Made by a program: the position numbers and the translations under genes. 64,000 nucleotides of DNA from Mesorhizobium sp. SARCC-RB16n (GTDB lineage Bacteria; Pseudomonadota; Alphaproteobacteria; Rhizobiales; Rhizobiaceae), in the NCBI RefSeq assembly GCF_008520305.1, contig NZ_ML703269.1, positions 124,001 to 188,000 on the forward strand. The letters run 5' to 3'. The notes under the pieces were generated by a model. The model saw only the letters and a program-made list of their open reading frames with translations, was not told where the DNA came from and made no database searches. This document shows positions 1-64,000 of the stretch, piece after piece. Each line of letters opens with the position of its first letter. Within the stretch, counting starts at the first letter, position 1.

Positions 1-419
1 GAGCCAAGATAGATCGAGCGCTTGTCGCCGTCGTCGAAGAAACGGCCCTGGGTGCGCTGCGAACCGCTGATCTTTTGCAGCCGCCAGCCGGAGCCATCAT
101 CGGTTACCCTGCATTTGAACCAGCCATAGATGACGAGCGGGCTCAGTCCGCCGACTTTGATCGTGCGGCACCGCCAATTGCCAGTGAGATCCTTGTCGGA
201 GAAGGCGACCAGCGGCTTGGCCAGCAGCGCGTCGAGCTGCTTGACCTCGGCGGGGTTGCCCGCCTTTGCCTCGGCGAGCGCCGCCTTGCGCGTGTCGCCA
301 TATCTGTCGAGCCGCGCCTTGTCGGCGGCGGTGATCAGTTTCTGCACTTGGCCGTCGGCAAGGGCGGGCAAAACGCAGCAGAACAGGCCGACAGTGGCAA
401 GTAAGGGGCGGAGGTTCAT
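1..419 (-). CDS. DUF4893 family protein, partial (C-terminus outside window)
   Basis: The first 139 codons of a minus-strand gene are present and the rest lies beyond the left edge. The start ATG at 419 is followed by a hydrophobic stretch ending in ALAD, a likely Sec signal peptide of about 22 residues, so the product should be periplasmic. The body begins with a helix carrying ITAADKARL, then LTGNWRCR, VIYGWFKC and GSQRTQGRFFDDG, which is the pattern I associate with DUF4893. The biochemical role of this family is unknown to me. The upstream neighbour on the plus strand is divergent, with about 120 bases between them. Confidence 0.7.
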   Translation of the reverse strand, partial: MNLRPLLATVGLFCCVLPALADGQVQKLITAADKARLDRYGDTRKAALAEAKAGNPAEVKQLDALLAKPLVAFSDKDLTGNWRCRTIKVGGLSPLVIYGWFKCRVTDDGSGWRLQKISGSQRTQGRFFDDGDKRSIYLG

Positions 420-539
420 CAGAGGAATCCCTGTTTTGTCTGGAACGGCGCCGCTGCCGTCTGGCGCATAACTTACCGGGTCGCTGGCGCCTGTCATCCG
501 TGCTTAACAGCGTCACGGTCGAAATTCATGGTGTGACGA

Positions 540-1460
540 ATGCGAATCTTGCTTACGGGGTCATCAGGTTGGCTAGGAAGCGCGTTGGCGCCAATCCTGC
601 GCGGGCTTGGACATGACGTCACCGGCCTCGATCCCATTCCATCGGCCGAAACGCGGATCGTCGGCTCGATTGCCGACCGCGATCTGGTCATGCGAGCAGT
701 CAGGGACAATCGAACTGAAGCCATCATTCACAGCGGCGCGCTGCACAAGCCCAACATAGAAAGCCACGCCAACAGTGATTTCATCGCGGCCAACGTGCAG
801 GGCACGCTAAACCTGCTCGATGCGGCGGTAGCGGCCAATGTGCAACGCTTCGTCTTCACGTCAACGACTTCGCTGATGATCTCGCAGGCGATACGCGACG
901 GCTTCGAGGGTGGCGCGCGCAAGGCGGCGTGGCTGACGGAATCGATGTCGCCCGAGCCGCGCAACATCTATGGGGTGACCAAGCTCTCCGCCGAGCATCT
1001 CTGCCGTCTCTACCACCTCCGGCACGGGCTGCCTGTGGTGGTGCTGCGCACGGCCCGTTTCTTCCCCGAGGCCGACGACATGGCGCATGCGATCGAGCAG
1101 TCGGACGCCAATACCAAGGCGAACGAGTTGCTGTTTCGGCGGCTGACGGTGGACGACGCGGCGCAGGCGCATGTCGCGGCACTGGAGAAGGCACCGGAGC
1201 TCGGCTTCGGCATCTTCATCGTCTGTGCGCCTACGCCGTTCCAGCCCGATGATTGCGCGGACTTGATCGCAGACGCCCCATCGGTCGTGGCGCGTTATTT
1301 TCCCGAATTTCCCGCACTTTATGCACGCAAAGGCTGGACGATGTTTTCCTCGATCGACCGGGTCTATGACTCGTCGCGGGCGAGAGAGAGGCTGGGTTTT
1401 GCCTGCAGGACGAGCTTTGCCGACGTGCTGGCGGCGCTGGCGGCCGAAGACGAGAGCTGA
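540..1460 (+). CDS. NAD-dependent epimerase/dehydratase family protein (extended SDR)
   Basis: A 306-residue extended short-chain dehydrogenase/reductase. The N-terminus MRILLTGSSGWLG is a Rossmann glycine-rich loop at residues 5-13. The catalytic YxxxK appears as YGVTK near residue 143, with a serine/threonine cluster (FTSTTS) near residue 105. Such proteins act on nucleotide sugars or related alcohols with NAD(P); no substrate can be read from sequence. No clear Shine-Dalgarno sequence precedes the ATG. The gene stands alone and ends 5 bases before the end of the convergent DUF1638 gene. Confidence 0.8.
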   Translation: MRILLTGSSGWLGSALAPILRGLGHDVTGLDPIPSAETRIVGSIADRDLVMRAVRDNRTEAIIHSGALHKPNIESHANSDFIAANVQGTLNLLDAAVAANVQRFVFTSTTSLMISQAIRDGFEGGARKAAWLTESMSPEPRNIYGVTKLSAEHLCRLYHLRHGLPVVVLRTARFFPEADDMAHAIEQSDANTKANELLFRRLTVDDAAQAHVAALEKAPELGFGIFIVCAPTPFQPDDCADLIADAPSVVARYFPEFPALYARKGWTMFSSIDRVYDSSRARERLGFACRTSFADVLAALAAEDES

Positions 1461-1465
1461 AGCCC

Positions 1466-2095
1466 TCAGGCGCTCGCGGCCGCACGCGCCAGGCCTGGCG
1501 TCAGGTCGCCAAACCCGGTCGAGCGACGCTCGTAGGTCAAGCCGAGCAGGGCGGCCGCCTTTTCCGCGACCTTGTCGAGCTCCGGATCATCGGTCTGCGC
1601 CAGATAGATCAGCTTCTCGTAATTGCCGAAATAGTCCTTGATCAGTTCCGGGTGCCTGTCCAGCCCGAGCGGCTTCATGAAGAAGGCATCGAACTGGCGG
1701 CACAGGAAGTCCGTCATGTAGAACGACATCATGTCGTCGTCGGCGACCTTCGCATAGGCGTCCATGCCTTGATAGAAGGCGAAGCAATGCGGGCCGGCCA
1801 TGCGCTCGACGCCATGCTTCTCCAGTACGCGGTCAAGCAAGCCGCCGGTACCGCAATCGGCATAGCCGACGAAGATATTGATGTAACCCTCCGCCTTGGC
1901 CTTCTCGATCGCCTTGTCCATGGCCGGTGCGATGCGGTCAGGATAGAAATGAAATTCCGCCGGCAAACACGTCAATTCGAGGTGATCCAGCCCGAGCCGT
2001 TCCTTGACGGCCAACACCTCGCGCGCAATCATCCCGCAAGCGATGACGAGCAGCCTGTCGCCTTGATTCGGTTTCGTTTTCTGTGATTTGGCCAT
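1466..2095 (-). CDS. DUF1638 domain-containing protein
   Basis: About 209 residues. The N-terminal strand RLLVIACGMIAREVL, the HFYPDRIAP segment, the VGYADCGTGG loop and the conserved GPHCFAFY stretch match DUF1638. In many bacteria the family sits beside MttB-type methyltransferases and corrinoid proteins, as here with the carrier at 2378-3076, so a role in corrinoid methyl transfer or carrier maintenance is likely but unproven. The ATG at 2095 was chosen; a TTG at 2107 has a better-spaced GAAGG and would add four residues. It runs in the same direction as the corrinoid gene, but a terminator and a small plus-strand gene lie between them. Confidence 0.8.
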   Translation of the reverse strand: MAKSQKTKPNQGDRLLVIACGMIAREVLAVKERLGLDHLELTCLPAEFHFYPDRIAPAMDKAIEKAKAEGYINIFVGYADCGTGGLLDRVLEKHGVERMAGPHCFAFYQGMDAYAKVADDDMMSFYMTDFLCRQFDAFFMKPLGLDRHPELIKDYFGNYEKLIYLAQTDDPELDKVAEKAAALLGLTYERRSTGFGDLTPGLARAAASA

Positions 2096-2158
2096 GGGAT
2101 CAGTCAAGCCGGCCTTCGTTGTCGTGGGCTAATTTATCTATTGAGGGAGACACCGTCC

Positions 2159-2296
2159 ATGAAACTGCTACGCATCGCTCCGATTGCTATTCTTGCCAGC
2201 GTCCTCGCCCTTACGGCTTGCGCGAACACCGTCCGCGGCGTCGGCAAGGACGTCAAATCGACGGCGAGGGCGGTCAAAGACACTGTCGCCAATTGA
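2159..2296 (+). CDS. Entericidin A/B-like small lipoprotein
   Basis: A 45-residue protein: a short positive N-terminus, a hydrophobic segment, and the lipobox LTAC with the lipidated cysteine at residue 21. The mature part is small, polar and lysine-rich, with the pattern NTVRGVGKDVKSTARAVKD that is typical of entericidin EcnA/EcnB proteins. It is predicted to be a membrane-anchored lipoprotein; toxin or antidote activity was described in enterobacteria, while in rhizobia the role is unclear. Upstream, TTGAGGGAGA provides a Shine-Dalgarno sequence. A strong terminator follows at 2325-2357. Confidence 0.85.
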   Translation: MKLLRIAPIAILASVLALTACANTVRGVGKDVKSTARAVKDTVAN

Positions 2297-2324
2297 TCGG
2301 CAGCCACCTCTTTCATCTGGGAAC

Positions 2325-2357
2325 AAAAAAGCCGCGCTGCAAGGCGCGGCTTTTTTT
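2325..2357. terminator. Bidirectional intrinsic terminator
   Basis: A 7-bp GC stem (GCCGCGC and GCGCGGC) with a 6-base loop, flanked by six A on the left and seven T on the right. It can end transcription of the entericidin-like gene on the plus strand and of the corrinoid gene on the minus strand. Confidence 0.9.
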
Positions 2358-2377
2358 CGTCGTCCTGATGCCTTGGA

Positions 2378-3076
2378 TCAGGCCGAAGCACGCACGTTGT
2401 GCTTGCGCTTCATGAAATCCTTGGCGGTTTCGACCGCCACCGCTGCGTCGCGGCAATAGGCATCGGCGCCGACGGCCTTGCCGAATTCTTCGTTGAGCGG
2501 TGCCCCGCCAACCAGCACTACATAGTCGTCGCGAATGCCCTTTTCCTTCATCGTGTCGATGACGACCTTCATGTAGGGCATGGTGGTGGTGAGCAGAGCC
2601 GACATGCCGATGATGTCGGGCTGGTGCTGCTCGATCGCATCGAGATACTTCTCGACCGCGTTGTTGATGCCGAGGTCGATGACGTCGAAGCCGGCGCCTT
2701 CCATCATCATGCCGACGAGGTTCTTGCCGATGTCGTGGATGTCGCCCTTGACGGTGCCGATCACCATCTTGCCCTGCTTGGGCGCGCCGGTGGCGGCGAG
2801 CAGTGGGCGCAGGATGAACATGCCGGCCTTCATGGCATTGGCGGACAACAGCACTTCGGGAACGAACAGGATGCCGTCGCGAAAATCCTCGCCGACGATA
2901 CGCATGCCTTCGACCAGTGCCTCGGTCAGCACCTTGTAGGGCGCCCAGCCGCGATCGAGCAGGATGCGCGTGCCTTCCTCGATTTCTTCCTTCAGACCGT
3001 CATAGAGATCGTCGTGCATCTGCTGCACCAACTCGTCATCGGAAAGTTCGGAAAGGATGATCTCGTCGTCGGACAT
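2378..3076 (-). CDS. MtbC/MetH-like corrinoid (cobalamin-binding) protein
   Basis: A 232-residue methyl carrier. Residues 1-95 form the helical cap domain of corrinoid proteins. Residues 104-220 form the Rossmann-like B12 domain, with the base-off cobalamin motif DIHDIG (Asp112, His114, Gly117), then MSALLTTTM and VGGAPLN. It would accept a methyl group from an MttB-type enzyme and pass it to tetrahydrofolate or homocysteine. ATG 3076 is preceded by GAGGAG at good spacing; an upstream start at 3115 lacks this. It is divergent from mttB (3367) across 290 bases. It is the only corrinoid carrier in the window, so it may serve both MttB proteins and the homocysteine methyltransferase at 13453. 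Confidence 0.9.
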   Translation of the reverse strand: MSDDEIILSELSDDELVQQMHDDLYDGLKEEIEEGTRILLDRGWAPYKVLTEALVEGMRIVGEDFRDGILFVPEVLLSANAMKAGMFILRPLLAATGAPKQGKMVIGTVKGDIHDIGKNLVGMMMEGAGFDVIDLGINNAVEKYLDAIEQHQPDIIGMSALLTTTMPYMKVVIDTMKEKGIRDDYVVLVGGAPLNEEFGKAVGADAYCRDAAVAVETAKDFMKRKHNVRASA

Positions 3077-3366
3077 TTTAATCCAGCTCCTCACGGCATC
3101 GCGACTGTGTCGCAAGGCACAAAATAATGGCGTTCATACCTAACCCGCAACGGGCGGGTATCCATAGCTGATTTGCGACTTCCCGCAAAAGGAAAGCGAC
3201 TGGAAAATCTATCGGATTTCTTGTCGATTTTGCGACAGGCGTTGGCGCGGACGGGCCGTTTCGAATAGGGTGCATGGCTACGATCCGGCGAAAGCCGCGC
3301 CATGCGGCTGCAACGGTTACGGACCGGTCCATATCGAGGCCTGGCCATATTCAGGGAAGAGTGATC

Positions 3367-4941
3367 ATGAGCGAACACGCGGCAGTCGACCAGGAAGCGT
3401 CAAACGCGCGGCGTGGGCGCGGCGCCAGCGGTGGAGCAGCGGCCAGGCGCGCGGCGCGTTCCGGCGGCGGCCCCGGCACCCAGCTCACCTACATCAAGCG
3501 CAAGATCAACGTCTACGAAGTGCTGAACGAGGAAGGCCTGGCGCTGATCGAGAAGAACACCGACACGGTGCTGGAAGAGATCGGCATCATTTTTCGCGAT
3601 GACGCGGAAGCGCTGCAGCTCTGGAAAGAGGCCGGCGCCGACGTCAAGGGCGAGCGCGTGCATTTTCCCAAGGGGCTCTGCCGTTCGCTCTTGAAGACCG
3701 CGCCGTCCATCTACACCCAGCATGCCCGCAATTCGGAACGCTCGGTACAGATCGGCGGCGACGCGACCGTGTTCGCGCCGGTCTATGGCCCGCCCTTCGT
3801 GCGCGATCTCGACGGCGTCAGGCGCTATGCGACGATCGAGGATTTCCAGAATTTCGTGAAGCTCGCCTATATGGCGCCATCGATCCACCATTCGGGCGGC
3901 ACGGTGTGCGAGCCGGTCGACGTGCCGGTCAACAAGCGCCACCTCGACATGGTCTACGCGCATATCAAATATTCCGACAAGCCGTTCATGGGTTCGGTGA
4001 CCGCGCCGGAGCGCGCCGAGGACACGGTGGCGATGGCCAAGCTGGTGTTCGGCGACGACTTCGTCGAGAACAACACGGTGCTGACCAGCCTGATCAACGC
4101 CAACTCGCCGATGGTGTTCGACGAAACCATGCTCGGCGCCCTGAAGGTCTATTCGCGGCATAATCAGGCCTGCATCGTCACGCCGTTCATCCTCGCCGGC
4201 GCGATGAGCCCGGTGACGGTCGCCGGCACGCTGACGCAGGTCCTGGCCGAAGTGCTGGCCGGCGCCTCGTTCACGCAGCTGATCCGTCCAGGTGCGCCGG
4301 TGCTGTTCGGCACCTTCGCGTCGTCGATATCGATGCAGTCGGGCGCGCCGACCTTCGGCACGCCGGAGCCGTCGCTGGTCTCCTATGGCGCGGCGCAACT
4401 CGCCCGCCGGCTCGGACTGCCGTTCCGCACCGGCGGCTCGCTCTGCGCCTCGAAGGTGCCGGACGCACAAGCAGCCTATGAGAGCGCCAACACGCTGAAC
4501 TCAACCATCCTTGCCGGCACCAATTTCGTGCTCCATTCGGCCGGCTGGCTCGAGGGCGGGCTGGCGTCCTGCTATGAAAAATTCATGATGGATATCGATC
4601 AGCTCGGCATGCAGCAGAAATTCTGCGAAGGCGTCGACCTGTCGGAAAACGGCCAGGCGATGGATGCCATCCGCCAGGTCGGTCCGGGCAGCCACTATCT
4701 CGGCTGCGACCACACCCAGGCCAATTTCCAGACCGCCTTCTACCGCTCGTCGATCGCCGACAACAACTCCTACGAGCAGTGGCTGGCCGAGGGCCAGAAG
4801 ACCGCGCCGCAGCGTGCCAACGATCTCGCCCGCCGCTGGCTGGAGGCTTACGAGGCGCCGCACCTCGATGAAGGCATCGACGAAGCCCTGAAGGACTTCA
4901 TCGCCAGGAAGAAGGGGTCGATGCCCGACGCCTTCACTTGA
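3367..4941 (+). CDS. Trimethylamine methyltransferase (MttB) family protein, non-pyrrolysine type (copy 1)
   Basis: 524 residues with an arginine/glycine-rich N-terminal tail (about residues 10-35), then the TIM-barrel of the MttB superfamily: FVKLAYMAPSIHHSGGT, NANSPMVFDETML, SAGWLEGGL and GPGSHYLGCDHTQ. The frame is uninterrupted, so there is no in-frame amber codon and no pyrrolysine. Characterised non-pyrrolysine relatives demethylate glycine betaine, proline betaine or carnitine and methylate a corrinoid protein. ATG 3367 follows AGGGAAGAG; the longer frame from 3274 has no good ribosome site. The divergent corrinoid gene is the probable partner. The true substrate is unknown; glycine betaine is my first guess. 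Confidence 0.9.
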   Translation: MSEHAAVDQEASNARRGRGASGGAAARRAARSGGGPGTQLTYIKRKINVYEVLNEEGLALIEKNTDTVLEEIGIIFRDDAEALQLWKEAGADVKGERVHFPKGLCRSLLKTAPSIYTQHARNSERSVQIGGDATVFAPVYGPPFVRDLDGVRRYATIEDFQNFVKLAYMAPSIHHSGGTVCEPVDVPVNKRHLDMVYAHIKYSDKPFMGSVTAPERAEDTVAMAKLVFGDDFVENNTVLTSLINANSPMVFDETMLGALKVYSRHNQACIVTPFILAGAMSPVTVAGTLTQVLAEVLAGASFTQLIRPGAPVLFGTFASSISMQSGAPTFGTPEPSLVSYGAAQLARRLGLPFRTGGSLCASKVPDAQAAYESANTLNSTILAGTNFVLHSAGWLEGGLASCYEKFMMDIDQLGMQQKFCEGVDLSENGQAMDAIRQVGPGSHYLGCDHTQANFQTAFYRSSIADNNSYEQWLAEGQKTAPQRANDLARRWLEAYEAPHLDEGIDEALKDFIARKKGSMPDAFT

Positions 4942-5039
4942 AAGGAGCCCGAGTCAGGCGGGGCTAAAGTCGCCAACATCATCCACAAGGAAGTCTGGCG
5001 GAGCGCGTTCTCCGATCCGGACAAGAAGGGATGATTTGC

Positions 5040-5726
5040 GTGCGCGGCATGATCGAGGAGATCACGGCCGCGCTTGGCGCCAACGGCCTCATCCCGCGTG
5101 GCGGCTTTCTTTTTTCCGATCACGAGAGTGGCCCTCATGGCGCCTCGGGCGCGCCTGCAAAGTCTTTATTGCTGGTAGGGCAGGCGGGTGCCGCGCCTTG
5201 GCCGCATTTCCTGCGCTGGCGCGAGCAGCAGCCACAGGCGATCGCAAATCCGCTCGATACCTGGTCGCGGCAGGTCATCGGCGACGTGGCACAAGAATTT
5301 GGCGCTCGCGCAGTTTCGCCGTCCGACAAGCCTTACCTGCCGTTCCAGCAATGGGCTGTTCGGGCGGAGGGGCTGAAGCCATCGCCGCTCGGCATCCTCA
5401 TGCATCCGCAATACGGGCTTTGGCATGCCTATCGCGGCGCGTTGCTGTTCGAGGAGGAGATAGCGCTTCCCGAGCCCCGCGAGTCGATCCATCTCTGCGA
5501 CACATGCGTCGAGAAACCGTGCCTGAAATCCTGTCCGGTCGATGCCTATTCCACGGAAGGGTTCGCCTACCAGGCCTGCCTGGTCCATGTGCGGGGGGCG
5601 AACGGCGAGCCGTGCCGCAGTGGCGGTTGCCTCGACCGCAATGCCTGCCCCTATGGCTCCTCCTATCGCTATCCGCCGGAGGTCCAGGCGTTTCACATGG
5701 CGAGCTTTGCACGGGCCGCCAACTGA
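5040..5726 (+). CDS. 4Fe-4S ferredoxin-like protein (QueG-like cysteine motifs)
   Basis: About 228 residues. The C-terminal part carries CDTCVEKPCLKSCP, a 4Fe-4S type cysteine cluster, and four more cysteines in ACLVHVRG...CRSGGCLDRNACP, recalling the ferredoxin part of epoxyqueuosine reductase QueG, but the protein is shorter and has no cobalamin domain I can recognise. It lies 98 bases after mttB in the same direction, so one idea is electron supply for reactivating oxidised corrinoid. The GTG at 5040 sits 9 bases after AAGGG; ATG 5031 abuts that site and ATG 5049 is too far away, so the start is uncertain. Confidence 0.75.
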   Translation: MRGMIEEITAALGANGLIPRGGFLFSDHESGPHGASGAPAKSLLLVGQAGAAPWPHFLRWREQQPQAIANPLDTWSRQVIGDVAQEFGARAVSPSDKPYLPFQQWAVRAEGLKPSPLGILMHPQYGLWHAYRGALLFEEEIALPEPRESIHLCDTCVEKPCLKSCPVDAYSTEGFAYQACLVHVRGANGEPCRSGGCLDRNACPYGSSYRYPPEVQAFHMASFARAAN

Positions 5727-5785
5727 TCGATGTCTTGCCTGACGGGCGTTACGCCCATGAGCCTCTTGACGACAGGTACAAACAA

Positions 5786-5824
5786 GCCTATTCATCAAGT
5801 CATCAGATGACTTGATGAATAGGC
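5786..5824. promoter_or_regulatory. Perfect 39-bp palindrome over the GntR gene start (likely operator or RNA hairpin)
   Basis: Two 19-base arms (5786-5804 and 5806-5824) are exact reverse complements separated by one A. The core reads AAGTCATCAGATGACTT. The right arm contains the ATG of the GntR-family gene at 5815. No T tract follows, so it is not a normal terminator. It could be an autoregulatory operator, and in RNA it would fold the start codon into a stem. Confidence 0.75.
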
Positions 5825-6504
5825 CGATGCAACCTGCCGTCAGAACCAATCTTACCGCCAGCGCGACGGAAAGCCTCCGCAGCGAAATCCTCAGCGGTCG
5901 CTGGGGCATCGGCGAGCGTGTACCGAATGAAGCGACCCTCAGCGACCTTCTGTCGGTCAGCCGCGGTACGGTGCGCGAAGCGGTGAGAGTGCTGGTCTCG
6001 CAGGGATTGCTGGATACGCGCCAGGGCTCGGGCACCTATGTGCGCTCGACCATCGATTCCTCCGCCGCGCTCGATCGCGTCAAGCGCACCGGGCTGCGCG
6101 ATCAGTGGGAGGCGCGGGCGGCGCTGGACCTGGAGGCCGCACGGCTTGCCGCCTTGCGCCGCACACCCGCCGATCTCGACCAGATGCGCCGATTGCTTGC
6201 CGAGCGCGGCAATGCCGCGGATGGCGGAAGCGAAGCGTTCGTACGACGAGACCTCGCCTTCCACAAGTCGGTCGTTGCGGCGTCCGGCAACAGGGCGATG
6301 ATGGAACTCTACGACTTCTTCACCGCCGCCATCACCGAAACCATCCATGCCACCATCGACGGCGAACTGCCCGAACCGGACCAGCAAGCGCATGCGGCAA
6401 TCGTCGATGCCATCGCCGCGAGCGACCCCGACCGTGCGGTTGCCGCCGTCCGCGCCTTCATGGCGCCGGTGCTTGCCCAACTTGAAAGACTGCTTTCCCA
6501 ATGA
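5815..6504 (+). CDS. GntR-family transcriptional regulator, FadR (FCD) subfamily
   Basis: 229 residues. A winged helix-turn-helix occupies about residues 12-78 (LRSEILSGRW, LSDLLSVSRGTVREAVRVL, GLLDTRQGSGTYV). The all-helical FCD ligand domain follows, with the metal or ligand residues expected in RRDLAFHKSVV and a C-terminal ADPxRAV-like repeat. It overlaps the following exporter gene by ATGA, so it probably controls that gene in response to a small carboxylate or related ligand. Starts are hard to choose: ATG 5815 lies inside the 39-bp palindrome and has no Shine-Dalgarno sequence; ATG 5827 is the alternative. Confidence 0.88.
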   Translation: MNRPMQPAVRTNLTASATESLRSEILSGRWGIGERVPNEATLSDLLSVSRGTVREAVRVLVSQGLLDTRQGSGTYVRSTIDSSAALDRVKRTGLRDQWEARAALDLEAARLAALRRTPADLDQMRRLLAERGNAADGGSEAFVRRDLAFHKSVVAASGNRAMMELYDFFTAAITETIHATIDGELPEPDQQAHAAIVDAIAASDPDRAVAAVRAFMAPVLAQLERLLSQ

Positions 6505-7796
6505 ACCAGACATTTCGCCAACCCGACCCGAAGGCCGTCGAGGGGCTGGACCTCATCGATGCCGAAGCCGATAGCCTGCCCACGCCGCAGCCGCCGGAAC
6601 TGCGCAGCCGCGCCGCCCGCATCGTGCTTGGCGCAAGCCTTGTGCTGATCGCCTTCAACCTGCGGCCGCTGTTTTCCAGCCTGTCGGTGCTGTTGCCCGA
6701 GGTAATGCAGGCGACCGGTCTATCGACGACCGGCGCCAGCCTGCTGACCACGCTGCCAGTCTTGTGCCTCGGCCTGTTCGCCCCCTTCGCGCCGAGGCTT
6801 GCCCAGCGCTATGGGGCCGAACGAACCTTGCTTGGCGCCCTTGTGCTGTTGGCGCTGGGAACCGCGCTGCGCTGTTTCGAGTGGGTGCCGCTGCTGTTTG
6901 TCGCCACCTTCCTTGCCGGTGGCGCCATTGCCATCGGCAATGTCCTGTTGCCGGGTCTCGTCAAGCGCGATTTTGCCGGCAGTGCGGCTGTCATGACCGG
7001 GCTTTACACCATGGCTCTGTGCGCCGGTTCGGCTGCCGCCGCCGGTCTCACCCTGCCGATCGAGCATCTTGTCACCGGTTCATGGTCTGGCGCGCTCGCT
7101 GCGTGGGCGGTGCCGACATTGGTCGTGCTGCTGATCTGGATTCCGCAGGCGCTGGCCAGCCGGCGACAGGTCAGCCATCGCGGCTTCCACGTCGTCGGTC
7201 TGTGGCGCGATCGCCTGGCGTGGCAGGTGACGCTGTTCATGGGACTGCAGTCGGCGCTCGCCTATTGTATCTTCGGCTGGCTGGCGCCGATCCTGCGCGA
7301 GCGCGGCTTCGATGCGGCCACCGCCGGCGCTATCGCTTCGGTGTCGGTGATGGCGCAGGTCATCACCTGCCTTGCCGTGCCGTCCGTTGCGATGCGGCTC
7401 AAGGATCAGCGCGGCATCAACGTCGCCCTCGTTGGCATCGCGGTGGTTGCGCTGCTCGGTATTCTGTTCGCACCGACGTCGACCGTGCTTTTCTGGGCAA
7501 TCCTTCAAGGCATCGGGCAGGGCGGCCTGATCGCCGCCGCCATGACCCTGATCGTGCTGCGTTCGCCGGATTCACACGTCGCGGCGCATCTTTCTGGCAT
7601 GGCGCAAGGCGTGGGCTATATGCTCGCGGCCTTTGGCCCGCTGCTCGTGGGCCTGATCCGCGGCTGGACCGGCAGTTTCTCGGAATCGGCCTTCCTGTTC
7701 GTCGCGCTCGGACTGGGCGCGGCCATGATGGGGTTCGGCGCGGGCCGGGCGCTGCATGTCGGCGGCAGGACCATAGGCTTCGACGGCGAAGACTGA
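6501..7796 (+). CDS. MFS transporter, CynX/NimT family
   Basis: 431 residues with about twelve hydrophobic segments after a 40-residue soluble N-terminus. The first membrane segment carries AFNLRPLFSSLSVLLPEV, the signature of the CynX (cyanate) and NimT (nitroimidazole) group of the major facilitator superfamily. It sits in the inner membrane and moves a small anion or drug-like compound; the substrate cannot be read from sequence. Its ATG overlaps the GntR stop codon, so the two genes are translationally coupled and probably controlled together. Confidence 0.88.
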   Translation: MNQTFRQPDPKAVEGLDLIDAEADSLPTPQPPELRSRAARIVLGASLVLIAFNLRPLFSSLSVLLPEVMQATGLSTTGASLLTTLPVLCLGLFAPFAPRLAQRYGAERTLLGALVLLALGTALRCFEWVPLLFVATFLAGGAIAIGNVLLPGLVKRDFAGSAAVMTGLYTMALCAGSAAAAGLTLPIEHLVTGSWSGALAAWAVPTLVVLLIWIPQALASRRQVSHRGFHVVGLWRDRLAWQVTLFMGLQSALAYCIFGWLAPILRERGFDAATAGAIASVSVMAQVITCLAVPSVAMRLKDQRGINVALVGIAVVALLGILFAPTSTVLFWAILQGIGQGGLIAAAMTLIVLRSPDSHVAAHLSGMAQGVGYMLAAFGPLLVGLIRGWTGSFSESAFLFVALGLGAAMMGFGAGRALHVGGRTIGFDGED

Positions 7797-7935
7797 CCAA
7801 GACCTTCCGCAGGCAGTCGGGCCTGCAAACGCGTCACACGATCCCGCACGAAATGTTGACCGCCGGTCTCAGGCAACGCCTTGCCGTAGCGGCTTGCGCG
7901 GATATGTATCGCACATCTGAAAAACGGAGCAGGCA

Positions 7936-8673
7936 ATGACGAAGCAGGATCTTCAGATCAAGATCGGCGATGGTGTGGCGAAGGCAGGCCTGTTCCGCTC
8001 GTCCAAGGTCTCGCCAGCCAAGGCCGGTGTCATTCTCTACCAGGACGCCTTCGGTCCGCGACCGGCGCTTGATCAGATGGCGGAACGGCTGGCGGGCGAG
8101 GGCTATGCGGTGCTGGTGCCCGACCTCTTCCATCGCAACGCGCCTTACGGTCCGTTCGATGCCAAGACCGCCTTCACCGAGGAAAAAACCAAGACAGCAC
8201 TGATGGCGCTGGTCACCGGCACGACGCAGGAGATGACCATCAGCGACAGCGGCGCGTTTCTCGAGGCACTCGCCGGCGAAGGCGTCACGGGACCGATCGG
8301 GACGGTCGGCTATTGCATGGGCGGTGCGCGGGCGCTCAACGCCGCCGCGACCTATTCAGACCGGATCAAGGCCGCCGCCAGTTTCCATGGCGGCAACCTT
8401 GCCAGCGATGCCGCCGACAGTCCGCACCGCAAGGCTGCCGCCATCAAGGCGCGTGTCTATGTCGGCATGGCCGGTGTCGACAGGAGCTTCCCCCCGGAGC
8501 AGTCGACGCGGCTGGAGGAGGCGCTGCGGAATGCTGAAGTCGACCACGCGATCGAGAATTATGTCGGCATGGCGCATGGCTGGTGCGTGCCGGATCACAG
8601 CGTCTTCAATGCAGAAGGCGCGGAGCGGCATTGGAAGCGCTTGACTGATTTGTTCGCCGAAACGCTGGTCTGA
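7936..8673 (+). CDS. Dienelactone hydrolase family protein
   Basis: 245-residue alpha/beta hydrolase. The nucleophile elbow is GYCMGG (Cys near residue 126), giving the Cys-Asp-His triad of dienelactone hydrolases, with the histidine in GMAHGW near residue 212. FHRNAPYG and the YQDAFGPRP segment also fit the family. It is predicted to be cytoplasmic and to hydrolyse a lactone or ester. A Shine-Dalgarno GGAG lies before the ATG. No other aromatic-degradation gene is nearby, so a beta-ketoadipate role is not supported by context. Confidence 0.88.
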   Translation: MTKQDLQIKIGDGVAKAGLFRSSKVSPAKAGVILYQDAFGPRPALDQMAERLAGEGYAVLVPDLFHRNAPYGPFDAKTAFTEEKTKTALMALVTGTTQEMTISDSGAFLEALAGEGVTGPIGTVGYCMGGARALNAAATYSDRIKAAASFHGGNLASDAADSPHRKAAAIKARVYVGMAGVDRSFPPEQSTRLEEALRNAEVDHAIENYVGMAHGWCVPDHSVFNAEGAERHWKRLTDLFAETLV

Positions 8674-8772
8674 GCCATCGCCACCCTGTTGGCCGCGCGA
8701 CACATTGGAGGTATCAGGCGGGATTGGCGACCCGGCTGAAGCGGCGCGGGTCATGCGGGAACGATCAGCCTG

Positions 8773-9951
8773 ATGCAATCCTACGATGTCGTGATCATCG
8801 GCGCCGGCGCTGCCGGTATGATGTGCGCCGTGGAGGTCGCCAAGCGAGGCCGTTCGGTGCTGATCCTTGATCATGCGGCGGCACCTGGCGAAAAGATCCG
8901 CATCTCCGGCGGCGGCCGGTGCAATTTCACCAACATCCGTGCGAGCCCGAAGAATTTTATCTCGCGGAATCCGCATTTCTGCATCTCGGCGCTCAGCCGC
9001 TATACGCAACGCGACTTCATTGCGCTCGTTGAACGCCACGACATTGCCTATCACGAGAAGACACTGGGGCAGCTGTTCTGTGACGGTTCCGCGCGCCAGA
9101 TCATCGACATGCTGGTCTCGGAAATGCAGGGCAGGGGCGCCAAGCTGATATTGTCGACTTCCGTTGAGACTATCGGCAAAACCGAGGAAGGGTTCGAACT
9201 CAGGCTCTCCGCCGGCTCGGTCTCCTGCCGGTCCCTGGTCGTGGCCTGTGGCGGCAAGTCGATCCCCAAGATGGGCGCAACGGGCTTCGGCTACGAGCTT
9301 GCCGAACGGTTTGGCCTTGCCGTCGTCGAAACACGGCCTGCCCTGGTGCCGCTGACCTTCGATGCAAAAACGCTTGAGCGGCTTTCGCCCCTGGCCGGGA
9401 ACGCAGTCGACGCCGAGATTGCCTGTGGCAACACGCGGTTTTCCGAGGCGATGCTGTTCACGCATCGCGGCGTCAGCGGGCCATCCATCCTGCAAATCTC
9501 ATCCTATTGGCGCGAGGGTGATGAAATCCGCATCGCCATGCTGCCGGGTACGGATGTGGCTGAGCTCGTCCGCGCCGCCAAACGCGGCAATGGCCGGCAA
9601 GCGGTGCAGACCGTGCTCGCAAATCATTTGCCGAAACGGCTGGCCCAGGCGATAGCCGAGCGAACCGGGCTCGACGGCAATCTCGCCGATCTTTCCGAGG
9701 CGCAGATCAAAACTGTCGAGGCCGCGGTCAACGACTGGCGCATCAAGCCGGCCGGTTCGGAGGGCTACCGGACGGCCGAAGTGACGCTCGGCGGGGTAGA
9801 CACCAATAGCCTCGACCAGAAGACGATGCAGGCGAAGTCGGTGCCGGGCCTGTTCTTCATCGGCGAGGTCGTCGACGTCACCGGCTGGCTCGGCGGCTAT
9901 AATTTCCAATGGGCTTGGTCGTCGGGCTGGGCGGCGGGCCAGGCGTGTTGA
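8773..9951 (+). CDS. NAD(P)/FAD-dependent oxidoreductase, HI0933/BaiN-like
   Basis: 392 residues. An FAD Rossmann motif GAGAAGMMCAVE is at residues 11-22, followed by GEKIRISGGGRCNFTN (residues 44-59), which is diagnostic for the HI0933-like flavoproteins. The C-terminal GLFFIGEVVDVTGWLGGYNFQWAWSSG closes the FAD site. The family contains BaiN and other enzymes of unclear substrate, often called aminoacetone oxidase family. It stands alone; a fragment resembling the palindromic repeat at 12922 begins right at its stop codon. Confidence 0.9.
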   Translation: MQSYDVVIIGAGAAGMMCAVEVAKRGRSVLILDHAAAPGEKIRISGGGRCNFTNIRASPKNFISRNPHFCISALSRYTQRDFIALVERHDIAYHEKTLGQLFCDGSARQIIDMLVSEMQGRGAKLILSTSVETIGKTEEGFELRLSAGSVSCRSLVVACGGKSIPKMGATGFGYELAERFGLAVVETRPALVPLTFDAKTLERLSPLAGNAVDAEIACGNTRFSEAMLFTHRGVSGPSILQISSYWREGDEIRIAMLPGTDVAELVRAAKRGNGRQAVQTVLANHLPKRLAQAIAERTGLDGNLADLSEAQIKTVEAAVNDWRIKPAGSEGYRTAEVTLGGVDTNSLDQKTMQAKSVPGLFFIGEVVDVTGWLGGYNFQWAWSSGWAAGQAC

Positions 9952-10067
9952 TATTAGGTGAAGCCGGCCTGGCTGGATCTCGACACGCTCCAGGTGCAAA
10001 AGTCCCAATTCGAAAAAATCTTTCCATCACCCCAAGGATTAGCCATTAGCCTTCGTCCAACAGGCAA

Positions 10068-10631
10068 ATGATGGCGATGATGCTGGATGAGAGCGAAGCC
10101 TCCGACGCCGAACTGATCGGGCGGGCGAAGGGCGGAGACAGGGGGGCCTTCGGCAAATTGCTGGAGCGTCACTACGACTTCGTCTATCGCGCCGCCTATC
10201 GCTGGTGCGGCAGGAAGGCCGATGCCGAAGACATTGCCCAGGAAGTCTGTGTCAGACTGGGCAAGGCAATCCGCGATTATCGCGGTGGCGGCGCGTTCAC
10301 GACATGGCTCTATACCATGACGGTGAACGCCGCGCGCGACATGATACGCAAGACCGCGCGCGAGACGGTCAAGACCGAGGCCTATGGCGTCCACGCGCTG
10401 ATTTCGGGCGAGGCCCCGGCCGAGAGCGAAGACCCCGCCGAGGCGCTGTGGGCGGCGGTGCGGCAATTGCCCGACAAGCAGCGCGATGCCGTGATGCTTG
10501 TCTATGGCGAAGGCTTGAGCCACGCGGCCGCCGCCGAGGCGATGGCGATCTCGGAGACGACGGTTTCCTGGCACATCCATGAAGCGAAGAAACGGCTGAA
10601 GACGTTGATGCGTTCAGCCGGGGAAGTGTGA
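10068..10631 (+). CDS. ECF-type RNA polymerase sigma factor
   Basis: 187 residues with sigma region 2 (residues 15-85: FGKLLERHYDFVYRAAYRW, DAEDIAQEVCVRLGKAI) and region 4 (about 120-180: LPDKQRDAVMLVYGEGLSHAAAAEAMAISETTVSWHIHEAKKRL). Regions 1 and 3 are missing, as in ECF sigma factors. The downstream VWA gene begins three bases after this stop codon, and its N-terminus looks like an anti-sigma region, so the two probably form a sensing pair. The ATG at 10068 is one of three close in-frame ATGs; the exact start is uncertain. Confidence 0.9.
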   Translation: MMAMMLDESEASDAELIGRAKGGDRGAFGKLLERHYDFVYRAAYRWCGRKADAEDIAQEVCVRLGKAIRDYRGGGAFTTWLYTMTVNAARDMIRKTARETVKTEAYGVHALISGEAPAESEDPAEALWAAVRQLPDKQRDAVMLVYGEGLSHAAAAEAMAISETTVSWHIHEAKKRLKTLMRSAGEV

Positions 10632-10633
10632 CC

Positions 10634-12811
10634 ATGGTCGACGACAACGAACTCAGAAAGCTGCGCGACGCAGCAATACCAGCACCCGGCGAGGATGCGA
10701 AGGCGCGTGCCTTCGAGGCCGCTATGCGCGCCTATGACCAGGAGAATATTTCCGCCGTCACCCAAGGATCGGTCGGCGGCCTTCGTCTCACAGAGCGAGC
10801 ACAAAAGCTCTGGAGCGAGATCATGCAAAAGAAACTCATTGCCACGCCGGCCCTTGCCGGGCTGGTCGCCCTGCCGATCGCCGGATACGCCACCTTTCAC
10901 ATGCTGAGGGAACAGCCGTCGCCGTTCGGCGGAGGCGAGAAGATCACCGAGACGCTGGCCGACAAGCCGGCGACGCTGAAGCCGCTGGCCAAGCAGGCAC
11001 CGGGAGATCAGGCCGTCAACGAACCGACCGCGACCACCGCGCCTACCAAAGACAAGAAGGCGGACGCGGTCGTGGAAAGCCGCGATGCGACCGATGCGCT
11101 TGTGGCGCCGGCTCCGCCGCCGAAACCCGAATCGACCGCCGTTGGCGGTGCTGCGCAGCAGGATGCGCTGGGACGTGGTGCGCCGGCCGATGCTCCGGCA
11201 GCAACCAACGAATCCGAGTCGGGCACTTTGCAGACTTACAAGCCAGCGCCCGCGCCGACAGGTGAGTTCGCGCTGGATGGCGCCACCGGCGCGCCCAGCA
11301 CATCGCGGATGGCCCGCATGCCGGCCGCCGAATCCAAGCTGATGGTCCAGCAGCCGGCCGACCAAGCCGCGCCGCAAGTGGAAAACCGCAACCGCGTCCA
11401 GGATTTCAAGACCAACCCGGTACATGCGGCACTGGAAGACCCGGTCTCGACCTTCTCGATCGATGTCGATACTGCCTCGTATTCCTTCGTGCGCCGCTCG
11501 CTGAAAGAAGGGTCGGTGCCGCAGGCCGACACGGTCCGTGTCGAGGAGATGATCAATTACTTCCCCTATGACTGGAAGGGCCCTGATTCGGCATCGACGC
11601 CGTTCAACTCCACGGTCAGCATCATGCCGACGCCGTGGAATGATCACACCAAGCTGATGCATGTCGCTATCAAGGGCTTCGACATCAAGCCGACCGAGCA
11701 GCCGAAGGCCAATCTGGTGTTCCTGATCGACGTGTCGGGCTCGATGGACGAACCGGACAAGTTGCCGCTGCTCAAGTCGGCATTCCGGCTGCTGGTCAGC
11801 AAGCTGAAGGCCGACGACACGGTCTCGATCGTCACCTATGCGGGCGACGCCGGCACCGTGCTGATGCCGACTAGGGCGGCCGAGAAGGACAAGATCCTCA
11901 ATGCCATCGACAATCTGCAGCCTGGTGGCTCGACCGCTGGCGAAGCCGGCATCAAGGAAGCTTACAAGCTTGCCCAGCAGTCCTTCATCAAGGACGGCGT
12001 CAACCGGGTGATGCTCGCCACCGATGGCGACTTCAATGTCGGCCAGAGCGACGACGATGATCTGAAGCGTCTGATTGAGACCGAGCGCAAAACCGGTGTC
12101 TTCCTGTCGGTCTTCGGCTTCGGCCACGACAATCTGAACGATCAGATGATGCAGACCATCGCCCAGAACGGCAACGGCACCGCCGCTTATATCGATACGC
12201 TGGCGGAGGCGGAGAAGGTGCTGGTCGAGGATGCCTCCTCGACGCTGTTCCCCATCGCCAAGGACGTGAAGATCCAGGTCGAGTTCAACCCGAACAAGGT
12301 CTCGGAATACCGCCTGATCGGCTACGAGACCCGGGCGCTCAACCGCGAGGATTTCAACAATGACCGTGTCGATGCCGGCGATATCGGCTCGGGCCACTCG
12401 GTCACCGCGATCTATGAGATCACGCCGAAGGGCAGCGGTGGCGAGCAGATCGATCCGCTGCGCTATGGCCAGGCCACGGTCAACAATGGTGGCGTTGCCA
12501 ATGCGGACGAATATGCGTTCGTCAAGATCCGCTACAAGCTGCCGAACGAAGGCGTCTCGAAGCTGATCACCACGCCGGTGACCTCGGCCAACGAGGTGGC
12601 GTCTTTCGACCAGGCGAGCACCGATCAGCGTTTCTCAGTCGCGGTCGCGGCCTTCGGCCAGAAGCTGCGCGACGAGGATGCGACAGCGAAGTTCGGCTAC
12701 GACAAGATCATGGAGATTGCCACTGCCGCCCGAGGAGCCGACCCGTTTGGGTACAGGTCCGAGTTCCTTTCGCTTGTGCGCCTTGCCTCGGCGCTGGGCG
12801 GCAACCGGTAG
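10634..12811 (+). CDS. Membrane-anchored VWA-domain protein (YfbK type, DUF3520)
   Basis: 725 residues. Residues 1-65 are soluble and charged. A single membrane segment lies at about 70-90, followed by a long Pro/Ala-rich linker (100-245). Then comes the YfbK N-terminal domain (STFSIDVDTASYSFVRRSL, EEMINYFPYDW), a von Willebrand A domain from about residue 357 with the MIDAS motif DVSGSMDEPDK, and a C-terminal DUF3520 region (GYETRALNREDFNNDRVDAG). Topology suggests the VWA part is periplasmic and the N-terminus cytoplasmic, where it could bind the ECF sigma factor. ATG 10634 follows GGGGAAG; a GTG at 10628 overlapping the sigma stop is the alternative. Confidence 0.88.
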   Translation: MVDDNELRKLRDAAIPAPGEDAKARAFEAAMRAYDQENISAVTQGSVGGLRLTERAQKLWSEIMQKKLIATPALAGLVALPIAGYATFHMLREQPSPFGGGEKITETLADKPATLKPLAKQAPGDQAVNEPTATTAPTKDKKADAVVESRDATDALVAPAPPPKPESTAVGGAAQQDALGRGAPADAPAATNESESGTLQTYKPAPAPTGEFALDGATGAPSTSRMARMPAAESKLMVQQPADQAAPQVENRNRVQDFKTNPVHAALEDPVSTFSIDVDTASYSFVRRSLKEGSVPQADTVRVEEMINYFPYDWKGPDSASTPFNSTVSIMPTPWNDHTKLMHVAIKGFDIKPTEQPKANLVFLIDVSGSMDEPDKLPLLKSAFRLLVSKLKADDTVSIVTYAGDAGTVLMPTRAAEKDKILNAIDNLQPGGSTAGEAGIKEAYKLAQQSFIKDGVNRVMLATDGDFNVGQSDDDDLKRLIETERKTGVFLSVFGFGHDNLNDQMMQTIAQNGNGTAAYIDTLAEAEKVLVEDASSTLFPIAKDVKIQVEFNPNKVSEYRLIGYETRALNREDFNNDRVDAGDIGSGHSVTAIYEITPKGSGGEQIDPLRYGQATVNNGGVANADEYAFVKIRYKLPNEGVSKLITTPVTSANEVASFDQASTDQRFSVAVAAFGQKLRDEDATAKFGYDKIMEIATAARGADPFGYRSEFLSLVRLASALGGNR

Positions 12812-12882
12812 TGGCGATGAAGGTCGGTTTCTTTCAGATGATGGGATCGTTCTGATAGCCGGCCCCACGGGCGGGTGAGGCA

Positions 12883-12919
12883 GGCCGGCGAGGGATACTT
12901 TCCCTTGCCGGCCTTTTTT
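12883..12919 (+). terminator. Intrinsic terminator of the ECF-VWA operon
   Basis: A 13-bp stem (12883-12895 with 12901-12913, one G-T pair) around a TACTT loop, followed by six T. It lies 72 bases after the VWA gene stop. Confidence 0.92.
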
Positions 12920-12921
12920 CG

Positions 12922-13061
12922 GATCTATTGATATTCAGGTGATGCCGGTCTGCAAACAGTGGCTTCCTGCGCTTCCGGTGCTCACGTACTTCAAGTACGC
13001 TCCGCTCCGGTTCTCGAAAGTCACTGTTTTCGGCTCGGCCTGACCTGAATCTCAACAGATC
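12922..13061. repeat. 140-bp imperfect palindromic intergenic element
   Basis: Two arms of about 65-70 bases, each opening with GATCT-TTGA-ATTCAGGT at the outside and meeting at the centre in GTACTTCAAGTAC, are imperfect reverse complements. It starts two bases after the terminator. A shorter similar sequence (TTGATATTAGGTGAAGCCGG) occurs at 9951-9970. This is typical of REP- or MITE-like elements scattered in rhizobial genomes; copy number outside the window is unknown. Confidence 0.7.
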
Positions 13062-13164
13062 CGACGGCAGCGCGCAGGATCATTAAATTGCGCTGCATTT
13101 CCGGTACCGGATCGCAACTCCCTCTTGCTACACCGGTCACGTGTAAGGCTTGAGGGAGCCGGAA

Positions 13165-13434
13165 TTGCAGATCAGAACTATCGCCGGCTCGATACCACCC
13201 GCACAGGATGCTTCGGCGGTTTCATCAGGCCCATCAGCCGAATCCAGGCGCATCAGCGATGACGTCGCGCAGGCGCGCAACACAGCCATGTCGGCGCTGA
13301 CCAATGATCGCTTCCGAGCCATGCTGGAGCAGATTACCGATCCCGGTGCGTCGGGTGCGCTGGCGACAATGCGCGGAGACAAGGTGGTCGATTTCAAGTC
13401 GGCGCAGTCGAGCTACGCCGACAACAGCGAATAG
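13165..13434 (+). CDS. Small hypothetical protein
   Basis: A possible 89-residue protein starting at a TTG that is 7 bases after GAGGGAG. It is polar and Ser/Ala-rich, with an acidic C-terminus and no signal peptide, membrane segment or motif I can name. The segment RISDDVAQARNTAMSALTNDRFRAMLEQI is likely helical. It faces the convergent homocysteine methyltransferase gene, 18 bases away. I do not recognise the family and it may not be a real gene. Confidence 0.4.
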   Translation: MQIRTIAGSIPPAQDASAVSSGPSAESRRISDDVAQARNTAMSALTNDRFRAMLEQITDPGASGALATMRGDKVVDFKSAQSSYADNSE

Positions 13435-13452
13435 CCGCAAAAAGAAATCGCG

Positions 13453-14475
13453 TCAGGCGCGGGTGCGACGCCGCTCGCGGCGGGCTTCGCTGGTCTCGGC
13501 GGTGTTTGCCGTCGCCACCTTGTTGCGCATCGGGCCAATGCGTTCGACGATTTTTTCGACCGTCGGACGATCCGCCCTTGTGTGGGCGTCGAGCGCCTTG
13601 CGCATCGCGGCAAGATGCTGGAACGAGGTGCCGCAGCAGCCGCCGATGATTTTGGCTCCGCCATCCACGGCGAGCCGGACATAGTCGGCCATCAATTCGG
13701 GCGTGCCGGAATAGTGGATCTCGGTGCCACGGAATTCGGGAATGCCGCAATTGCCCTTGACGATGACGGTCGCCTCCGGCTTCGCCTCGGTCATGTCGAG
13801 CAGCGAGGCCAGGATGTCTGAGGCACCGACGCCGCAATTGGCGCCAACGCCGAGCGGCGCCTGCGAGAGGCCGTCGGCGACGCCGTGGATGTCCTTCGGC
13901 AGCAGGCCCATCATGGTGCGGCCGGCGGTGTCGAACGAGCCGGTATAAGTGTAGGGCAGGCCGACGCGGATGGCGGCTTCGGCAGCGGCGCGGATCTCAT
14001 CGGGTGCCGACATGGTTTCGATCCAGGCGACTTCGGCGCCGCCTTCCTTGAGACCTTCGATCTGCTCGGCAAAGGCGTCAACCGCCTCGTCATAGGTCAT
14101 GGCGCCGAGCGGCACCAGCAACTCGCCGGTCGGACCGACGGAGCCGGCAACGATCACCTTGCGGCCGGCCTTGTCGGCAACGGCCCGCGCAATCTCGGCG
14201 GCCCGCTTGTTCAGCGCATGCACGCGATCCTGCGCATGGTGCAGCTTGAGCCGGTGGCGGGTGCCGCCGAAGGAGTTGGTCAGGATGATGTCGGCGCCGG
14301 CGTCGACGAAATTCTGGTGCAGGCTGGTGATGGTGTCGGGCGCCGTTTCGTTCAGCAGTTCCGGCGCTTCGCCAGCCTCCAGACCCATGGCGAACAAATT
14401 GGTGCCCGTGGCGCCATCGGCCAGCAGCACGCCCTTTTCAGCCAACAGTGCGTCAATGGGGTTGGTCGTCGTCAT
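13453..14475 (-). CDS. Homocysteine S-methyltransferase (single domain, MetH-N/BHMT-like)
   Basis: 340 residues. LLADGATGTNLFAMGLEAGE at the start, TNSFGGTRHRLKL near residue 67, and the zinc thiolates Cys214 (ANCGVG) and Cys280-Cys281 (GGCCGTS) define the homocysteine-binding barrel of MetH and betaine-homocysteine methyltransferase. It has no folate, cobalamin or activation domains. In rhodobacteria, similar single-domain proteins work with separate B12 and folate proteins as a multi-part methionine synthase, so the corrinoid protein at 2378-3076 may be its partner. The C-terminal tail is basic (EARRERRRTR). A SahR-like palindrome lies 34 bases upstream of its start, supporting a role in methionine synthesis. 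Confidence 0.88.
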   Translation of the reverse strand: MTTTNPIDALLAEKGVLLADGATGTNLFAMGLEAGEAPELLNETAPDTITSLHQNFVDAGADIILTNSFGGTRHRLKLHHAQDRVHALNKRAAEIARAVADKAGRKVIVAGSVGPTGELLVPLGAMTYDEAVDAFAEQIEGLKEGGAEVAWIETMSAPDEIRAAAEAAIRVGLPYTYTGSFDTAGRTMMGLLPKDIHGVADGLSQAPLGVGANCGVGASDILASLLDMTEAKPEATVIVKGNCGIPEFRGTEIHYSGTPELMADYVRLAVDGGAKIIGGCCGTSFQHLAAMRKALDAHTRADRPTVEKIVERIGPMRNKVATANTAETSEARRERRRTRA

Positions 14476-14508
14476 CGGATTGGCTTTCGTGTTTTGAATT
14501 CGAATAAG

Positions 14509-14530
14509 GATATAAAGAAGTCTTTATGTC
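14509..14530 (-). promoter_or_regulatory. SahR-like operator upstream of the homocysteine methyltransferase gene
   Basis: The inverted repeat GATATAAAGA-AG-TCTTTATGTC has 10-base arms with one mismatch and is strongly AT-rich against its surroundings. It resembles, as I recall it, the ATAAAGA-type palindrome bound by the ArsR-family S-adenosylhomocysteine sensor SahR in alphaproteobacteria. Its place 34 bases before a methionine gene fits repression and release by that sensor. Confidence 0.6.
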
Positions 14531-14573
14531 TAGTCAATGATTTGCCGCACTCCGGCCAGATTGAGGCCCTTGC

Positions 14574-15176
14574 TCACGATCCTGCGGTGATCTCGACCTC
14601 GATCTCGGTGCAGATCCCGCCATTGGTCGGGTAATAGTCGACCGAGCAGGCGGTGACCACCAGCAGCAGGTCCTGTTCGGCGCGCAATGTCACATTGCCG
14701 CCGGGCGGATTGATCGAGGCCTCGACCACCAACCTGCCGTCCGGCTGCGGCAGGGAGTTCTGGAAAAGGTCGACGGGGTCAGGCACGAAGGGCAGCGATA
14801 TGCCCTCGGCGGCAAGCGCCTGCATCAGATTGTCCCGGCAATTCGGGTGGTTGGGAAAGCCGGCGCGCTCGTAGAGTGCGTTGTCGCAGGCAGGGTAGAG
14901 CATGTCGTGCGGGCCGGGCGATGCGTTTTCGACCAGCGTCAGCATCGGCTTGGCGGCGGCACTGTAGAAGTGGTCGCCAACGCCGGGGAAAAGCCGTTCG
15001 GTGATGTCGCGGGTCTGCGACGTGCTCAGCCAATCGAGCGCTGGTTCGGTGGCGAATGCCCAGAGATCGGCAACCTGCTGGCCTTTAGGGTCGATGATGC
15101 GCACGAGATCGCCGCGCGAAACTCGAATGGAGCGGCCCGACTGGGGAGGGACGACGATACGGCGTGGGTCTGGCAT
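14574..15176 (-). CDS. DUF1989 / urea carboxylase-associated family protein
   Basis: 200 residues. RGDLVRIIDPKGQQVADLWAF near the N-terminus, SQTRDITERLFPGVGDHFYS, the DMLYPACDNALYERAGFPNHPNC cysteine segment and PPGGNVTLRAEQDLL are family hallmarks. Relatives accompany urea carboxylase, and some act as carboxyguanidine deiminase subunits. Here there is one copy, with no urea or guanidine carboxylase nearby, so the substrate is unknown. It lies 83 bases downstream of the XRE regulator gene in the same direction and may be controlled by it. Confidence 0.85.
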   Translation of the reverse strand: MPDPRRIVVPPQSGRSIRVSRGDLVRIIDPKGQQVADLWAFATEPALDWLSTSQTRDITERLFPGVGDHFYSAAAKPMLTLVENASPGPHDMLYPACDNALYERAGFPNHPNCRDNLMQALAAEGISLPFVPDPVDLFQNSLPQPDGRLVVEASINPPGGNVTLRAEQDLLLVVTACSVDYYPTNGGICTEIEVEITAGS

Positions 15177-15259
15177 GGGCTGTCCTTTGGCAATCCGGGT
15201 GACCTTTCGCCTTGGCCATCGATGGCCAAGGACGCTTGAACGACCATGATTGTCGTCGA

Positions 15260-16117
15260 TCAGACAGAGCCTGATGCGAACGACATGCCGGCCAGATTGC
15301 GCGCGAAGCTTGCTGCCTCATGCGGGTTGACGTCGGCGGCGCGGATCAGATTGTCGAAATGCTGGGTCAGCGCCTGGACTGGCTGGGTGGCGTTCAGCAC
15401 GACATACATGTCGCCGACGTAGATGGCTGCGCGATAGGGGCCGAAGATGGTGAGCGGGATGGAATAGCGCATGCGGCCGTCATAGAGGAACAGGCGGAAG
15501 GTCGGGTAGAGGTCGTCGAGCAGCGTCGCCATATGGGCGAGTTGCTGCTGGCGGTCGGCCGCCGGAAAACGATCCCATACGCCAAGGCCGCGGGCAAAGA
15601 TCTCCAGCGTGTGGCGCGGCATGCAGACTTCCATGTCGGTTTCCGGGCGCCGGTTGTATTCGATGCGGTATTGGGTTTCGCTGGCCTGCGCCTGACGGCT
15701 CCTGTTGGTGATGTTGGCCTCGTAGTCGACGAGTGCGTGTGTTCGCAGAAGGTCGGGAATGCCGGCTGGCACATAGCGGATCTTGGTGCCTGCGGCTTCA
15801 GCGAACCATTTGGCGAGCAGCGTGCGGTCGAAGCCGTCGGGCGCTTCCTCGATCTCTAGGCTCTCGCGGATTTCGCCGGTCACGCCTTCGTCCTGGCTGA
15901 GACCAAGCAGCCAATCCAGCGACACCTTGAATTCGGCGGCGATGTTGAGCAGGGTTTCGGCCCGCGGCAGGCGCGTCGAGGCGCCCGACATCAGTTGCGA
16001 CAGCGCCGACCGATCGATGCCGACAGCTGACGCGAAAGCCGACTGGTTGAGGTCGGACCGTGTCAGGAGGAGCTTCAAACGCTCCCGGAAGATCGCTGAG
16101 AGATCGCGTTTGTCCAT
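15260..16117 (-). CDS. XRE-family helix-turn-helix transcriptional regulator
   Basis: 285 residues. An XRE-type helix-turn-helix occupies about residues 10-75 (LTRSDLNQSAFASAVGIDRSALSQLMSG, RAETLLNIAAEFKVSLDWLLG). The remaining 200 residues form an uncharacterised ligand or oligomerisation domain with MEVCMPRHTLEIFARGLGVWD and YSIPLTIFGPYRAAIYVGDMYVVL. A Shine-Dalgarno GGAG precedes the ATG. It is divergent from the desaturase gene across 217 bases, in which short dyads such as AACATTTTGTT (16243-16253) could be operators. Confidence 0.85.
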   Translation of the reverse strand: MDKRDLSAIFRERLKLLLTRSDLNQSAFASAVGIDRSALSQLMSGASTRLPRAETLLNIAAEFKVSLDWLLGLSQDEGVTGEIRESLEIEEAPDGFDRTLLAKWFAEAAGTKIRYVPAGIPDLLRTHALVDYEANITNRSRQAQASETQYRIEYNRRPETDMEVCMPRHTLEIFARGLGVWDRFPAADRQQQLAHMATLLDDLYPTFRLFLYDGRMRYSIPLTIFGPYRAAIYVGDMYVVLNATQPVQALTQHFDNLIRAADVNPHEAASFARNLAGMSFASGSV

Positions 16118-16334
16118 CCTATCGCTCCATGCATCGGAAGGAAAAATTTGCGCCGAAGCGGCACAAGGGGCACTTCAGGCGTAAACGAATCCCTAAGGCT
16201 GTTTACAATGTACAACATATGCAGCCAAAAATGCGCAGACGCAACATTTTGTTCACTTTGTCGCGTTGAGTGGAATCACTTCTCCTGACACAATGCTGTC
16301 AGGAACCAGTTGGGGTTCCGGCGACTGAGGGACA

Positions 16335-17366
16335 GTGGTCGATAGCATGGCAAGCATACCAGGCAAGAGCATCCGTCGAAGCAGCAGACCGGCCATCGAA
16401 TGGCCGACCGTAGTCCTCGCTTTCTTCTGCTACGGCACATGGTTCGCCGCCGGCTTCTTCCTCTGGCCATCCTATCCCATAACAGCACTGATCGTGATGG
16501 CCGTTACGCTGGCACTGCAGTCCTCGATCATGCATGAGGTGCTGCATGGTCACCCGACCCGCAACGCTTTGGTCAACGAAGCCTTTGTCTTCCTGCCGAT
16601 CGGTCTTGCCTGGCCGTTCCGCCGCTTTAAGACCATTCACCTGCGCCACCATGCCGACGAGCGGCTGACCGATCCGCTGGACGATCCCGAGAGCTACTAT
16701 CAGGCGCTCTGGATGCACGAAGAAATGCCGCCGCTGATGAAATTGCTGCTCAAGGTCAACAACACCATGGTTGGTCGCCTGGTGCTTGGCCCGTGGCTGT
16801 CCTGCATCGGCTTCTTCATCGATGACGCCAAGCAGGCGATCGCCGGCGACAGGGCGATCCGCAAGGCCTGGCTGCTGCATGCGATCGGCCTTGCCGTGGT
16901 GCTGCCGGTCGTGCAGTTCGGGTTCGGCATGCCGGTTTGGCTCTATGTGCTGGTGCCGGTGTGGCTCGGCCAGTCGCTGATCTCGATCCGCACCTATGCC
17001 GAGCATCAGTGGTCGGAGCACCCGGAAGGCCGCACGGTGATTGTCGAGCGTTCGCCGCTGTCGTTCCTGTTCCTCAACAACAATCTGCACTTTGTCCATC
17101 ACAAGAGCCCGACCATCGCCTGGTACCGGCTGCCAAAGCTGTTTCGTGACCGGCGCGAAGAATGGCTGCGGATGAACAATGGCTATGCCTACCCGAACTA
17201 TTTCGCGCTGGTCAAAGCCTTTGCCTTCAAGGCCAAGGAGCCGATCGTGCACCCGGTGCTGCGGCGCGCGCCGGAGCCGGGCAGGGCATTCAAGCCGCGC
17301 GTCAGGGCACGCAGCATCAATGGGCTTGGCACCGTGCCGGTCCCGGCCGAGCCACCCAAGGAATAG
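16335..17366 (+). CDS. Membrane fatty acid desaturase family protein
   Basis: 343 residues from GTG 16335 (339 from ATG 16347). Three histidine boxes are visible: HEVLHGH near residue 65, HLRHHADE near 100 and HFVHHKSP near 252, which together bind the di-iron centre. Four or so hydrophobic segments sit between them. The enzyme should insert a double bond or hydroxyl into an acyl or related lipid chain at the inner membrane. GAGGGAC lies 2-4 bases before the GTG and about 15 before the ATG, so neither start is ideal. It is divergent from the XRE gene. Confidence 0.88.
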   Translation: MVDSMASIPGKSIRRSSRPAIEWPTVVLAFFCYGTWFAAGFFLWPSYPITALIVMAVTLALQSSIMHEVLHGHPTRNALVNEAFVFLPIGLAWPFRRFKTIHLRHHADERLTDPLDDPESYYQALWMHEEMPPLMKLLLKVNNTMVGRLVLGPWLSCIGFFIDDAKQAIAGDRAIRKAWLLHAIGLAVVLPVVQFGFGMPVWLYVLVPVWLGQSLISIRTYAEHQWSEHPEGRTVIVERSPLSFLFLNNNLHFVHHKSPTIAWYRLPKLFRDRREEWLRMNNGYAYPNYFALVKAFAFKAKEPIVHPVLRRAPEPGRAFKPRVRARSINGLGTVPVPAEPPKE

Positions 17367-17460
17367 TATCCGCGGACAGCGTGGATACCGTGTCGGCCAA
17401 TTCTGATTGGGCGCCGCGTTTTTGCGATCTTTTCTCCGGACAGGGTGGTTTGATATCGGC

Positions 17461-18288
17461 ATGAGCGAATTGATTGCGGCGTTGCCGATGTACGACTGGC
17501 CCGAAGTGCGCGACGAGGTCGACGCGCAATGGACGTCGTTGCGCGATGCTTTCCGGCGGAAGGGTATCGATGCGCCGCAATCCATCGTGCGCCGCAATGG
17601 CGACCTGCCGCCAGTGCCGGGCGGTATCCACGATGCCCAGGGGGAGCTGATCGCTCCGGATCCGGCAACCTTGCCGCCTGACGAACATGATTTCCACAAG
17701 CTCTGGCTGCATCCGGCGCTGCTGTTCGCGCAGACCTGCTGGGGGCCGATGGAACTCGGCCTCTCCCGGCATGTGCAGGTGGTCGGCCAGCCAAGCTATG
17801 ACGCCTATGAAGGCGGACAAGGCGAATTCTATTCGAGCGCGCTGGTCATGCGGACAGGCGAGGGGACGGAGGTTCGGTCGCCCGCCGACGGTAAGGCCTT
17901 GCTGCCACTCGATCTCATCCGAGGCAGGCGCTTCACCTTCAACAGCCTCGATTCCATGTCGGGCATCATCGCGCTGACGCGCGATCTGGAAGCGGCCGGC
18001 GAAAGCCTCGACATCTTTTCATCGCGCGGCGAAAGCGGCGGCCATCGCGGCTCGATCGTGGCGGTCGCCGAAGGCAAAGCCGATATCGCTGCGATCGATT
18101 GCGAAAGCTGGGCGCTGGCGCAGCGTTTCGAACCGGCGGCGCGCAAGGTCGTGGTCGTCGGCTGGACGGCACGACGCAAAGGCCTGCCTTACATCACCGC
18201 CAGAACGACGCCGGAAAAGACTATGCGCGCGATGCGCGAAGCGCTTGCCGGCCTAGCCGAGCAGCCTCGCATCCAACGGGTAGGTTGA
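17461..18288 (+). CDS. PhnD/SsuA/transferrin-like substrate-binding protein without signal peptide
   Basis: 275 residues resembling the periplasmic phosphonate-binding family: LPMYDWPEVR at the start, FAQTCWGPMELGLSRHVQVVG, YSSALVMR, RRFTFNSLDSMSGIIAL and GKADIAAIDCESWALAQR. The mature fold seems complete, but the protein begins directly with that domain and has no signal sequence from ATG 17461. No ABC permease or ATPase is adjacent. It may therefore be a cytoplasmic binding protein or enzyme. Its last 36 bases overlap the end of the opposite-strand M24 gene. Confidence 0.75.
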   Translation: MSELIAALPMYDWPEVRDEVDAQWTSLRDAFRRKGIDAPQSIVRRNGDLPPVPGGIHDAQGELIAPDPATLPPDEHDFHKLWLHPALLFAQTCWGPMELGLSRHVQVVGQPSYDAYEGGQGEFYSSALVMRTGEGTEVRSPADGKALLPLDLIRGRRFTFNSLDSMSGIIALTRDLEAAGESLDIFSSRGESGGHRGSIVAVAEGKADIAAIDCESWALAQRFEPAARKVVVVGWTARRKGLPYITARTTPEKTMRAMREALAGLAEQPRIQRVG

Positions 18289-19608
18289 AAGTTTTTCGTT
18301 GCCGGTCTCGGTGATCAGGATCTGCTCTTCGATCTTGACACCTTCATGCCCGCCAAGCCGGCCGATGTAGCTCTCCACACACAGCACCATGCCCGGTTCC
18401 AGAACGCCGTCGGGCGTATCGGATGTCCAGTCGCTGGCATGCGGCAAGGTCGGGTATTCGTCGGCCAGGCCGACGCCGTGATAGAGAACGCCGTAGCGAG
18501 TCGGGAAACAGTCGCCTGGCGGCACCGCAGAGCGTTCGACAAGTTCGCGGAACGAGATGCCGGGCCGCATCAAAGCGGTGTTGTGTTCGATCTGATCGAC
18601 TGCAATGCGGAACAGGTTGCGTTGTTCGTTAGTCGGCTTAATATCCCCACACAGCCAGGTGCGTGATAGGTCGGCGCAGAAGCCGTAGGGGCCGATAAGG
18701 TCGGTGTCGAAGGCGACGAGATCGCCGGCCTCGATGATCCGCGACGAGCATTCCTGGAACCATGGGTTGGTGCGCGGTCCCGACGTCAGCAGCCGCGTCT
18801 CGATCCATTCGCCGCCGCGCGCGATGTTGCCGCGATGGAGTTCGGCCCATAACTCGTTCTCGGAGATGCCGGGCTTCAGTGCCTCTTCCATCTCGCCCAT
18901 CGCCGCCTCGCAGGCAACGATGGCGCGGCGCATGGCGAGGATTTCGTCCGCCGATTTGATCAGGCGGGCGTTTTCCATCACCGCTTCGCCATTGCCGATG
19001 GAAACACCAAGCCGCGCCAGTTCCTCGACGCCTTCCGGATTGATGTGGTCGACGGCGATGCGGTTGTTGCCACCGCCATGCTCCCTGACCAGATCGGCGA
19101 TGCCAGCCGCCCAGCGTCGGGCCTTTTGCTCGGTCAGTTCGCCACTATAAAGATACATCCACGACACCGCCGGCCGCACCTTGTCGACGATGCCGGAGTG
19201 GTCGGAAAGATGCTCGCAGGAGAAATAGTCGAACAGCACCACGGGACCTTCGGTGGCGACGAAGCAATGCCGCGTGGGGTTATGCGCGACCCAAAGCTGC
19301 ATGTTTGTCGAGTCGGTCGCATAACGGATGTTGACGGGGTCGTAGAGCAGGGCGCCAGCATAACCACGGCGCTTCAGTTCAGCGCGAATGCGGCCGAGCC
19401 GATATTGCCGCATGGCGGGCAGGTCTGGCGCCGCAATGCCTGCCGCGGCCCACTCGGCTTCGGCTTGCGCGCCATAGCCCAGCACATGCTGATTGAGTGA
19501 CGCCGCCTTCTCACGGGAGGCGTCGCGCAACGCTTCGATCGAGCCCGGCTCGAACGGCATGATCTTGCGATGTCGGCCGAAGCTCCCCTTTGGCGCTTCG
19601 CTGTCCAT
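18253..19608 (-). CDS. M24-fold metalloenzyme closely resembling the DMSP lyase DddP
   Basis: 451 residues with the pita-bread M24 fold. It keeps the M24 metal ligands Asp301, Asp313, His377, Glu412 and Glu427, and also Asp303, Asp383 and Tyr372. As I recall DddP (Asp295, Asp297, Asp307, Tyr366, His371, Asp377, Glu406, Glu421), every residue is shifted by exactly +6, which points to near gap-free alignment. Shared stretches include NIRYATDSTNMQLW, GGEWIETRLL and SGPRTNPWFQEC. DddP cleaves dimethylsulfoniopropionate to acrylate and dimethyl sulfide. A plain Xaa-Pro peptidase or a DddP-like enzyme with another substrate remains possible. It starts 9 bases after the upstream dehydrogenase stop, with GAGG overlapping that stop, so the two are co-translated. 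Confidence 0.8.
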   Translation of the reverse strand: MDSEAPKGSFGRHRKIMPFEPGSIEALRDASREKAASLNQHVLGYGAQAEAEWAAAGIAAPDLPAMRQYRLGRIRAELKRRGYAGALLYDPVNIRYATDSTNMQLWVAHNPTRHCFVATEGPVVLFDYFSCEHLSDHSGIVDKVRPAVSWMYLYSGELTEQKARRWAAGIADLVREHGGGNNRIAVDHINPEGVEELARLGVSIGNGEAVMENARLIKSADEILAMRRAIVACEAAMGEMEEALKPGISENELWAELHRGNIARGGEWIETRLLTSGPRTNPWFQECSSRIIEAGDLVAFDTDLIGPYGFCADLSRTWLCGDIKPTNEQRNLFRIAVDQIEHNTALMRPGISFRELVERSAVPPGDCFPTRYGVLYHGVGLADEYPTLPHASDWTSDTPDGVLEPGMVLCVESYIGRLGGHEGVKIEEQILITETGNEKLSTYPLDARLLG

Positions 19609-19617
19609 GGTGAAACC

Positions 19618-22188
19618 TCAGGTCCGCATCTTCTCGCCGCTCGGGTCGAAGGGCGCTTCGACGTTGATGCGGGCCGGGCGGCGATGCCCGAGGATCTCGA
19701 TCTCGAATAGTCCAGCACGTTCGTCCTCGGCGAGGGCTGCCGGCACATAGCCTTGCGCCATCGATTTCTGCACGTAATGCGCATAACCGCCCGACGTCAC
19801 CCAGCCGACGACGCGCCAGTCGCCGTCGACGATGCCGCGCACTGCGGACGCGCCTTCGGCGGCCTTCGAGCCACGTATTTCCTTGCCTGAAGTGTCGAAG
19901 CGTGGCGCGCCGTAGCCATGTGGCCTTTCCACCGTGCCGTAATCCTTGCTGACCTTGGCCCAGATCGGCTCGTCGCCCATCACGTCGGCATCGGCCGCGT
20001 CTACGATGAAGGAGACGCGGCGCAGTTTTGGCCCTTCCGCCTGTTCCTTGGCGGCGGCTTCACGGCCGATGAAATCGTTCTTCTCGAGCTTGATGAAGCG
20101 ATCCATCGAGCCTTCGAACGGCCCGTAGATCGGCCGCAGCTCGCGGAACCAGGTCGGGAAGTTCTTTTCCAGGCGCATGGAGAGCAGCGCGCGCATGCCG
20201 AAATCGACGATGCCGAATTCCTCGCCGGCGTCCTTGATCGCCTTATAGACAAGGCGCTCATAGGCCGGCGCCATCCAGATCTCGTAGCCGAGGTCACCGG
20301 TGTAGGTGATGCGGTTGACCAGGCAGGGCGCGCCGCCGACGGCCATTTCACGGAAATCCATGAATCGGAAAGCCTTGGTCGAAATGTCGACATCGACCAA
20401 TTTCTGCAAGAGGTCACGCGACCTCGGCCCGGCGATGGAGAGACCGACCAGTGTCTGGTCGAAGCGATGGATGCGGACCGAACCATCCTTGGGCAGATGC
20501 TTTTCGAACCAGCGCATGTGGTATTTCTGCGCGGCCGAAGAACCCCAGATCATAAAGCGGTCTTCACCCGCCTTAGCGATGGTGAAGTCGCCGATCAGCT
20601 TGCCGAATTCGTTGATCATCGGCGTCAGCACGATGCGGCCGGTCTTCGGCATGCGGTTGGTCATCAGTCGGTTGAGGAACTCTTCCGCGCCCGGTCCCGA
20701 CACTTCGTATTTGGCGAAGTTTGCGATCTCGGTGACGCCGACACGCTCGCGCGTGGCGCGCACTTCCTCGCCGATCGGCCCGAAATCGTTGGAGCGGTGG
20801 AAGGAGACAATGTCTTTCGGTTCCTTGCCCTTGGGCGCGAACCATAGCGGGGTCTCGAGGCCCCACGAGTCGCCCATTACGGCATTGTTGGCGAGCATGG
20901 TGTCGTAGAGCGGCGTCGTCTGCGCAGGGCGGGCGGCCGGCAATTCTTCGTTCGGGAAGCGGATCGAGAAGCGGCGCGAATAGTTTTCGCGCACCTTGGC
21001 GTTGGTGTAGCGCAGCCCGGCCCATTCGCCGAAGCGGGCGACATCCATGCCCCAGACGTCGAAGCCCGGGTCGCCGTGGACCATCCAGTTGGACAGAGCG
21101 AGGCCAACGCCGCCGCCCTGGCTGAAGCCGGCCATGACGGCGCAGGCGCACCAGAAATTGGTCAGGCCTTGTACCGGGCCGACCAGAGGGTTGCCGTCGA
21201 GCGCGAAGGTGAAGGGGCCGTTGATGATCTGCTTGATGCCGGCCTTTTCGATGCCGGGGAAATGCTTGAAGCCGATTTCCAGCGACGGCGCGATGCGGTC
21301 GAGATCCGGGGGCAGCAGTTCGTGGCCGAAATCCCACGGCGTGTTGACCGGCGACCACGGCTTGCAGGCCTTCTCATAGGTGCCGAGCAGGATGCCGTTG
21401 CGCTCCTGGCGGGTGTAGATCTCGCCCTTGAAGTCGAGCACGCCGATCATTTCGCGGCCGGTCGACTTGTTGAATTCCTCGACCTCCGGCATCGGCTCGG
21501 TCAGGAGATACATGTGCTCCATGGCCAGCACCGGCAGCTCGACACCGACCATGCGGCCGATCTCGCGCGCCCACAGGCCGCCGCAATTGACGACGTGTTC
21601 GGCGTGAACCGTGCCTTGTTCGGTGACGACGTTCCAGGTGCCGTCCGGCTGCTGTGTCAGGTCGACCACGCGGTTGCGCAGCACGATCTCGGCGCCGAGC
21701 TTTTTCGCCGCCTTGGAATAGGCGATGGTGGTGCCGGAGGGGTCGAGATGGCCTTCGACCGGATCCCACATGGCGCCGACGAAATTGGTTTCGTCCATCA
21801 GCGGGAACATCGCCTTGGCTTCGGACGGCGTGATCAGTTCGGTGTCCATGCCGAGATAGCGGCCTTTGGCGTGGGCCAGCCGCAGGAAGTCCATGCGCTC
21901 GGGCGTATCGGCCATCATGACGCCGCCAGTCAGGTGCAGCGAGCAGGACTGGCCGGAAATCTCCTCGATCTCCTTGTAGAGCTGGACGGTGTAGGCCTGC
22001 AGCTTGGCAACGTTCGGATCGCCGTTCAGCGTATGGAAGCCACCCGCCGCATGCCAGGACGAGCCGGAGGTGAGCTCAGAGCGCTCGATCAGCATAATGT
22101 CGGTCCAACCGGCCTTGGCCAGGTGGTATAGAACCGAGCAGCCAACGACGCCGCCGCCAATGACAACCGCTTTTACATGGGATTTCAT
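19618..22188 (-). CDS. Dimethylglycine/sarcosine dehydrogenase-type FAD oxidoreductase with GcvT domain
   Basis: 856 residues. Residues 1-390 form a D-amino-acid-oxidase-like FAD domain with VIGGGVVGCSV, and SSWHAAGG, where His46 is the residue that binds FAD covalently in dimethylglycine dehydrogenase. Residues 430-840 form a GcvT-type folate domain (GVTEIANFAKYEVSGPGA, GYEIWMAPAY, KNDFIGREA). It should demethylate dimethylglycine, sarcosine or a similar N-methyl compound and hand formaldehyde to tetrahydrofolate. It lies downstream of mttB copy 2 and overlaps the DUF559 gene by ATGA; the DddP-like gene follows. Substrate choice between dimethylglycine and sarcosine cannot be made by eye. 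Confidence 0.88.
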   Translation of the reverse strand: MKSHVKAVVIGGGVVGCSVLYHLAKAGWTDIMLIERSELTSGSSWHAAGGFHTLNGDPNVAKLQAYTVQLYKEIEEISGQSCSLHLTGGVMMADTPERMDFLRLAHAKGRYLGMDTELITPSEAKAMFPLMDETNFVGAMWDPVEGHLDPSGTTIAYSKAAKKLGAEIVLRNRVVDLTQQPDGTWNVVTEQGTVHAEHVVNCGGLWAREIGRMVGVELPVLAMEHMYLLTEPMPEVEEFNKSTGREMIGVLDFKGEIYTRQERNGILLGTYEKACKPWSPVNTPWDFGHELLPPDLDRIAPSLEIGFKHFPGIEKAGIKQIINGPFTFALDGNPLVGPVQGLTNFWCACAVMAGFSQGGGVGLALSNWMVHGDPGFDVWGMDVARFGEWAGLRYTNAKVRENYSRRFSIRFPNEELPAARPAQTTPLYDTMLANNAVMGDSWGLETPLWFAPKGKEPKDIVSFHRSNDFGPIGEEVRATRERVGVTEIANFAKYEVSGPGAEEFLNRLMTNRMPKTGRIVLTPMINEFGKLIGDFTIAKAGEDRFMIWGSSAAQKYHMRWFEKHLPKDGSVRIHRFDQTLVGLSIAGPRSRDLLQKLVDVDISTKAFRFMDFREMAVGGAPCLVNRITYTGDLGYEIWMAPAYERLVYKAIKDAGEEFGIVDFGMRALLSMRLEKNFPTWFRELRPIYGPFEGSMDRFIKLEKNDFIGREAAAKEQAEGPKLRRVSFIVDAADADVMGDEPIWAKVSKDYGTVERPHGYGAPRFDTSGKEIRGSKAAEGASAVRGIVDGDWRVVGWVTSGGYAHYVQKSMAQGYVPAALAEDERAGLFEIEILGHRRPARINVEAPFDPSGEKMRT

Positions 22189-22646
22189 GAAGATAGGTCC
22201 GTTTTTGAAGAGATTGAATCGAATGAGGTGGGCGTGAAAACAAAGCGGAGGTCGGATGCGGCGATGTTTTCGGAGAGCCTGCCATCAAGCGCGGCAAGGA
22301 TGGTTTCACAGACGGAAGTACGATGTTTCAGGACGTCATGGCTCCAAAGGCGCAGGATGGAATAACCTTGGGCGCGCATGAAATCATCGCGGCGACGGTC
22401 ATAGGAACTGTCGGCGTGCTGGGACCCATCAACCTCGACAACGAGCCAATTTTCGCGGCAAGCAAAGTCAGCGAAAAAGGGGCCAATGGAGAGCTGACGG
22501 GTAAAGCGATGACCGCCAAGCTTGCGTACCTTTAGTTCAAGCCACAGCAATGCCTCCGCCTGATTGCCCGCTTGCCGGAGTTTACGCGCTCGCTGTGTTG
22601 TACCAGTTTTGCGGCGGCTGCGCGTTTCATGAATGGCTTCCCCCAC
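22185..22646 (-). CDS. DUF559 domain-containing protein (endonuclease-like fold)
   Basis: About 153 residues from a GTG at 22646. The conserved core runs RARKLRQAGNQAEALLWLELK, HRFTRQLSIGPFFADFACRE, LVVEVDGSQHADS and RRRDDFMRAQGYSILRLWSHDVL, which is DUF559, a family related to Vsr/restriction-type nucleases with the catalytic EVDG region. The GTG start codon lies within the end of the 142-bp palindromic element, so that insertion may have changed the original start. The stop overlaps the dehydrogenase ATG. No partner methylase is near; function is unknown. Confidence 0.7.
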   Translation of the reverse strand: MGEAIHETRSRRKTGTTQRARKLRQAGNQAEALLWLELKVRKLGGHRFTRQLSIGPFFADFACRENWLVVEVDGSQHADSSYDRRRDDFMRAQGYSILRLWSHDVLKHRTSVCETILAALDGRLSENIAASDLRFVFTPTSFDSISSKTDLSS

Positions 22647-22781
22647 TCCGTCGCTGCTTCGCAGCGCCACCTCTCCCCCCTCCGGAAGGAGAGGAAGGGC
22701 GCCGGCTGGAATAAGCTCGCGCCCTTCCTCTACCCCGTCGATCGGGGGAGAGGTGGCGAGCGAAGCTCGCCGGAGTGGGGG
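22640..22781. repeat. 142-bp nested palindromic element (MITE-like) within the mttB-dehydrogenase operon
   Basis: The left arm (22640-22679, starting CCCCCACTCCG) and right arm (22744-22781, ending CGGAGTGGGGG) are near-perfect reverse complements. Each holds its own small hairpin around TTC. The middle holds another dyad (GAGGAAGGGCGC at 22691-22702 against 22719-22730). Such nested palindromes are typical of non-autonomous repeats in rhizobial intergenic regions. Transcription from mttB copy 2 to the dehydrogenase must cross it. Confidence 0.85.
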
Positions 22782-22805
22782 TCGACCGTTCATCAACAAC
22801 ATTGA

Positions 22806-24383
22806 TCAAAAATCAGTCGGCGCGCCGCCTTCGGCCGTGCGCTTCTGGACGAAAGCGTTGAGTTCCTCGCGAATGGCGGGGTCCATGTACGGCTCGTCAT
22901 AGGATGCCAGCCGCTCCTTCCAGACCTTGTTGGCCTTTTCCAGCGCCGTCGGCGATCCGGCTTCGGCCCAGGTCTCGAAATTGCGCCAGTCGGAAAGGAT
23001 CGGCGAATAGAAGGCGGTCTTGTAACGATCCTGCGTGTGCTGGGTGCCGAAGAAATGGCCGCCGGGGCCAACCGACTGGATGGCATCGAAGCCGAGCGCC
23101 TCTTCGGAGAGGTCGAGCGGGGTCAGGAATTCGGCCACCATCTGCAAGAGGTCGATGTCCAGAATGGTCTTCTCGTAGGAGCAGCGCAGACCGCCCTCGA
23201 GCCATCCGGCCGCATGCATCATCAGATTGCCGCCACCTTGCACCGCGCCCCACAGCGAGAACACGCTTTCATAGGCGGCCTGCGCGTCGACCGTGTTGGC
23301 GGCGCAGGTGTTTGAGGTGCGGTAGGGGATGTTGTAGCGGCGAGCAAGCTGGCCACCGACGAGCTGCGCCTTCATGTATTCGGGCGTGCCGAAGGCCGGT
23401 GAACCGGATTTCATGTCGACATTGGAGGTGAAGCCGCCATAGCCGACCGGCGCGCCCTTCCTGACCATCTGGGCGAATGCAATGCCGGAGAGCGCTTCGG
23501 CGTTCTGCTGCACCAGCGCACCGGCAATGGTTACCGGGGCCATGGCGCCCGATAACGTGAATGGCGTGACGATGACGACCTGGCCCTTGCTCGACATCTG
23601 GATGATGCCTTCCATCATAGGCACGTCGAGCTTGAGCGGCGAATTGGTGTTGATGATGGTGAAGACGGACGGCTCCGCCAGCATCTGCTCATGGCTGATG
23701 CCGCGCGCGATGCGCGTGATCTCGATGCCATCGACATTGCGCTCCTTGCCGAGCGAATAGATGTGGAACACCTTGTCGGTCAGCGTCGCGAGATCGCGGA
23801 CGCATTCGAGGTGGCGCACGGACGGATGGATGTCGGTCGGTTCGACCGGATAGCCGCCGGTGCAATTCAGGATGTTGTGCATCTGGGCCAGCCGCAGGAA
23901 GTTGCGGTAGTCCGCCTGGTTGCCCGGCCGGCGGCCACGATCGATGTCGGAGCAATTGGGTGCCGACGCCATCATCGAGATGATCAGATTGTTGCCGCCG
24001 AAGCGCACATTGTGCGCGGGATTGCGGGCATGGATGGTGAATTCGGACGGGCAGTTCGACACCAGTTCGAGGATCATGTCGCTGTCGAAGCGCACGCGCT
24101 CCGAGCCCTCGCGCACATCGGCGCCATGCGCCTTCATGATGCGGCGGGCTTCGTCGTGCAGAACGTCGACACCGATTTCCCTGAGCACGCGCAGGGAGGC
24201 GAGGTGGATCGATTCCAACTCATCCTCGGACACCAGCCTGGTCGGCGTCAGCGGATTTTTCAGCTGGCGGAAAGCCGGCTGCTCGAACGCGGCCGAGCCG
24301 CCGGCGCGCTTTCCGGCGCGACCCCCACGGCGGGCACGATCGGTTGCCGGAGCCGGTTCGGCGAGTTGAAGGGCGGCGGTCAT
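22806..24383 (-). CDS. Trimethylamine methyltransferase (MttB) family protein, non-pyrrolysine type (copy 2)
   Basis: 525 residues, same size and fold as the copy at 3367-4941. After an Arg/Gly/Ala-rich tail it shows SEDELESIHLASLRVLREIGV, NTNSPLKLDVPMMEG, IVTPFTLSGAMAPVTIAGAL, HAAGWLEGGLRCSYEK and GPGGHFFGTQHTQ. No amber codon interrupts the frame. It should demethylate a quaternary or tertiary amine and methylate a corrinoid protein. ATG 24383 follows GAGG. It heads the minus-strand set with DUF559, dehydrogenase and DddP-like genes, so the product of demethylation could be the substrate of the dehydrogenase, for example betaine to dimethylglycine. Confidence 0.9.
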   Translation of the reverse strand: MTAALQLAEPAPATDRARRGGRAGKRAGGSAAFEQPAFRQLKNPLTPTRLVSEDELESIHLASLRVLREIGVDVLHDEARRIMKAHGADVREGSERVRFDSDMILELVSNCPSEFTIHARNPAHNVRFGGNNLIISMMASAPNCSDIDRGRRPGNQADYRNFLRLAQMHNILNCTGGYPVEPTDIHPSVRHLECVRDLATLTDKVFHIYSLGKERNVDGIEITRIARGISHEQMLAEPSVFTIINTNSPLKLDVPMMEGIIQMSSKGQVVIVTPFTLSGAMAPVTIAGALVQQNAEALSGIAFAQMVRKGAPVGYGGFTSNVDMKSGSPAFGTPEYMKAQLVGGQLARRYNIPYRTSNTCAANTVDAQAAYESVFSLWGAVQGGGNLMMHAAGWLEGGLRCSYEKTILDIDLLQMVAEFLTPLDLSEEALGFDAIQSVGPGGHFFGTQHTQDRYKTAFYSPILSDWRNFETWAEAGSPTALEKANKVWKERLASYDEPYMDPAIREELNAFVQKRTAEGGAPTDF

Positions 24384-24604
24384 GGGGAGCCTCGTACGAT
24401 GCGAAAGTGGGCGGCATAATGGACCGGCGGCTGTCCGGCCATTGCGGAGGCGGCGACCACTAGAGCGAGGGAAGCGACATGCCCGAACGGCAGCCGCATG
24501 GCGGCGACCCGCCTTGTCACCGTGACGCGCCAGCAAGTGCTGAGCATGATCGGGGCGAATGTTGCCGACGGCGCGCACGTTACAGTACCGTCTTTTACTT
24601 CTGA

Positions 24605-24616
24605 CATACTTGTATG
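24605..24616. promoter_or_regulatory. Short dyad in the divergent mttB copy 2 / PLD promoter region
   Basis: CATAC-TT-GTATG is a perfect 5-bp inverted repeat lying 25 bases before the PLD-gene start. It could be an operator or a chance dyad. The rest of the 258-base divergent region (24384-24641) shows no other element I can name. Confidence 0.3.
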
Positions 24617-24641
24617 CTGAACGTCTTTGGAGGGACAGCTA

Positions 24642-26549
24642 ATGCCTGATGTCGTCAAAGTGCGTGCCGCGACAAACAATGAAGTCGCGTTCCTTTCCTG
24701 GGACATAGACGGGATGATCCCGGACTGCCTCGGTTTCGAGATCGTGCGCCTCTATCCCGATACGGGTGAGGAGCGTTGTCTGGCATCCTGGGTGCCTTTC
24801 AAGGGTCAGAGCAACCCGCGATGGATACCGCAGGATACCGGCGTCTGGCCGGTGCAGAAGACATTCTGGCGCGATCTTACCGTGCGGCGGCGGCGCGACA
24901 GCATAGACGTCAGGCCGGACGGCGAATTGATCGCCTACCGGGTGCGTCCGGTCGGCGACATGAAGCCGGGCCTCGATCCGGTTCCAGTGCGCCCCGACCA
25001 GGTCGTCGACGGCAAACCCGCCTATACCGGGACGCCCCGGCCGCTGGGCTATCTCGGTCAGGGCGCGGTCAGTCCACCGATCTTCTTGGGGCAGATGTTC
25101 GGCAAGGCGCGTGTTGCCTTCACCAACGGCGTGCTGTCGACGCAATGGATGTCGCACGCGCTGCAGGAGGCCGGCATCAAGGTCGGGCAGCGCGACAAGA
25201 TCAGAGCGGTGCTGCAGGATCCGACCAGCAAGATACGCGCCTATCTTCATGGCGATGTGCCTGATGTGCTGACCAGTCTGTTGAAGCGGGCCCGGATTGA
25301 CGGCGGCACCGTCAGGCTTGCGCTTTATGAGCTTGGCGATGACGAGTTGTGCGACGCCATAGTCGCCGCCAAGGACGTCGTCGAGGTCATTCTTTCCAAT
25401 TCGGCCAAGGACGACCAGACCAAGGCCTGGGATGCCGGCAATGCGCCCTACAGGAAGCGCCTGCGCGATGAGGGCGTCGTGGTGACGGACCGCCTCTTCA
25501 ACAACAACCATATCGGCCACAACAAATTTGCCGTCTACCGCGATGCCCAGGGAAAGCCGCAAGCGGTGATGACCGGCAGCACCAACTGGACGTCAACGGG
25601 GATTTGCGGGCAATCCAACAACGCCTTTATCCGTGACGATCCCGCGATGGCCGAAATCTTCGACGCCTATTGGCAGCGTATGAAAGCCGATTTCTTTCCG
25701 CCACCGGCCTCGGAAAGCGCGTCCGGCCACGTCGCGCAGACGCAAGGCGTGCCGTTTCGCAAGGAGAATCACATTCCAAACCCGCTGAACGGCGCCACCA
25801 TGGCGCTGGATGGCATGACAGTCTGGTTCTCGCCGAACGACCCCGATCGCAACAAGAAGGACATTTCGGTGCGGCCGGTGGATCTCGAGGATGTCTTCGC
25901 CCGCATCAGGGCTGCGAAACGGGCGGTGCTGTTTCTGGTCTTCAATCCTTCGCTGCTTGGCGAAAACTCGGTTATCGACCAGGCCGTCGCGGCGGCGAAG
26001 GCCGATTCGAAGCTGATCGTGCAAGGCGCGATCTCCGACCAAACCGCCATGCCCAACTATGTCGCGCCGACCAAGGATCCGGTCACCCATAAATCGAACA
26101 AGGACGGCAAGGCGCCCTTCGTCTATCCGGAGAAGGTTTGGGAGGCGCCGAACGTCTCCATCGTGCGGGCGGCGAACCTGACCGGCGCCACCATCGCCCG
26201 CGACTTTCAGGCCGAGGTGCTGACGATCGGCCACGCGATCGTGCACGACAAGATCGTCATCATCGATCCGATGGAGGACAACGCCACCGTCGTCACCGGC
26301 AGCCACAATCTCGGCTACAAGGCCTCCTACGAAAACGACGAGAACCTGGTGATCGTCGAAGGCGACAAGACCTTCGCAGCCGCCTACGCGGTGCACATGC
26401 TCGACGTGTTCGACCACTACAAGTTCCGCGCCTGGCGCAGGACGATCGGCAAGGGTCCTTCCGACGATGACGGGCTTTCCACCGACGACAAGTGGCTGAA
26501 GCCTTACGCCGATGGCAAGAAGGGCGCGATCGCCCGTTATTTTCCATAG
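24642..26549 (+). CDS. Phospholipase D-like protein with two HKD motifs
   Basis: 635 residues starting at an ATG 6 bases after GGAGGG. Residues 1-110 look like a beta-sandwich (VVKVRAATNNEVAFLSWDID, LGFEIVRLYPDTGEE) similar to a fibronectin-III fold. Two PLD half-sites follow: HNKFAVYRD with TGSTNW near residue 290-320, and HDKIVIID with TGSHNL near 535-560. The second is canonical HxKx4D; the first has one extra residue. No signal peptide is visible. Such enzymes cleave phosphodiesters in lipids or nucleic acids. It is divergent from mttB copy 2, and its biological role is unknown. Confidence 0.85.
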   Translation: MPDVVKVRAATNNEVAFLSWDIDGMIPDCLGFEIVRLYPDTGEERCLASWVPFKGQSNPRWIPQDTGVWPVQKTFWRDLTVRRRRDSIDVRPDGELIAYRVRPVGDMKPGLDPVPVRPDQVVDGKPAYTGTPRPLGYLGQGAVSPPIFLGQMFGKARVAFTNGVLSTQWMSHALQEAGIKVGQRDKIRAVLQDPTSKIRAYLHGDVPDVLTSLLKRARIDGGTVRLALYELGDDELCDAIVAAKDVVEVILSNSAKDDQTKAWDAGNAPYRKRLRDEGVVVTDRLFNNNHIGHNKFAVYRDAQGKPQAVMTGSTNWTSTGICGQSNNAFIRDDPAMAEIFDAYWQRMKADFFPPPASESASGHVAQTQGVPFRKENHIPNPLNGATMALDGMTVWFSPNDPDRNKKDISVRPVDLEDVFARIRAAKRAVLFLVFNPSLLGENSVIDQAVAAAKADSKLIVQGAISDQTAMPNYVAPTKDPVTHKSNKDGKAPFVYPEKVWEAPNVSIVRAANLTGATIARDFQAEVLTIGHAIVHDKIVIIDPMEDNATVVTGSHNLGYKASYENDENLVIVEGDKTFAAAYAVHMLDVFDHYKFRAWRRTIGKGPSDDDGLSTDDKWLKPYADGKKGAIARYFP

Positions 26550-26723
26550 CGGCGGCAGCAGGGCACCTGCCATCCGTTCCTGTCTGCTATCGCTGGTCCC
26601 GCCCGAGGGGCCATTGGCGCAAGCGGATTTCGCTTGCCGGCCCTTCCTTTCCTCCGATCGAACCAGTAGCTGATGACCCTTGCCGGCCAGGAGGTCAGCT
26701 GGCACCTCACGTGGAATGACAGC

Positions 26724-27905
26724 ATGGTCGCAACCGGCTCGAGCGAAGGCGAAGCGGGAACGCAGTGGGCGGCGCTCGCGGGCGTCACCGCAGCACTTGC
26801 CATGTTCGGAGCGGCGCAAGGCCTGAGCTCGCCGTTGTTCACGCTCCTGATGCAGAAGCAAGGCATGTCGCCAGGCCTGATCGGCCTGTCGGCGGCGATG
26901 ATGCCACTCGGACTGATCCTGTCGGCCTCTTTCGTGCCGGTAGCGGTTCGGCTGGTCGGTGCGCGAAACCTGGCAGTCGGATGCTCGCTGATCGGAGCGC
27001 TGTGCTTCCTGGGCATCGGCTATCTACAGAACTGGGTGGCCTGGTACGTCATCCGCTTCATCATCGGCGTGGTCATCAATCCGCTCTACATCCTCGGCGA
27101 GGTGTGGGCGCTGTCGTTGGCGCCGCCGTCGCGGCGCGGCCGGGTGATGGGCGTGTTCAACACACTGATGGGCGCCGGCTATGCGGCCGGTCCGTTTACC
27201 CTGACCTTTGTCGGCATCGAGGGTTGGGCGCCCTTCAGCGTCGGCATTGGCGGCTTTGTGCTTTGCGCGGTCATTTTGCGCCTTGTCTCCTCGAAGCTCG
27301 CAGGGTTCGAGGATGACGGCCAGCCGCCGGGAAGTTTTGTCGGTTTTGCCCGGCTGGCGCCGGCGCTGCTGCTGGCGGTGTTGGTTTCGGCCGCCGTCCA
27401 GCAAAGCACCTATGCGCTGGTCCCGGTCTTCGGCGCAGGCTACGGCCTGCCTGAGGCGGTGCTCGCCGCCCTGGTGATGGCGCTGTCGCTAGGTAACATT
27501 CTTTTGCAGATCCCGCTTGGCCTGCTCGCCGAACGCTTCGGTGGCCGGCCGATGATCCTGGCCTGCGCGGTGGCGACGACCGTTTGCGCTGTTCTGCTCC
27601 CGCTGCTGATCACCACACCGCTGATCTGGGGCGTGCTTCTGGTAATGGGTGCGGTTGGCTACGGCGTCTACACGATGGCGCTGGTCGAACTCGGCAGTCG
27701 CTTCAGAGGCTCGCTGCTGGTCACCGGCAATGCGGCGTTCGCCTTGCTATGGGGCGTCGGCGGCATCGTTGGCCCGCCAGGCGCGGGCCTGCTGATGCAG
27801 GCGATCGGGCCAGTGGGATTGCCGACCGTGATCATTGGCCTCGACGCCTTGCTGGTGATCTTCGCGCTCTATCGTTCCTCCGTGCGCCGGAGGGGCAAGA
27901 CATGA
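26724..27905 (+). CDS. MFS transporter, first of a tandem pair
   Basis: 393 residues with about twelve membrane segments. The ATG at 26724 was chosen because MVATGSSEGEAGTQWA aligns with the start of the next gene (MIAADSHNSEAGPQWA); a longer frame begins at 26673. Motif-like stretches GLIGLSAAMMPLG, LGLLAERFGGRPM and VELGSRFRGSLLVTGNAAF are shared with the next gene. It is an inner-membrane carrier of unknown substrate. Its stop overlaps the next gene's ATG, indicating duplication and coupled translation. Confidence 0.85.
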   Translation: MVATGSSEGEAGTQWAALAGVTAALAMFGAAQGLSSPLFTLLMQKQGMSPGLIGLSAAMMPLGLILSASFVPVAVRLVGARNLAVGCSLIGALCFLGIGYLQNWVAWYVIRFIIGVVINPLYILGEVWALSLAPPSRRGRVMGVFNTLMGAGYAAGPFTLTFVGIEGWAPFSVGIGGFVLCAVILRLVSSKLAGFEDDGQPPGSFVGFARLAPALLLAVLVSAAVQQSTYALVPVFGAGYGLPEAVLAALVMALSLGNILLQIPLGLLAERFGGRPMILACAVATTVCAVLLPLLITTPLIWGVLLVMGAVGYGVYTMALVELGSRFRGSLLVTGNAAFALLWGVGGIVGPPGAGLLMQAIGPVGLPTVIIGLDALLVIFALYRSSVRRRGKT

Positions 27906-29065
27906 TCGCGGCCGATTCGCACAACAGCGAGGCCGGACCGCAGTGGGCCGGTATCACCGGCGTGATCGCGACCGTCTCGGTGTTCGCTATCGCCCAGGGG
28001 CTGTCCTATCCGCTGCTGAGCTTCATCCTGCAGCGGCAGGGTGTTTCGCCGGCGATGATCGGCCTGTCGGCGGCGATGACCCCCGTCGGCTTCATCCTGT
28101 CATCGCCGCTGATACCTGGGCTGGCAAGGCGGTTCGGGGCAGGCCGTACGGCGCTCACTTGCGCGGCTCTTTCGGCCGTCGTGCTGGCGCTGATCGGCTG
28201 GACGCAGAACGTCTATCTCTGGTTTCCGCTGCGCTTCCTGATCGGCGTGGTGACCAACCCGCTCTATGTGCTCAGTGAAATCTGGGTGATCGCGCTGGCA
28301 CCGCCGGCCCGGCGCGGCCGCATCATGGGCCTCTATTCGACGATCATTTCCGCTGGCTTCGCTACCGGCCCGCTTTGTCTGCTTGCCGTCGGCACGGAAG
28401 GGTGGCCGCCATTCCTCGTCGGCATTTGCGCCTTCGTGCTGTGCGGCATCTGCCTGGCGTCGGTTCTGCCGCGGCTGCCCAGGGTGGACGAGGCCGGGCA
28501 TCAGGTTTCGGTGATGGGTTTCATGCCGCTCGCCTGGCTGCTTCTGTCGGCGGTGGTCGTGGCCGCCGGCTTCGAGCAGGCCGCGCTGGCGCTGCTGCCT
28601 GTCTATGGCACGCATTATGGCATCGCGGAGGCTCGCATGTCGGCGCTGCTGTCGGTCATGATCGCCGGCAACATTGCCATGCAGGTGCCGCTTGGCCTGC
28701 TGGCCGAGCGGTTGACGGCCCGCCTGGTGCGCTTCATCTGCGTCTTGCTGACGCTGTTCGGCTGTGCGCTGCTGCCGGTGCTGATAGAAACTCCGCTGGT
28801 CTGGCCCTGCGTCTTCGTCTGGGGCGCGGTGTCCTACGGCATCTACACGATGTCGATCATCGAGCTTGGCGAGCGCTTCACCGGCTCGGCGCTGGTCGCC
28901 GGAAATGCGGCATTCTCCCTGATGTGGGGTGTTGGCGGTATTCTGGTCCCGCCGCTTGCTGGCGGCGTGATGGATGTGCTCGGCGCGGGGGGCCTGCCGG
29001 CCACGCTTGGCGCGATCTGCGCAGTGCTGGCGCTGGCGACGATTATCCGCCGGCGGGTGCTGTGA
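27902..29065 (+). CDS. MFS transporter, second of a tandem pair
   Basis: 387 residues, paralogous to the preceding gene along its whole length: MIGLSAAMTPVGFILSSPL, PLRFLIGVVTNPLYVLSEIW, LAPPARRGRIMGLYSTI, LGLLAERLTARLV and IIELGERFTGSALVAGNAAFSLMWG. Because both copies keep all membrane segments, they may work as separate carriers or as a hetero-oligomer. It overlaps the first copy by ATGA. The prolyl oligopeptidase gene follows after 100 bases in the same direction. Confidence 0.85.
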   Translation: MIAADSHNSEAGPQWAGITGVIATVSVFAIAQGLSYPLLSFILQRQGVSPAMIGLSAAMTPVGFILSSPLIPGLARRFGAGRTALTCAALSAVVLALIGWTQNVYLWFPLRFLIGVVTNPLYVLSEIWVIALAPPARRGRIMGLYSTIISAGFATGPLCLLAVGTEGWPPFLVGICAFVLCGICLASVLPRLPRVDEAGHQVSVMGFMPLAWLLLSAVVVAAGFEQAALALLPVYGTHYGIAEARMSALLSVMIAGNIAMQVPLGLLAERLTARLVRFICVLLTLFGCALLPVLIETPLVWPCVFVWGAVSYGIYTMSIIELGERFTGSALVAGNAAFSLMWGVGGILVPPLAGGVMDVLGAGGLPATLGAICAVLALATIIRRRVL

Positions 29066-29165
29066 ACCAACCTGACGCTGGCCGCAAAAGACCATATCGC
29101 ATCTTGAATGTCATCGCGGCCAACGCGATGTAGGCAAAGCCACCCAGAATCCCCCGGAGACCTGC

Positions 29166-31235
29166 ATGACCTCTTCGACAACCAAAGCTCAGCCCTCTCA
29201 AAAGGCCGGCGATCCCTTCCTGTGGCTGGAAGACAGGACCAGCAGACAATCGCTCGACTGGGTCCATAGCCAGAACGAGGTCACGGTGGCGGAATTGCAG
29301 GGCGATCCATCCTATCAAGCGTCGTTCCAGACGGCGCTCGACCTGATGACGGCCGAGGACAATATCGCTGTCGGCGCGGCAATCGCCGGCTATGTCTATA
29401 ATTTCTGGCAGGACAAGACCAATGCGCTCGGCCTGTGGCGCCGCGCGACGGTCGCCTCCTACAAGACCGACAAGCCCGACTGGGAAACGATCATCGACTT
29501 CGACCAGCTTGCGGCGAAGGAGGGGATAAAATGGGTGTTCGGCGGTGCTGTCAGGCTTTACCCCGATTTCAACCGCTGCCTGGTCTCGATGTCGCCCGAT
29601 GGCGGTGATGCCAGCGCGATGCGCGAGTTCGACATCACGGCCAAGTCCTTCGTGGAAGGCGGTTTTCAGGCACCGGCGTCGAAATCGGGCTTTGGCTGGC
29701 TGGACGAGGATACGGTTATCGTCTCGGCCGCTTTCGAAGAGGCCGACAAGACAGAGTCCGGATATCCGCGCGTGGTCAAGCTCTGGAAGCGCGGCACCAG
29801 GCTGGAAGAGGCGACCCCGATCTTCGAGGGAAAGACCGAGGATCTTGCCGTTGGCGCCGGGGTCGAGTTCGACGGCGAGAAGCGTCACCTGTTTCTGGCG
29901 CGGACACTCAACTTCTTCGCATCGCACAGTTTCCTGCGTCTTCCTTCGGCCGAGAACCGCCGCATCCCGCTGCCCGACGACGTGACCGACACCGCGCTCT
30001 TCAGGGATCAACTGGTGTTCGGGGTGCGCAGCCCATGGACGGCGCCGGATGGTACCGCGTGCCAGCCGGACGGGCTTTACTCCTTCGATTTCGCGCATTG
30101 GATCGAAACCGGCGGTTTTGGCGCCATCGAGACGTTGCTGGCGCCGGCACATCGCGTGTCGATTGCAGGGCTCGCCAGAACGCAGGACCGCCTGTTCATC
30201 AGCCTGATGGACAATGTGCGCGGCAAGGTTCTCGTTTGCGAGCGCGAGGCCGGCGCCTGGTCGCTGAAACCTGTCGCGCTGCCTGAAAACGGCACTATCG
30301 GCATCAGCCATGCCGAGCATTTCGGCTCCACCGTCTCCTTCTCCTTCACGGATTTCCTGACGCCGAGCTCGATCATATGGTCTGATGACGATGGCGAGAC
30401 GCTCGCAACGGTGAAGTCGCAGCCGGCGCGCTTCGATGCCTCGCCGCTGATCTCGGAGCAGTTCGAGGCGCGCTCGAAGGATGGTACGATGATCCCATAC
30501 TTCGTCGTGCGGCGGCGCGACCAGAAGGGTCCGGTGCCGACGCTGCTCTACGGCTATGGCGGCTTCGAAGTGCCGCTCCTGCCCGGCTACGCAGGCGTGC
30601 GCGGCAGGCTGTGGCTGGAGAAGGGCAACGCCTATGTACAGGCCTGCATTCGCGGCGGTGGCGAGTTCGGCCCGGCCTGGCATCAGGCCGCACTGAAAGG
30701 CAAGCGCCAGAACGGCTTCGACGACTTTGCCGCGGTGGCTGAGGATGTCGTCAGGCGTGGCATCGCAACGCCTGCCTCGCTTGGCATCCAGGGCGGCTCC
30801 AATGGCGGCTTGCTGACCGGCGCATCCCTGACACAGCATCCCGAGCTTTTCGGCGCCGTCATCATCGAGGTGCCGCTGCTCGACATGCTGCGCTACACCG
30901 AACTGCCGCCGGGTGCTTCGTGGATGGCCGAATATGGCGATCCGTCAAAGCCGGAAGACGCCAAATGGCTTTCCGCCTATTCGCCCTATCAACATGTCAA
31001 GACGGATGCCGCCTATCCGCCGGTGCTGCTGACGACCTCGACCGCCGACGACCGGGTCCACCCCGGCCATGCGCGCAAGATGGCGGCCCGCCTGCAGGAG
31101 GCCGGACACGGCAAGACGCTGTTCTTCGAGGAGACCGAAGGCGGCCATGGCGGTCGCGGCGACCGCCGGCCACAGGCGGCGCAGACGGCGATGAAATATG
31201 TGTTCCTGCAGCGGGCGCTAGGCCCCAAGGCCTAG
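29166..31235 (+). CDS. Prolyl oligopeptidase family serine peptidase (S9)
   Basis: 689 residues. The N-terminal PFLWLEDRTSRQSLDWV is the typical S9A opening, followed by a beta-propeller (about residues 75-410) and an alpha/beta hydrolase domain. The nucleophile is in GGSNGG near residue 541, the aspartate in TADDRVHPGHA near 628, and the histidine in EGGHGG near 661. No signal peptide is visible, so it is probably cytoplasmic and cleaves short proline-containing peptides. The closing segment and length fit the family. It follows the two MFS genes and could act on imported peptides, but this is only context. Confidence 0.9.
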   Translation: MTSSTTKAQPSQKAGDPFLWLEDRTSRQSLDWVHSQNEVTVAELQGDPSYQASFQTALDLMTAEDNIAVGAAIAGYVYNFWQDKTNALGLWRRATVASYKTDKPDWETIIDFDQLAAKEGIKWVFGGAVRLYPDFNRCLVSMSPDGGDASAMREFDITAKSFVEGGFQAPASKSGFGWLDEDTVIVSAAFEEADKTESGYPRVVKLWKRGTRLEEATPIFEGKTEDLAVGAGVEFDGEKRHLFLARTLNFFASHSFLRLPSAENRRIPLPDDVTDTALFRDQLVFGVRSPWTAPDGTACQPDGLYSFDFAHWIETGGFGAIETLLAPAHRVSIAGLARTQDRLFISLMDNVRGKVLVCEREAGAWSLKPVALPENGTIGISHAEHFGSTVSFSFTDFLTPSSIIWSDDDGETLATVKSQPARFDASPLISEQFEARSKDGTMIPYFVVRRRDQKGPVPTLLYGYGGFEVPLLPGYAGVRGRLWLEKGNAYVQACIRGGGEFGPAWHQAALKGKRQNGFDDFAAVAEDVVRRGIATPASLGIQGGSNGGLLTGASLTQHPELFGAVIIEVPLLDMLRYTELPPGASWMAEYGDPSKPEDAKWLSAYSPYQHVKTDAAYPPVLLTTSTADDRVHPGHARKMAARLQEAGHGKTLFFEETEGGHGGRGDRRPQAAQTAMKYVFLQRALGPKA

Positions 31236-31304
31236 ACGCATTCCGCTCATGGGCCAAGCAAAGGGTGGTTCACCTCGGCCAGCCTTTGCTCTAAGGTGCG
31301 GGCC

Positions 31305-31445
31305 ATGGTTCTCGTCCGGATATCGGCCAGCCTCCTTGGGGTCAGGGCATTCCGCGTCGCGGTGACACCGTCATCGCGCACGCTGCGCGCCGAGCTTTTG
31401 CGGCTGTGCGCCCGCATCGGCTATTCGCCGCCTGCCGCCCTCTGA
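31305..31445 (+). CDS. Possible 46-residue small ORF
   Basis: A short frame begins at ATG 31305 and encodes a basic, Ala/Leu/Arg-rich peptide (MVLVRISASLLGVRAFRVAV and on) ending in SPPAAL. There is no convincing Shine-Dalgarno sequence and no family I recognise. It sits in the 260-base gap between the peptidase and aminotransferase genes and may be non-coding. Confidence 0.2.
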   Translation: MVLVRISASLLGVRAFRVAVTPSSRTLRAELLRLCARIGYSPPAAL

Positions 31446-31495
31446 TGCATTCGTCCCGGCGCCAGCCGGATTGAATTCCAGAGGGAAGATCAGAC

Positions 31496-32875
31496 ATGAC
31501 CTATCAGAATTATTCGCTGAAGCAGCTTCAGCAGATCGATGCCGCGCATCATCTTCATCCGTTCACCGACCACAAGGACCTGCGCGAGGCCGGCGCGCGC
31601 GTCATCACTCATGCCAATGGCCCGTTTATCTACGATTCCGAAGGGACGGAACTGCTGGACGGCATGGCCGGCCTGTGGTGCGTCAATATCGGCTATGGCC
31701 GTGACGAACTGGCCGAGGCCGCCTATGCCCAGATGAAGGAACTGCCTTACTACAATTCCTTCTTCAAATGCTCGACGCCGACGCCGGTGCTGTTGTCGAA
31801 GAAGCTGGCCGAGATCGCGCCACGCAACGTCAACCAGGTGTTTTATGGCTCGTCCGGGTCGGAGGCCAACGACACCGCGTTGCGCCTCGTGCGCCACTAT
31901 TGGGTGCTGGAGGGCAAGCCGGAGAAGAATCGCGTCATCTCGCGCAAGATGGCCTATCACGGCTCGACCATCGCCGGCACTTCGCTCGGCGGCATGGATG
32001 CCATGCACAAGCAGCTCAACGGTGCCGTGCCCAACATCGTCCATGTGATGATGCCCTATGCCTATGAGCTGGCGCTGCCTGGCGAAAGCGACCACGATTT
32101 CGGCCTGCGCGCGGCAAAGTCCGTCGAAGATGCCATCCTCGAGGCTGGCGCCGACAAGGTCGCGGCTTTCATCGGCGAGCCGGTGATGGGGGCGGGCGGC
32201 GTCAAGATCCCGCCGGCAAGCTATTGGCCCGAAGTGCAGCGTATCTGCCGCAAATACGATGTGCTTTTGATGCTGGACGAGGTCATCACAGGCTATGGCC
32301 GGACAGGTGAGTGGTTCGCGGCCCAGACCTTCGGCATCGAAGCGGACACCATCACCACGGCCAAGGCGCTGACATCGGGCTATCAGCCGCTGTCGGCGCT
32401 GCTGGTCGGCGACCGTATCGCCTCGACGCTGGTCGAGAAGGGCGGCGAGTTCAACCATGGCTACACCTATTCCGGTCATCCCGTGGCTTGCGCAGTGGCG
32501 TTGAAGAACCTGGAGATCATCGAACGGGAAGGCCTTGTCGATCGCGTCAGAAACGACACCGGGCCTTATTTCGCCAGGGCATTGCAGGAGCGGATTGCCG
32601 GGCATGATCTGGTCGGCGAGGTGCGTTCGATCGGCCTGATGGGCGCGATCGAGATCGTCAGGGACAAGGCGACGAAGGAGCGTTTCCTGCCGTCGGGAAG
32701 TGCCGCGGTGGCGGTGCGCGACCACGCGATCGCCAACGGCATGATGCTGCGCGCCACCGGCGACACGATGATCCTGTCGCCGCCGTTGATCTGGACCCGC
32801 GACACCATCGACATGGCCTGCGAGCGCATCGGCAAGGCGCTCGACCTTGCGCAAGCCGACCTACGCAAGCGGTAA
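31496..32875 (+). CDS. Class III (omega-) aminotransferase, aspartate aminotransferase family
   Basis: 459 residues. The PLP lysine is Lys290 in TTAKALTSGYQPLSAL; LLMLDEVITGYGRTG near residue 257 is the class III signature, and YGSSGSEANDTALRL near 117 binds the cofactor phosphate. HLHPFTDHKDLREAGARV at the start resembles omega-amino acid:pyruvate and putrescine/taurine-type aminotransferases. It would move the amino group from a terminal amine such as beta-alanine, GABA or a polyamine to pyruvate. A GAGGGAAGA ribosome site precedes the ATG. Context does not fix the substrate. Confidence 0.88.
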   Translation: MTYQNYSLKQLQQIDAAHHLHPFTDHKDLREAGARVITHANGPFIYDSEGTELLDGMAGLWCVNIGYGRDELAEAAYAQMKELPYYNSFFKCSTPTPVLLSKKLAEIAPRNVNQVFYGSSGSEANDTALRLVRHYWVLEGKPEKNRVISRKMAYHGSTIAGTSLGGMDAMHKQLNGAVPNIVHVMMPYAYELALPGESDHDFGLRAAKSVEDAILEAGADKVAAFIGEPVMGAGGVKIPPASYWPEVQRICRKYDVLLMLDEVITGYGRTGEWFAAQTFGIEADTITTAKALTSGYQPLSALLVGDRIASTLVEKGGEFNHGYTYSGHPVACAVALKNLEIIEREGLVDRVRNDTGPYFARALQERIAGHDLVGEVRSIGLMGAIEIVRDKATKERFLPSGSAAVAVRDHAIANGMMLRATGDTMILSPPLIWTRDTIDMACERIGKALDLAQADLRKR

Positions 32876-32997
32876 AACGAAGCCGGGCGTCCGCTGATTG
32901 GGGGCCCGGCCCTAAAATCCGTCGCGGTGGGAACGATGTCACCCGCCGCGCGTAATTGCTGGGCAGCGCATCGGCTGCTGTTTTGGGGGCTGTGTTC

Positions 32998-33363
32998 ATG
33001 AGCAGGACGGGCAAGAGCCGGCGCGGCCGAGAGGCTGCCGCGATCGGCGGCGATCTCATGCTGGCGCCCATGGTGGCGATGATGCGACTGCCTCTGATGG
33101 CAATTGAGGCTGGCAGCGACCAGCCATGGCGCACCGAGACCGCGCGAGCGGTCAACGAGAAGACGGTCGCCCTGGCCGAGGGGATTTTCGCGGCGCAAAT
33201 GTCCTTGCTGCGGTCGGCATCAGGCTTCTGGCCTGAAGTCTTTTCCGGCCGCACGCCGTCGTTGTTCAACGGCGTCGCGGCCGAACGGTCGATCAGCGCC
33301 GCGCTGAAGCCGGCCAGCCGCGCGGTAAAAAAGAATTTTCGCCGGCTTTCGTCCAGGACTTGA
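32998..33363 (+). CDS. Small hypothetical protein, helical, faintly phasin-like
   Basis: 121 residues from ATG 32998, which follows GGGGGC. The N-terminus is basic; the middle (MMRLPLMAIEAGSDQPWRTETARAVNEK onward) is predicted helical and Ala-rich; the C-terminus is basic again (KKNFRRLSSR). The pattern of an amphipathic helix with repeated E-x-x-A is reminiscent of phasin-like granule proteins, but I cannot place it in a named family. It stands alone between the aminotransferase and the Coa1-like gene. Confidence 0.6.
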   Translation: MSRTGKSRRGREAAAIGGDLMLAPMVAMMRLPLMAIEAGSDQPWRTETARAVNEKTVALAEGIFAAQMSLLRSASGFWPEVFSGRTPSLFNGVAAERSISAALKPASRAVKKNFRRLSSRT

Positions 33364-33447
33364 AATGAGCGCCGCGGAACTTTGATTTTGCGCATTGTCG
33401 ACATGATGCGCTAGAACCGATCGGCACACGTACCGATGGGGGACATC

Positions 33448-34092
33448 ATGGCCGGACAACCGCTCAACCAGCCGGCCGAAATTCCAGCCGAACTCGATCG
33501 CTGGAACTGGGGCGCCTTCTTTCTCAACTGGATTTGGGGCATCGGCAACAGCACCTTCATCGCGCTGCTGGCGCTGATCCCCGTCGTCAACCTCATCATG
33601 ATCATCGTGCTCGGCGCGCGCGGCAGCCGCTGGGCCTGGCGGAACCGTGCCTGGCGTGACGCCGAACAATTCCGCAAGACGCAACGCAATTGGGCGATCG
33701 CCGGCCTTGCCGTCTGGGTGGTCAGTATCGGCGGCTGCGCGACGATGGTAGGCAGCATTCCCTTCGTGCTCAAAGGCAGCGACGCCTACCATATGACCAT
33801 GGATGCCGTCCGCGCCGACACCCGGGTGAAGGCCGCCATCGGCGATGATGTGACCGATAATTTCTGGGTCGGAGGCCACCTCAACGTCAATGCGAATGGA
33901 GCGGGCGACGCCCAGTTCAGCATTCCCGTCCACGGCGCCAAGGGCAAAGGCACCGTGTTTTCCCATCTGGTTCGCAATGCCGGCGCATGGAGCACGCGCC
34001 TGCTCGTGGTCCGCGTGGATGGCGTCGATGCACCGATCGTGCTGACCAATGAAGATCACGTGCCGATCCCGGGTGCGGCGATCGGAATATAG
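33448..34092 (+). CDS. Membrane protein with Coa1-like C-terminal domain
   Basis: About 214 residues. The N-terminal third (LDRWNWGAFFLNWIWGIGNS) leads into one or two membrane segments, then a basic loop, a third segment (WAIAGLAVWVVSIGGCATMVG) and a soluble C-terminal domain (DAVRADTRVKAAIGDDVTDNFWVGG) like the cytochrome c oxidase assembly factor 1 family. The C-terminal domain probably faces the periplasm. Rhizobial relatives are uncharacterised, so a link to oxidase assembly is only suggested by the name. ATG 33448 follows GGGGGA closely; ATG 33436 is the alternative. Confidence 0.7.
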   Translation: MAGQPLNQPAEIPAELDRWNWGAFFLNWIWGIGNSTFIALLALIPVVNLIMIIVLGARGSRWAWRNRAWRDAEQFRKTQRNWAIAGLAVWVVSIGGCATMVGSIPFVLKGSDAYHMTMDAVRADTRVKAAIGDDVTDNFWVGGHLNVNANGAGDAQFSIPVHGAKGKGTVFSHLVRNAGAWSTRLLVVRVDGVDAPIVLTNEDHVPIPGAAIGI

Positions 34093-34374
34093 ACGGATCG
34101 TCGGTAACAAAGGGGCCGGAAATGCAAAAACCGCGCCCCATCGGGAACGCGGCTTTGCCAGATACGCATGGCGTTTCGCTACGAAGACACTTGCGAAACT
34201 TACGGGCTCCGGTACGCGAGACCTGATCCGGAGCGCCGGGCGGATGCGATATGTCCGCCTCGCAATCCGTTTTATAGGGACATCGTTACCGCGGAGTTAT
34301 CGAGAACTTAAGCAAATCTAAATTTACGGTTCTTTTCCTGGAAAGGCCCGAAAAAACGCTATCGAATCCGCTGC
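34093..34374. other. Intergenic region without a supported gene
   Basis: 282 bases between a plus-strand and a minus-strand gene end. A weak hairpin (CCGCG with CGCGG, about 34128-34153) is flanked by A and T runs and may end transcription of the Coa1-like gene. A short plus-strand frame here is arginine-rich and family-less, and I take it as non-coding. Confidence 0.4.
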
Positions 34375-35259
34375 TTACGCTGAATTTCCGCGCAGAAAAT
34401 TAATTATGCCGGAGAAATCGGCGCCGCCATGGCCCTGGGCGTTGAACAAGGCATAGAGCTGCGCCGCTTCAGCGCCGAGCGGCGTCACCGCGCCGGCGCC
34501 AAGCGCTGCTTCCTGGGACAATTTCAGGTCCTTCAGCATAAGAGCCGCCGCAAATCCCGGCTTGTAATCCCTGTTGGCGGGCGAAGTCGGCACCGGGCCG
34601 GGCACCGGGCAATAAGTGGTCAGCGACCAGCACTGGCCCGAAGATGTCGAGGCGACGTCGAACAGCGCCTGATGCGACAGGCCCAGTTTTTCCGCCAGCA
34701 CGAAGGCCTCGGCGACGCCGATCATCGAAATGCCGAGGATCATGTTGTTGCAAATCTTGGCGGCCTGGCCGGCGCCGTCGCCACCGCAATGGACGATGCG
34801 TCCGGCCATCGGTTTCAGGATCGGCTCGGCTGCGGCGAAGGCATTTTCGGAGCCACCGGCCATGAAGGTCAGCGTGCCGGCCGTGGCACCACCGGTGCCG
34901 CCCGAAACCGGCGCATCGATCGAGAGCAGGCCATGTTTCGCTGCGATGGCATGCGCCTTGCGCGCCGAATCCACGTCGATGGTCGAGGAATCGATGAACA
35001 GCGTGCCCTTTTTCGCTTTCCGCGCGATCTCTTCATAGACCGACAGCACATGCTTGCCGGCCGGCAGCATGGTGATCACGACATCGGCATCCTTCACCGC
35101 GGCCGGTGCGTTGGCCATGACGACGACGCCGTGTTCCCGCGCGACGGTCAGGTTCTCCGGCATCAGGTCGAAGCCATGCACCGCATGCCCCGCCTTGACC
35201 AGGTTGGCGGCCATTGGATTACCCATATTGCCGAGGCCGATGAAGGCGATCGTCGTCAT
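34375..35259 (-). CDS. mmsB: 3-hydroxyisobutyrate dehydrogenase
   Basis: 294 residues. IAFIGLGNMGNPMAANLVKAGH at the N-terminus is the NAD Rossmann loop plus the beta-hydroxyacid dehydrogenase signature. DAPVSGGTGGATAGTLTFM binds substrate, and the catalytic lysine lies in GAGQAAKICNNM near residue 170. It oxidises 3-hydroxyisobutyrate to methylmalonate semialdehyde in valine catabolism; relatives also use 3-hydroxypropionate. It lies 26 bases downstream of the acyl-CoA dehydrogenase gene, forming a short valine-type operon. The hydratase, hydrolase and semialdehyde dehydrogenase of the pathway are not in this window. Confidence 0.9.
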   Translation of the reverse strand: MTTIAFIGLGNMGNPMAANLVKAGHAVHGFDLMPENLTVAREHGVVVMANAPAAVKDADVVITMLPAGKHVLSVYEEIARKAKKGTLFIDSSTIDVDSARKAHAIAAKHGLLSIDAPVSGGTGGATAGTLTFMAGGSENAFAAAEPILKPMAGRIVHCGGDGAGQAAKICNNMILGISMIGVAEAFVLAEKLGLSHQALFDVASTSSGQCWSLTTYCPVPGPVPTSPANRDYKPGFAAALMLKDLKLSQEAALGAGAVTPLGAEAAQLYALFNAQGHGGADFSGIINFLRGNSA

Positions 35260-35285
35260 AGTCTCTCTCCCGGAGCTTGCTGGCT

Positions 35286-36452
35286 TCAGCGGCCGATCAG
35301 GGCGCGCGCGATGATCACGCGCATGATCTCGTTGGTACCTTCGAGAATTTGATGGACGCGCAGATCACGCACCAGCTTCTCAATTCCGTAATCATGCAGA
35401 TAGCCGTAGCCGCCAAGCAGTTGCAGTGCATCGTTGGCGACGTTGAAGCCGGTGTCGGTGACGAAGCGCTTGGCCATCGCCGACCATTTGCCGGCGTCCG
35501 GCGCCTTGCGGTCGAGCTTCGAGGCCGCCGCATAAAGGAAGATGCGCGCGGCCTGCAACTCTGTCTCCATGTCGGCCAGCCTGAACTGCAGCGCCTGGAA
35601 CTGGTTAATTTTCGAGCCGAAGGCCTCGCGTTCGGCGGTATAAGACAGAGCCTTGTCGAGCGCCGACTGCGCGCCGCCCAGCGAACAGGCGGCGATGTTC
35701 AGCCGGCCGCCGTCGAGCCCGGCCATGGCGATGCCGAAGCCGGCGCCTTCACCCGACAGAAGGTTCTCCGCCGGCACCTTGCAATCCTCGAAAATCACCT
35801 GGCGGGTCGACTGCATGTGCCAGCCCATCTTGTGTTCGTTGGCGCCGAAGGAGAGGCCGGGCGCATCCTTGGGCACGACAATGGTGGAGATGCCTTTCGG
35901 GCCGTCGGCGCCGGTGCGCACCATGACGGCGTAGACGTCGCTGTCGCCCGCGCCGGAGATGAACTGCTTGGCGCCGTTGAGAATATAGTCGCCGCCGCTC
36001 TTCACCGCGCGCGTCTTCAATGCAGCGGCATCGGAGCCGGAGCCCGGCTCGGTCAGGCAATAGCTCGCCAGCCATTCCATGGAGGTGAGCTTCGGCAGGA
36101 AGCGCTGGCGCTGTTCTTCATTGCCGAAACGGTCGATCATCGAGGCCACCATGTTGTGGATCGAGATGAAGGACGAAAAGGCCGGATCGGCATGCGACAG
36201 CGCCTCGAAGATCAGCACCGCATCGAGCCGGCCGAGCGCGGAACCGCCGACGTCGTCCCTAATATAGATTCCGCCGAGGCCGAGCGGTCCGGTTTCACGG
36301 ATCACGTCGGCGGGAAAGTGCTTTCGGCGGTCCCAGTCTAGCGCATTGGGCGCGACGCGGTCGGCAGCGAAGGCCTGGGCCATCTCCTGGATGGCGCGCT
36401 GTTCCTCGTTGAGTTCGAACTGGCTGATGCTCGCATCGACCGCGGCGTCCAT
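35286..36452 (-). CDS. Acyl-CoA dehydrogenase (isobutyryl-CoA dehydrogenase-like)
   Basis: 388 residues. AYCLTEPGSGSDAAALKTRA is the FAD-binding signature; the catalytic glutamate is expected in the C-terminal ILEGTNEIMRVIIAR. The GGYGYLHDYGIEKLVRDLR region closes the FAD site. It oxidises a short branched acyl-CoA; because mmsB follows directly, isobutyryl-CoA is the best guess. GGGAGC precedes the start ATG. The gene is divergent from the DMSP-lyase-like cupin gene across 144 bases. Confidence 0.9.
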   Translation of the reverse strand: MDAAVDASISQFELNEEQRAIQEMAQAFAADRVAPNALDWDRRKHFPADVIRETGPLGLGGIYIRDDVGGSALGRLDAVLIFEALSHADPAFSSFISIHNMVASMIDRFGNEEQRQRFLPKLTSMEWLASYCLTEPGSGSDAAALKTRAVKSGGDYILNGAKQFISGAGDSDVYAVMVRTGADGPKGISTIVVPKDAPGLSFGANEHKMGWHMQSTRQVIFEDCKVPAENLLSGEGAGFGIAMAGLDGGRLNIAACSLGGAQSALDKALSYTAEREAFGSKINQFQALQFRLADMETELQAARIFLYAAASKLDRKAPDAGKWSAMAKRFVTDTGFNVANDALQLLGGYGYLHDYGIEKLVRDLRVHQILEGTNEIMRVIIARALIGR

Positions 36453-36596
36453 GGCGTGCTCCCTATGTGTTGGCCAGCTAGCCCGCTGGCCTGTCGTTTT
36501 TGGCTTTGCGCGCGCACCAATCTAGACCAATGATACCGCCGCGCAACCCGACCCGCCGCGGATCGGCTGTGCACCAATGCATGCCCGGAGCAAGAT

Positions 36597-37211
36597 GTGA
36601 CGACAAAATTCGATGAGCTGCTGGGACAGTTCCACGCCTATCTTGCTTCCGTCGATGACGCCCTGGTGCGCGAGGCCGTGGCGCGCATCGGCTGGGATAT
36701 GCCGGCCCGCGATCTGGAGCCGCATCCGCTTGGTTGCCTGCGTCATCTCGATCGCGCGGCTGAGCTGGCGCCGATGGCCGCCAAACCGCTGGTGCAATTG
36801 CTGGCGCGGCAGCGCAACGACCTCCATTGGGGGCAGACTTACAGCGAAGCGGATTTCGGAAAAGATTTCGTCGACAATTACGGGTGGCTGGAAATGTTTG
36901 GCACGCGTGGCCATTTCGCCAATGACGAGGTCGCGGCCGGGCTGCTGATTCTTGGGCCCGGAATCGTCTACCCCGACCATCATCACGTCGCCGAGGAGAT
37001 CTATGTTCCGCTGACCGGCGGCACCGAATGGCGCATGGGCGAAGGCGGTTTTCGCACGCGTGAAGCCGGCGAGATCATCCACCACGCTTCCAATGTCAAC
37101 CACGCCATGTGCACGGGCAAGGACCCGCTGCTGGCGCTTTATATCTGGCGCGGCGGGCCTCTGGCGCAGAAGTCCACGATCACCGGAACCGCGACGCAGG
37201 GCCGGAACTGA
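36597..37211 (+). CDS. Cupin of the DMSP-lyase family (DddQ-like)
   Basis: 204 residues. Helices fill residues 1-95, and a cupin barrel follows. The metal site is His130, Glu134, Tyr136 and His169, in YPDHHHVAEEIYV and ASNVNHAM; this is the H-x3-E-x-Y plus distant His arrangement I recall for DddQ (His125, Glu129, Tyr131, His163). Shared features also include GLLILGPGIVYP and LLALYIWRG. DddQ-type cupins split DMSP into acrylate and dimethyl sulfide. Rhizobial members are untested to my knowledge, so another beta-eliminated substrate is possible. The GTG start follows GGAG by 6 bases. Its stop overlaps the ATG of cobQ. Confidence 0.8.
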   Translation: MTTKFDELLGQFHAYLASVDDALVREAVARIGWDMPARDLEPHPLGCLRHLDRAAELAPMAAKPLVQLLARQRNDLHWGQTYSEADFGKDFVDNYGWLEMFGTRGHFANDEVAAGLLILGPGIVYPDHHHVAEEIYVPLTGGTEWRMGEGGFRTREAGEIIHHASNVNHAMCTGKDPLLALYIWRGGPLAQKSTITGTATQGRN

Positions 37212-38686
37212 TGGCCAAGGCGATCATGCTGCAAGGGACGGGTTCGGATGTCGGCAAGACAGTGCTGGTCGCTGGGCTGTGCCGCGTCGCCAGGAATCGC
37301 GGCCTGAAGGTGCGGCCGTTCAAACCGCAGAACATGTCGAACAACGCCGCCGTCGCCGATATTCCCGGTGACAACAACCATGGCGGCGGCGAGATCGGCC
37401 GCGCGCAATGGCTGCAGGCGATCGCTTGCGGCGCTGCGCCGTCGGTCCATATGAACCCGGTGCTGCTCAAGCCGCAGACCGATGTCGGCGCCCAAGTCAT
37501 CGTCCAGGGCAAGGTGTTCGGTGAAGCGCGGGCGCGCGACTATCAGGCACTGAAGGGCCGGCTGATGGACGCCGTACTGGACTCCTGGGCGAAGGTCGGC
37601 GAAGGCGCCGACCTCGTCATCGTCGAGGGCGCCGGCTCGCCAGCCGAGATTAACCTTCGCAGCCGCGACATCGCCAATATGGGCTTTGCCACGCGCGCCG
37701 ACGTGCCCGTGGTGCTGGTCGGTGACATAGATCGTGGCGGCGTCATCGCCTCGGTCGCCGGTACGCACCTGATCCTGCCCGAAGAGGACCGGCGCATGAT
37801 CGTCGGCTACCTCATCAACAAGTTCCGGGGCGATGTTTCCCTGTTCGACGATGGCTTGAAGGCGATCGAGAAATTCACCGGATGGCGCTGTTTTGGCGTC
37901 GTGCCGTGGCTGAAGGCTGCTGTCCGGCTGCCCTCGGAGGATTCCGTGGTGCTGGAGCGGCTGGCGTCCGGCGAGACGCGCGCGCTGAAAGTGGTGGTGC
38001 CGATGCTTGGCCGCATCGCCAATTTCGACGACCTCGACCCGCTCAAGGCCGAACCGCAGGTCGAAGTGGTGTTCGTGCCGCCGGGAAAACCGCTGCCGGC
38101 CGATGCCGGGCTGGTGGTCATTCCCGGCTCGAAGTCGACGATCGGAGATCTCCTGAAATTTCGCGAGAATGGCTGGGACCGGGATCTGGCCGCGCACCGC
38201 AAGCGCGGCGGCCATGTCGTCGGCATTTGTGGTGGCTTCCAGATGCTTGGCCGCATGGTGCGCGATCCCGATGGCATCGAAGGCAGCGTCACCGAGGCCG
38301 AAGGGCTCGGCCTGCTCGATATCGAAACGGTGATGGAGCCGGAGAAGACAGTGCGCAATGTCAGTGCCCGCTCGGTGCCGTTCGACCAGCCGCTCGCGGG
38401 CTACGAGATCCATCTCGGCCGCACCACCGGCCCGGACACCAGGCGACCGTCTGCGATCATCAACGGCGTCGAGGATGGCGCGATCTCGGCCGACGGCAAA
38501 GTGATCGGCACCTATATGCATGGCCTGTTCGGCGCCGACGGCTTTCGCGGGAAATTCCTCGAAAGCTTGGGTGTCAGGGGCGGTGGCATCGATTATCGCG
38601 CCGAGGTCGAGCGGGCGCTGGACGAGGTCGCCGCCGAGCTGGAAACCCATCTCGACTGTGATGCGATTTTTTCACTGGCACGTTGA
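37211..38686 (+). CDS. cobQ: Cobyric acid synthase
   Basis: 491 residues. MAKAIMLQGTGSDVGKTVLV carries the P-loop of the N-terminal dethiobiotin-synthetase-like domain; RPFKPQNMSNN and VEGAGSPAEINL follow. The C-terminal glutamine amidotransferase has the nucleophile Cys340 in GICGGFQMLG and the histidine in IGTYMHGLF near residue 432. It amidates four carboxylates of adenosyl-cobyrinate diamide in cobalamin synthesis, in the cytoplasm. The ATG overlaps the stop of the cupin gene by one base, so translation is coupled. No other cob gene lies in the window. Its presence fits the cobalamin demand of the MttB/corrinoid proteins. Confidence 0.95.
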   Translation: MAKAIMLQGTGSDVGKTVLVAGLCRVARNRGLKVRPFKPQNMSNNAAVADIPGDNNHGGGEIGRAQWLQAIACGAAPSVHMNPVLLKPQTDVGAQVIVQGKVFGEARARDYQALKGRLMDAVLDSWAKVGEGADLVIVEGAGSPAEINLRSRDIANMGFATRADVPVVLVGDIDRGGVIASVAGTHLILPEEDRRMIVGYLINKFRGDVSLFDDGLKAIEKFTGWRCFGVVPWLKAAVRLPSEDSVVLERLASGETRALKVVVPMLGRIANFDDLDPLKAEPQVEVVFVPPGKPLPADAGLVVIPGSKSTIGDLLKFRENGWDRDLAAHRKRGGHVVGICGGFQMLGRMVRDPDGIEGSVTEAEGLGLLDIETVMEPEKTVRNVSARSVPFDQPLAGYEIHLGRTTGPDTRRPSAIINGVEDGAISADGKVIGTYMHGLFGADGFRGKFLESLGVRGGGIDYRAEVERALDEVAAELETHLDCDAIFSLAR

Positions 38687-38689
38687 AGG

Positions 38690-39109
38690 TCAGGCCTTCT
38701 CACCGGCCTTCGGCCAGTAGGTGCCGAACGACCAGACATTGCCTTCGGGATCGCGGCAGATGAATTCGCGGCTGCCATAATCGCGGTTCGTCAGTTCCTG
38801 GATGATCGTCGCGCCGGCCTTCCTGGCCTTGGCATAGGCGGCGTCGGCATCGTCGACCGCGATATAGATCGACTTGCCGCCGCCTGAACCGGGTTCGCCG
38901 ACCATCTTGCCGTAGTCGTCGTCGCGCACGGTGCCGAGCATGATCATCGAGGAGCCGAAGACCAGTTCGGCATGGTGCACGACATCGCCTTCGCCATAGC
39001 GGGCACGGACGCTGAAACCGAAGGCTTCACAGAGCCAGTCGATCATTTTCGCCGCGTTTTTGTAACGCAGGGCAGGATAGAGGCGGGGGGCTTCAGTGGT
39101 CGCAGGCAT
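38690..39109 (-). CDS. VOC-superfamily (glyoxalase/bleomycin-resistance-like) protein
   Basis: 139 residues with the paired beta-alpha-beta repeat of the vicinal oxygen chelate fold: YPALRYKNAAKMIDWLCEAFGF, HHAELVFGSSMIMLG, GKSIYIAVDDADAAYAKARKAG and FICRDPEGNVWSFGTYWP. It resembles the PhnB/YdcJ-type subgroup, often of unknown function. The start at 39109 is clear from AAGGAGG 6 bases upstream. It lies 72 bases downstream of an AraC-type regulator gene and may be its target. It ends 3 bases after the end of the convergent cobQ. Confidence 0.85.
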   Translation of the reverse strand: MPATTEAPRLYPALRYKNAAKMIDWLCEAFGFSVRARYGEGDVVHHAELVFGSSMIMLGTVRDDDYGKMVGEPGSGGGKSIYIAVDDADAAYAKARKAGATIIQELTNRDYGSREFICRDPEGNVWSFGTYWPKAGEKA

Positions 39110-39181
39110 GGGAACCTCCTTCATCTGGGTTGGTCGATGCCTCACTTTGTTCGAAGGCTGTTCCAGCGTCTTGAAGAAATG

Positions 39182-40012
39182 TTACCTGGCGGAAAGTGCC
39201 GTCGGCGTTTCGCCGGCAAGAACGCGGAACTCGCGCACCAGATGCGCCTGGTCGGCATAGCCGCAATCGGCGGCGACGTCGGCCCAGTCGACGGTCTGTT
39301 GCCTCGACAGGCGGAGCGCCCGGTTGAAGCGGACGATGCGCGACAGCATCTTGGGGCCGATGCCGGTTGCGTCTGAGAATTTGTCGGCGAGGTGTTTGCG
39401 GCTCCAGCCCAGCCGCTCGGCAATGGATGCAATCCGGGTCCGGCCGCCGGATGCGATGATGCGGTCATAGGCCCAGGCGATTTCGAGCGGCGTATCAGTG
39501 GCGCTCTCAAGGCGGGCGGCGACGAAGGCTTCGGCAATATCGAAACGCGCCGTCCAGTCAGGCTCATTGCCGAGCCGTTCGCGCAGCACCAAACCTTCCC
39601 CGCCAAGCACGTCATCGAGGACGACCATGCTGTCAGTCAATTCGCTCATCGGCAGGCGGAAGAAGCGGCGTGCGCCAAGAGGGGTGAAATTGACCTGGAC
39701 GCAGCAGGCGCCGCCGAAGGATTCGATCATCACCGGCCCGGCATAGAGGCCGGCGGCGAAACTGGCGAAACGGTCATTATCGCCAGGAGCCTTGCCAAGG
39801 CCGATGGCAAAGGGCTCGGCGAAACTGATCACCAATGGTATGGTCAGCGAAGCATATTCGATGTTGCGGAAATGGCCGAGGGCAGTTTCGCGGTAGCCGC
39901 AGATGTCGGTGACGACACCAGCGAGCTTAGCGCTGGGCACGCGCCGCAGCATCTCGAAGCGACCGGCAATGGACTGGTCGCGTTCCTTGCGGTGTTGCAT
40001 CTCCACCGGCAT
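39182..40012 (-). CDS. AraC-family transcriptional regulator
   Basis: 276 residues. The N-terminal 150 residues form an effector domain with GYRETALGHFRNIEYASLTIPLV and QVNFTPLGARRFFRLP. The C-terminal AraC-type double helix-turn-helix includes IASIAERLGWSRKHLADKF and VDWADVAADCGYADQAHLVREF, close to the consensus. The start at 40012 was picked because GGAGG lies 6 bases upstream. The VOC gene follows in the same direction, suggesting a regulator and target pair. The effector is unknown. Confidence 0.88.
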   Translation of the reverse strand: MPVEMQHRKERDQSIAGRFEMLRRVPSAKLAGVVTDICGYRETALGHFRNIEYASLTIPLVISFAEPFAIGLGKAPGDNDRFASFAAGLYAGPVMIESFGGACCVQVNFTPLGARRFFRLPMSELTDSMVVLDDVLGGEGLVLRERLGNEPDWTARFDIAEAFVAARLESATDTPLEIAWAYDRIIASGGRTRIASIAERLGWSRKHLADKFSDATGIGPKMLSRIVRFNRALRLSRQQTVDWADVAADCGYADQAHLVREFRVLAGETPTALSAR

Positions 40013-40061
40013 CGCTTTCCTCCGTAGCGGAGAATCTAGCAGACCACCGCCCAAAATCAAA

Positions 40062-40086
40062 AGCGCCCGGCTTTTGACCGGGCGCT
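40062..40086 (-). terminator. Intrinsic terminator downstream of the small membrane protein gene
   Basis: A perfect 9-bp stem (AGCGCCCGG with CCGGGCGCT) around a 7-base loop. On the minus strand it is followed by TTTGATTTT. It closes transcription of the gene at 40112-40282 before the AraC gene. Confidence 0.8.
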
Positions 40087-40111
40087 CCGAGTTGCCTGGG
40101 ATTTCTCGTGT

Positions 40112-40282
40112 CTATACGCCGCGCATCAGGCAGCCGGCGGCAAGCACGATGTAAGCGACAAGCATGATCCACACCGATGCGAGCGGAATGAACGCAAGGA
40201 CGCCAAGTGCCGCAAGAATGCCGATGATGGCGATAACAAGGGAGCTGATGAAAACAATCTGGGTAGGCGCGCTGAGATTCAT
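40112..40282 (-). CDS. Small two-helix membrane protein
   Basis: 56 residues from an ATG 7 bases after GGGGGA. Two hydrophobic helices (IVFISSLVIAIIGILAALGV and SVWIMLVAYIVLAAGCLM) are joined by a short loop, with almost no soluble part. Similar tiny inner-membrane proteins are common in rhizobia, but I know of no assigned role. It lies between the TauE/SafE gene and a terminator and could be transcribed with the former, 51 bases upstream. Confidence 0.75.
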   Translation of the reverse strand: MNLSAPTQIVFISSLVIAIIGILAALGVLAFIPLASVWIMLVAYIVLAAGCLMRGV

Positions 40283-40333
40283 GTCTGATCCCCCCAGCAT
40301 GATTCGATCAATGTCATTGTAACAGGAGCGTGA

Positions 40334-41119
40334 TCACACACCAATCATGACACGCAGCGGGTTGGCCGGATCGGCCAGCAGCTTCACGGCTAGGGCCACG
40401 CAGACGATCACCAGCAGCGGCTTGATCAGTTTGGCGCCGATGCGCATGGCGAGGCTGGCGCCAACGTGCGCGCCGAGGAACTGGGCAACGCCCATTATCA
40501 GGCCGATCTTCCAGGAGATGACGCCGACAGCGGCAAAGACGATGAAGCCGCCAATGTTGGAAGCGAAATTGAGCAGTTTGGTGTGCGCGGTCGCCTTGAG
40601 CACGCCGTAGCCGGCAAGAGCGACGAAGGCAAGCATGTAGAAGGAGCCGGCGCCGGGACCGAACACGCCGTCATAGAAGCCGATGGCAGGCACCAGCGTC
40701 AGTCCGAACAGGAAGGGCGACAGGCGCTCGGCGCGGTCGACGTCGTTCATGTTGGGCTTCAGCGCGAAATAGAGCGCGATGGCGATCAGCACGAGTGGCA
40801 GCAGCGCCCGCAGCAGATCGCCTGGGACGATCGTCGCCAGCAAGGCGCCGAGCGCACTTCCGACCAATGCCAGCAGCGCCGACGGTAATTGCCGGCGCAG
40901 GTCGACATAGCCCTTGGAGGCATAGTGGATAGTCGCCGACCCCGAGCCGAACATGCCTTGCAGCTTGTTGGTTCCAAGCGCCTCGACGGGGGTGAAACCG
41001 GCAAGCAGCAGTGCTGGGATGGTGATCAGCCCGCCGCCGCCGGCGATCGAATCGACAAAGCCCGCGGCAAAAGCCGCGAAGGCGAGCATGGCGACGGTCT
41101 GGGTGGTGAGATCGATCAT
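40334..41119 (-). CDS. TauE/SafE-family sulfite/organosulfonate exporter-like protein
   Basis: 261 residues with about eight membrane segments. AAGFVDSIAGGGGLITIPALLLAG and PVEALGTNKLQGMFGSGSAT at the N-terminus, and FYDGVFGPGAGSFYML in the middle, are the duplicated DUF81 motifs of this family. It is an inner-membrane carrier for an anion such as sulfite, sulfoacetate or another sulfonate; the substrate cannot be read from sequence. Start ATG 41119 lacks a strong ribosome site. In view of DMSP-lyase-like genes nearby a sulfur link is tempting, but there is no direct evidence. Confidence 0.88.
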   Translation of the reverse strand: MIDLTTQTVAMLAFAAFAAGFVDSIAGGGGLITIPALLLAGFTPVEALGTNKLQGMFGSGSATIHYASKGYVDLRRQLPSALLALVGSALGALLATIVPGDLLRALLPLVLIAIALYFALKPNMNDVDRAERLSPFLFGLTLVPAIGFYDGVFGPGAGSFYMLAFVALAGYGVLKATAHTKLLNFASNIGGFIVFAAVGVISWKIGLIMGVAQFLGAHVGASLAMRIGAKLIKPLLVIVCVALAVKLLADPANPLRVMIGV

Positions 41120-41235
41120 CTGATATTCGGAGATGTCTGGCGGGCTAGGACAGGGGCGTTCGACCACGGCCACCCTGTTTGCGCAAGACCGATTCCGCGC
41201 TAACTCTATTCAAGAGGAATCGGAAGGGGCTGCTC

Positions 41236-41667
41236 ATGGCGTTCGCACTGCTCGACCAGATACGTTCGATCTTCGACGGGGACCCGGGTGTGCGCAAGGT
41301 GGCGGACGATCCCGTGCTGTCGGCGGAACTCCTGATGCTGTTCCGCATGATCCTGGCCGACGGCACGGTCAGCGAGAGCGAGATGGTTGCCTTCCGGCGC
41401 ATCTGCAAGGACGCCTTCGGCATTCCGGAAACCAGCATCGATGCCGTCATCGAATATCTCAATGAATTCGGCTACGAGACCAACGGCTCGCAGGCGATCG
41501 CACTGTTCCGCGATCTCGACGTCGAACGGCGCAAGCAATTGGCCCAGCACATGGCGGAGATCGCCAAAGCGGATTCACAACTGGCCGAGAGCGAGGTGCG
41601 CCTGTTGCGCCGCACGCTCGATCTTCTCGACATCAGCCCGGTCGATGTGGTCAAGCCGGACGAGTAG
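41236..41667 (+). CDS. TerB-family (tellurite resistance-like) helical protein
   Basis: 143 residues, all-helical. LLMLFRMILADGTVSESEMVAFRRICKD and QHMAEIAKADSQLAESEVRLLRRTLDLL are the two halves of the TerB/DjlA-like domain, with acidic residues (DGTVSESE and DSQLAESE) that may bind metal. The start at 41236 follows GGAAGGGG by 6 bases. TerB domains occur in stress and metal responses; a stand-alone copy like this has no defined role. It is divergent from the TauE gene and convergent with the ABC ATPase gene. Confidence 0.8.
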   Translation: MAFALLDQIRSIFDGDPGVRKVADDPVLSAELLMLFRMILADGTVSESEMVAFRRICKDAFGIPETSIDAVIEYLNEFGYETNGSQAIALFRDLDVERRKQLAQHMAEIAKADSQLAESEVRLLRRTLDLLDISPVDVVKPDE

Positions 41668-41680
41668 GGGGACCGGCAGC

Positions 41681-43303
41681 TCACCCCTGTTCCTGCATTC
41701 GTTTCGCGATCGCCCGGTGCAGATCTGGCGCTGCGGCGACCAGAGCTTGCGCCGCCTCGGATTGCGGGTGGACCAGCACCTCGCTCGTCTTGCCGCGCTC
41801 CACGATCTTGCCGTCATGCATGACCAGCACTTCGTCCGTGATGGCGCGGGCGACGGTCAGGTCATGGGTGATGAAGAGATAGCCGATGCCGAGTTTCTGG
41901 TTGAGCCCGGCGAACAGGTCCAGGATCTGCGCGCGGATCGAGACATCGAGCGCCGACACCGGCTCGTCGGCGACCACCAGTTTTGGGCGGGTGATGATGG
42001 CGCGGGCGATCGACAGACGCTGGCGCTGGCCACCGGAAAATTCGTGCGGATACTTGTCCATGTCTCGTTGATCGAGGCCGACCTCGTGCAGCGCATGCGC
42101 CACCATCTCGCGGCGTTCGGCGCGCGTCGGTTTTTTCTCCAGGACATGCAGAGGTTCGGCGACCAGTTTTTCGACCTTCTGGCGCGGATCGAAGGAGCCG
42201 TAAGGGTCCTGGAAGACGACCTGCATGTCGCGCCTGGCCGGCTTCAGTTCGGCTTCGCTCTTGCCAGTGACGGTCTCGCCGCGAAACCGGATTGTGCCCG
42301 AGTTCGGCCGGTCCAGTGCCAGGATCATGCGGGCAAGGGTAGACTTGCCGCAGCCGGAGCGGCCGACCAACGCCACCGACTGGCCCGGCGCCATCGACAG
42401 GGAGACGCCGTCGACCGCACGAATGTCAGGCGCGCGCCTGAACAGCGAGATGCGGCGGCCGTGATAGTCGCGCGTCACGCCCTCGACCTCGAGCAGAGGT
42501 TGGCTCGATCCGGCGCCGTGCGGTCTGGCGCGTGCAGGCACATGCATCGAAGCCTGCGCCAGCTGGCGCGTATAGGGGTGCAACTGACCGGACAGCGTGG
42601 GCGCCGTGTCGCCGGCCTCCATCACCTCGCCATGGCGCAGGATGGTGATGCGGTCGGCCATCTCGGTCACGACAGCGAGATCATGCGAGATCAGCAGCAG
42701 GCCCATGCGGGTCTCCGCGACGAGGTCGCGCAGGAGATCGAGGATCTGCGCCTGCAGCACCACGTCGAGCGCGGTCGTCGGCTCGTCGGCGATCAAAAGC
42801 TTCGGCTTCAGCGCGCAGGCGATGGCGATGACGACGCGCTGGCGCTGGCCGCCGGACAGTTCGTGCGGGTAGCGTGACAGCGGGAATTTTGCTTCGGGCA
42901 AGCCGACGCGATCGAGCATTTTTCGCGCCCGCTCCTCGGCGTCGGCACGGCTTGCCCTGGTGTGCCAGCGTATGCCTTCCGCGACTTGTTCGCCGATCGT
43001 CTTGACCGGATTGAGCGCTGTCATCGGTTCCTGGAACACCATGCCGATGTCGTCGCCGCGGAGCGCGCACATCTGGTCCTCGGTTGCCGTCAGGATATCG
43101 ATGCCGTCGAATGTGACGCGCCCGGTGGCGCGTGCGGCATGGGGCAGGAGCCGCATCACGGTCAGGGCGGTCATCGATTTGCCCGAGCCGGATTCGCCGA
43201 CTAATCCCATCACCTCGCCGGGCGCGACGGAGAGCTCCATGTTCTTCAAGATCTGCGTGTTGCCGATGGTCAGCGACAGATTGTCGACTTCGAGCAGGCT
43301 CAT
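41681..43303 (-). CDS. Dipeptide/oligopeptide-type ABC transporter, double ATP-binding protein
   Basis: 540 residues made of two fused ABC domains. The first has Walker A GESGSGKS (near residue 35) and signature LSGGQRQRVVIA; the second has GRSGCGKS (near 320) and FSGGQRQRLSIARA. Each ends with the extension typical of Dpp/Opp ATPases. It is the energy unit of the importer encoded just upstream: its ATG overlaps the stop of the second permease. It is the last gene of a five-gene minus-strand set that begins with the deacylase at 48056. Confidence 0.92.
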   Translation of the reverse strand: MSLLEVDNLSLTIGNTQILKNMELSVAPGEVMGLVGESGSGKSMTALTVMRLLPHAARATGRVTFDGIDILTATEDQMCALRGDDIGMVFQEPMTALNPVKTIGEQVAEGIRWHTRASRADAEERARKMLDRVGLPEAKFPLSRYPHELSGGQRQRVVIAIACALKPKLLIADEPTTALDVVLQAQILDLLRDLVAETRMGLLLISHDLAVVTEMADRITILRHGEVMEAGDTAPTLSGQLHPYTRQLAQASMHVPARARPHGAGSSQPLLEVEGVTRDYHGRRISLFRRAPDIRAVDGVSLSMAPGQSVALVGRSGCGKSTLARMILALDRPNSGTIRFRGETVTGKSEAELKPARRDMQVVFQDPYGSFDPRQKVEKLVAEPLHVLEKKPTRAERREMVAHALHEVGLDQRDMDKYPHEFSGGQRQRLSIARAIITRPKLVVADEPVSALDVSIRAQILDLFAGLNQKLGIGYLFITHDLTVARAITDEVLVMHDGKIVERGKTSEVLVHPQSEAAQALVAAAPDLHRAIAKRMQEQG

Positions 43304-44169
43304 CGCTGCCGCCGCGATTTAGGATCGAGAATGTCGGCGATGCCGTCGCCCAAAAGGTTCAGGCCGAGCACGGTGACGACGATCGCCATGCCGGGAAAGA
43401 TCGCCATCCACGGCGCCACCACCATGCGCGTCTGGGCGTCGAACAGCATGCGGCCCCAGCTCGGCATTGGCGGCTGCGCGCCGAGGCCGAGATAGGAAAG
43501 CCCGGCCTCGGCCAGGATGCCCAGCGCGAACTGGATGGTGCCTTGCACAAGAAGAAGCGTGGCGATGTTGGGCAGCACATGTTCGATCGATATCTGCGTG
43601 CTGCTCTTGCCTGCGGCGCGCGCGGCAAGGATGAATTCGCGCGGCCAGACGGCAAGCGCGCCGGCGCGGGCAACGCGGGCAAAGACCGGGATGTTGAAGA
43701 TGCCGATGGCGATGATCGCATTGACGGCGCCCGGCCCGAAAATGGCGGTGATCATGATCGCCGACAGCAGCGCGGGGAAGGCAAAGACGAGATCGTTGAC
43801 TCGCATCAGCGCCTCGTCGACAAGGCCGCCGCGCGCCGCGGCGAAGGCGCCGAGCGGCACGCCGACACCCATGCCGATACCGACGGCGACCAGCGCCACG
43901 GCGATCGAATTGCGGGCGCCGACCATGACCATCGACAGGATGTCGCGGCCAAAATGGTCGGTGCCGAACCAATGGGCCAGCGAGGGGCCTTGCGTCTTGT
44001 CGGCTATGACCAGCTTCGTCACATCGTAAGGCGTCCAGACATAAGAGACCATGGCCATCGCCAGGATCAGTACGGTGATGACGAAGCCGGCGACGAATGC
44101 GGTATTCCCAAATGCCTTGGCCAGGATGCTGCGGAACGTCTCGTCGGGAATGTCGATGCGTAGCGTCAT
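43300..44169 (-). CDS. Dipeptide-type ABC transporter permease (DppC-like)
   Basis: 289 residues with about six membrane segments. The N-terminal HWFGTDHFGRDILSMVMVGARNS is the DppC/OppC signature, and EFILAARAAGKSSTQISIEHVLPN is the EAA loop that contacts the ATPase. GLSYLGLGAQPPMPSWGRML is also conserved. It pairs with the DppB-like permease upstream, whose stop overlaps this ATG. Located in the inner membrane. Confidence 0.93.
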   Translation of the reverse strand: MTLRIDIPDETFRSILAKAFGNTAFVAGFVITVLILAMAMVSYVWTPYDVTKLVIADKTQGPSLAHWFGTDHFGRDILSMVMVGARNSIAVALVAVGIGMGVGVPLGAFAAARGGLVDEALMRVNDLVFAFPALLSAIMITAIFGPGAVNAIIAIGIFNIPVFARVARAGALAVWPREFILAARAAGKSSTQISIEHVLPNIATLLLVQGTIQFALGILAEAGLSYLGLGAQPPMPSWGRMLFDAQTRMVVAPWMAIFPGMAIVVTVLGLNLLGDGIADILDPKSRRQR

Positions 44170-45113
44170 TGCCGGGTCCTCAGGCGGGGATCGACCACCG
44201 CATAGGAAAGGTCGACAACGAGGTTGACGACAATGACGGCGGCGACCAGCAGCATGACGACGCTTTCGACGACGATCAGGTCGCGCTGGGTAATCGCCTG
44301 GAACACCAGCCGGCCGAGGCCGGGCAAATAGAAGACATTCTCGATGATGATGGTGCCGGCGAGCAGGAAGGCGAATTGCAGGCCAAGGATGGTCAGCACC
44401 GGGATCATGGCGTTGCGCAGCGCGTGCCGCCAAAGCACGGCGCGATAGGGCAGGCCCTTGGCCCGGGCGGTGCGGATATAGTCCTCGTTCAGCACCTCGA
44501 TCAGCGCCGAACGGGTAACGCGCGCCAGGATCGCCGCTTGCGGCAAGGCAAGCGCCACCGCCGGCAACAGCAGCGATTTCAGCGCTGGCCAGGCGCCGGC
44601 GCCCCAGCCGGGAAAACCTCCTGCCGGGACCAGTCGCAGCCAGACGGCGAAGACATAGATCAGCATCAGCGCGAACCAGAAATTGGGCACGGCGACGCCA
44701 AGCTGTGCCACGCCCATCGCCACCGTGTCGCCGGCCCGTCCGCGCCGGCTGGCGGAAAACAGGCCGACCGGTATGGCGATGATGGTGGAAAGGGCAAGCG
44801 CGATCAGCGCCAGCGGCAGCGAGACGGCAAGCCGTTCACGCACGAGATCGATCACCGGTACCGAATAGGTATAGGAGCGGCCGAAATCGAGGCTGAGCAG
44901 GCCGCCGGCCCAATGAAGGTAGCGCCAAGCCAGCGGCGCGTTGAGACCCATCTGGTTGCGCAAGAGTTCGACCTGGTCGGCGCTGGCGTTCATGCCCAGC
45001 ATCAGCCGCGCCGGGTCGCCGGGGAGGATTTCCAACACGGCGAACACCACCATCGAGGCCAGGACCAGCGTGGCGATGGCGATGGCGAGGCGCTTGAGGA
45101 GGTAGGCGGTCAT
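44166..45113 (-). CDS. Dipeptide-type ABC transporter permease (DppB-like)
   Basis: 315 residues with six membrane segments. MTAYLLKRLAIAIATLVLAS, a typical DppB start, is followed by ILPGDPARLMLGMNAS and the EAA loop DYIRTARAKGLPYRAVLWRHALRNA. PGLGRLVFQAITQRD near the C-terminus is also characteristic. It forms the channel with the DppC-like protein. It lies 34 bases downstream of the binding-protein gene and overlaps the next permease. Confidence 0.93.
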   Translation of the reverse strand: MTAYLLKRLAIAIATLVLASMVVFAVLEILPGDPARLMLGMNASADQVELLRNQMGLNAPLAWRYLHWAGGLLSLDFGRSYTYSVPVIDLVRERLAVSLPLALIALALSTIIAIPVGLFSASRRGRAGDTVAMGVAQLGVAVPNFWFALMLIYVFAVWLRLVPAGGFPGWGAGAWPALKSLLLPAVALALPQAAILARVTRSALIEVLNEDYIRTARAKGLPYRAVLWRHALRNAMIPVLTILGLQFAFLLAGTIIIENVFYLPGLGRLVFQAITQRDLIVVESVVMLLVAAVIVVNLVVDLSYAVVDPRLRTRQ

Positions 45114-45147
45114 GTGAGGCGAGGGAGCGAGGCGCGCACCACGAACC

Positions 45148-46626
45148 TCACTCGCTCCACTTCACCTTGGTGAGATCATTGGCCTGGATCGGCGCGTTCT
45201 CCCACAGGCCTTGGAGCTTGGCGTCCCAGACGCCGACCTTCGGCAATTCGTAGAGGAAGCCGACCACGGCGTCGTCGGCCAGGATCTTCTGCGCCTCGCC
45301 AAGCAATTCCTTGCGCTTGGTTTCGTCGGAGGTGAGGTTGAGGTCGGCAATTATCTTGTCGAAGGTCGGATTGTCGTAGTTGAAGTAGTAGTCCTTGCGC
45401 GAATAAATATCGATGTCATTGGGTTCGGTGTGGGAGACGATGGTCAGGTCGTAGTCCTTCTTGGTGAATACCTGGTCCAGCCACTGCGCCCATTCGACCG
45501 GGATGATCTCGAGGTTGATGCCGACATCGCGAAGCTCCGAGGCGATGATCTCGCCACCCAGCCGTGCATAGCTGGGCGGCGGCAGTTTCAGCGTCGCCTT
45601 GAAGCCGTTCTCCAGCCCGGCTTCCTTCAGCAACTCCTTGGCCTTGTCGACATTGTGCGGATAGAGGCCGGTGAGGTCGACATAGTCCTTGTTGGCTGGC
45701 GACATGTGGGAGCCGATCGGCAGGCCAAGGCCGGCGGAGGCTCCGTCGATGATCGCCTTGCGGTCGAGCGCGTAGGAGATCGCCTGCCTGACCTGCAGCT
45801 TGTCGAAAGGCGGCTTCTTGTTGTTGATCGCCAGGATGGTCTCACCCTCGGTCGAGCCGATCACCACCTTGAAACGCGGGTCGTCCTTGACCTGTGCCAG
45901 ACTGTCGGGATCGAAGAAGGGAAAGGCCTGGATGTCACCGGACAGCAGCGCCGGCACATAGGCCGCGGCATCTGGGACGATGCGGAACTCGACCTTGTCG
46001 AGGAACACCGGAGCGCCCCAGTAGTGGTCGGCCTTTACCAACGTGATCGACGATCCCTTGGCCCAGTTCCGGAACTTGAACGGGCCGGTGCCGACAGGGT
46101 TTTCCTTGTTGGTGTCGGCGGATTTCGGCGACACCATCACCGCGTCGCCCCAGCCCATATTGTAGAGGAACGACCCTTGCGGGTTCTTCAGCGTGACCTT
46201 GACCGTCGCCGGATCAATGACGTCAACCTTGTCGATGGCCGCGAACAGGCCCTTCTGCGCATTGACCGAATTGTCGGCGCGGGCCCGGTCGAGCGAGAAT
46301 TTCACGTCGTCGGCGCTGAAATCGGCGCCATCGTGGAATTTGACGCCGGTGTGGAGCTTGAACGTATAGACCTTGCCGTCATCGGAAATGGTCCAGCTCT
46401 GGGCCAGATCCGGCAGAACCTCGCCATTGGGCCCGATCCGGGTCAGGCCCTCGAAGACATTGGCGTAGAGCACTTCCTTGATGGCGGCGGCGGCACCCGC
46501 GGTTGGATCGAGATGCGGCGGCTCGAGCGGAATGCCGATGACCAGGTCGGTCCGGGCTGCGAAGGCATGGCTTCCGGCGGCCAGCGCAAGGACCGTCGCG
46601 GCCAGAATGGTTTTCCACAGTCTCAT
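45148..46626 (-). CDS. ABC transporter substrate-binding protein, family 5 (peptide/nickel type)
   Basis: 492 residues. The signal peptide MRLWKTILAATVLALAAGSHAFA ends near residue 23. The mature protein begins RTDLVIGIPLEPPHLDPTAGA and carries YTFKLHTGVKFHDGADFSADDVKFSLDRA, the SBP-5 signature. It is periplasmic and binds peptides or other oligomeric substrates for the permeases encoded downstream. The ArgE-like deacylase gene lies 149 bases upstream in the same direction, which suggests that the ligand is an N-acyl amino acid or dipeptide; this is inference. Confidence 0.92.
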   Translation of the reverse strand: MRLWKTILAATVLALAAGSHAFAARTDLVIGIPLEPPHLDPTAGAAAAIKEVLYANVFEGLTRIGPNGEVLPDLAQSWTISDDGKVYTFKLHTGVKFHDGADFSADDVKFSLDRARADNSVNAQKGLFAAIDKVDVIDPATVKVTLKNPQGSFLYNMGWGDAVMVSPKSADTNKENPVGTGPFKFRNWAKGSSITLVKADHYWGAPVFLDKVEFRIVPDAAAYVPALLSGDIQAFPFFDPDSLAQVKDDPRFKVVIGSTEGETILAINNKKPPFDKLQVRQAISYALDRKAIIDGASAGLGLPIGSHMSPANKDYVDLTGLYPHNVDKAKELLKEAGLENGFKATLKLPPPSYARLGGEIIASELRDVGINLEIIPVEWAQWLDQVFTKKDYDLTIVSHTEPNDIDIYSRKDYYFNYDNPTFDKIIADLNLTSDETKRKELLGEAQKILADDAVVGFLYELPKVGVWDAKLQGLWENAPIQANDLTKVKWSE

Positions 46627-46775
46627 CGTGCGACTCCCCATGCGTTCAGGCTCAAACCGGGCGATAGAAGCGTGATTTCGCGCGGGAGTAAATTGCGTTT
46701 CGTGCTGTGCGCGTGGCCGGGAATGTTTTTCTTCGGTAGCCATGTTGATCGGTCGAAGCTCGCCCCGTGTGAGAC

Positions 46776-48056
46776 CTATCCAGCGGCAGTGCCACGCAGC
46801 AGCACGTTGAGGCCGATGGCCATCACCTTGGCCGATTCCACCATGTCCGATATGCCGACCCATTCGTCCGGCCGGTGGGCGAGGTCGAGAATACCCGGGC
46901 CATAGGCGATGCAGTCATAGATATGACCGATGCGGGCGATGTGCTTCTGGTCGTAGGTGCCGGGCGAAATGACATAGTCGGGCTCGCGGTCGAAGATCGC
47001 GTGAATGCCTTGCGCCACCGCCTTGACCACGGGCGCGTCGCGTTCGGTCATCAGCGGCAACACTTCCATCAGGTCGCGGATTTCATAATCGAACTTTTTG
47101 CGCTCGCGCTTCAGCCGGTCGAGAATACTCGTCACCTCGCTTTTGACCGTGGCGAGATCCTCCTCGAGCAGGAAGCGCCGGTCGATGGTCAGCCGGCAGG
47201 AATCGGGCACGTTGGGCGAGGGCAGTCCGGGCCGGAAATCCTCGGTCTGGCCGCCATGGATGGAATTGATGTTCATGGTCGAGCGTCTGGCGCCTTCCGG
47301 CACCACCGGCATGCGCGTCATCTTGCGGTCTAGTGCCGGAAACAATTCGTCCTCGAAGGCCCGCAGTACGGCACCCATGTGGCGCACTGCATTGTCGCCG
47401 AGAAACGGCATCGAGCCGTGCGCGATCTCGCCCTTGGTCTCGATCTCCGCCCACCAGACACCGCGATGGCCAAGGCAGATGCGGTCCTTGTTGAGAGGCT
47501 CGGGGATGATGACGTGGTCGACCTTGGGCTTCGAAAAATAGCCGAGCCCGGCCAGATGGGCGACGCCGCCGAAGCCGCCGGATTCTTCGTCGACCGTTCC
47601 AGAGATCTCGATGGCGCCGGGAAAGTCGGGGAAGATTTCCATGAAGGCTTCGACGGCGATGATGGAGGCGGCGAGGCCGCCCTTCATGTCGCAGGCGCCG
47701 CGGCCATAGAGCTTGCCGTCCCTGACGATGCCGGCGAAGGGATCCACCGTCCAGCCTTCGCCAGCCTCGACCACGTCGATATGCGAATTGAAGTGGACGC
47801 AGGCGCCTGGTGACCGTCCATCGAACCGCGCAACGACATTGACGCGCGGATAGCGATCGGTGTCGCCGGGCGTGCCTTCGGCGCGGATGAACTCGGTCTC
47901 GAAGCCCCGCTTTCTTAGCCGCGCACCGATATATTCGGCGCATGGCCGGTAGGCTTCGCCGGGCGGGTTGATGGTTGGAAAACGAATGAGGTCGGCGGTC
48001 AGCGCCACCAACTCGTCGCGCCTGATATCGATTGCCTCGAGGAGTCGCTCGTTCAT
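46776..48056 (-). CDS. ArgE/DapE-family deacylase (M20 metallopeptidase)
   Basis: 426 residues. HFNSHIDVV (metal His near residue 97), GRGACDMKGGLAA (metal Asp near 132) and GTVDEESGGFG (catalytic Glu pair near 166) define the M20 di-zinc site; the dimerisation domain follows at about 200-310. NPPGEAYRPCAEYIGARL is typical of the ArgE/DapE group. It hydrolyses an N-acyl bond of an amino acid or a small peptide in the cytoplasm. Lying ahead of a peptide importer, it may process the imported compound rather than work in arginine or lysine synthesis. Confidence 0.9.
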   Translation of the reverse strand: MNERLLEAIDIRRDELVALTADLIRFPTINPPGEAYRPCAEYIGARLRKRGFETEFIRAEGTPGDTDRYPRVNVVARFDGRSPGACVHFNSHIDVVEAGEGWTVDPFAGIVRDGKLYGRGACDMKGGLAASIIAVEAFMEIFPDFPGAIEISGTVDEESGGFGGVAHLAGLGYFSKPKVDHVIIPEPLNKDRICLGHRGVWWAEIETKGEIAHGSMPFLGDNAVRHMGAVLRAFEDELFPALDRKMTRMPVVPEGARRSTMNINSIHGGQTEDFRPGLPSPNVPDSCRLTIDRRFLLEEDLATVKSEVTSILDRLKRERKKFDYEIRDLMEVLPLMTERDAPVVKAVAQGIHAIFDREPDYVISPGTYDQKHIARIGHIYDCIAYGPGILDLAHRPDEWVGISDMVESAKVMAIGLNVLLRGTAAG

Positions 48057-48276
48057 GCCACAAGTTGAGCAGCGATCCCGACAGTTTTGCAAGCCCGTCG
48101 ATCAAACCCCGTGTGGCATGTCGTTGCGGCAACTACTGCGGGAAATCGTTCAAATTTGCTGCAATGGATTGGGGAATTGGTCAAGGAGTGTGTGGTATCC
48201 CATTCACCTGCCGTTAAAAAAGTGAAAAACAACTTGATGGTGGACATGCAAGGGGCAATCAAAGGGGTTTGATCGC

Positions 48277-48705
48277 ATGAAAAAGTTTTTACTTGTGGCC
48301 GCGATGCTGGCGGCCGCGTTGTTTGGCACATCTATCGCAAGCCAGGCGGCGATGCTTGAAGCAAATATCGATGTGTCGTCGCAGACTATGACAGTAAGAT
48401 ATGGCCTGGAGGTTTATCGGTGGACGGTGTCCACCGCGCGTCCAGGTTACTTCACGCCGCGCGGCACCTACCGCCCGCAGCGGACCGCACGGATGTGGTA
48501 TTCGAAAAAGTACCATATGTCGCCGATGCCATATTCTGTGTTCTTCCACGGCGGCTACGCCATTCATGGCACGGGTGCGGTGCGGCAACTTGGACGTCCG
48601 GCGTCGCACGGATGCGTACGGCTGCACACGGCCAATGCCGCGACCTTCTATGCGATGGTGCGGGAAGTCGGATTCGGCAATACGCGCATTGTCGTCACCA
48701 ATTAG
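48277..48705 (+). CDS. L,D-transpeptidase (YkuD domain)
   Basis: 142 residues. A signal peptide MKKFLLVAAMLAAALFGTSIASQA is followed by a compact YkuD domain. The catalytic motif HGTGAVRQLGRPASHGCVRL holds the histidine and active cysteine (Ser-His-Gly-Cys). It would form 3-3 peptidoglycan cross-links or attach proteins to the wall in the periplasm. It lacks a LysM or other binding domain and is among the shorter members. AAGGGG lies 9 bases before the ATG. Confidence 0.92.
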   Translation: MKKFLLVAAMLAAALFGTSIASQAAMLEANIDVSSQTMTVRYGLEVYRWTVSTARPGYFTPRGTYRPQRTARMWYSKKYHMSPMPYSVFFHGGYAIHGTGAVRQLGRPASHGCVRLHTANAATFYAMVREVGFGNTRIVVTN

Positions 48706-48776
48706 GCGATTGGCGGTTCGCTGATACTGGCTTTGTCTGCCGGCGGAGGAACTCACTTTCCCGCCGGGGCCTTTGC

Positions 48777-49760
48777 TCAGGTGTTTGAGACGGGAGCCGG
48801 CTTGGTGTGCTTTTTTCGCCGCCAGTTGCTGATTTCCCACCTTTTGTGGAACCACATCCACTGGCCGGGATCCTCGCGCACCCAGCGCTCGACGACGTCG
48901 TTCAGCATCTGGGTGGTGGCGTGGACGTCGACGCTGCCGTCGGCCGTGCGCGGCAGGACCAGCTTGTCCTCGATCTCGAGCCGGAAGCGGTTGCCCGGCA
49001 GCCTGACGCAACGCGCCGGGTAGACATCGCAGTCATAGTGACGGGCAAGAGTGCCGAGCACGCGGTTGCTCTGGCAGGGACGGCCGAAGAAGGTGGTGTC
49101 CAGGCCGTTGGAGAATTTCTGGTCGACGAGAACGCCGATATTGCCGCCATTCTCTAACACCCCAGCCAGCGCGAACGAGGCACCGGCCATCGAAGGCAGC
49201 AGGCCTCCCATGGTCGATCGCCTTGTCGAAAGGATGTAGTCGGCGAGGTAGGGATTGTTGGGCGGCCGAAACAGCGCGGTGATGTTCATGCCGAATGTCG
49301 CCGCCGCCACCGGCAGCAATTCGAAATTGCCGAGATGGCCGGTGAAGACGATGTGCGGCTGCTTTTCGGCCGCGATCTCGACGAAATGCTCTGTTCCCTT
49401 GACCTCGACCCGACCCGGCTTGCCGGCGGCGGGGTCATAGTCGAACAGGGCGTCGAGGAAGATGTATTCGGCCGCAAGGCGGGCCATGTTGCCCCACATG
49501 TCGGAGGCGATGGCCTGGATTTCGCCATAACTCTTTTCCGGATAGGCCTTGCGCAGATTGTCGATGGCGACTTGGTGGCGTCCGACCCTTGGGCCAATGA
49601 GGCGAGCTGTGCGGTCGGCAAAATTCAGCGCGCTGTCGACCGGCAGCAGGCGCAGCAGCGACATGATGATCATCGCCGCGCGCGCGACAACCCAGTAATT
49701 CACCTGGCGCAGTTGTCTGCCATAGCGAAATTTCAGGTCGCGGCGAAGCTTCTTGAGCAC
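48777..49760 (-). CDS. lpxXL: Lipid A very-long-chain acyltransferase
   Basis: 327 residues of the LpxL/HtrB lysophospholipid acyltransferase family. The active-site motif is GHLGNFE (His-x4-Glu) near residue 142; an N-terminal membrane helix (YWVVARAAMIIMSLLRLLP) anchors it to the inner membrane. Its place at the end of the acpXL-fabF-fabF-adh cluster identifies it as LpxXL, which moves the 27-hydroxyoctacosanoyl chain from AcpXL to lipid A. The gene lies 13 bases after the dehydrogenase stop. Confidence 0.9.
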   Translation of the reverse strand: MLKKLRRDLKFRYGRQLRQVNYWVVARAAMIIMSLLRLLPVDSALNFADRTARLIGPRVGRHQVAIDNLRKAYPEKSYGEIQAIASDMWGNMARLAAEYIFLDALFDYDPAAGKPGRVEVKGTEHFVEIAAEKQPHIVFTGHLGNFELLPVAAATFGMNITALFRPPNNPYLADYILSTRRSTMGGLLPSMAGASFALAGVLENGGNIGVLVDQKFSNGLDTTFFGRPCQSNRVLGTLARHYDCDVYPARCVRLPGNRFRLEIEDKLVLPRTADGSVDVHATTQMLNDVVERWVREDPGQWMWFHKRWEISNWRRKKHTKPAPVSNT

Positions 49761-49773
49761 GGAAATCGAGGCT

Positions 49774-50802
49774 CTAGGCGACGCGCAGGATGATCTTGCC
49801 GAAGACGTCGCGGCCTTCCATGCGCTTCAGCGCGGCATCGATGTCGTCGAAGCCGACCTCGGTGTCGATGACCGGCGTGACTTGCCCCGCCGCCATCTTC
49901 TGCATGGCGTTGGCTATATTCTCCATGCGGCAACCGAAGGATCCAAGCAGTTTCAACTGCTGCTGGAAGAGCTGCATCAGGTTGATCTGCGTCGACACGC
50001 CCGAGGTCGAGCCGCAGGTCACCAGGCGGCCACCGCGCTTCAGGCACAGCATCGAGCCGGCAAAGGTGTCGGTGCCGACATGCTCGAACACGACGTCGAC
50101 GCCTTTCTTTTTCGTCAGCTTGCGCACGACGCCTTCGAAGCGGTCGTCGCGGTAGTTGATGACATGATCGGCGCCGAGTGCCTTGGCCTTGTCGATCTTG
50201 TCGTTCGAACCGACAGTGGTGATGATCGTGCAGCCCATCCGCTTGGCCAGCTGGATCGCCGCCGAGCCGATGCCCGATCCGCCGGCATGGACGAGGATCG
50301 TCTCGCCAGGCTGCAGCCTCGCATTGTCGAACAGCATATGCTCGACGGTGCCGAAGGTGACCGGAGCAACCGCGGCTCCGATATCGGTCACGCCAGGTGG
50401 CGCGGGGACCAGCAGGCGCGCCGGTAGGTTGATCTTCTCTTGCGCGAAACCGTCGAGATGGAAACCGTGAACGCCCGAAACATGTTCGCAGAGATTGTCG
50501 CGGCCTTCACGGCAGGCGCGGCAGAGGCCGCAAGTGCGGGCGCCATAGATCGACACCAATTGTCCGGGCAGCAAGCTGGAAACGCCGGGACCGACCGCCT
50601 CGACCTCGCCGGAGGCCTCGGCGCCGACGACCAGTGGCAGCTTGCGCTTGGCGAAGGCCATGCCACGCCAGCCCCAGACGTCGATGTGGTTCAGCGCCAC
50701 CGCCTTGATGCGCAGCGTGACTTCGCCAAGCGCGGGCGGCGGCGGGGGTGGCAGGTCCACCGTTTCAAGGCGGCGGTCCTCGATAAGTTGCAGTGCGCGC
50801 AT
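49774..50802 (-). CDS. Zinc-type alcohol dehydrogenase/quinone reductase of the acpXL cluster
   Basis: 342-residue medium-chain dehydrogenase. The cysteine cluster CGLCRACREGRDNLC is the structural zinc site, GAEASGEVEAVG marks the catalytic domain, and the cofactor loop is HAGGSGIGSAAIQLAKRMG. In rhizobia a gene of this type sits between fabF and lpxXL and probably reduces an enoyl or keto intermediate of the very-long-chain acyl group (adh2XL). It is 37 bases downstream of the KS gene. Confidence 0.88.
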   Translation of the reverse strand: MRALQLIEDRRLETVDLPPPPPPALGEVTLRIKAVALNHIDVWGWRGMAFAKRKLPLVVGAEASGEVEAVGPGVSSLLPGQLVSIYGARTCGLCRACREGRDNLCEHVSGVHGFHLDGFAQEKINLPARLLVPAPPGVTDIGAAVAPVTFGTVEHMLFDNARLQPGETILVHAGGSGIGSAAIQLAKRMGCTIITTVGSNDKIDKAKALGADHVINYRDDRFEGVVRKLTKKKGVDVVFEHVGTDTFAGSMLCLKRGGRLVTCGSTSGVSTQINLMQLFQQQLKLLGSFGCRMENIANAMQKMAAGQVTPVIDTEVGFDDIDAALKRMEGRDVFGKIILRVA

Positions 50803-50839
50803 GGAGCCTGTCGGTTTCTGTTAAGCGGAAAGGGCTCGC

Positions 50840-52111
50840 TTAGACCGGTTCCCGCGCCATGACAAGGCAAGTGTTCTGGCCGCCGAAGCCGAAGGAGTTC
50901 GACAGTACGGTGCGAACCTGCGCATCGCGCTTCTTGTTCGGCACGACGTCGAGCACGATCGCCGGGTCGGGATTGTCATAGTTGATGGTCGGGGGAATGA
51001 CGCTTTCGCGCATCGTCATCAGCGAAAACGCCGCTTCGACCGCGCCCGCCGCAGACAGCGTGTGGCCGATCATCGACTTGTTGGACGAGATCGGCATCGA
51101 GCCAATGCGCTCGCCAAACACCGTCGACAGCGACAGGTGCTCCATCTTGTCGTTTTCCGGCGTCGAGGTGCCGTGTGCATTGACATAGTCGATCTCGTCG
51201 TCGCCGAGGCCCGCATCGGCAAGTGCGGCCCGGACAGCGGCAATCGCCGGCGAACCGTCCGGCTTGGAGCGGGTGCGATGGAAATCGTCGGCCTTTTCGC
51301 CACAACCGCTAAGGATGCCGAGAACAGCGGCCCCTCGGGCAAGCGCTGCCTCCAGCGATTCCAGCACCAGAGCACCGGACCCTTCAGCCAATACGAAGCC
51401 GTCACGGTCCTTGGAAAACGGCTTGGAAGCCTTTTCCGGATTATCGTTGTGGGTGGAGAGAGCCGACAGCAGCGAGAAGCGGATCAGCGCCTCGGCGGTC
51501 GCCGAGCCGTCGGCGCCGATCGACAGCGCCTGGTCGCATTCGCCACGGCGGATCGCCTCGACGCCGAGCTGGATGGCGGTGGCGCCGGAGGCGCAAGCGG
51601 TCGAGAGCGTGATCGGCAGGCCGCGCGTGCCGAAGCGGTCGGCGAGCCGGTCGGCGATCGAGCCGAACTGGGTGGTTTCGAAGACATCGAGTTCCTTCAG
51701 GCCGCGCGCCACGCGCAGCAGCCTTTCGGCGCCGGAATCCTGCTTGTCGGAATTGTAGAGCGCGAAGCGGTCGTGCCAGTCGAGTTCGACCGGCGGCGAG
51801 GCAAGAAAGAGAGGACCGCCGAAATCACCGGCATTCAGGCCGGCTTCGCCGACAGCCTCCTGCGCCGCCGTTTCCGCCAGCTCATAGGTGAGGAGGCTTG
51901 CTCCCCTGGAGCTCGACGGCAGAAAATCGACCATGCCGGAGATGCGCGTGTTGAGGTGATCGACCGGGAAACGGGTGATCGGGTGGATGCCCGACTTGCC
52001 CGAGGTCAGCGCCGCCCAATTGTCTGATTTGCCGACGCCGAGCGAGGTCACCACGCCGATGCCGGTCACGGCGACAATCGGCCTGCCCATGTGATCTCTG
52101 AAATTGGCCAT
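50840..52111 (-). CDS. Beta-ketoacyl-ACP synthase, catalytically complete (FabF1XL-like)
   Basis: 423 residues. The nucleophile is in STACASGATA, and both histidines are present in NAHGTSTPEND and NKSMIGHTLSAAGA, so the Cys-His-His triad is intact. It condenses malonyl units for extension of the AcpXL-bound chain. ATG 52111 is preceded by GGGAG. It follows the Cys-less paralogue at 52158-53348 by 46 bases, forming a KS/chain-length-factor-like pair as in type II polyketide systems. Confidence 0.92.
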   Translation of the reverse strand: MANFRDHMGRPIVAVTGIGVVTSLGVGKSDNWAALTSGKSGIHPITRFPVDHLNTRISGMVDFLPSSSRGASLLTYELAETAAQEAVGEAGLNAGDFGGPLFLASPPVELDWHDRFALYNSDKQDSGAERLLRVARGLKELDVFETTQFGSIADRLADRFGTRGLPITLSTACASGATAIQLGVEAIRRGECDQALSIGADGSATAEALIRFSLLSALSTHNDNPEKASKPFSKDRDGFVLAEGSGALVLESLEAALARGAAVLGILSGCGEKADDFHRTRSKPDGSPAIAAVRAALADAGLGDDEIDYVNAHGTSTPENDKMEHLSLSTVFGERIGSMPISSNKSMIGHTLSAAGAVEAAFSLMTMRESVIPPTINYDNPDPAIVLDVVPNKKRDAQVRTVLSNSFGFGGQNTCLVMAREPV

Positions 52112-52157
52112 CCGGGAGCCCTCTTGATCTCTGCAGCACGATCGCGAAAACGCCGCC

Positions 52158-53348
52158 TCAAGCGGCGTTGACCAGCGCCATGCCCTCGAATTGGTGATAA
52201 CCGATCGCCGTTGCAAGGACGCTCGCGGGAATGCCTTCAAACGGCTTTTCGGCCGCGGCGTCAAAGACGGGGTAGGCGGCCTTGCGGTCGACGGCGAGTG
52301 CCGCCAGCGCCACGGCGAAGGGAAACTGTGCTTCCTTCATGTGCCCGGTCAGTGTCGCGAAACCGCGCGCCGATATCGCCGGATTAGCGTCGAGCGCCGC
52401 CTTTTCGGCTGATGTTGCCGCATGCGCGCCGGATGCGCCCGACATGGCGAGCAGCTTGCCGTTCGGCTGCGCCGCCTGCTTGAGCAGGAGAGCGATCTCG
52501 GCGTCGAGTTCTCCGCGCGCCCGCCTGGCGCGGCCGGAGACGACAGGTCCAAGCTCAGCGTAAATCCTGCGCCCGCGGCTTGCCGCGTGTTCGCGCTGCT
52601 CGAGCACCAGGAAGGCGCCGCCGGAACCCGACACGACGCCGCCGCCCTCGGCGCCCTGCCTTTGCCAGACAGGCTTCCATGGGCCGCGATGCAGATAACC
52701 GGCGAGCTCATAGCCGAGCAGCATGTCGGAATGTTCGGTCTGGAAGGCGCCGCCGACCAGGATGTGCGTCGACTGGCCGGAACGGATGCGCGCTGCCGCC
52801 GTCTCGACGGCGGCGACGCCGGCACCTTCCTCACCCATGAAGGTGCGCGAGGATCCCGTCACCTTGTGGACGATGGAGATGTTGCCGGCGAGCAGATTGG
52901 AAAGCTGCGCCAGGAACAGGGTTGGGCGCAGCTCGGTGGTCAGCTTCTCGTTGAGCAGCACGTCGCGGTCGTTGCGGCTCTCCGACGCGGCGAGAATGTC
53001 GGCGTCCACGGCCTCGTCGCGCTCACCGCCGCCGGCGGCCACCACCATGTCCATGGTGGTGCAGAGTTCGTCATTGCCCTTGATTCCGGCATCGTCCAGC
53101 GCAAGTCCGGCGGCATAGGTGCCGAGCCGCTGCCATGTCTCCATCTGGCGCTGGTCGCCCCGCTTGGCGATCTGCAGGTTCCAGTCGATTTCGGGCAGTG
53201 GATGAACCGTGTAGGGCGCAAAGCGCGCGGCTTCGAGCACCGGCTTCTGGCTGGGCTGCGCCAGCTTCTGCCAGTGGGTATCAGGACCTTCCCCCAGCGA
53301 GGAAACAAGGCCGATACCTGTGATGACGACGTCGTGCGGGCTGCTCAT
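52158..53348 (-). CDS. Beta-ketoacyl-synthase-like protein without active-site cysteine (FabF2XL-like)
   Basis: 396 residues with the thiolase fold of a KAS: VVITGIGLVSSLGEG at the start, FMGEEGAGVAAVETAAARIRSG in the nucleophile-elbow position and GHMKEAQFPFAVALAALAV near the C-terminus. The segment aligned to TACASG reads FMGEEG, so the cysteine is replaced by glycine, and the first histidine motif is not recognisable. It is therefore likely a non-catalytic partner that sets chain length for the adjacent synthase. It lies 54 bases after acpXL. Confidence 0.88.
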   Translation of the reverse strand: MSSPHDVVITGIGLVSSLGEGPDTHWQKLAQPSQKPVLEAARFAPYTVHPLPEIDWNLQIAKRGDQRQMETWQRLGTYAAGLALDDAGIKGNDELCTTMDMVVAAGGGERDEAVDADILAASESRNDRDVLLNEKLTTELRPTLFLAQLSNLLAGNISIVHKVTGSSRTFMGEEGAGVAAVETAAARIRSGQSTHILVGGAFQTEHSDMLLGYELAGYLHRGPWKPVWQRQGAEGGGVVSGSGGAFLVLEQREHAASRGRRIYAELGPVVSGRARRARGELDAEIALLLKQAAQPNGKLLAMSGASGAHAATSAEKAALDANPAISARGFATLTGHMKEAQFPFAVALAALAVDRKAAYPVFDAAAEKPFEGIPASVLATAIGYHQFEGMALVNAA

Positions 53349-53402
53349 GAGCGGCTTTGTGGGTCAGGTGACGGAGCGCGTCAAGTCACGCGCCCTGTGA
53401 CC

Positions 53403-53696
53403 TCAGGCGGTCTTGGCGGCAACCAGCGCGTCGATCTTGGCGCACAGGTTCTTCATGACGAAGTAATCGTCGGTCGAAGCCTTGCCGTCATTGACTTCCT
53501 GGGTCCACTTTTCCAGCGGCACCTTGATGCCGAATTCCTTGTCGATGGCGAAGACGATGTCGAGGAAGTCGAGGCTGTCGATGCCGAGATCGTCAATGGT
53601 ATGGCTCTCGGGCGTGATGGTGTCGATATCGATCTCGCTGGTGTCGGCAATGATCTTGGCGACTTTGTCGAACGTGGTGGAGTTCGTCGTGGACAA
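53403..53696 (-). CDS. acpXL: Acyl carrier protein AcpXL
   Basis: 97 residues from a TTG that lies 8 bases after AAGGA. The phosphopantetheine serine is in [10 protein letters not shown] near residue 40; [19 protein letters not shown] before it and [18 protein letters not shown] after it fit AcpXL rather than the fatty-acid AcpP. It carries the very-long-chain acyl group destined for lipid A in the cytoplasm. It is the first gene of the cluster. In the rhizobial order I recall, fabZXL should follow next; here no such gene lies between acpXL and the KAS gene. Confidence 0.93.
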
Positions 53697-53912
53697 GGGC
53701 TTTTCCTTCTTTGCGGGCGGAATCTGTCCGCAGCTTGTTTGGGCGCTGTCTAATCGGTTTTTCCCGGCAGGAAAAGGCCTGATAAGCCGGGCGCAGATGG
53801 GTAGCGCGGCAAGGAAACGCAAGAAGGGCTGCCGGTTGACCCGGCGGCCCTTCCATTGACGTAACGTAAGCTCAGCTGTCATTTCGGCAACACGATCATA
53901 TTACCGGTTTTT

Positions 53913-53932
53913 TGTACCAATGTACCATGGTA
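53913..53932. promoter_or_regulatory. Direct repeat and palindrome before a small putative DNA-binding gene
   Basis: TGTACCA occurs twice in a row (53913-53919 and 53921-53927), and the second copy runs into TACCATGGTA (53923-53932), a perfect palindrome. The block ends 11 bases before the ATG at 53944. It may be an operator for the encoded protein. Low sequence complexity alone would not explain it. Confidence 0.45.
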
Positions 53933-53943
53933 GCATTCCTGTC

Positions 53944-54210
53944 ATGGACATTGAACGCGTGCAGACCGGGGTCCGTCTGGAAAAACGATTGGTGAAGGTG
54001 CTCAAGGCCCTAGCCGAGCATGGCGATATGAGCCTCGGCGATCTCATCGAAGGCATCGTGCTGCATGCTTTCGAAGGCCAGACGCCGTTTTCGCCGGCGA
54101 CCCTGGAAACGATCAGCCAGCTGAAACGTATCTACGGGCTGGAACTTGGCGCGGCGGACAGCCACCGTCTGACCGAACGGAGGAGAACGGCGGATGACGA
54201 GCCATCTTGA
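53944..54210 (+). CDS. Small hypothetical protein, ribbon-helix-helix-like
   Basis: 88 residues. The N-terminal half (ERVQTGVRLEKRLVKVLKAL, GDMSLGDLIEGIVLHAFEG) resembles the strand-helix-helix of ribbon-helix-helix DNA-binding proteins. The C-terminus is basic and polar. It has no signal peptide. It overlaps the following SRPBCC gene by 17 bases, so the two are an operon, and the repeat at 53913-53932 could be its own operator. The start codon lacks a good Shine-Dalgarno sequence; ATG 53920 gives a longer form. Confidence 0.65.
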   Translation: MDIERVQTGVRLEKRLVKVLKALAEHGDMSLGDLIEGIVLHAFEGQTPFSPATLETISQLKRIYGLELGAADSHRLTERRRTADDEPS

Positions 54211-54661
54211 GCGCCGCCACGATATCGTCCTTTCCGGGGCGGTCGAACGCGTTTTTCCGCTGTTTACGCCGATCGGCGAAACCTTGTGGGTAGAGGGCTG
54301 GCATCCGGAGTTTCTGCACCCGCAAAGTGGCGAAACGCGGCAAGGCATGGTCTTCCGGACCGTTCATGGCGATGAGACAACACTCTGGGCCTGCACTGAC
54401 TGGGATCCACTGGCACATCGCGTTCGCTATGTCAGGGTCACGCCGGATTCGCGTTTCGGATTTGTCGAGGTGGCGTGTCAGGCTGTGGACGGAGGCACAC
54501 AGGCATCGATTGCCTATGCCTTCACGGCGTTGAACGCCGCCGGCGAGACCCATCTATCGGCGCTGACGGTGGACGCATATGAGCATATGATCGAGGCGTG
54601 GAAGGTCCGCATCGACGCGTGGCTGCTTACAAACGCGTCAACTGGTTCCGACGGTCACTAG
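54194..54661 (+). CDS. SRPBCC-fold (START/polyketide cyclase-like) protein
   Basis: 155 residues. HDIVLSGAVERVFPLFTPIGETLWVEGW at the start and AAGETHLSALTVDAYEHMIEAWKVRID at the end match the helix-grip fold of the SRPBCC superfamily, which binds hydrophobic ligands in a deep pocket. The ligand is unknown. GGAGGAGAA gives a strong ribosome site inside the upstream gene, with which it overlaps by 17 bases. Its 3' end overlaps the convergent phosphatase gene by 4 bases. Confidence 0.8.
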   Translation: MTSHLERRHDIVLSGAVERVFPLFTPIGETLWVEGWHPEFLHPQSGETRQGMVFRTVHGDETTLWACTDWDPLAHRVRYVRVTPDSRFGFVEVACQAVDGGTQASIAYAFTALNAAGETHLSALTVDAYEHMIEAWKVRIDAWLLTNASTGSDGH

Positions 54662-55206
54662 AAGGTGACGCGGCCAAGCACGCGCAGGCCATTGCCCTGC
54701 GGCTCTACCACCACGGCCTCGCCTTCGCGCGGCGACACGCCGGTCAGCGCAACGATATTTTCGAGATGGGTAACCATGACCAGATTGTCGGAACCGGTAT
54801 AGGCGCGGATTTCCTTCATCACCGCCGCGATCTGCGCCGCCTTCTCGGCCGCGTCGCTCTTCAAGAGGTCGAGCGGTGCGAACAGTTCCGGCTCAATCTC
54901 GAAGGCGGTGCGCGCCGTGTCGAGGCAGCGGCAATAGCGGCTGGACAGAAGGCGCGCGATGGGAGCCGCGCGGGCGGCAAACAGGGCGCCGATCTTGCTT
55001 GCCTGCTGCTTGCCGCGCGCCGACAGATTGACCTGGGTGGCGCAATTGCCGATGTCGAAATTGGCCGGGTCGGTGGTGCCGGTGACCATGGCGTGGCGCA
55101 GCAGCACGACATGGCCGCCGTCGCGCAGCAGCGCCCAACCGGCGTCCGTCGCGTGCGCGGCGGCGGGGACGACAAGCAGGAACAACGCCAAGGCAAACCG
55201 GATCAT
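54658..55206 (-). CDS. Histidine phosphatase family protein, exported
   Basis: 182 residues. A signal peptide MIRFALALFLLVVPAAAHA is followed by VVLLRHAMVTGTTDP, where LRHA is the RHG-type catalytic motif with the phosphorylated histidine. SSRYCRCLDTARTAF holds the second conserved arginine, and VMVTHLENIVALTG the second histidine. It should be periplasmic and hydrolyse a phosphoester. GGAAGGG lies upstream of the ATG at 55206; a longer frame begins at 55272 but would bury the signal peptide. Confidence 0.88.
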   Translation of the reverse strand: MIRFALALFLLVVPAAAHATDAGWALLRDGGHVVLLRHAMVTGTTDPANFDIGNCATQVNLSARGKQQASKIGALFAARAAPIARLLSSRYCRCLDTARTAFEIEPELFAPLDLLKSDAAEKAAQIAAVMKEIRAYTGSDNLVMVTHLENIVALTGVSPREGEAVVVEPQGNGLRVLGRVTF

Positions 55207-55306
55207 CGCCACCCTTCCATGAGACCGCATCGGGCTCCAACCATTCGCATATAGGGATTGGAAAGCGGGCACAAAGACAAGCCGGGAGTCGGCCGCGTTT
55301 CAGGCC

Positions 55307-55402
55307 TCACTTTTTGGCGAGTTGATGCTTCACCAGGTTGATCTTCTGGTCGGTGAACGGGATGGGGATCGTGTAGCCGGCTTCGGTAAAGCTTGCCAGC
55401 CG
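55307..55402 (-). pseudogene. Remnant of a membrane-channel-like gene (C-terminal tail only)
   Basis: The minus frame ending in TGA at 55307-55309 reads LASFTEAGYTIPIPFTDQKI and ends LVKHQLAKK. The F-x-EAG-x-x-IP-x-P pattern is like the C-terminal end of MscS-type mechanosensitive channels. No start codon or upstream body exists; a stop lies about 50 codons before the end. I take it as a decayed gene end. The assignment to MscS is tentative. Confidence 0.4.
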
Positions 55403-55460
55403 ACGATGATCAAATTCGGGCGCGATTGCGCCGCGACCGTGGGTCGCCTATCCCTGAAAA

Positions 55461-56411
55461 ATGTCTCCGCTCATAGAAACCGTCCTGTTCGTCTTCAGTC
55501 TTGTCGCGCTCGGCTATCTGGCTGGGCTCACAGGCTATTTGAGACCGGCGAGCGGCGAGGGGATATCCGACTTCGCGGTTTCGGTGGCAATGCCACTGCT
55601 TCTGTTCCAGACCATGGTCAAGGCGGATTTCCACGGCGTGGCGCCATGGCCGCTGTGGGGCGCCTATTTCACCGCCGTGGCGATCACCTGGGCCGCCGGC
55701 CATGTCGTCACCACGCGGATCTTCGGACGCGACGCGCGCGCCGGGGTCGTCGGCGGCGTATCGTCCGCCTACTCCAATGTCGTGCTGCTCGGCGCTCCCT
55801 TCATCCTTGGTATATTCGGTCCGAGCGGCTTCGAAGTGCTGTCGCTGTTGGTCTCGGTGCATCTGCCGATCATGATGATGGCTTCGATCGTGCTGTTCGA
55901 GATGTTCGGCCGGGGCAGCGGCGAACATGTGCATCCGTTGCGGGTCCTGCGCGGCTTCCTGAGGCGGCTGTTCATCAACCCGCTGATCATCGGCATTCTC
56001 CTGGGGCTGGCATGGCGGCTCAGCGGCGTGCCGCTGCCCGGTCTCGTCATGCGGCTGGTCGATGCGCTGGCGAATACGGCCGGGCCGGTGGCGCTGTTTG
56101 CCATGGGGCTCAGCCTGCGCCGCTTCGGCATATCAGGCAATGTACGGCCGGCGCTGGCGCTCTCGGTGCTGAAGCTGTTCCTGATGCCGGCGCTGGTTCT
56201 TGCCTTCGTTTGGCTGCTCGGCCTGCCGCCGTTAACGGCCAAGGTGGCGGTCGTGGTGGCGGCACTGCCCTCCGGCATCAACTCCTATCTCATCGCCGTC
56301 CAGTTCAACACCGGCCAGGCACTGGCGTCGAACCAGATGACCATCGCCACCGCCTGCGCGGTCATCACCACCGCCTTCTGGCTGACGGTTGTCCTGCATG
56401 TTTTCGGGTGA
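55461..56411 (+). CDS. AEC (auxin efflux carrier) family transporter
   Basis: 316 residues with about ten membrane segments in two inverted halves of five. MSPLIETVLFVFSLVALGYLAG at the start, NVVLLGAPFILGIFGP in the middle, and GINSYLIAVQFNTGQALASNQM near the C-terminus are typical of the family. Members export malonate, other carboxylates or auxin-like acids. No regulator or enzyme gene is adjacent, so the substrate is unknown. The mechanosensitive-channel remnant lies just upstream on the other strand. Confidence 0.88.
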   Translation: MSPLIETVLFVFSLVALGYLAGLTGYLRPASGEGISDFAVSVAMPLLLFQTMVKADFHGVAPWPLWGAYFTAVAITWAAGHVVTTRIFGRDARAGVVGGVSSAYSNVVLLGAPFILGIFGPSGFEVLSLLVSVHLPIMMMASIVLFEMFGRGSGEHVHPLRVLRGFLRRLFINPLIIGILLGLAWRLSGVPLPGLVMRLVDALANTAGPVALFAMGLSLRRFGISGNVRPALALSVLKLFLMPALVLAFVWLLGLPPLTAKVAVVVAALPSGINSYLIAVQFNTGQALASNQMTIATACAVITTAFWLTVVLHVFG

Positions 56412-56593
56412 GGTTGACGACGGCGTCTGCCACTCGCTCTCGCCTTGCGCTGGTCCAACCCCTATATGCCATCTTGCGATTGCTTGCGGGGCTTTCCCTA
56501 GGTTAAGAGCAATGGCTCCAGCGCGCGGCTCTGCCTGCGCTTTACCGAAGACATCCAGATAGCGGCCCGTGAGCGCCGAACGGAGGCTAGACC

Positions 56594-58051
56594 ATGCTTC
56601 AGAAAACCAGCCATTTCATGCGCCAGGCCAATCTCATCAATGGCGAATGGGTGCAGGCCGACAGCGGCCAGACGGTCGATGTGAACAATCCTGCCACCGG
56701 CCTCAAGATCGGCACGGTGCCGAAGTCGGGCAAGGCCGAGACACGCCGCGCCATCGAGGCCGCCGATGAAGCTTTCAAGACCTGGCGCAAGACGACCGCG
56801 CTCGAGCGCTCCAAGCTGCTGCGCAAGCTGCATGATGCGATGATGGACAATCAGGACGTGCTGGCCGAACTGCTCACCATCGAGCAGGGCAAGTCGCTGT
56901 TCGAATCCAAGGGCGAGATCGGTTCGGCTGCCGCCTACATCCTCTGGTTCGCCGAGGAAGGCCGCCGCACTTATGGCGACGTCGTGCCTTCGCCATGGGC
57001 GGATCGCCGCATCCTGGTGACCAAGGAACCGGTCGGCGTCATCGCCGCCATCACGCCATGGAATTTCCCGTCCTCGATGCTGGCCCGCAAGCTCGGTCCC
57101 GCACTCGCCGCAGGCTGTACCGCCGTCGTCAAGCCGGCCTCGCAGACGCCGTATTCCGGCCTCGCCTGGGGTGCGCTGGCCGAGGAAGTCGGCTTTCCCA
57201 AGGGCGTCGTCAACATCCTGACCGGTTCTGCCAGCGAGATCGGCGACGAAATCTGCGCCAATCCACTGGTATCGAAGATCACCTTCACCGGCTCGACCGA
57301 GGTCGGCAAGCTGCTCATCCAGAAGTCGTCGGTCACGGTCAAGAAGGTGTCGATGGAACTCGGTGGCAACGCGCCGTTCATCGTCTTCGACGACGCCGAT
57401 ATCGAGCGCGCCGTTGCCGGCGCGATCACGGCCAAATACCGCAATTCCGGCCAGACCTGTGTCTGCACCAACCGCTTCCTCGTCCAGGCCGGCGTCTATG
57501 ACAAGTTCGTCGAGAAGCTGGCGGCGGCCAGCAATGGCCTGAAGGTCGGTTCCGGCCTCGAAGAGGGTGTTCAGCAGGGACCACTGATCGACGAGAAGGC
57601 GGTCGAGAAGGTCGAGGAACTGATCGCCGACGCCACCGCCAAGGGCGGCAAGGTCGTTGCCGGCGGTCATCGCCATGCGCTGGGCGGCTCGTTCTTCCAG
57701 CCGACGGTGATCGCCAACGCGACGCCGAAAATGCGCTTCATGAAGGAAGAGATCTTTGGCCCGGTCGCACCCGTATTCAAGTTCGAGACCGAGGAAGAGG
57801 CCGTCGCGCTCGCCAACGACACCGAGTTCGGCCTTGCCTGTTATTTCTACACCGGCGATCTCGGCCGCGCCTTCCGGGTCATGGAAGGCTTGAAATACGG
57901 CATGGTCGGCGTCAATGAAGGCCTCATCACCACGCCGGAGGCACCGTTCGGCGGCGTCAAGGAATCCGGACTTGGCAAGGAAGGCGGACATCAGGGCATC
58001 GAGGATTACCTCGATACCAAATATGTGTGCATCGGCGGCCTCGGCCTCTGA
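56594..58051 (+). CDS. gabD: NAD(P)-dependent succinate-semialdehyde dehydrogenase
   Basis: 485-residue aldehyde dehydrogenase. ITPWNFPSSMLARKLGPALAAG binds the cofactor, SKITFTGSTEVGK is the NAD loop, the catalytic glutamate is in MELGGNAPF near residue 257, and the cysteine in GQTCVCTNR near 291. The paired Cys-x-Cys and the C-terminal GLITTPEAPFGGVKESGLGKEGG fit the GabD subgroup. It oxidises succinate semialdehyde to succinate in GABA use. GGAGG precedes the ATG. The class III aminotransferase at 31496 could supply the semialdehyde, but the two are far apart. Confidence 0.92.
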   Translation: MLQKTSHFMRQANLINGEWVQADSGQTVDVNNPATGLKIGTVPKSGKAETRRAIEAADEAFKTWRKTTALERSKLLRKLHDAMMDNQDVLAELLTIEQGKSLFESKGEIGSAAAYILWFAEEGRRTYGDVVPSPWADRRILVTKEPVGVIAAITPWNFPSSMLARKLGPALAAGCTAVVKPASQTPYSGLAWGALAEEVGFPKGVVNILTGSASEIGDEICANPLVSKITFTGSTEVGKLLIQKSSVTVKKVSMELGGNAPFIVFDDADIERAVAGAITAKYRNSGQTCVCTNRFLVQAGVYDKFVEKLAAASNGLKVGSGLEEGVQQGPLIDEKAVEKVEELIADATAKGGKVVAGGHRHALGGSFFQPTVIANATPKMRFMKEEIFGPVAPVFKFETEEEAVALANDTEFGLACYFYTGDLGRAFRVMEGLKYGMVGVNEGLITTPEAPFGGVKESGLGKEGGHQGIEDYLDTKYVCIGGLGL

Positions 58052-58136
58052 TAGGCTAGTGCTGGGGCAGGCTGGTAAACTTGCCCCAGGCTGATGAACC
58101 AGCCGAAGTCCTTTGGATCCACTGGCATTTGCGGGC

Positions 58137-59159
58137 ATGATGATGAAGGACGGCGAGGTTTTCGGCACGACACAGGCAGGCGAACCGATCCGCCGCTTCA
58201 CCATCAGGGGCGGCGGTCTCACCGCCAACATCATCGGGTTTGGCGCCATCGTCCAGGATCTGCGCCTGACCGGGCACGATGCGCCGCTGGTGCTCGGCTA
58301 TAGCAATCTTGAAGCCTATGAGACTGATACCGCGTTCTTCGGCGCGGTGGTTGGGCGCTACGCCAACCGCATCGGTGGGGGCCGTTTCACAATTGGCGGC
58401 AACCGCTACCAGACCGAGCGCAACTTCCTCGACAAGCATACGCTGCATGGCGGCTCGCAAGGCTACTCCCACCGGCCATGGGCGGTTTCGCTGCATGGCC
58501 GGGATTTCGTTACGCTCACACTGCATGATCCCGACGGCGCGATGGGCTTTCCCGGCGCGCTCGACGTTACCTGCACCTACCGGCTGAAAATTCCCGGCAC
58601 GCTCAGCGTCGAACTGACGGCGACCTGCGAGGAGCCGACGCCGTGCAATCTCACCCAGCATTCCTATTTCAACCTCGATGATGGCGGCACCGGCGACATT
58701 CTCGACCACAGGATGATGCTGAATGCCGGCGCCTATCTGCCTGTCGACGGCGACATGATCCCGACCGGCGTGGTCAAGCCGGTGGATGGCACGCCCTTCG
58801 ATTTCCGCCAGGCGCGGCCGCTGCGCATGGAGACCGAGGGGGAGCAGCTTCCCTACGACCAGAATTTCTGCCTTGCCTCAGCGCGCGGACCGCTCCGGCA
58901 AGCGTCATGGACGCAAGGGGCGAATTCCGGCGTCGAGATGGAAGTCTGGACCACGGAGCCCGGTGTCCAGCTCTATACCGGGCAATATGTGACACCACGC
59001 ACCGGCTTGGAAGGACGCAATTACAGAGCCCTCAGCGGCTTCTGCCTGGAGCCGCAAATATGGCCTGACGCGCCGAACCGGCCCTATTTCCCGCAGGCGA
59101 CCCTATGGCCGGGGGCGATCTATCATCATGTGACCGAATACCGGTTCCGGCAAGGTTAG
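58137..59159 (+). CDS. galM: Aldose 1-epimerase (mutarotase)
   Basis: 340 residues. The fold is a beta-sandwich with GRYANRIGGGRF (catalytic region near residue 82), HTLHGGSQGYSHRPW (His near 102), NLTQHSYFNLDDGG (His near 172) and a C-terminal LEPQIWPDAPN. It interconverts alpha and beta forms of free hexoses. ATG 58137 is the first of three ATGs; TTG 58113 would give 8 more residues and no start has a strong ribosome site. It is followed by the convergent sugar kinase gene, whose end overlaps this one by 4 bases. Confidence 0.9.
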   Translation: MMMKDGEVFGTTQAGEPIRRFTIRGGGLTANIIGFGAIVQDLRLTGHDAPLVLGYSNLEAYETDTAFFGAVVGRYANRIGGGRFTIGGNRYQTERNFLDKHTLHGGSQGYSHRPWAVSLHGRDFVTLTLHDPDGAMGFPGALDVTCTYRLKIPGTLSVELTATCEEPTPCNLTQHSYFNLDDGGTGDILDHRMMLNAGAYLPVDGDMIPTGVVKPVDGTPFDFRQARPLRMETEGEQLPYDQNFCLASARGPLRQASWTQGANSGVEMEVWTTEPGVQLYTGQYVTPRTGLEGRNYRALSGFCLEPQIWPDAPNRPYFPQATLWPGAIYHHVTEYRFRQG

Positions 59160-60088
59160 CTTTTCAGGACCTTGCCGAACGCCGCCTGCAGCGTCTCGAA
59201 CGGCGCCAGTGCGCCGCGGACCTGCACGACGGCAGCGGCAACGCGGTGCGCGTGCTGGACAGCGTCCGCCGGGCCAAAACCGGCAAGCCGTGCGGCGAGA
59301 TAGCCGCCGTTGAAGGAATCCCCGGCACCTGTCGTGTCCACGGGCATCGCGACATGGATCGCGGCGACCTCCCCCAGCGCTCCGCCCTCGGCGATCAACG
59401 CCGGCGCCTCGCCGTTCTTGACCACGACCTCATTGACCAATTGACCGAGGCGATCAGCGGTCGATTGCGGGGTGTCATCGCCGAACAGCATTTGCTCGTC
59501 CGGGAAGGTCGGCAGCGCGATGTCGGTGACGGCAAGCGCCTCGAAGATCGCCGCTTGCGCATCTTCGCGGCGCCGCCAGAGCCGTGGCCGGTAATTCGGA
59601 TCAAAGGCGATCAGCGAGCCCGCCGCGCGTGCCTTGGCCACAGCCGCCAGAAGTGCCGTGCGTGCGGCGTCATCCAGAATTGCCAAGGTGATTCCAGAAA
59701 AGTACACAAGCGCCTGATTTTCCAGGTTTTTCGACAGTGCCGCCGGATCCGACGCGAGCTGGCGGGCGGCGGCGTCGCCACGCCAGTAGGTGAAAGAGCG
59801 CTCGGCACCGGTCAGCGTGATAGCATAGAGGCCGGGGCGCGCGCCATGTATCACCGGACTGGAGCCGATGCCGATGCCGTTTTCGGCAAAGAAAGCGATC
59901 TGACCTTGCGAAAAGGGGTCGTCGCCGAAAGCCGAGACATAGGTTGCGGGCCGGTCGCCGCTCAGCGCATGCAGCGCCCACAACGTGTTGAACGTGTCGC
60001 CGGCAAAGCCCATGCGCCAGTTCGGGCCGGTCTGGCCCGACAGTTCCAGCATGCATTCGCCGATCGAGGCGACGCCGTTTCCCACCAT
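59156..60088 (-). CDS. kdgK: PfkB-family sugar kinase, 2-keto-3-deoxygluconate kinase-like
   Basis: 310 residues from an ATG 7 bases after GGAGGA. VASIGECMLELSGQ at the start, FAGDTFNTLWALHALSG, FDPNYRPRLWR near residue 165 and the C-terminal PfkB signature DTTGAGDSFNGGYLAARLAG (catalytic Asp near 252) are visible. The FTYWRGDAAARQLA segment is typical of KDG kinases. It phosphorylates 2-keto-3-deoxygluconate for the Entner-Doudoroff route in the cytoplasm. No other uronate gene is in the window. Confidence 0.85.
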   Translation of the reverse strand: MVGNGVASIGECMLELSGQTGPNWRMGFAGDTFNTLWALHALSGDRPATYVSAFGDDPFSQGQIAFFAENGIGIGSSPVIHGARPGLYAITLTGAERSFTYWRGDAAARQLASDPAALSKNLENQALVYFSGITLAILDDAARTALLAAVAKARAAGSLIAFDPNYRPRLWRRREDAQAAIFEALAVTDIALPTFPDEQMLFGDDTPQSTADRLGQLVNEVVVKNGEAPALIAEGGALGEVAAIHVAMPVDTTGAGDSFNGGYLAARLAGFGPADAVQHAHRVAAAVVQVRGALAPFETLQAAFGKVLKS

Positions 60089-60194
60089 CTGCAATCCTCC
60101 AGTGATTTGGGTGCTGTAGCTTTTTGCCGGACGCAGCGCCATGCTTGGCAAGCAGGCATTTTTGCGCCACAGCGTTTTCCCACAGGCCGGTGGG

Positions 60195-60689
60195 ATGCGA
60201 TCCACCCGGCAGAACGTTGTCCGCAGAAGAGGAACCGGTTTGGCATCGTTATGGCGTTATCTCCTGGCAGGTCTTGGTCTGGCGGCTTTGCTGGTCGGCG
60301 TTCTCGCGGCCGTCTATCTGACGGCGCCGCATTCGGCACAGCCGGTCGGCCCGGATATCTCGCGGACGAAGAAAACCGACAACGGATTGTATGTAGCGAG
60401 CTTCGTGCCGGAACGCGGCGTGGTGCGGCAGGGGGAGCTGGAATCCTGGGTGCTGACGCTGAAGACAAAGACAGGCGCTTCGGTGGAGCGAGCCGCAATC
60501 GCCATCTCCGGCGGCATGCCGCAACACAATCACGGTCTGCCGACCAGTCCGCAGGCGACCGACTATCTCGGCGAGGGCCGTTATCGCATAGAGGGGCTCA
60601 AATTCACCATGAGCGGCTTGTGGCAACTGCGTTTCGCCATATCGTCCGGCGCGGGCTCCGACACTGTGCTGTTCAACGTGGTGCTGTGA
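60195..60689 (+). CDS. FixH/YtkA-like membrane-anchored protein
   Basis: About 164 residues (150 if the TTG at 60240, which follows AGAGGA, is used). One membrane helix near the N-terminus (YLLAGLGLAALLVGVLAAVYL) leads to a periplasmic beta-rich domain with GGMPQHNHGLPTSPQATDYLGEGRYRIEGLKF, the pattern of YtkA/FixH-like domains. The H-x-H between conserved prolines could bind metal. The di-haem peroxidase gene starts 7 bases after its stop, so they form an operon and may act together in the periplasm. Start codon uncertain. Confidence 0.75.
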   Translation: MRSTRQNVVRRRGTGLASLWRYLLAGLGLAALLVGVLAAVYLTAPHSAQPVGPDISRTKKTDNGLYVASFVPERGVVRQGELESWVLTLKTKTGASVERAAIAISGGMPQHNHGLPTSPQATDYLGEGRYRIEGLKFTMSGLWQLRFAISSGAGSDTVLFNVVL

Positions 60690-60696
60690 GCGGTCG

Positions 60697-61896
60697 ATGA
60701 GGCGCCTTTTCTGCTTTCTGGCGCTGACGGTGGCCGTGCTCCTTGGCGGTTGCGGCAAGCCGGATTTTTCCGACGCCGAGAAGAAGACGATTGCTTCGCT
60801 GGCATTGAACACACTGCCGGCGCTGAAACCGGACACCACCAATCGCTTTGCGGATGTGCCGGCCGCTGCCGCACTTGGCTCGACGCTGTTCTTCGACGCT
60901 GGGATGAGCCGCGACGGCACGGTGTCCTGTTCGACCTGCCACAAGATCGACCGCCAATTCCAGGACGACCTGCCGCAAGCGGTGGGGGTTGGCCGCACCA
61001 ACCGGCGCACCATGCCATTGGCCGGTGTGGCGCGCGACCCCTGGTTCTTCTGGGATGGCCGCCGCGACAGCCTGTGGGCGCAGGCGCTGACGCCGCTCGA
61101 AAACCCGTTGGAACAGGCAGGCAACCGCACCGCCTACGCGCATTACATGAAGGCGCGCTTCAGCGAACGCTATGAGCGCATTTTCGGGCCATTGCCCGAT
61201 TTTTCTGGCATTCCCCTGAATGCCAGCCCGCTTGGAAGCAATGCCGAAAAGGCTGCCTGGAACGCGATGAGCGGCGCGCAGCGTGATGCCGTCAACAGCG
61301 TCTATGCTAATATCGGCAAGGCGATCGCCGCTTTCGAACGCTCGATCGAACCGGCGCCGACGCGCTTCGACCGCTTTGCGCTGGACCTCGCCACAGGTGC
61401 CGAGCCGAAAGGCGATGCGGCCTTTTCGCGGGAAGAAATCCTTGGGCTGAAACTGTTCATCGGCAAGGCCAATTGCGTGACCTGCCACAACGGCCCGCGC
61501 TTCACCGACAACGGGTTTCACAACACGGGTGTGCCGCCTGTCGCGGATCTACCGCCGGATCGCGGGCGCGTAGACGCGGTAGCCCAGGTCGAGGCCGACC
61601 CGTTCAACTGTTTCGGCGCCTATCGCGATGGCGAGGCCAGTGCCTGCGGCGAGCTGCGCTTCATGGTCAAGGATGCGCCGGAACTGGTACGCGCCTACAA
61701 GACGCCGTCGCTACGCGGTGCGGCGACACGGCCGCCCTACATGCATGCCGGGCAGTTTTCATCGCTCGACGAGGTGGTGGCGCATTACGCCAAGGCGGCG
61801 CCAAGTGTCGAAGGGACATCCGAAATTCACCCGCTGGAGCTATCGGACCGCGAGCGCGCCGCCCTGGTGGCGTTCCTGAAGACACTGACGGAGTGA
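60697..61896 (+). CDS. Di-haem cytochrome c peroxidase family lipoprotein
   Basis: 399 residues. A lipoprotein signal (LTVAVLLGGC, lipidated Cys near residue 19) leads to two c-type haem sites: SCSTCHK near residue 88 and CVTCHNG near 263. GSTLFFDAGMSRDGT and FFWDGRRDSLWAQALTPLENPLEQ are conserved in the CcpA/MauG superfamily; TPSLRGAATRPPYMHAGQF near the end is the typical closing motif. It should reduce peroxide or oxidise a partner in the periplasm. Its partner may be the FixH-like protein upstream. Its stop directly abuts the stop of putR. Confidence 0.9.
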   Translation: MRRLFCFLALTVAVLLGGCGKPDFSDAEKKTIASLALNTLPALKPDTTNRFADVPAAAALGSTLFFDAGMSRDGTVSCSTCHKIDRQFQDDLPQAVGVGRTNRRTMPLAGVARDPWFFWDGRRDSLWAQALTPLENPLEQAGNRTAYAHYMKARFSERYERIFGPLPDFSGIPLNASPLGSNAEKAAWNAMSGAQRDAVNSVYANIGKAIAAFERSIEPAPTRFDRFALDLATGAEPKGDAAFSREEILGLKLFIGKANCVTCHNGPRFTDNGFHNTGVPPVADLPPDRGRVDAVAQVEADPFNCFGAYRDGEASACGELRFMVKDAPELVRAYKTPSLRGAATRPPYMHAGQFSSLDEVVAHYAKAAPSVEGTSEIHPLELSDRERAALVAFLKTLTE

Positions 61897-62349
61897 TTAC
61901 CGGTCCTTCACCGTCTCCATTGCCACGAAGGTCGAGGTCTGGGCGACGTGGGGCAGGGCCGAGATGCGTTCGCCGAGCACGCGGCGATAGGCGGCGATGT
62001 CCTTGGTGCGGACCTTCAGGAGATAGTCGAAGCTCGATGCCATCATGTGGCACTGCTCGATCTCCGGCACCGCCTGTACGGACCGGTTGAAGGCATCGAG
62101 CGCGGCGGATCGGGTGTCCGACAACTTCACCTGAACGAAGGCGACATGGCCTTCGCCCATGCGCTCGCGGTCGATGATCGCCTGGTAGCCCCTGATGTAG
62201 CCGTCCTTCTCCAATCGTTTCACCCGCGCCTGCACCGGCGTCTTGGAAAGACCGACCTTTGCCGCCAGTTCGGACATGGAAAGCCGGCCATTGCCGGCCA
62301 GTGCCGACAGGATGTTCCTGTCGATGCGGTCCAATTGGTCTTCTGTCAT
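61897..62349 (-). CDS. putR: Lrp/AsnC-family regulator of proline dehydrogenase
   Basis: 150 residues. The N-terminal helix-turn-helix (LDRIDRNILSALAGNGRLSMSELAAKVGLSKTPVQARVKRL) and the C-terminal RAM domain (VAFVQVKLSDTRSAALDAF, SSFDYLLKVRTKDIAAYRRVL) are complete. It is divergent from putA across 162 bases. In Agrobacterium and other alphaproteobacteria this arrangement has an Lrp-like PutR that activates putA when proline is present. The ATG at 62349 was chosen over a GTG three codons upstream. Confidence 0.92.
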   Translation of the reverse strand: MTEDQLDRIDRNILSALAGNGRLSMSELAAKVGLSKTPVQARVKRLEKDGYIRGYQAIIDRERMGEGHVAFVQVKLSDTRSAALDAFNRSVQAVPEIEQCHMMASSFDYLLKVRTKDIAAYRRVLGERISALPHVAQTSTFVAMETVKDR

Positions 62350-62511
62350 CGAGAACACAGCCCGAATAGGTAATTTATGGCGAAATCATAGATCAGTTGG
62401 GCTGCTCTGTCGATTTTTTCAGACCGCCTGAAATCTGGCACTTGTGCTAGCTTGCGCCATTCGGTCCGGTGATCGCCGGCCCGTTCCCTTATGCTTGCTC
62501 ACAGGACCGCC

Positions 62512-64000
62512 ATGCCGTTCGACGCCATCCGCCAGCAGATCCGTGCCAATTATTTGCCCGACGAAGACGCCGCGGTTAAGCGATTAGCCGAGGCGACCGG
62601 GCTTTCGGCCGGAGACCGCAAGGCGATCTCGGCCCGTGCGGCCGACCTGGTGCGGGCGGTGCGGGGCTCCACCGATCCGCGGCTGATGGAAGTCTTCCTC
62701 TCCGCCTACGGTCTCTCCACCAAGGAAGGCGTGGCGCTGATGTGCCTGGCCGAGGCGCTGCTGCGCGTGCCCGACACCGAGACAATGGACGATCTGATCG
62801 CCGACAAGATCGCGCCGCATGACTGGTCGGCGCATTCCGGTGGTTCAAGCTCGATCTTCGTCAACGCCTCGACCTGGGCGCTGATGCTGACCGGCCGCGT
62901 GCTCGACGAAGGCGAGGGCGGCATCGAAGGCACGCTGCGCTCGATGGTGCGCCGTCTTGGCGAACCGGTCATCCGCAAGGCGGTGGCCGCCGCCATGCGC
63001 GAGATGGGCGAGCAGTTCGTGCTCGGCCGCACCATCGCCGAAGCCGTCAAGCGCGGCCGGCCGATGATCCAGAAGGGCTACCTCTATTCCTTCGACATGC
63101 TGGGCGAGGCCGCCCGTACCGAGGCCGATGCCTTGCGCTACCACAAGGCTTATGCCGATGCCATTTCCTCGCTCGATTCCGGCTCGAACGGACCCGATAT
63201 CCGCTTCAACCATGGCATCTCGGTCAAGCTTTCTGCCCTGCATCCGCGCTACGAGGTGGCGCAGAAGGAAGAAATGCTGCCTGTGATGGCCGAGCGGCTG
63301 CTGTCTCTGGCTCTGGCCGCACGGCATTCGCGGATGGGCCTCAACATCGATGCCGAGGAGGCGGACCGCCTGGATCTGTCGCTCGACGTCATCGAACGGG
63401 TGCTGGCCGAGCCGGAGCTCGCCGGCTGGAACGGTTTTGGCGTCGTCGTGCAGGCCTATGGCCCGCGCGCGGCTTTCACCATCGACTGGCTCTATGCGCT
63501 GGCCAAGAAGTACAACCGCAACATCATGGTTCGGCTGGTCAAGGGCGCTTATTGGGACACCGAGATCAAGCGGGCGCAGACGCTCGGACTGTCAGGCTAT
63601 CCCGTGTTCACGCGCAAGGCCAACACCGACGTTTCCTACATGGCGTGCGCGAAAAAGCTGCTTGGCATGACCGACCGAATCTATCCGCAATTCGCCACCC
63701 ACAATGCCCACACCGTCGCCGCCATCCTGTCGATGGTCGACAACCGCGACACTTTCGAATTCCAGCGCCTGCACGGCATGGGCGAGGCCTTGCACGAAAC
63801 CGTGAGCCGGTCGGAGGGTACGCGCTGCCGCATTTATGCGCCCGTCGGCGCGCATTCCGACCTGCTTGCCTATCTGGTTCGGCGGCTGCTGGAAAATGGG
63901 GCCAATTCCTCCTTCGTGCACCAATTGACCGACGAGGACGTCGAGCCCGAGGACATCGCGCGTGATCCGCTGGAAACGGTCGAAAGCCAGGGTCCCGCCG
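62512..64000 (+). CDS. putA: Proline dehydrogenase / delta-1-pyrroline-5-carboxylate dehydrogenase, partial (5' part)
   Basis: The first 496 codons are present; the gene runs off the right edge. There is no N-terminal ribbon-helix-helix DNA-binding domain: the protein begins with the PutA arm (MPFDAIRQQIRANYLPDEDA) and goes directly into the proline dehydrogenase barrel, with SVKLSALHPRYE, VVVQAYGPRA and MVRLVKGAYWDTEIKRAQ, as expected when regulation is left to PutR. The flavoenzyme oxidises proline; the missing C-terminal half should be the P5C dehydrogenase. Regulated by the divergent putR. Confidence 0.95.
   Translation, partial: MPFDAIRQQIRANYLPDEDAAVKRLAEATGLSAGDRKAISARAADLVRAVRGSTDPRLMEVFLSAYGLSTKEGVALMCLAEALLRVPDTETMDDLIADKIAPHDWSAHSGGSSSIFVNASTWALMLTGRVLDEGEGGIEGTLRSMVRRLGEPVIRKAVAAAMREMGEQFVLGRTIAEAVKRGRPMIQKGYLYSFDMLGEAARTEADALRYHKAYADAISSLDSGSNGPDIRFNHGISVKLSALHPRYEVAQKEEMLPVMAERLLSLALAARHSRMGLNIDAEEADRLDLSLDVIERVLAEPELAGWNGFGVVVQAYGPRAAFTIDWLYALAKKYNRNIMVRLVKGAYWDTEIKRAQTLGLSGYPVFTRKANTDVSYMACAKKLLGMTDRIYPQFATHNAHTVAAILSMVDNRDTFEFQRLHGMGEALHETVSRSEGTRCRIYAPVGAHSDLLAYLVRRLLENGANSSFVHQLTDEDVEPEDIARDPLETVESQGPA

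Follow-up and report, generated by a model that had tools for sequence, protein, structure and literature searches.

A DddP-like M24 protein that ends a demethylase gene run in Mesorhizobium and appears to lie outside DddP proper

Among DMSP lyase genes, dddP is the one that environmental surveys count most often. According to an excerpt of one such survey, an average of 37.8% of the bacteria of Bohai and Yellow Sea sediments are predicted to have it, with Pseudomonas and Mesorhizobium named among its carriers (PMC7039863). Does a soil symbiont of the latter genus carry a DMSP lyase? The question arises in Mesorhizobium sp. SARCC-RB16n, in a stretch of 64,000 nucleotides (contig NZ_ML703269.1, positions 124,001 to 188,000), here called the window and analysed at its full length. 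The original prediction pointed to an M24 protein, P0001, with a full set of DddP residues, and read it either as a DMSP lyase or as a DddP-like enzyme that acts on a new substrate. Its open reading frame is real and, the prediction having named no strand, is read on the minus strand from 19608 down to 18253. The features of the locus are:

18253..19608, minus strand: P0001, M24 metalloenzyme of the DddP superfamily, 451 aa (Pfam, family models, tree, residue map)
19618..22188, minus strand: FAD oxidoreductase fused to a GcvT domain, dimethylglycine-dehydrogenase-like, 856 aa (Pfam DAO, FAO_M, GCV_T, GCV_T_C)
22185..22802, minus strand: small open reading frame between the MttB and dehydrogenase genes, 205 aa (ORF list; present in only some relatives)
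22806..24578, minus strand: MttB-family methyltransferase (Pfam MTTB, whole profile)
17407..18288, plus strand: PhnD-like substrate-binding-type protein (Pfam Phosphonate-bd), converging on the M24 gene, whose end it overlaps
16335..17366, plus strand: fatty-acid-desaturase-family membrane oxygenase (Pfam)
15260..16117, minus strand: HTH (XRE-type) regulator (Pfam)
14574..15176, minus strand: DUF1989 protein (Pfam), a domain common to the N-terminal part of TMAO demethylase
13453..14475, minus strand: betaine--homocysteine S-methyltransferase (NF005718, 572 bits, cut-off 338)

P0001 scores 109.5 bits on Pfam PF00557 (cut-off 23), which places it in the M24 (pita-bread) superfamily, and it has the metal ligands, the equivalents of Tyr366 and Asp377 and the TNPWFQE and YATD motifs of the DddP superfamily. 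On the NCBIfam equivalog model for DddP, NF043017, it reaches 482.1 bits, below the cut-off of 600. Loci L041, L047 and L050 of its own lineage (clade B, see below) score 506-516 bits on this model (Ahrensia 506, Kiloniella 516, Labrenzia 516), and Oceanimonas L071 scores 630 bits. Models for Xaa-Pro dipeptidase and aminopeptidase P give at most 60 bits for P0001 against cut-offs of 393-630, and those for the ectoine hydrolase DoeA give 54.5 bits (NF038259, cut-off 575) and 21.3 bits (TIGR02993, cut-off 613). A superfamily profile built from eight DddP-like rows scores members at 399 bits or more and the other M24 proteins of the fetched loci at 68 or less, save one 107-residue fragment at 125. 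Among 385 alphaproteobacterial genomes, the NCBIfam model finds a match in 136 and a match above its cut-off in 12, many of the remaining matches lying at roughly 190 to 590 bits, followed by a gap to 119 and below. Since both the profile and the curated model leave such a gap, the DddP superfamily is sharply bounded, with DddP as defined by the curated cut-off a small part of it. The search for relatives returned at least 593 stretches and at least 585 relatives, of which the best 80 were retained; among these the closest named ones, at 82-94% identity, come from Mesorhizobium, Aminobacter and rhizobial MAGs. RefSeq names many relatives 'Xaa-Pro peptidase family protein'. One Mesorhizobium genome searched whole (G001) holds a single DddP-superfamily gene, of clade B. 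Elsewhere, two or more such genes lie close together within single alphaproteobacterial loci (L180, L185, L191, L193), and up to 27 loose first-look candidates occur per genome; together with the clustered copies they give a hint of family expansion.

The placement of P0001 was addressed with two trees, a first one of the 116 rows that thinning at 83% identity left from 185, and a careful one of 89 rows, unrooted by any outgroup, from which six outgroup rows and 21 others picked by hand had been removed; AU tests were run on 66 rows. The trees were built without the fungal DddP homologue and the DddP2 and HWgs001 sequences. In the first tree, DddP proper (clade A: RlDddP, Paracoccus, an Oceanimonas type, Hoeflea and others) comprises 31 rows with support 100. 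Clade B, with the window, Ahrensia, Roseibium/Labrenzia, Kiloniella and a few MAGs, has 13 rows (support 83), clade C has seven, and the large clade D, mostly of a short form, has 56 (support 98); three rows (X) fall outside all four groups. In the careful tree, DddP proper is again a clade (29 rows, 100/99) that excludes the window, which joins Mesorhizobium sp. J18 (100/94), and B as a whole does not resolve. When the window and J18 are made to nest in the inner DddP clade (21 rows), the log-likelihood drops by 105.7 units, and this arrangement is rejected (p-AU 0.00013). B as one clade is not rejected (p 0.39); clade B itself is weakly supported. P0001 falls outside the clade that holds the solved DMSP lyase RlDddP. 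The prediction had left its position to a tree; neither a place inside DddP nor one among the prolidases was found, but a neighbouring lineage in the same superfamily. By these comparisons, P0001 belongs to the DddP superfamily but not to DddP proper.

The residues on which the prediction was built are all present. Mapped on RlDddP chain numbering, the eight recur at an offset of +6 (8/8): D301, D303, D313 and Y372 of P0001 correspond to D295, D297, D307 and Y366, and H377, D383, E412 and E427 to H371, D377, E406 and E421. The DddP numbers given in the prediction agree with those printed in the excerpt of PMC4108388. The two shared stretches described as atypical of other M24 proteins, YATDSTNMQLW and another, also bear out that description: allowing up to three mismatches they occur in none of six other M24 proteins, all from one Mesorhizobium genome, and in 54 of 54 clade B rows, a count that includes the window and duplicate fetches. 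What fails is the step from the eight residues to a DMSP lyase. The set is invariant in clades A (31/31), B (13/13), C (7/7) and X (3/3), and in clade D it varies only at Y372 (55/56) and D383 (45/56); for this reason it marks the superfamily and not the substrate. Many clade D members adjoin betaine demethylases. Trp106 is present in 47 and Trp283 in all 56 of the clade D rows. In a plasmid copy from Ensifer adhaerens (L003, 7947-9158), Asn stands in place of both Tyr366 and Asp377, so that this member has lost both proposed catalytic residues.

Other positions do separate the lineages. At window position 166, F is found in 31/31 clade A rows and W in 13/13 of clade B, and at 288 G and S are distributed in the same way; at 228, C occurs in 29/31 and R in 12/13, and at 339, H in 26/31 and Q in 12/13. 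In the pairwise notation DddP/window, the separating positions are F39/E50, F155/W166, C217/R228, G282/S288 and H333/Q339, and P0001 carries the window residue at all four positions that are fixed or nearly so in DddP proper (F155, C217, G282, H333). At DddP positions 155, 282 and 333, most of clade D agrees with clade B. P0001 retains the Tyr, the Asp and the Trp at position 95 of DddP, while prolidase models score low. We take Trp95 to be the sulfonium-binding tryptophan of DddP. A DddP tryptophan is named, without a number, in the excerpt of PMC5395565.

On the minus strand, the genes for MttB, the small open reading frame, the dehydrogenase and the M24 protein follow one another with gaps of 3, -4 and 9 bases, the last being the distance from the dehydrogenase stop to the start codon of the M24 gene, which ends the same-strand run. 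The best PDB relative of the flavoprotein is dimethylglycine dehydrogenase (571 bits), the next type being dimethylglycine oxidase (275 bits). The MttB gene is open throughout, with no in-frame amber codon, and its product reaches 290 of 525 bits on the pyrrolysine TMA model. In the PDB it matches 4yyc ('putative trimethylamine methyltransferase', 359 bits), 2qne (322 bits), 9yce (321 bits) and TMA methyltransferase (164 bits), so that 9yce, a glycine betaine methyltransferase, is among its nearest named solved relatives. The betaine--homocysteine methyltransferase gene lies about 4 kb from the M24 gene. The prediction of adjoining N-methyl catabolism genes is borne out by Pfam and PDB relatives, which describe a glycine betaine demethylation neighbourhood. 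The 205-aa open reading frame, presumably a DUF559-type protein, is a variable insertion in an otherwise conserved run, present in L010, L016, L017, L020 and L040 and not found in L012-L014. A stand-alone DUF1989 gene was seen only in L009, L021 and L034 among 88 loci searched.

The neighbourhood is conserved in clade B. The synteny set comprised 112 loci (31 A, 19 B, 8 C, 50 D, 4 X), representing 116 of 165 family open reading frames after thinning at 85% identity with at least 6 kb of flank; the marking of antisense clusters, done by eye, served the maps alone. MttB and dimethylglycine dehydrogenase both lie within 9 kb of the M24 gene in 16/19 B loci, compared with 1/31 in A, 3/8 in C, 10/50 in D and 0/4 in X. 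Among the matches listed, both occur in 34/34 loci of Mesorhizobium, Aminobacter and rhizobial MAGs (L009-L040, L065, L077), and also in loci of Ahrensia, Roseibium/Labrenzia, Kiloniella and gammaproteobacterial MAGs; in three of the 19 B loci (L042, L052, L056) neither was found. The PhnD-like gene is within 9 kb in 14/19 B and 0/31 A loci, and near the M24 gene are also the desaturase-family gene (13/19 and 0/31), betaine--homocysteine S-methyltransferase (12/19 and 0/31) and the HTH (XRE-type) regulator (8/19 B loci). The desaturase-family oxygenase and the PhnD-like protein (16335-18288) form a plus-strand pair that is retained near M24 in clade B. In Fisher tests, B and A differ at 3e-9 (MttB) and 7e-7 (dehydrogenase), the related loci not being independent and shared ancestry being uncorrected; with the same correction left out, Mantel comparisons show M24 distances tracking those of its partners, with r=0.66 for the dehydrogenase (36 loci) and r=0.55 for MttB (33 loci). 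An 8.4 Mb Mesorhizobium genome has five MttB and six FAO_M genes, and eight genomes have 0-11 and 4-8 each. With copy numbers this low a chance association is unlikely: copy number and genome size put the chance nearness of MttB or FAO_M at roughly 1-7%.

Context does not sort functions cleanly, as four clade A loci (L069, L212, L216, L233) are near a dehydrogenase gene. In L233 (4236-8041), a canonical DddP gene and a dimethylglycine-dehydrogenase-like gene overlap, both being read in one direction. AcuI-like genes are near 6/31 A loci and 0/81 other loci; the five of these six that were scanned all score above the cut-off of TIGR02823 (acrylyl-CoA reductase family) and below the AcuI equivalog NF051456. 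They fit the position of acuI upstream of dddP in Puniceispirillum that is given in the excerpt of PMC3338564.

In clade D the partner changes. The M24 genes of Rhizobium sp. TAL182, R. leguminosarum WSM1325 and Paraburkholderia come after a Rieske pair, an oxygenase and a reductase of GbcA/GbcB-like type. The Rieske proteins of these pairs reach 389-414 bits against a GbcA cut-off of 670, and the scan of the reductases covered the one from TAL182. In a further genome (G008), the M24 gene lies 52 bases behind a GbcA-like gene. Other clade D M24 genes adjoin MttB or the dehydrogenase, and in 29 of the 50 D loci none of the three was found. Two unrelated types of betaine demethylase thus share the same M24 partner, and this swap is the strongest hint to the substrate: as unrelated demethylases share the partner, a nitrogen betaine may be the common substrate class.

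We therefore consider it most likely, at a probability of about 0.6, that P0001, which stands outside DddP proper and ends a demethylase gene run, serves the route from glycine betaine through dimethylglycine to sarcosine. Fold, residues, placement, gene run and conserved neighbourhood were observed directly. As for the metal, the substrate class, the base chemistry and the order of steps, we infer the following from DddP. The dimer would bind two metal ions through D301, D303, D313, H377, E412 and E427, and the carboxylate of the substrate would be placed on the metals. A cage of aromatic residues (W106, Y372, perhaps also W283) would hold a trimethylammonium rather than a sulfonium head, D383, at a position where some M24 peptidases have histidine, would act as general base, and a betaine-type substrate would be cut at a bond to its cationic part, which would feed the demethylases. 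P0001 may quite possibly also cleave DMSP slowly, as a side activity. Of the two readings first offered, tree and neighbourhood favour the DddP-like enzyme with another substrate, which is the likely one, and give no support to the DMSP lyase. No reaction on the way from glycine betaine to sarcosine is known to us to require an M24 enzyme. A literature search found no published assay of a clade B enzyme, nor any account of an M24 enzyme in glycine betaine, dimethylglycine dehydrogenase or methyltransferase operons. Tentatively, and with the odds somewhat against it, the superfamily at its root may consist of betaine-cleaving metalloenzymes that perform an unrecognised glycine betaine step with corrinoid, flavin and Rieske demethylases, marine DddP being a branch in which the cation cage was re-used for DMSP; if so, such re-use would account for the millimolar Km of DddP. 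beta-Alanine betaine was considered as substrate by analogy with DMSP and set aside, as nothing at the locus supports trimethylamine release as its purpose. The salt induction of an mttB in Mesorhizobium alhagi, as given in the excerpt of PMC4302635, could not be linked to the P0001 locus and was likewise not used.

That P0001 is a true DMSP (or DMSOP) lyase, with which the symbiont turns plant or algal DMSP into DMS and acrylate, is improbable given its place outside the DddP clade, its score below the DddP cut-off, and betaine demethylation genes instead of AcuI within 9 kb in the 19 B loci. The missing acuI says little in itself, since functional dddP without linked acuI is described for roseobacters in the same excerpt (PMC3338564). 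In the passages available, the cloned, active lyase of Ahrensia LZD062 is DddL (PMC6309047), and a dddL mutant of L. aggregata is down about 97% in DMSOP lyase activity (PMC10686828). A full-length match of 59-63% occurs in 20/45 genomes of the genus of Labrenzia sp. DG1229, a link at the level of the genus and not of the mutant's strain. In favour of a lyase, several distant homologues (fungal, DddP2, HWgs001) are reported to cleave DMSP (excerpts of PMC4108388 and PMC10989825). The fungal protein, 32% identical to RdDddP, is reported to make DMS and to form one monophyletic clade with it (PMC4108388), and DddP2, a distinct Oceanimonas type, and a scallop-symbiont relative are active (PMC10989825). 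As the reported DMSP lyases include such distant homologues, the reaction may be widespread as a side activity. Three further candidates were discarded as evidence. Ahrensia offers no proof of DMS from clade B, DddL being the cloned lyase of LZD062, which leaves aside the faster isolate LZD051 (PMC6309047, excerpt), and L134, the second copy in Oceanimonas, was not taken for the active DddP2, as Val replaces Asp377 in it. Rhizobium leguminosarum is weak as a negative host: the Rhizobium host reportedly cannot catabolise DMSOP (PMC10686828, excerpt), yet plasmids of the species carry a clade D gene, the WSM1325 copy being 92% identical to clade D L004.

Instead of an eliminating lyase, P0001 could be a hydrolase acting on amides or other conjugates to release glycine betaine, dimethylglycine or sarcosine. 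This is unlikely, though its fold family also takes in creatinase and DoeA, and sarcosine and dimethylglycine are products of the neighbouring enzyme families. A GcvT gene (cluster c55) is near in L044, L046 and L054, in L046 with open reading frames beyond it that we take for GcvH and GcvP, and an M19 gene, another peptidase fold, is in the Kiloniella cluster. Against it, creatinase (24-28 bits) and DoeA (54.5 of 575 bits) are distant, and P0001 has Asp383 where three of six outgroup M24 proteins have His. An ordinary Xaa-Pro dipeptidase or aminopeptidase would explain the M24 fold, the metal ligands and the RefSeq annotation of relatives, and is nevertheless very improbable: the prolidase models stay far below their cut-offs, the superfamily profile separates members from other M24 proteins, and D303, D383 and W283 occur in none, and Y372 in one, of six other M24 proteins. 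RlDddP had no measurable Val-Pro activity in the excerpt of PMC5395565. Prolidase, creatinase and ectoine hydrolase identities were set aside on model scores and residues. The preferred reading remains an enzyme of glycine betaine catabolism.

If clade B and the wider D lineage do act on nitrogen betaines, dddP counts overstate DMS potential; genes of this kind, close soil cousins of a marine DMS-releasing enzyme, should not be counted as DMS makers without an assay. The proposal also gives DddP a testable origin, from a betaine-operon enzyme that has an Asp base and a cation cage.

Compared with known systems, the lineage of P0001 is separate from that of the marine DMSP lyase DddP (RlDddP 4rzy/4s00/4s01, RdDddP 4b28), in which F, C, G and H mostly stand where P0001 has W166, R228, S288 and Q339; its clade has betaine demethylase neighbours, and no acrylate gene was found within 9 kb in the 19 B loci. 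The DddP-like M24 proteins on Rhizobium and Paraburkholderia plasmids, annotated as Xaa-Pro peptidases, have the same superfamily residues and also lie beside betaine demethylation genes; they are of the clade D short form without the appendix, have a GbcA/GbcB-like Rieske partner, and are about 47-49% identical to P0001 over the aligned part. The ectoine hydrolase DoeA/EutD and creatinase, which act on osmolyte or N-methyl substrates, have the same two-domain fold as P0001, but with 16-20% identity and very low model and sequence scores. The neighbours of P0001, finally, belong to the same families as known glycine betaine catabolic genes, namely MtgB-type methyltransferase, dimethylglycine dehydrogenase and BHMT.
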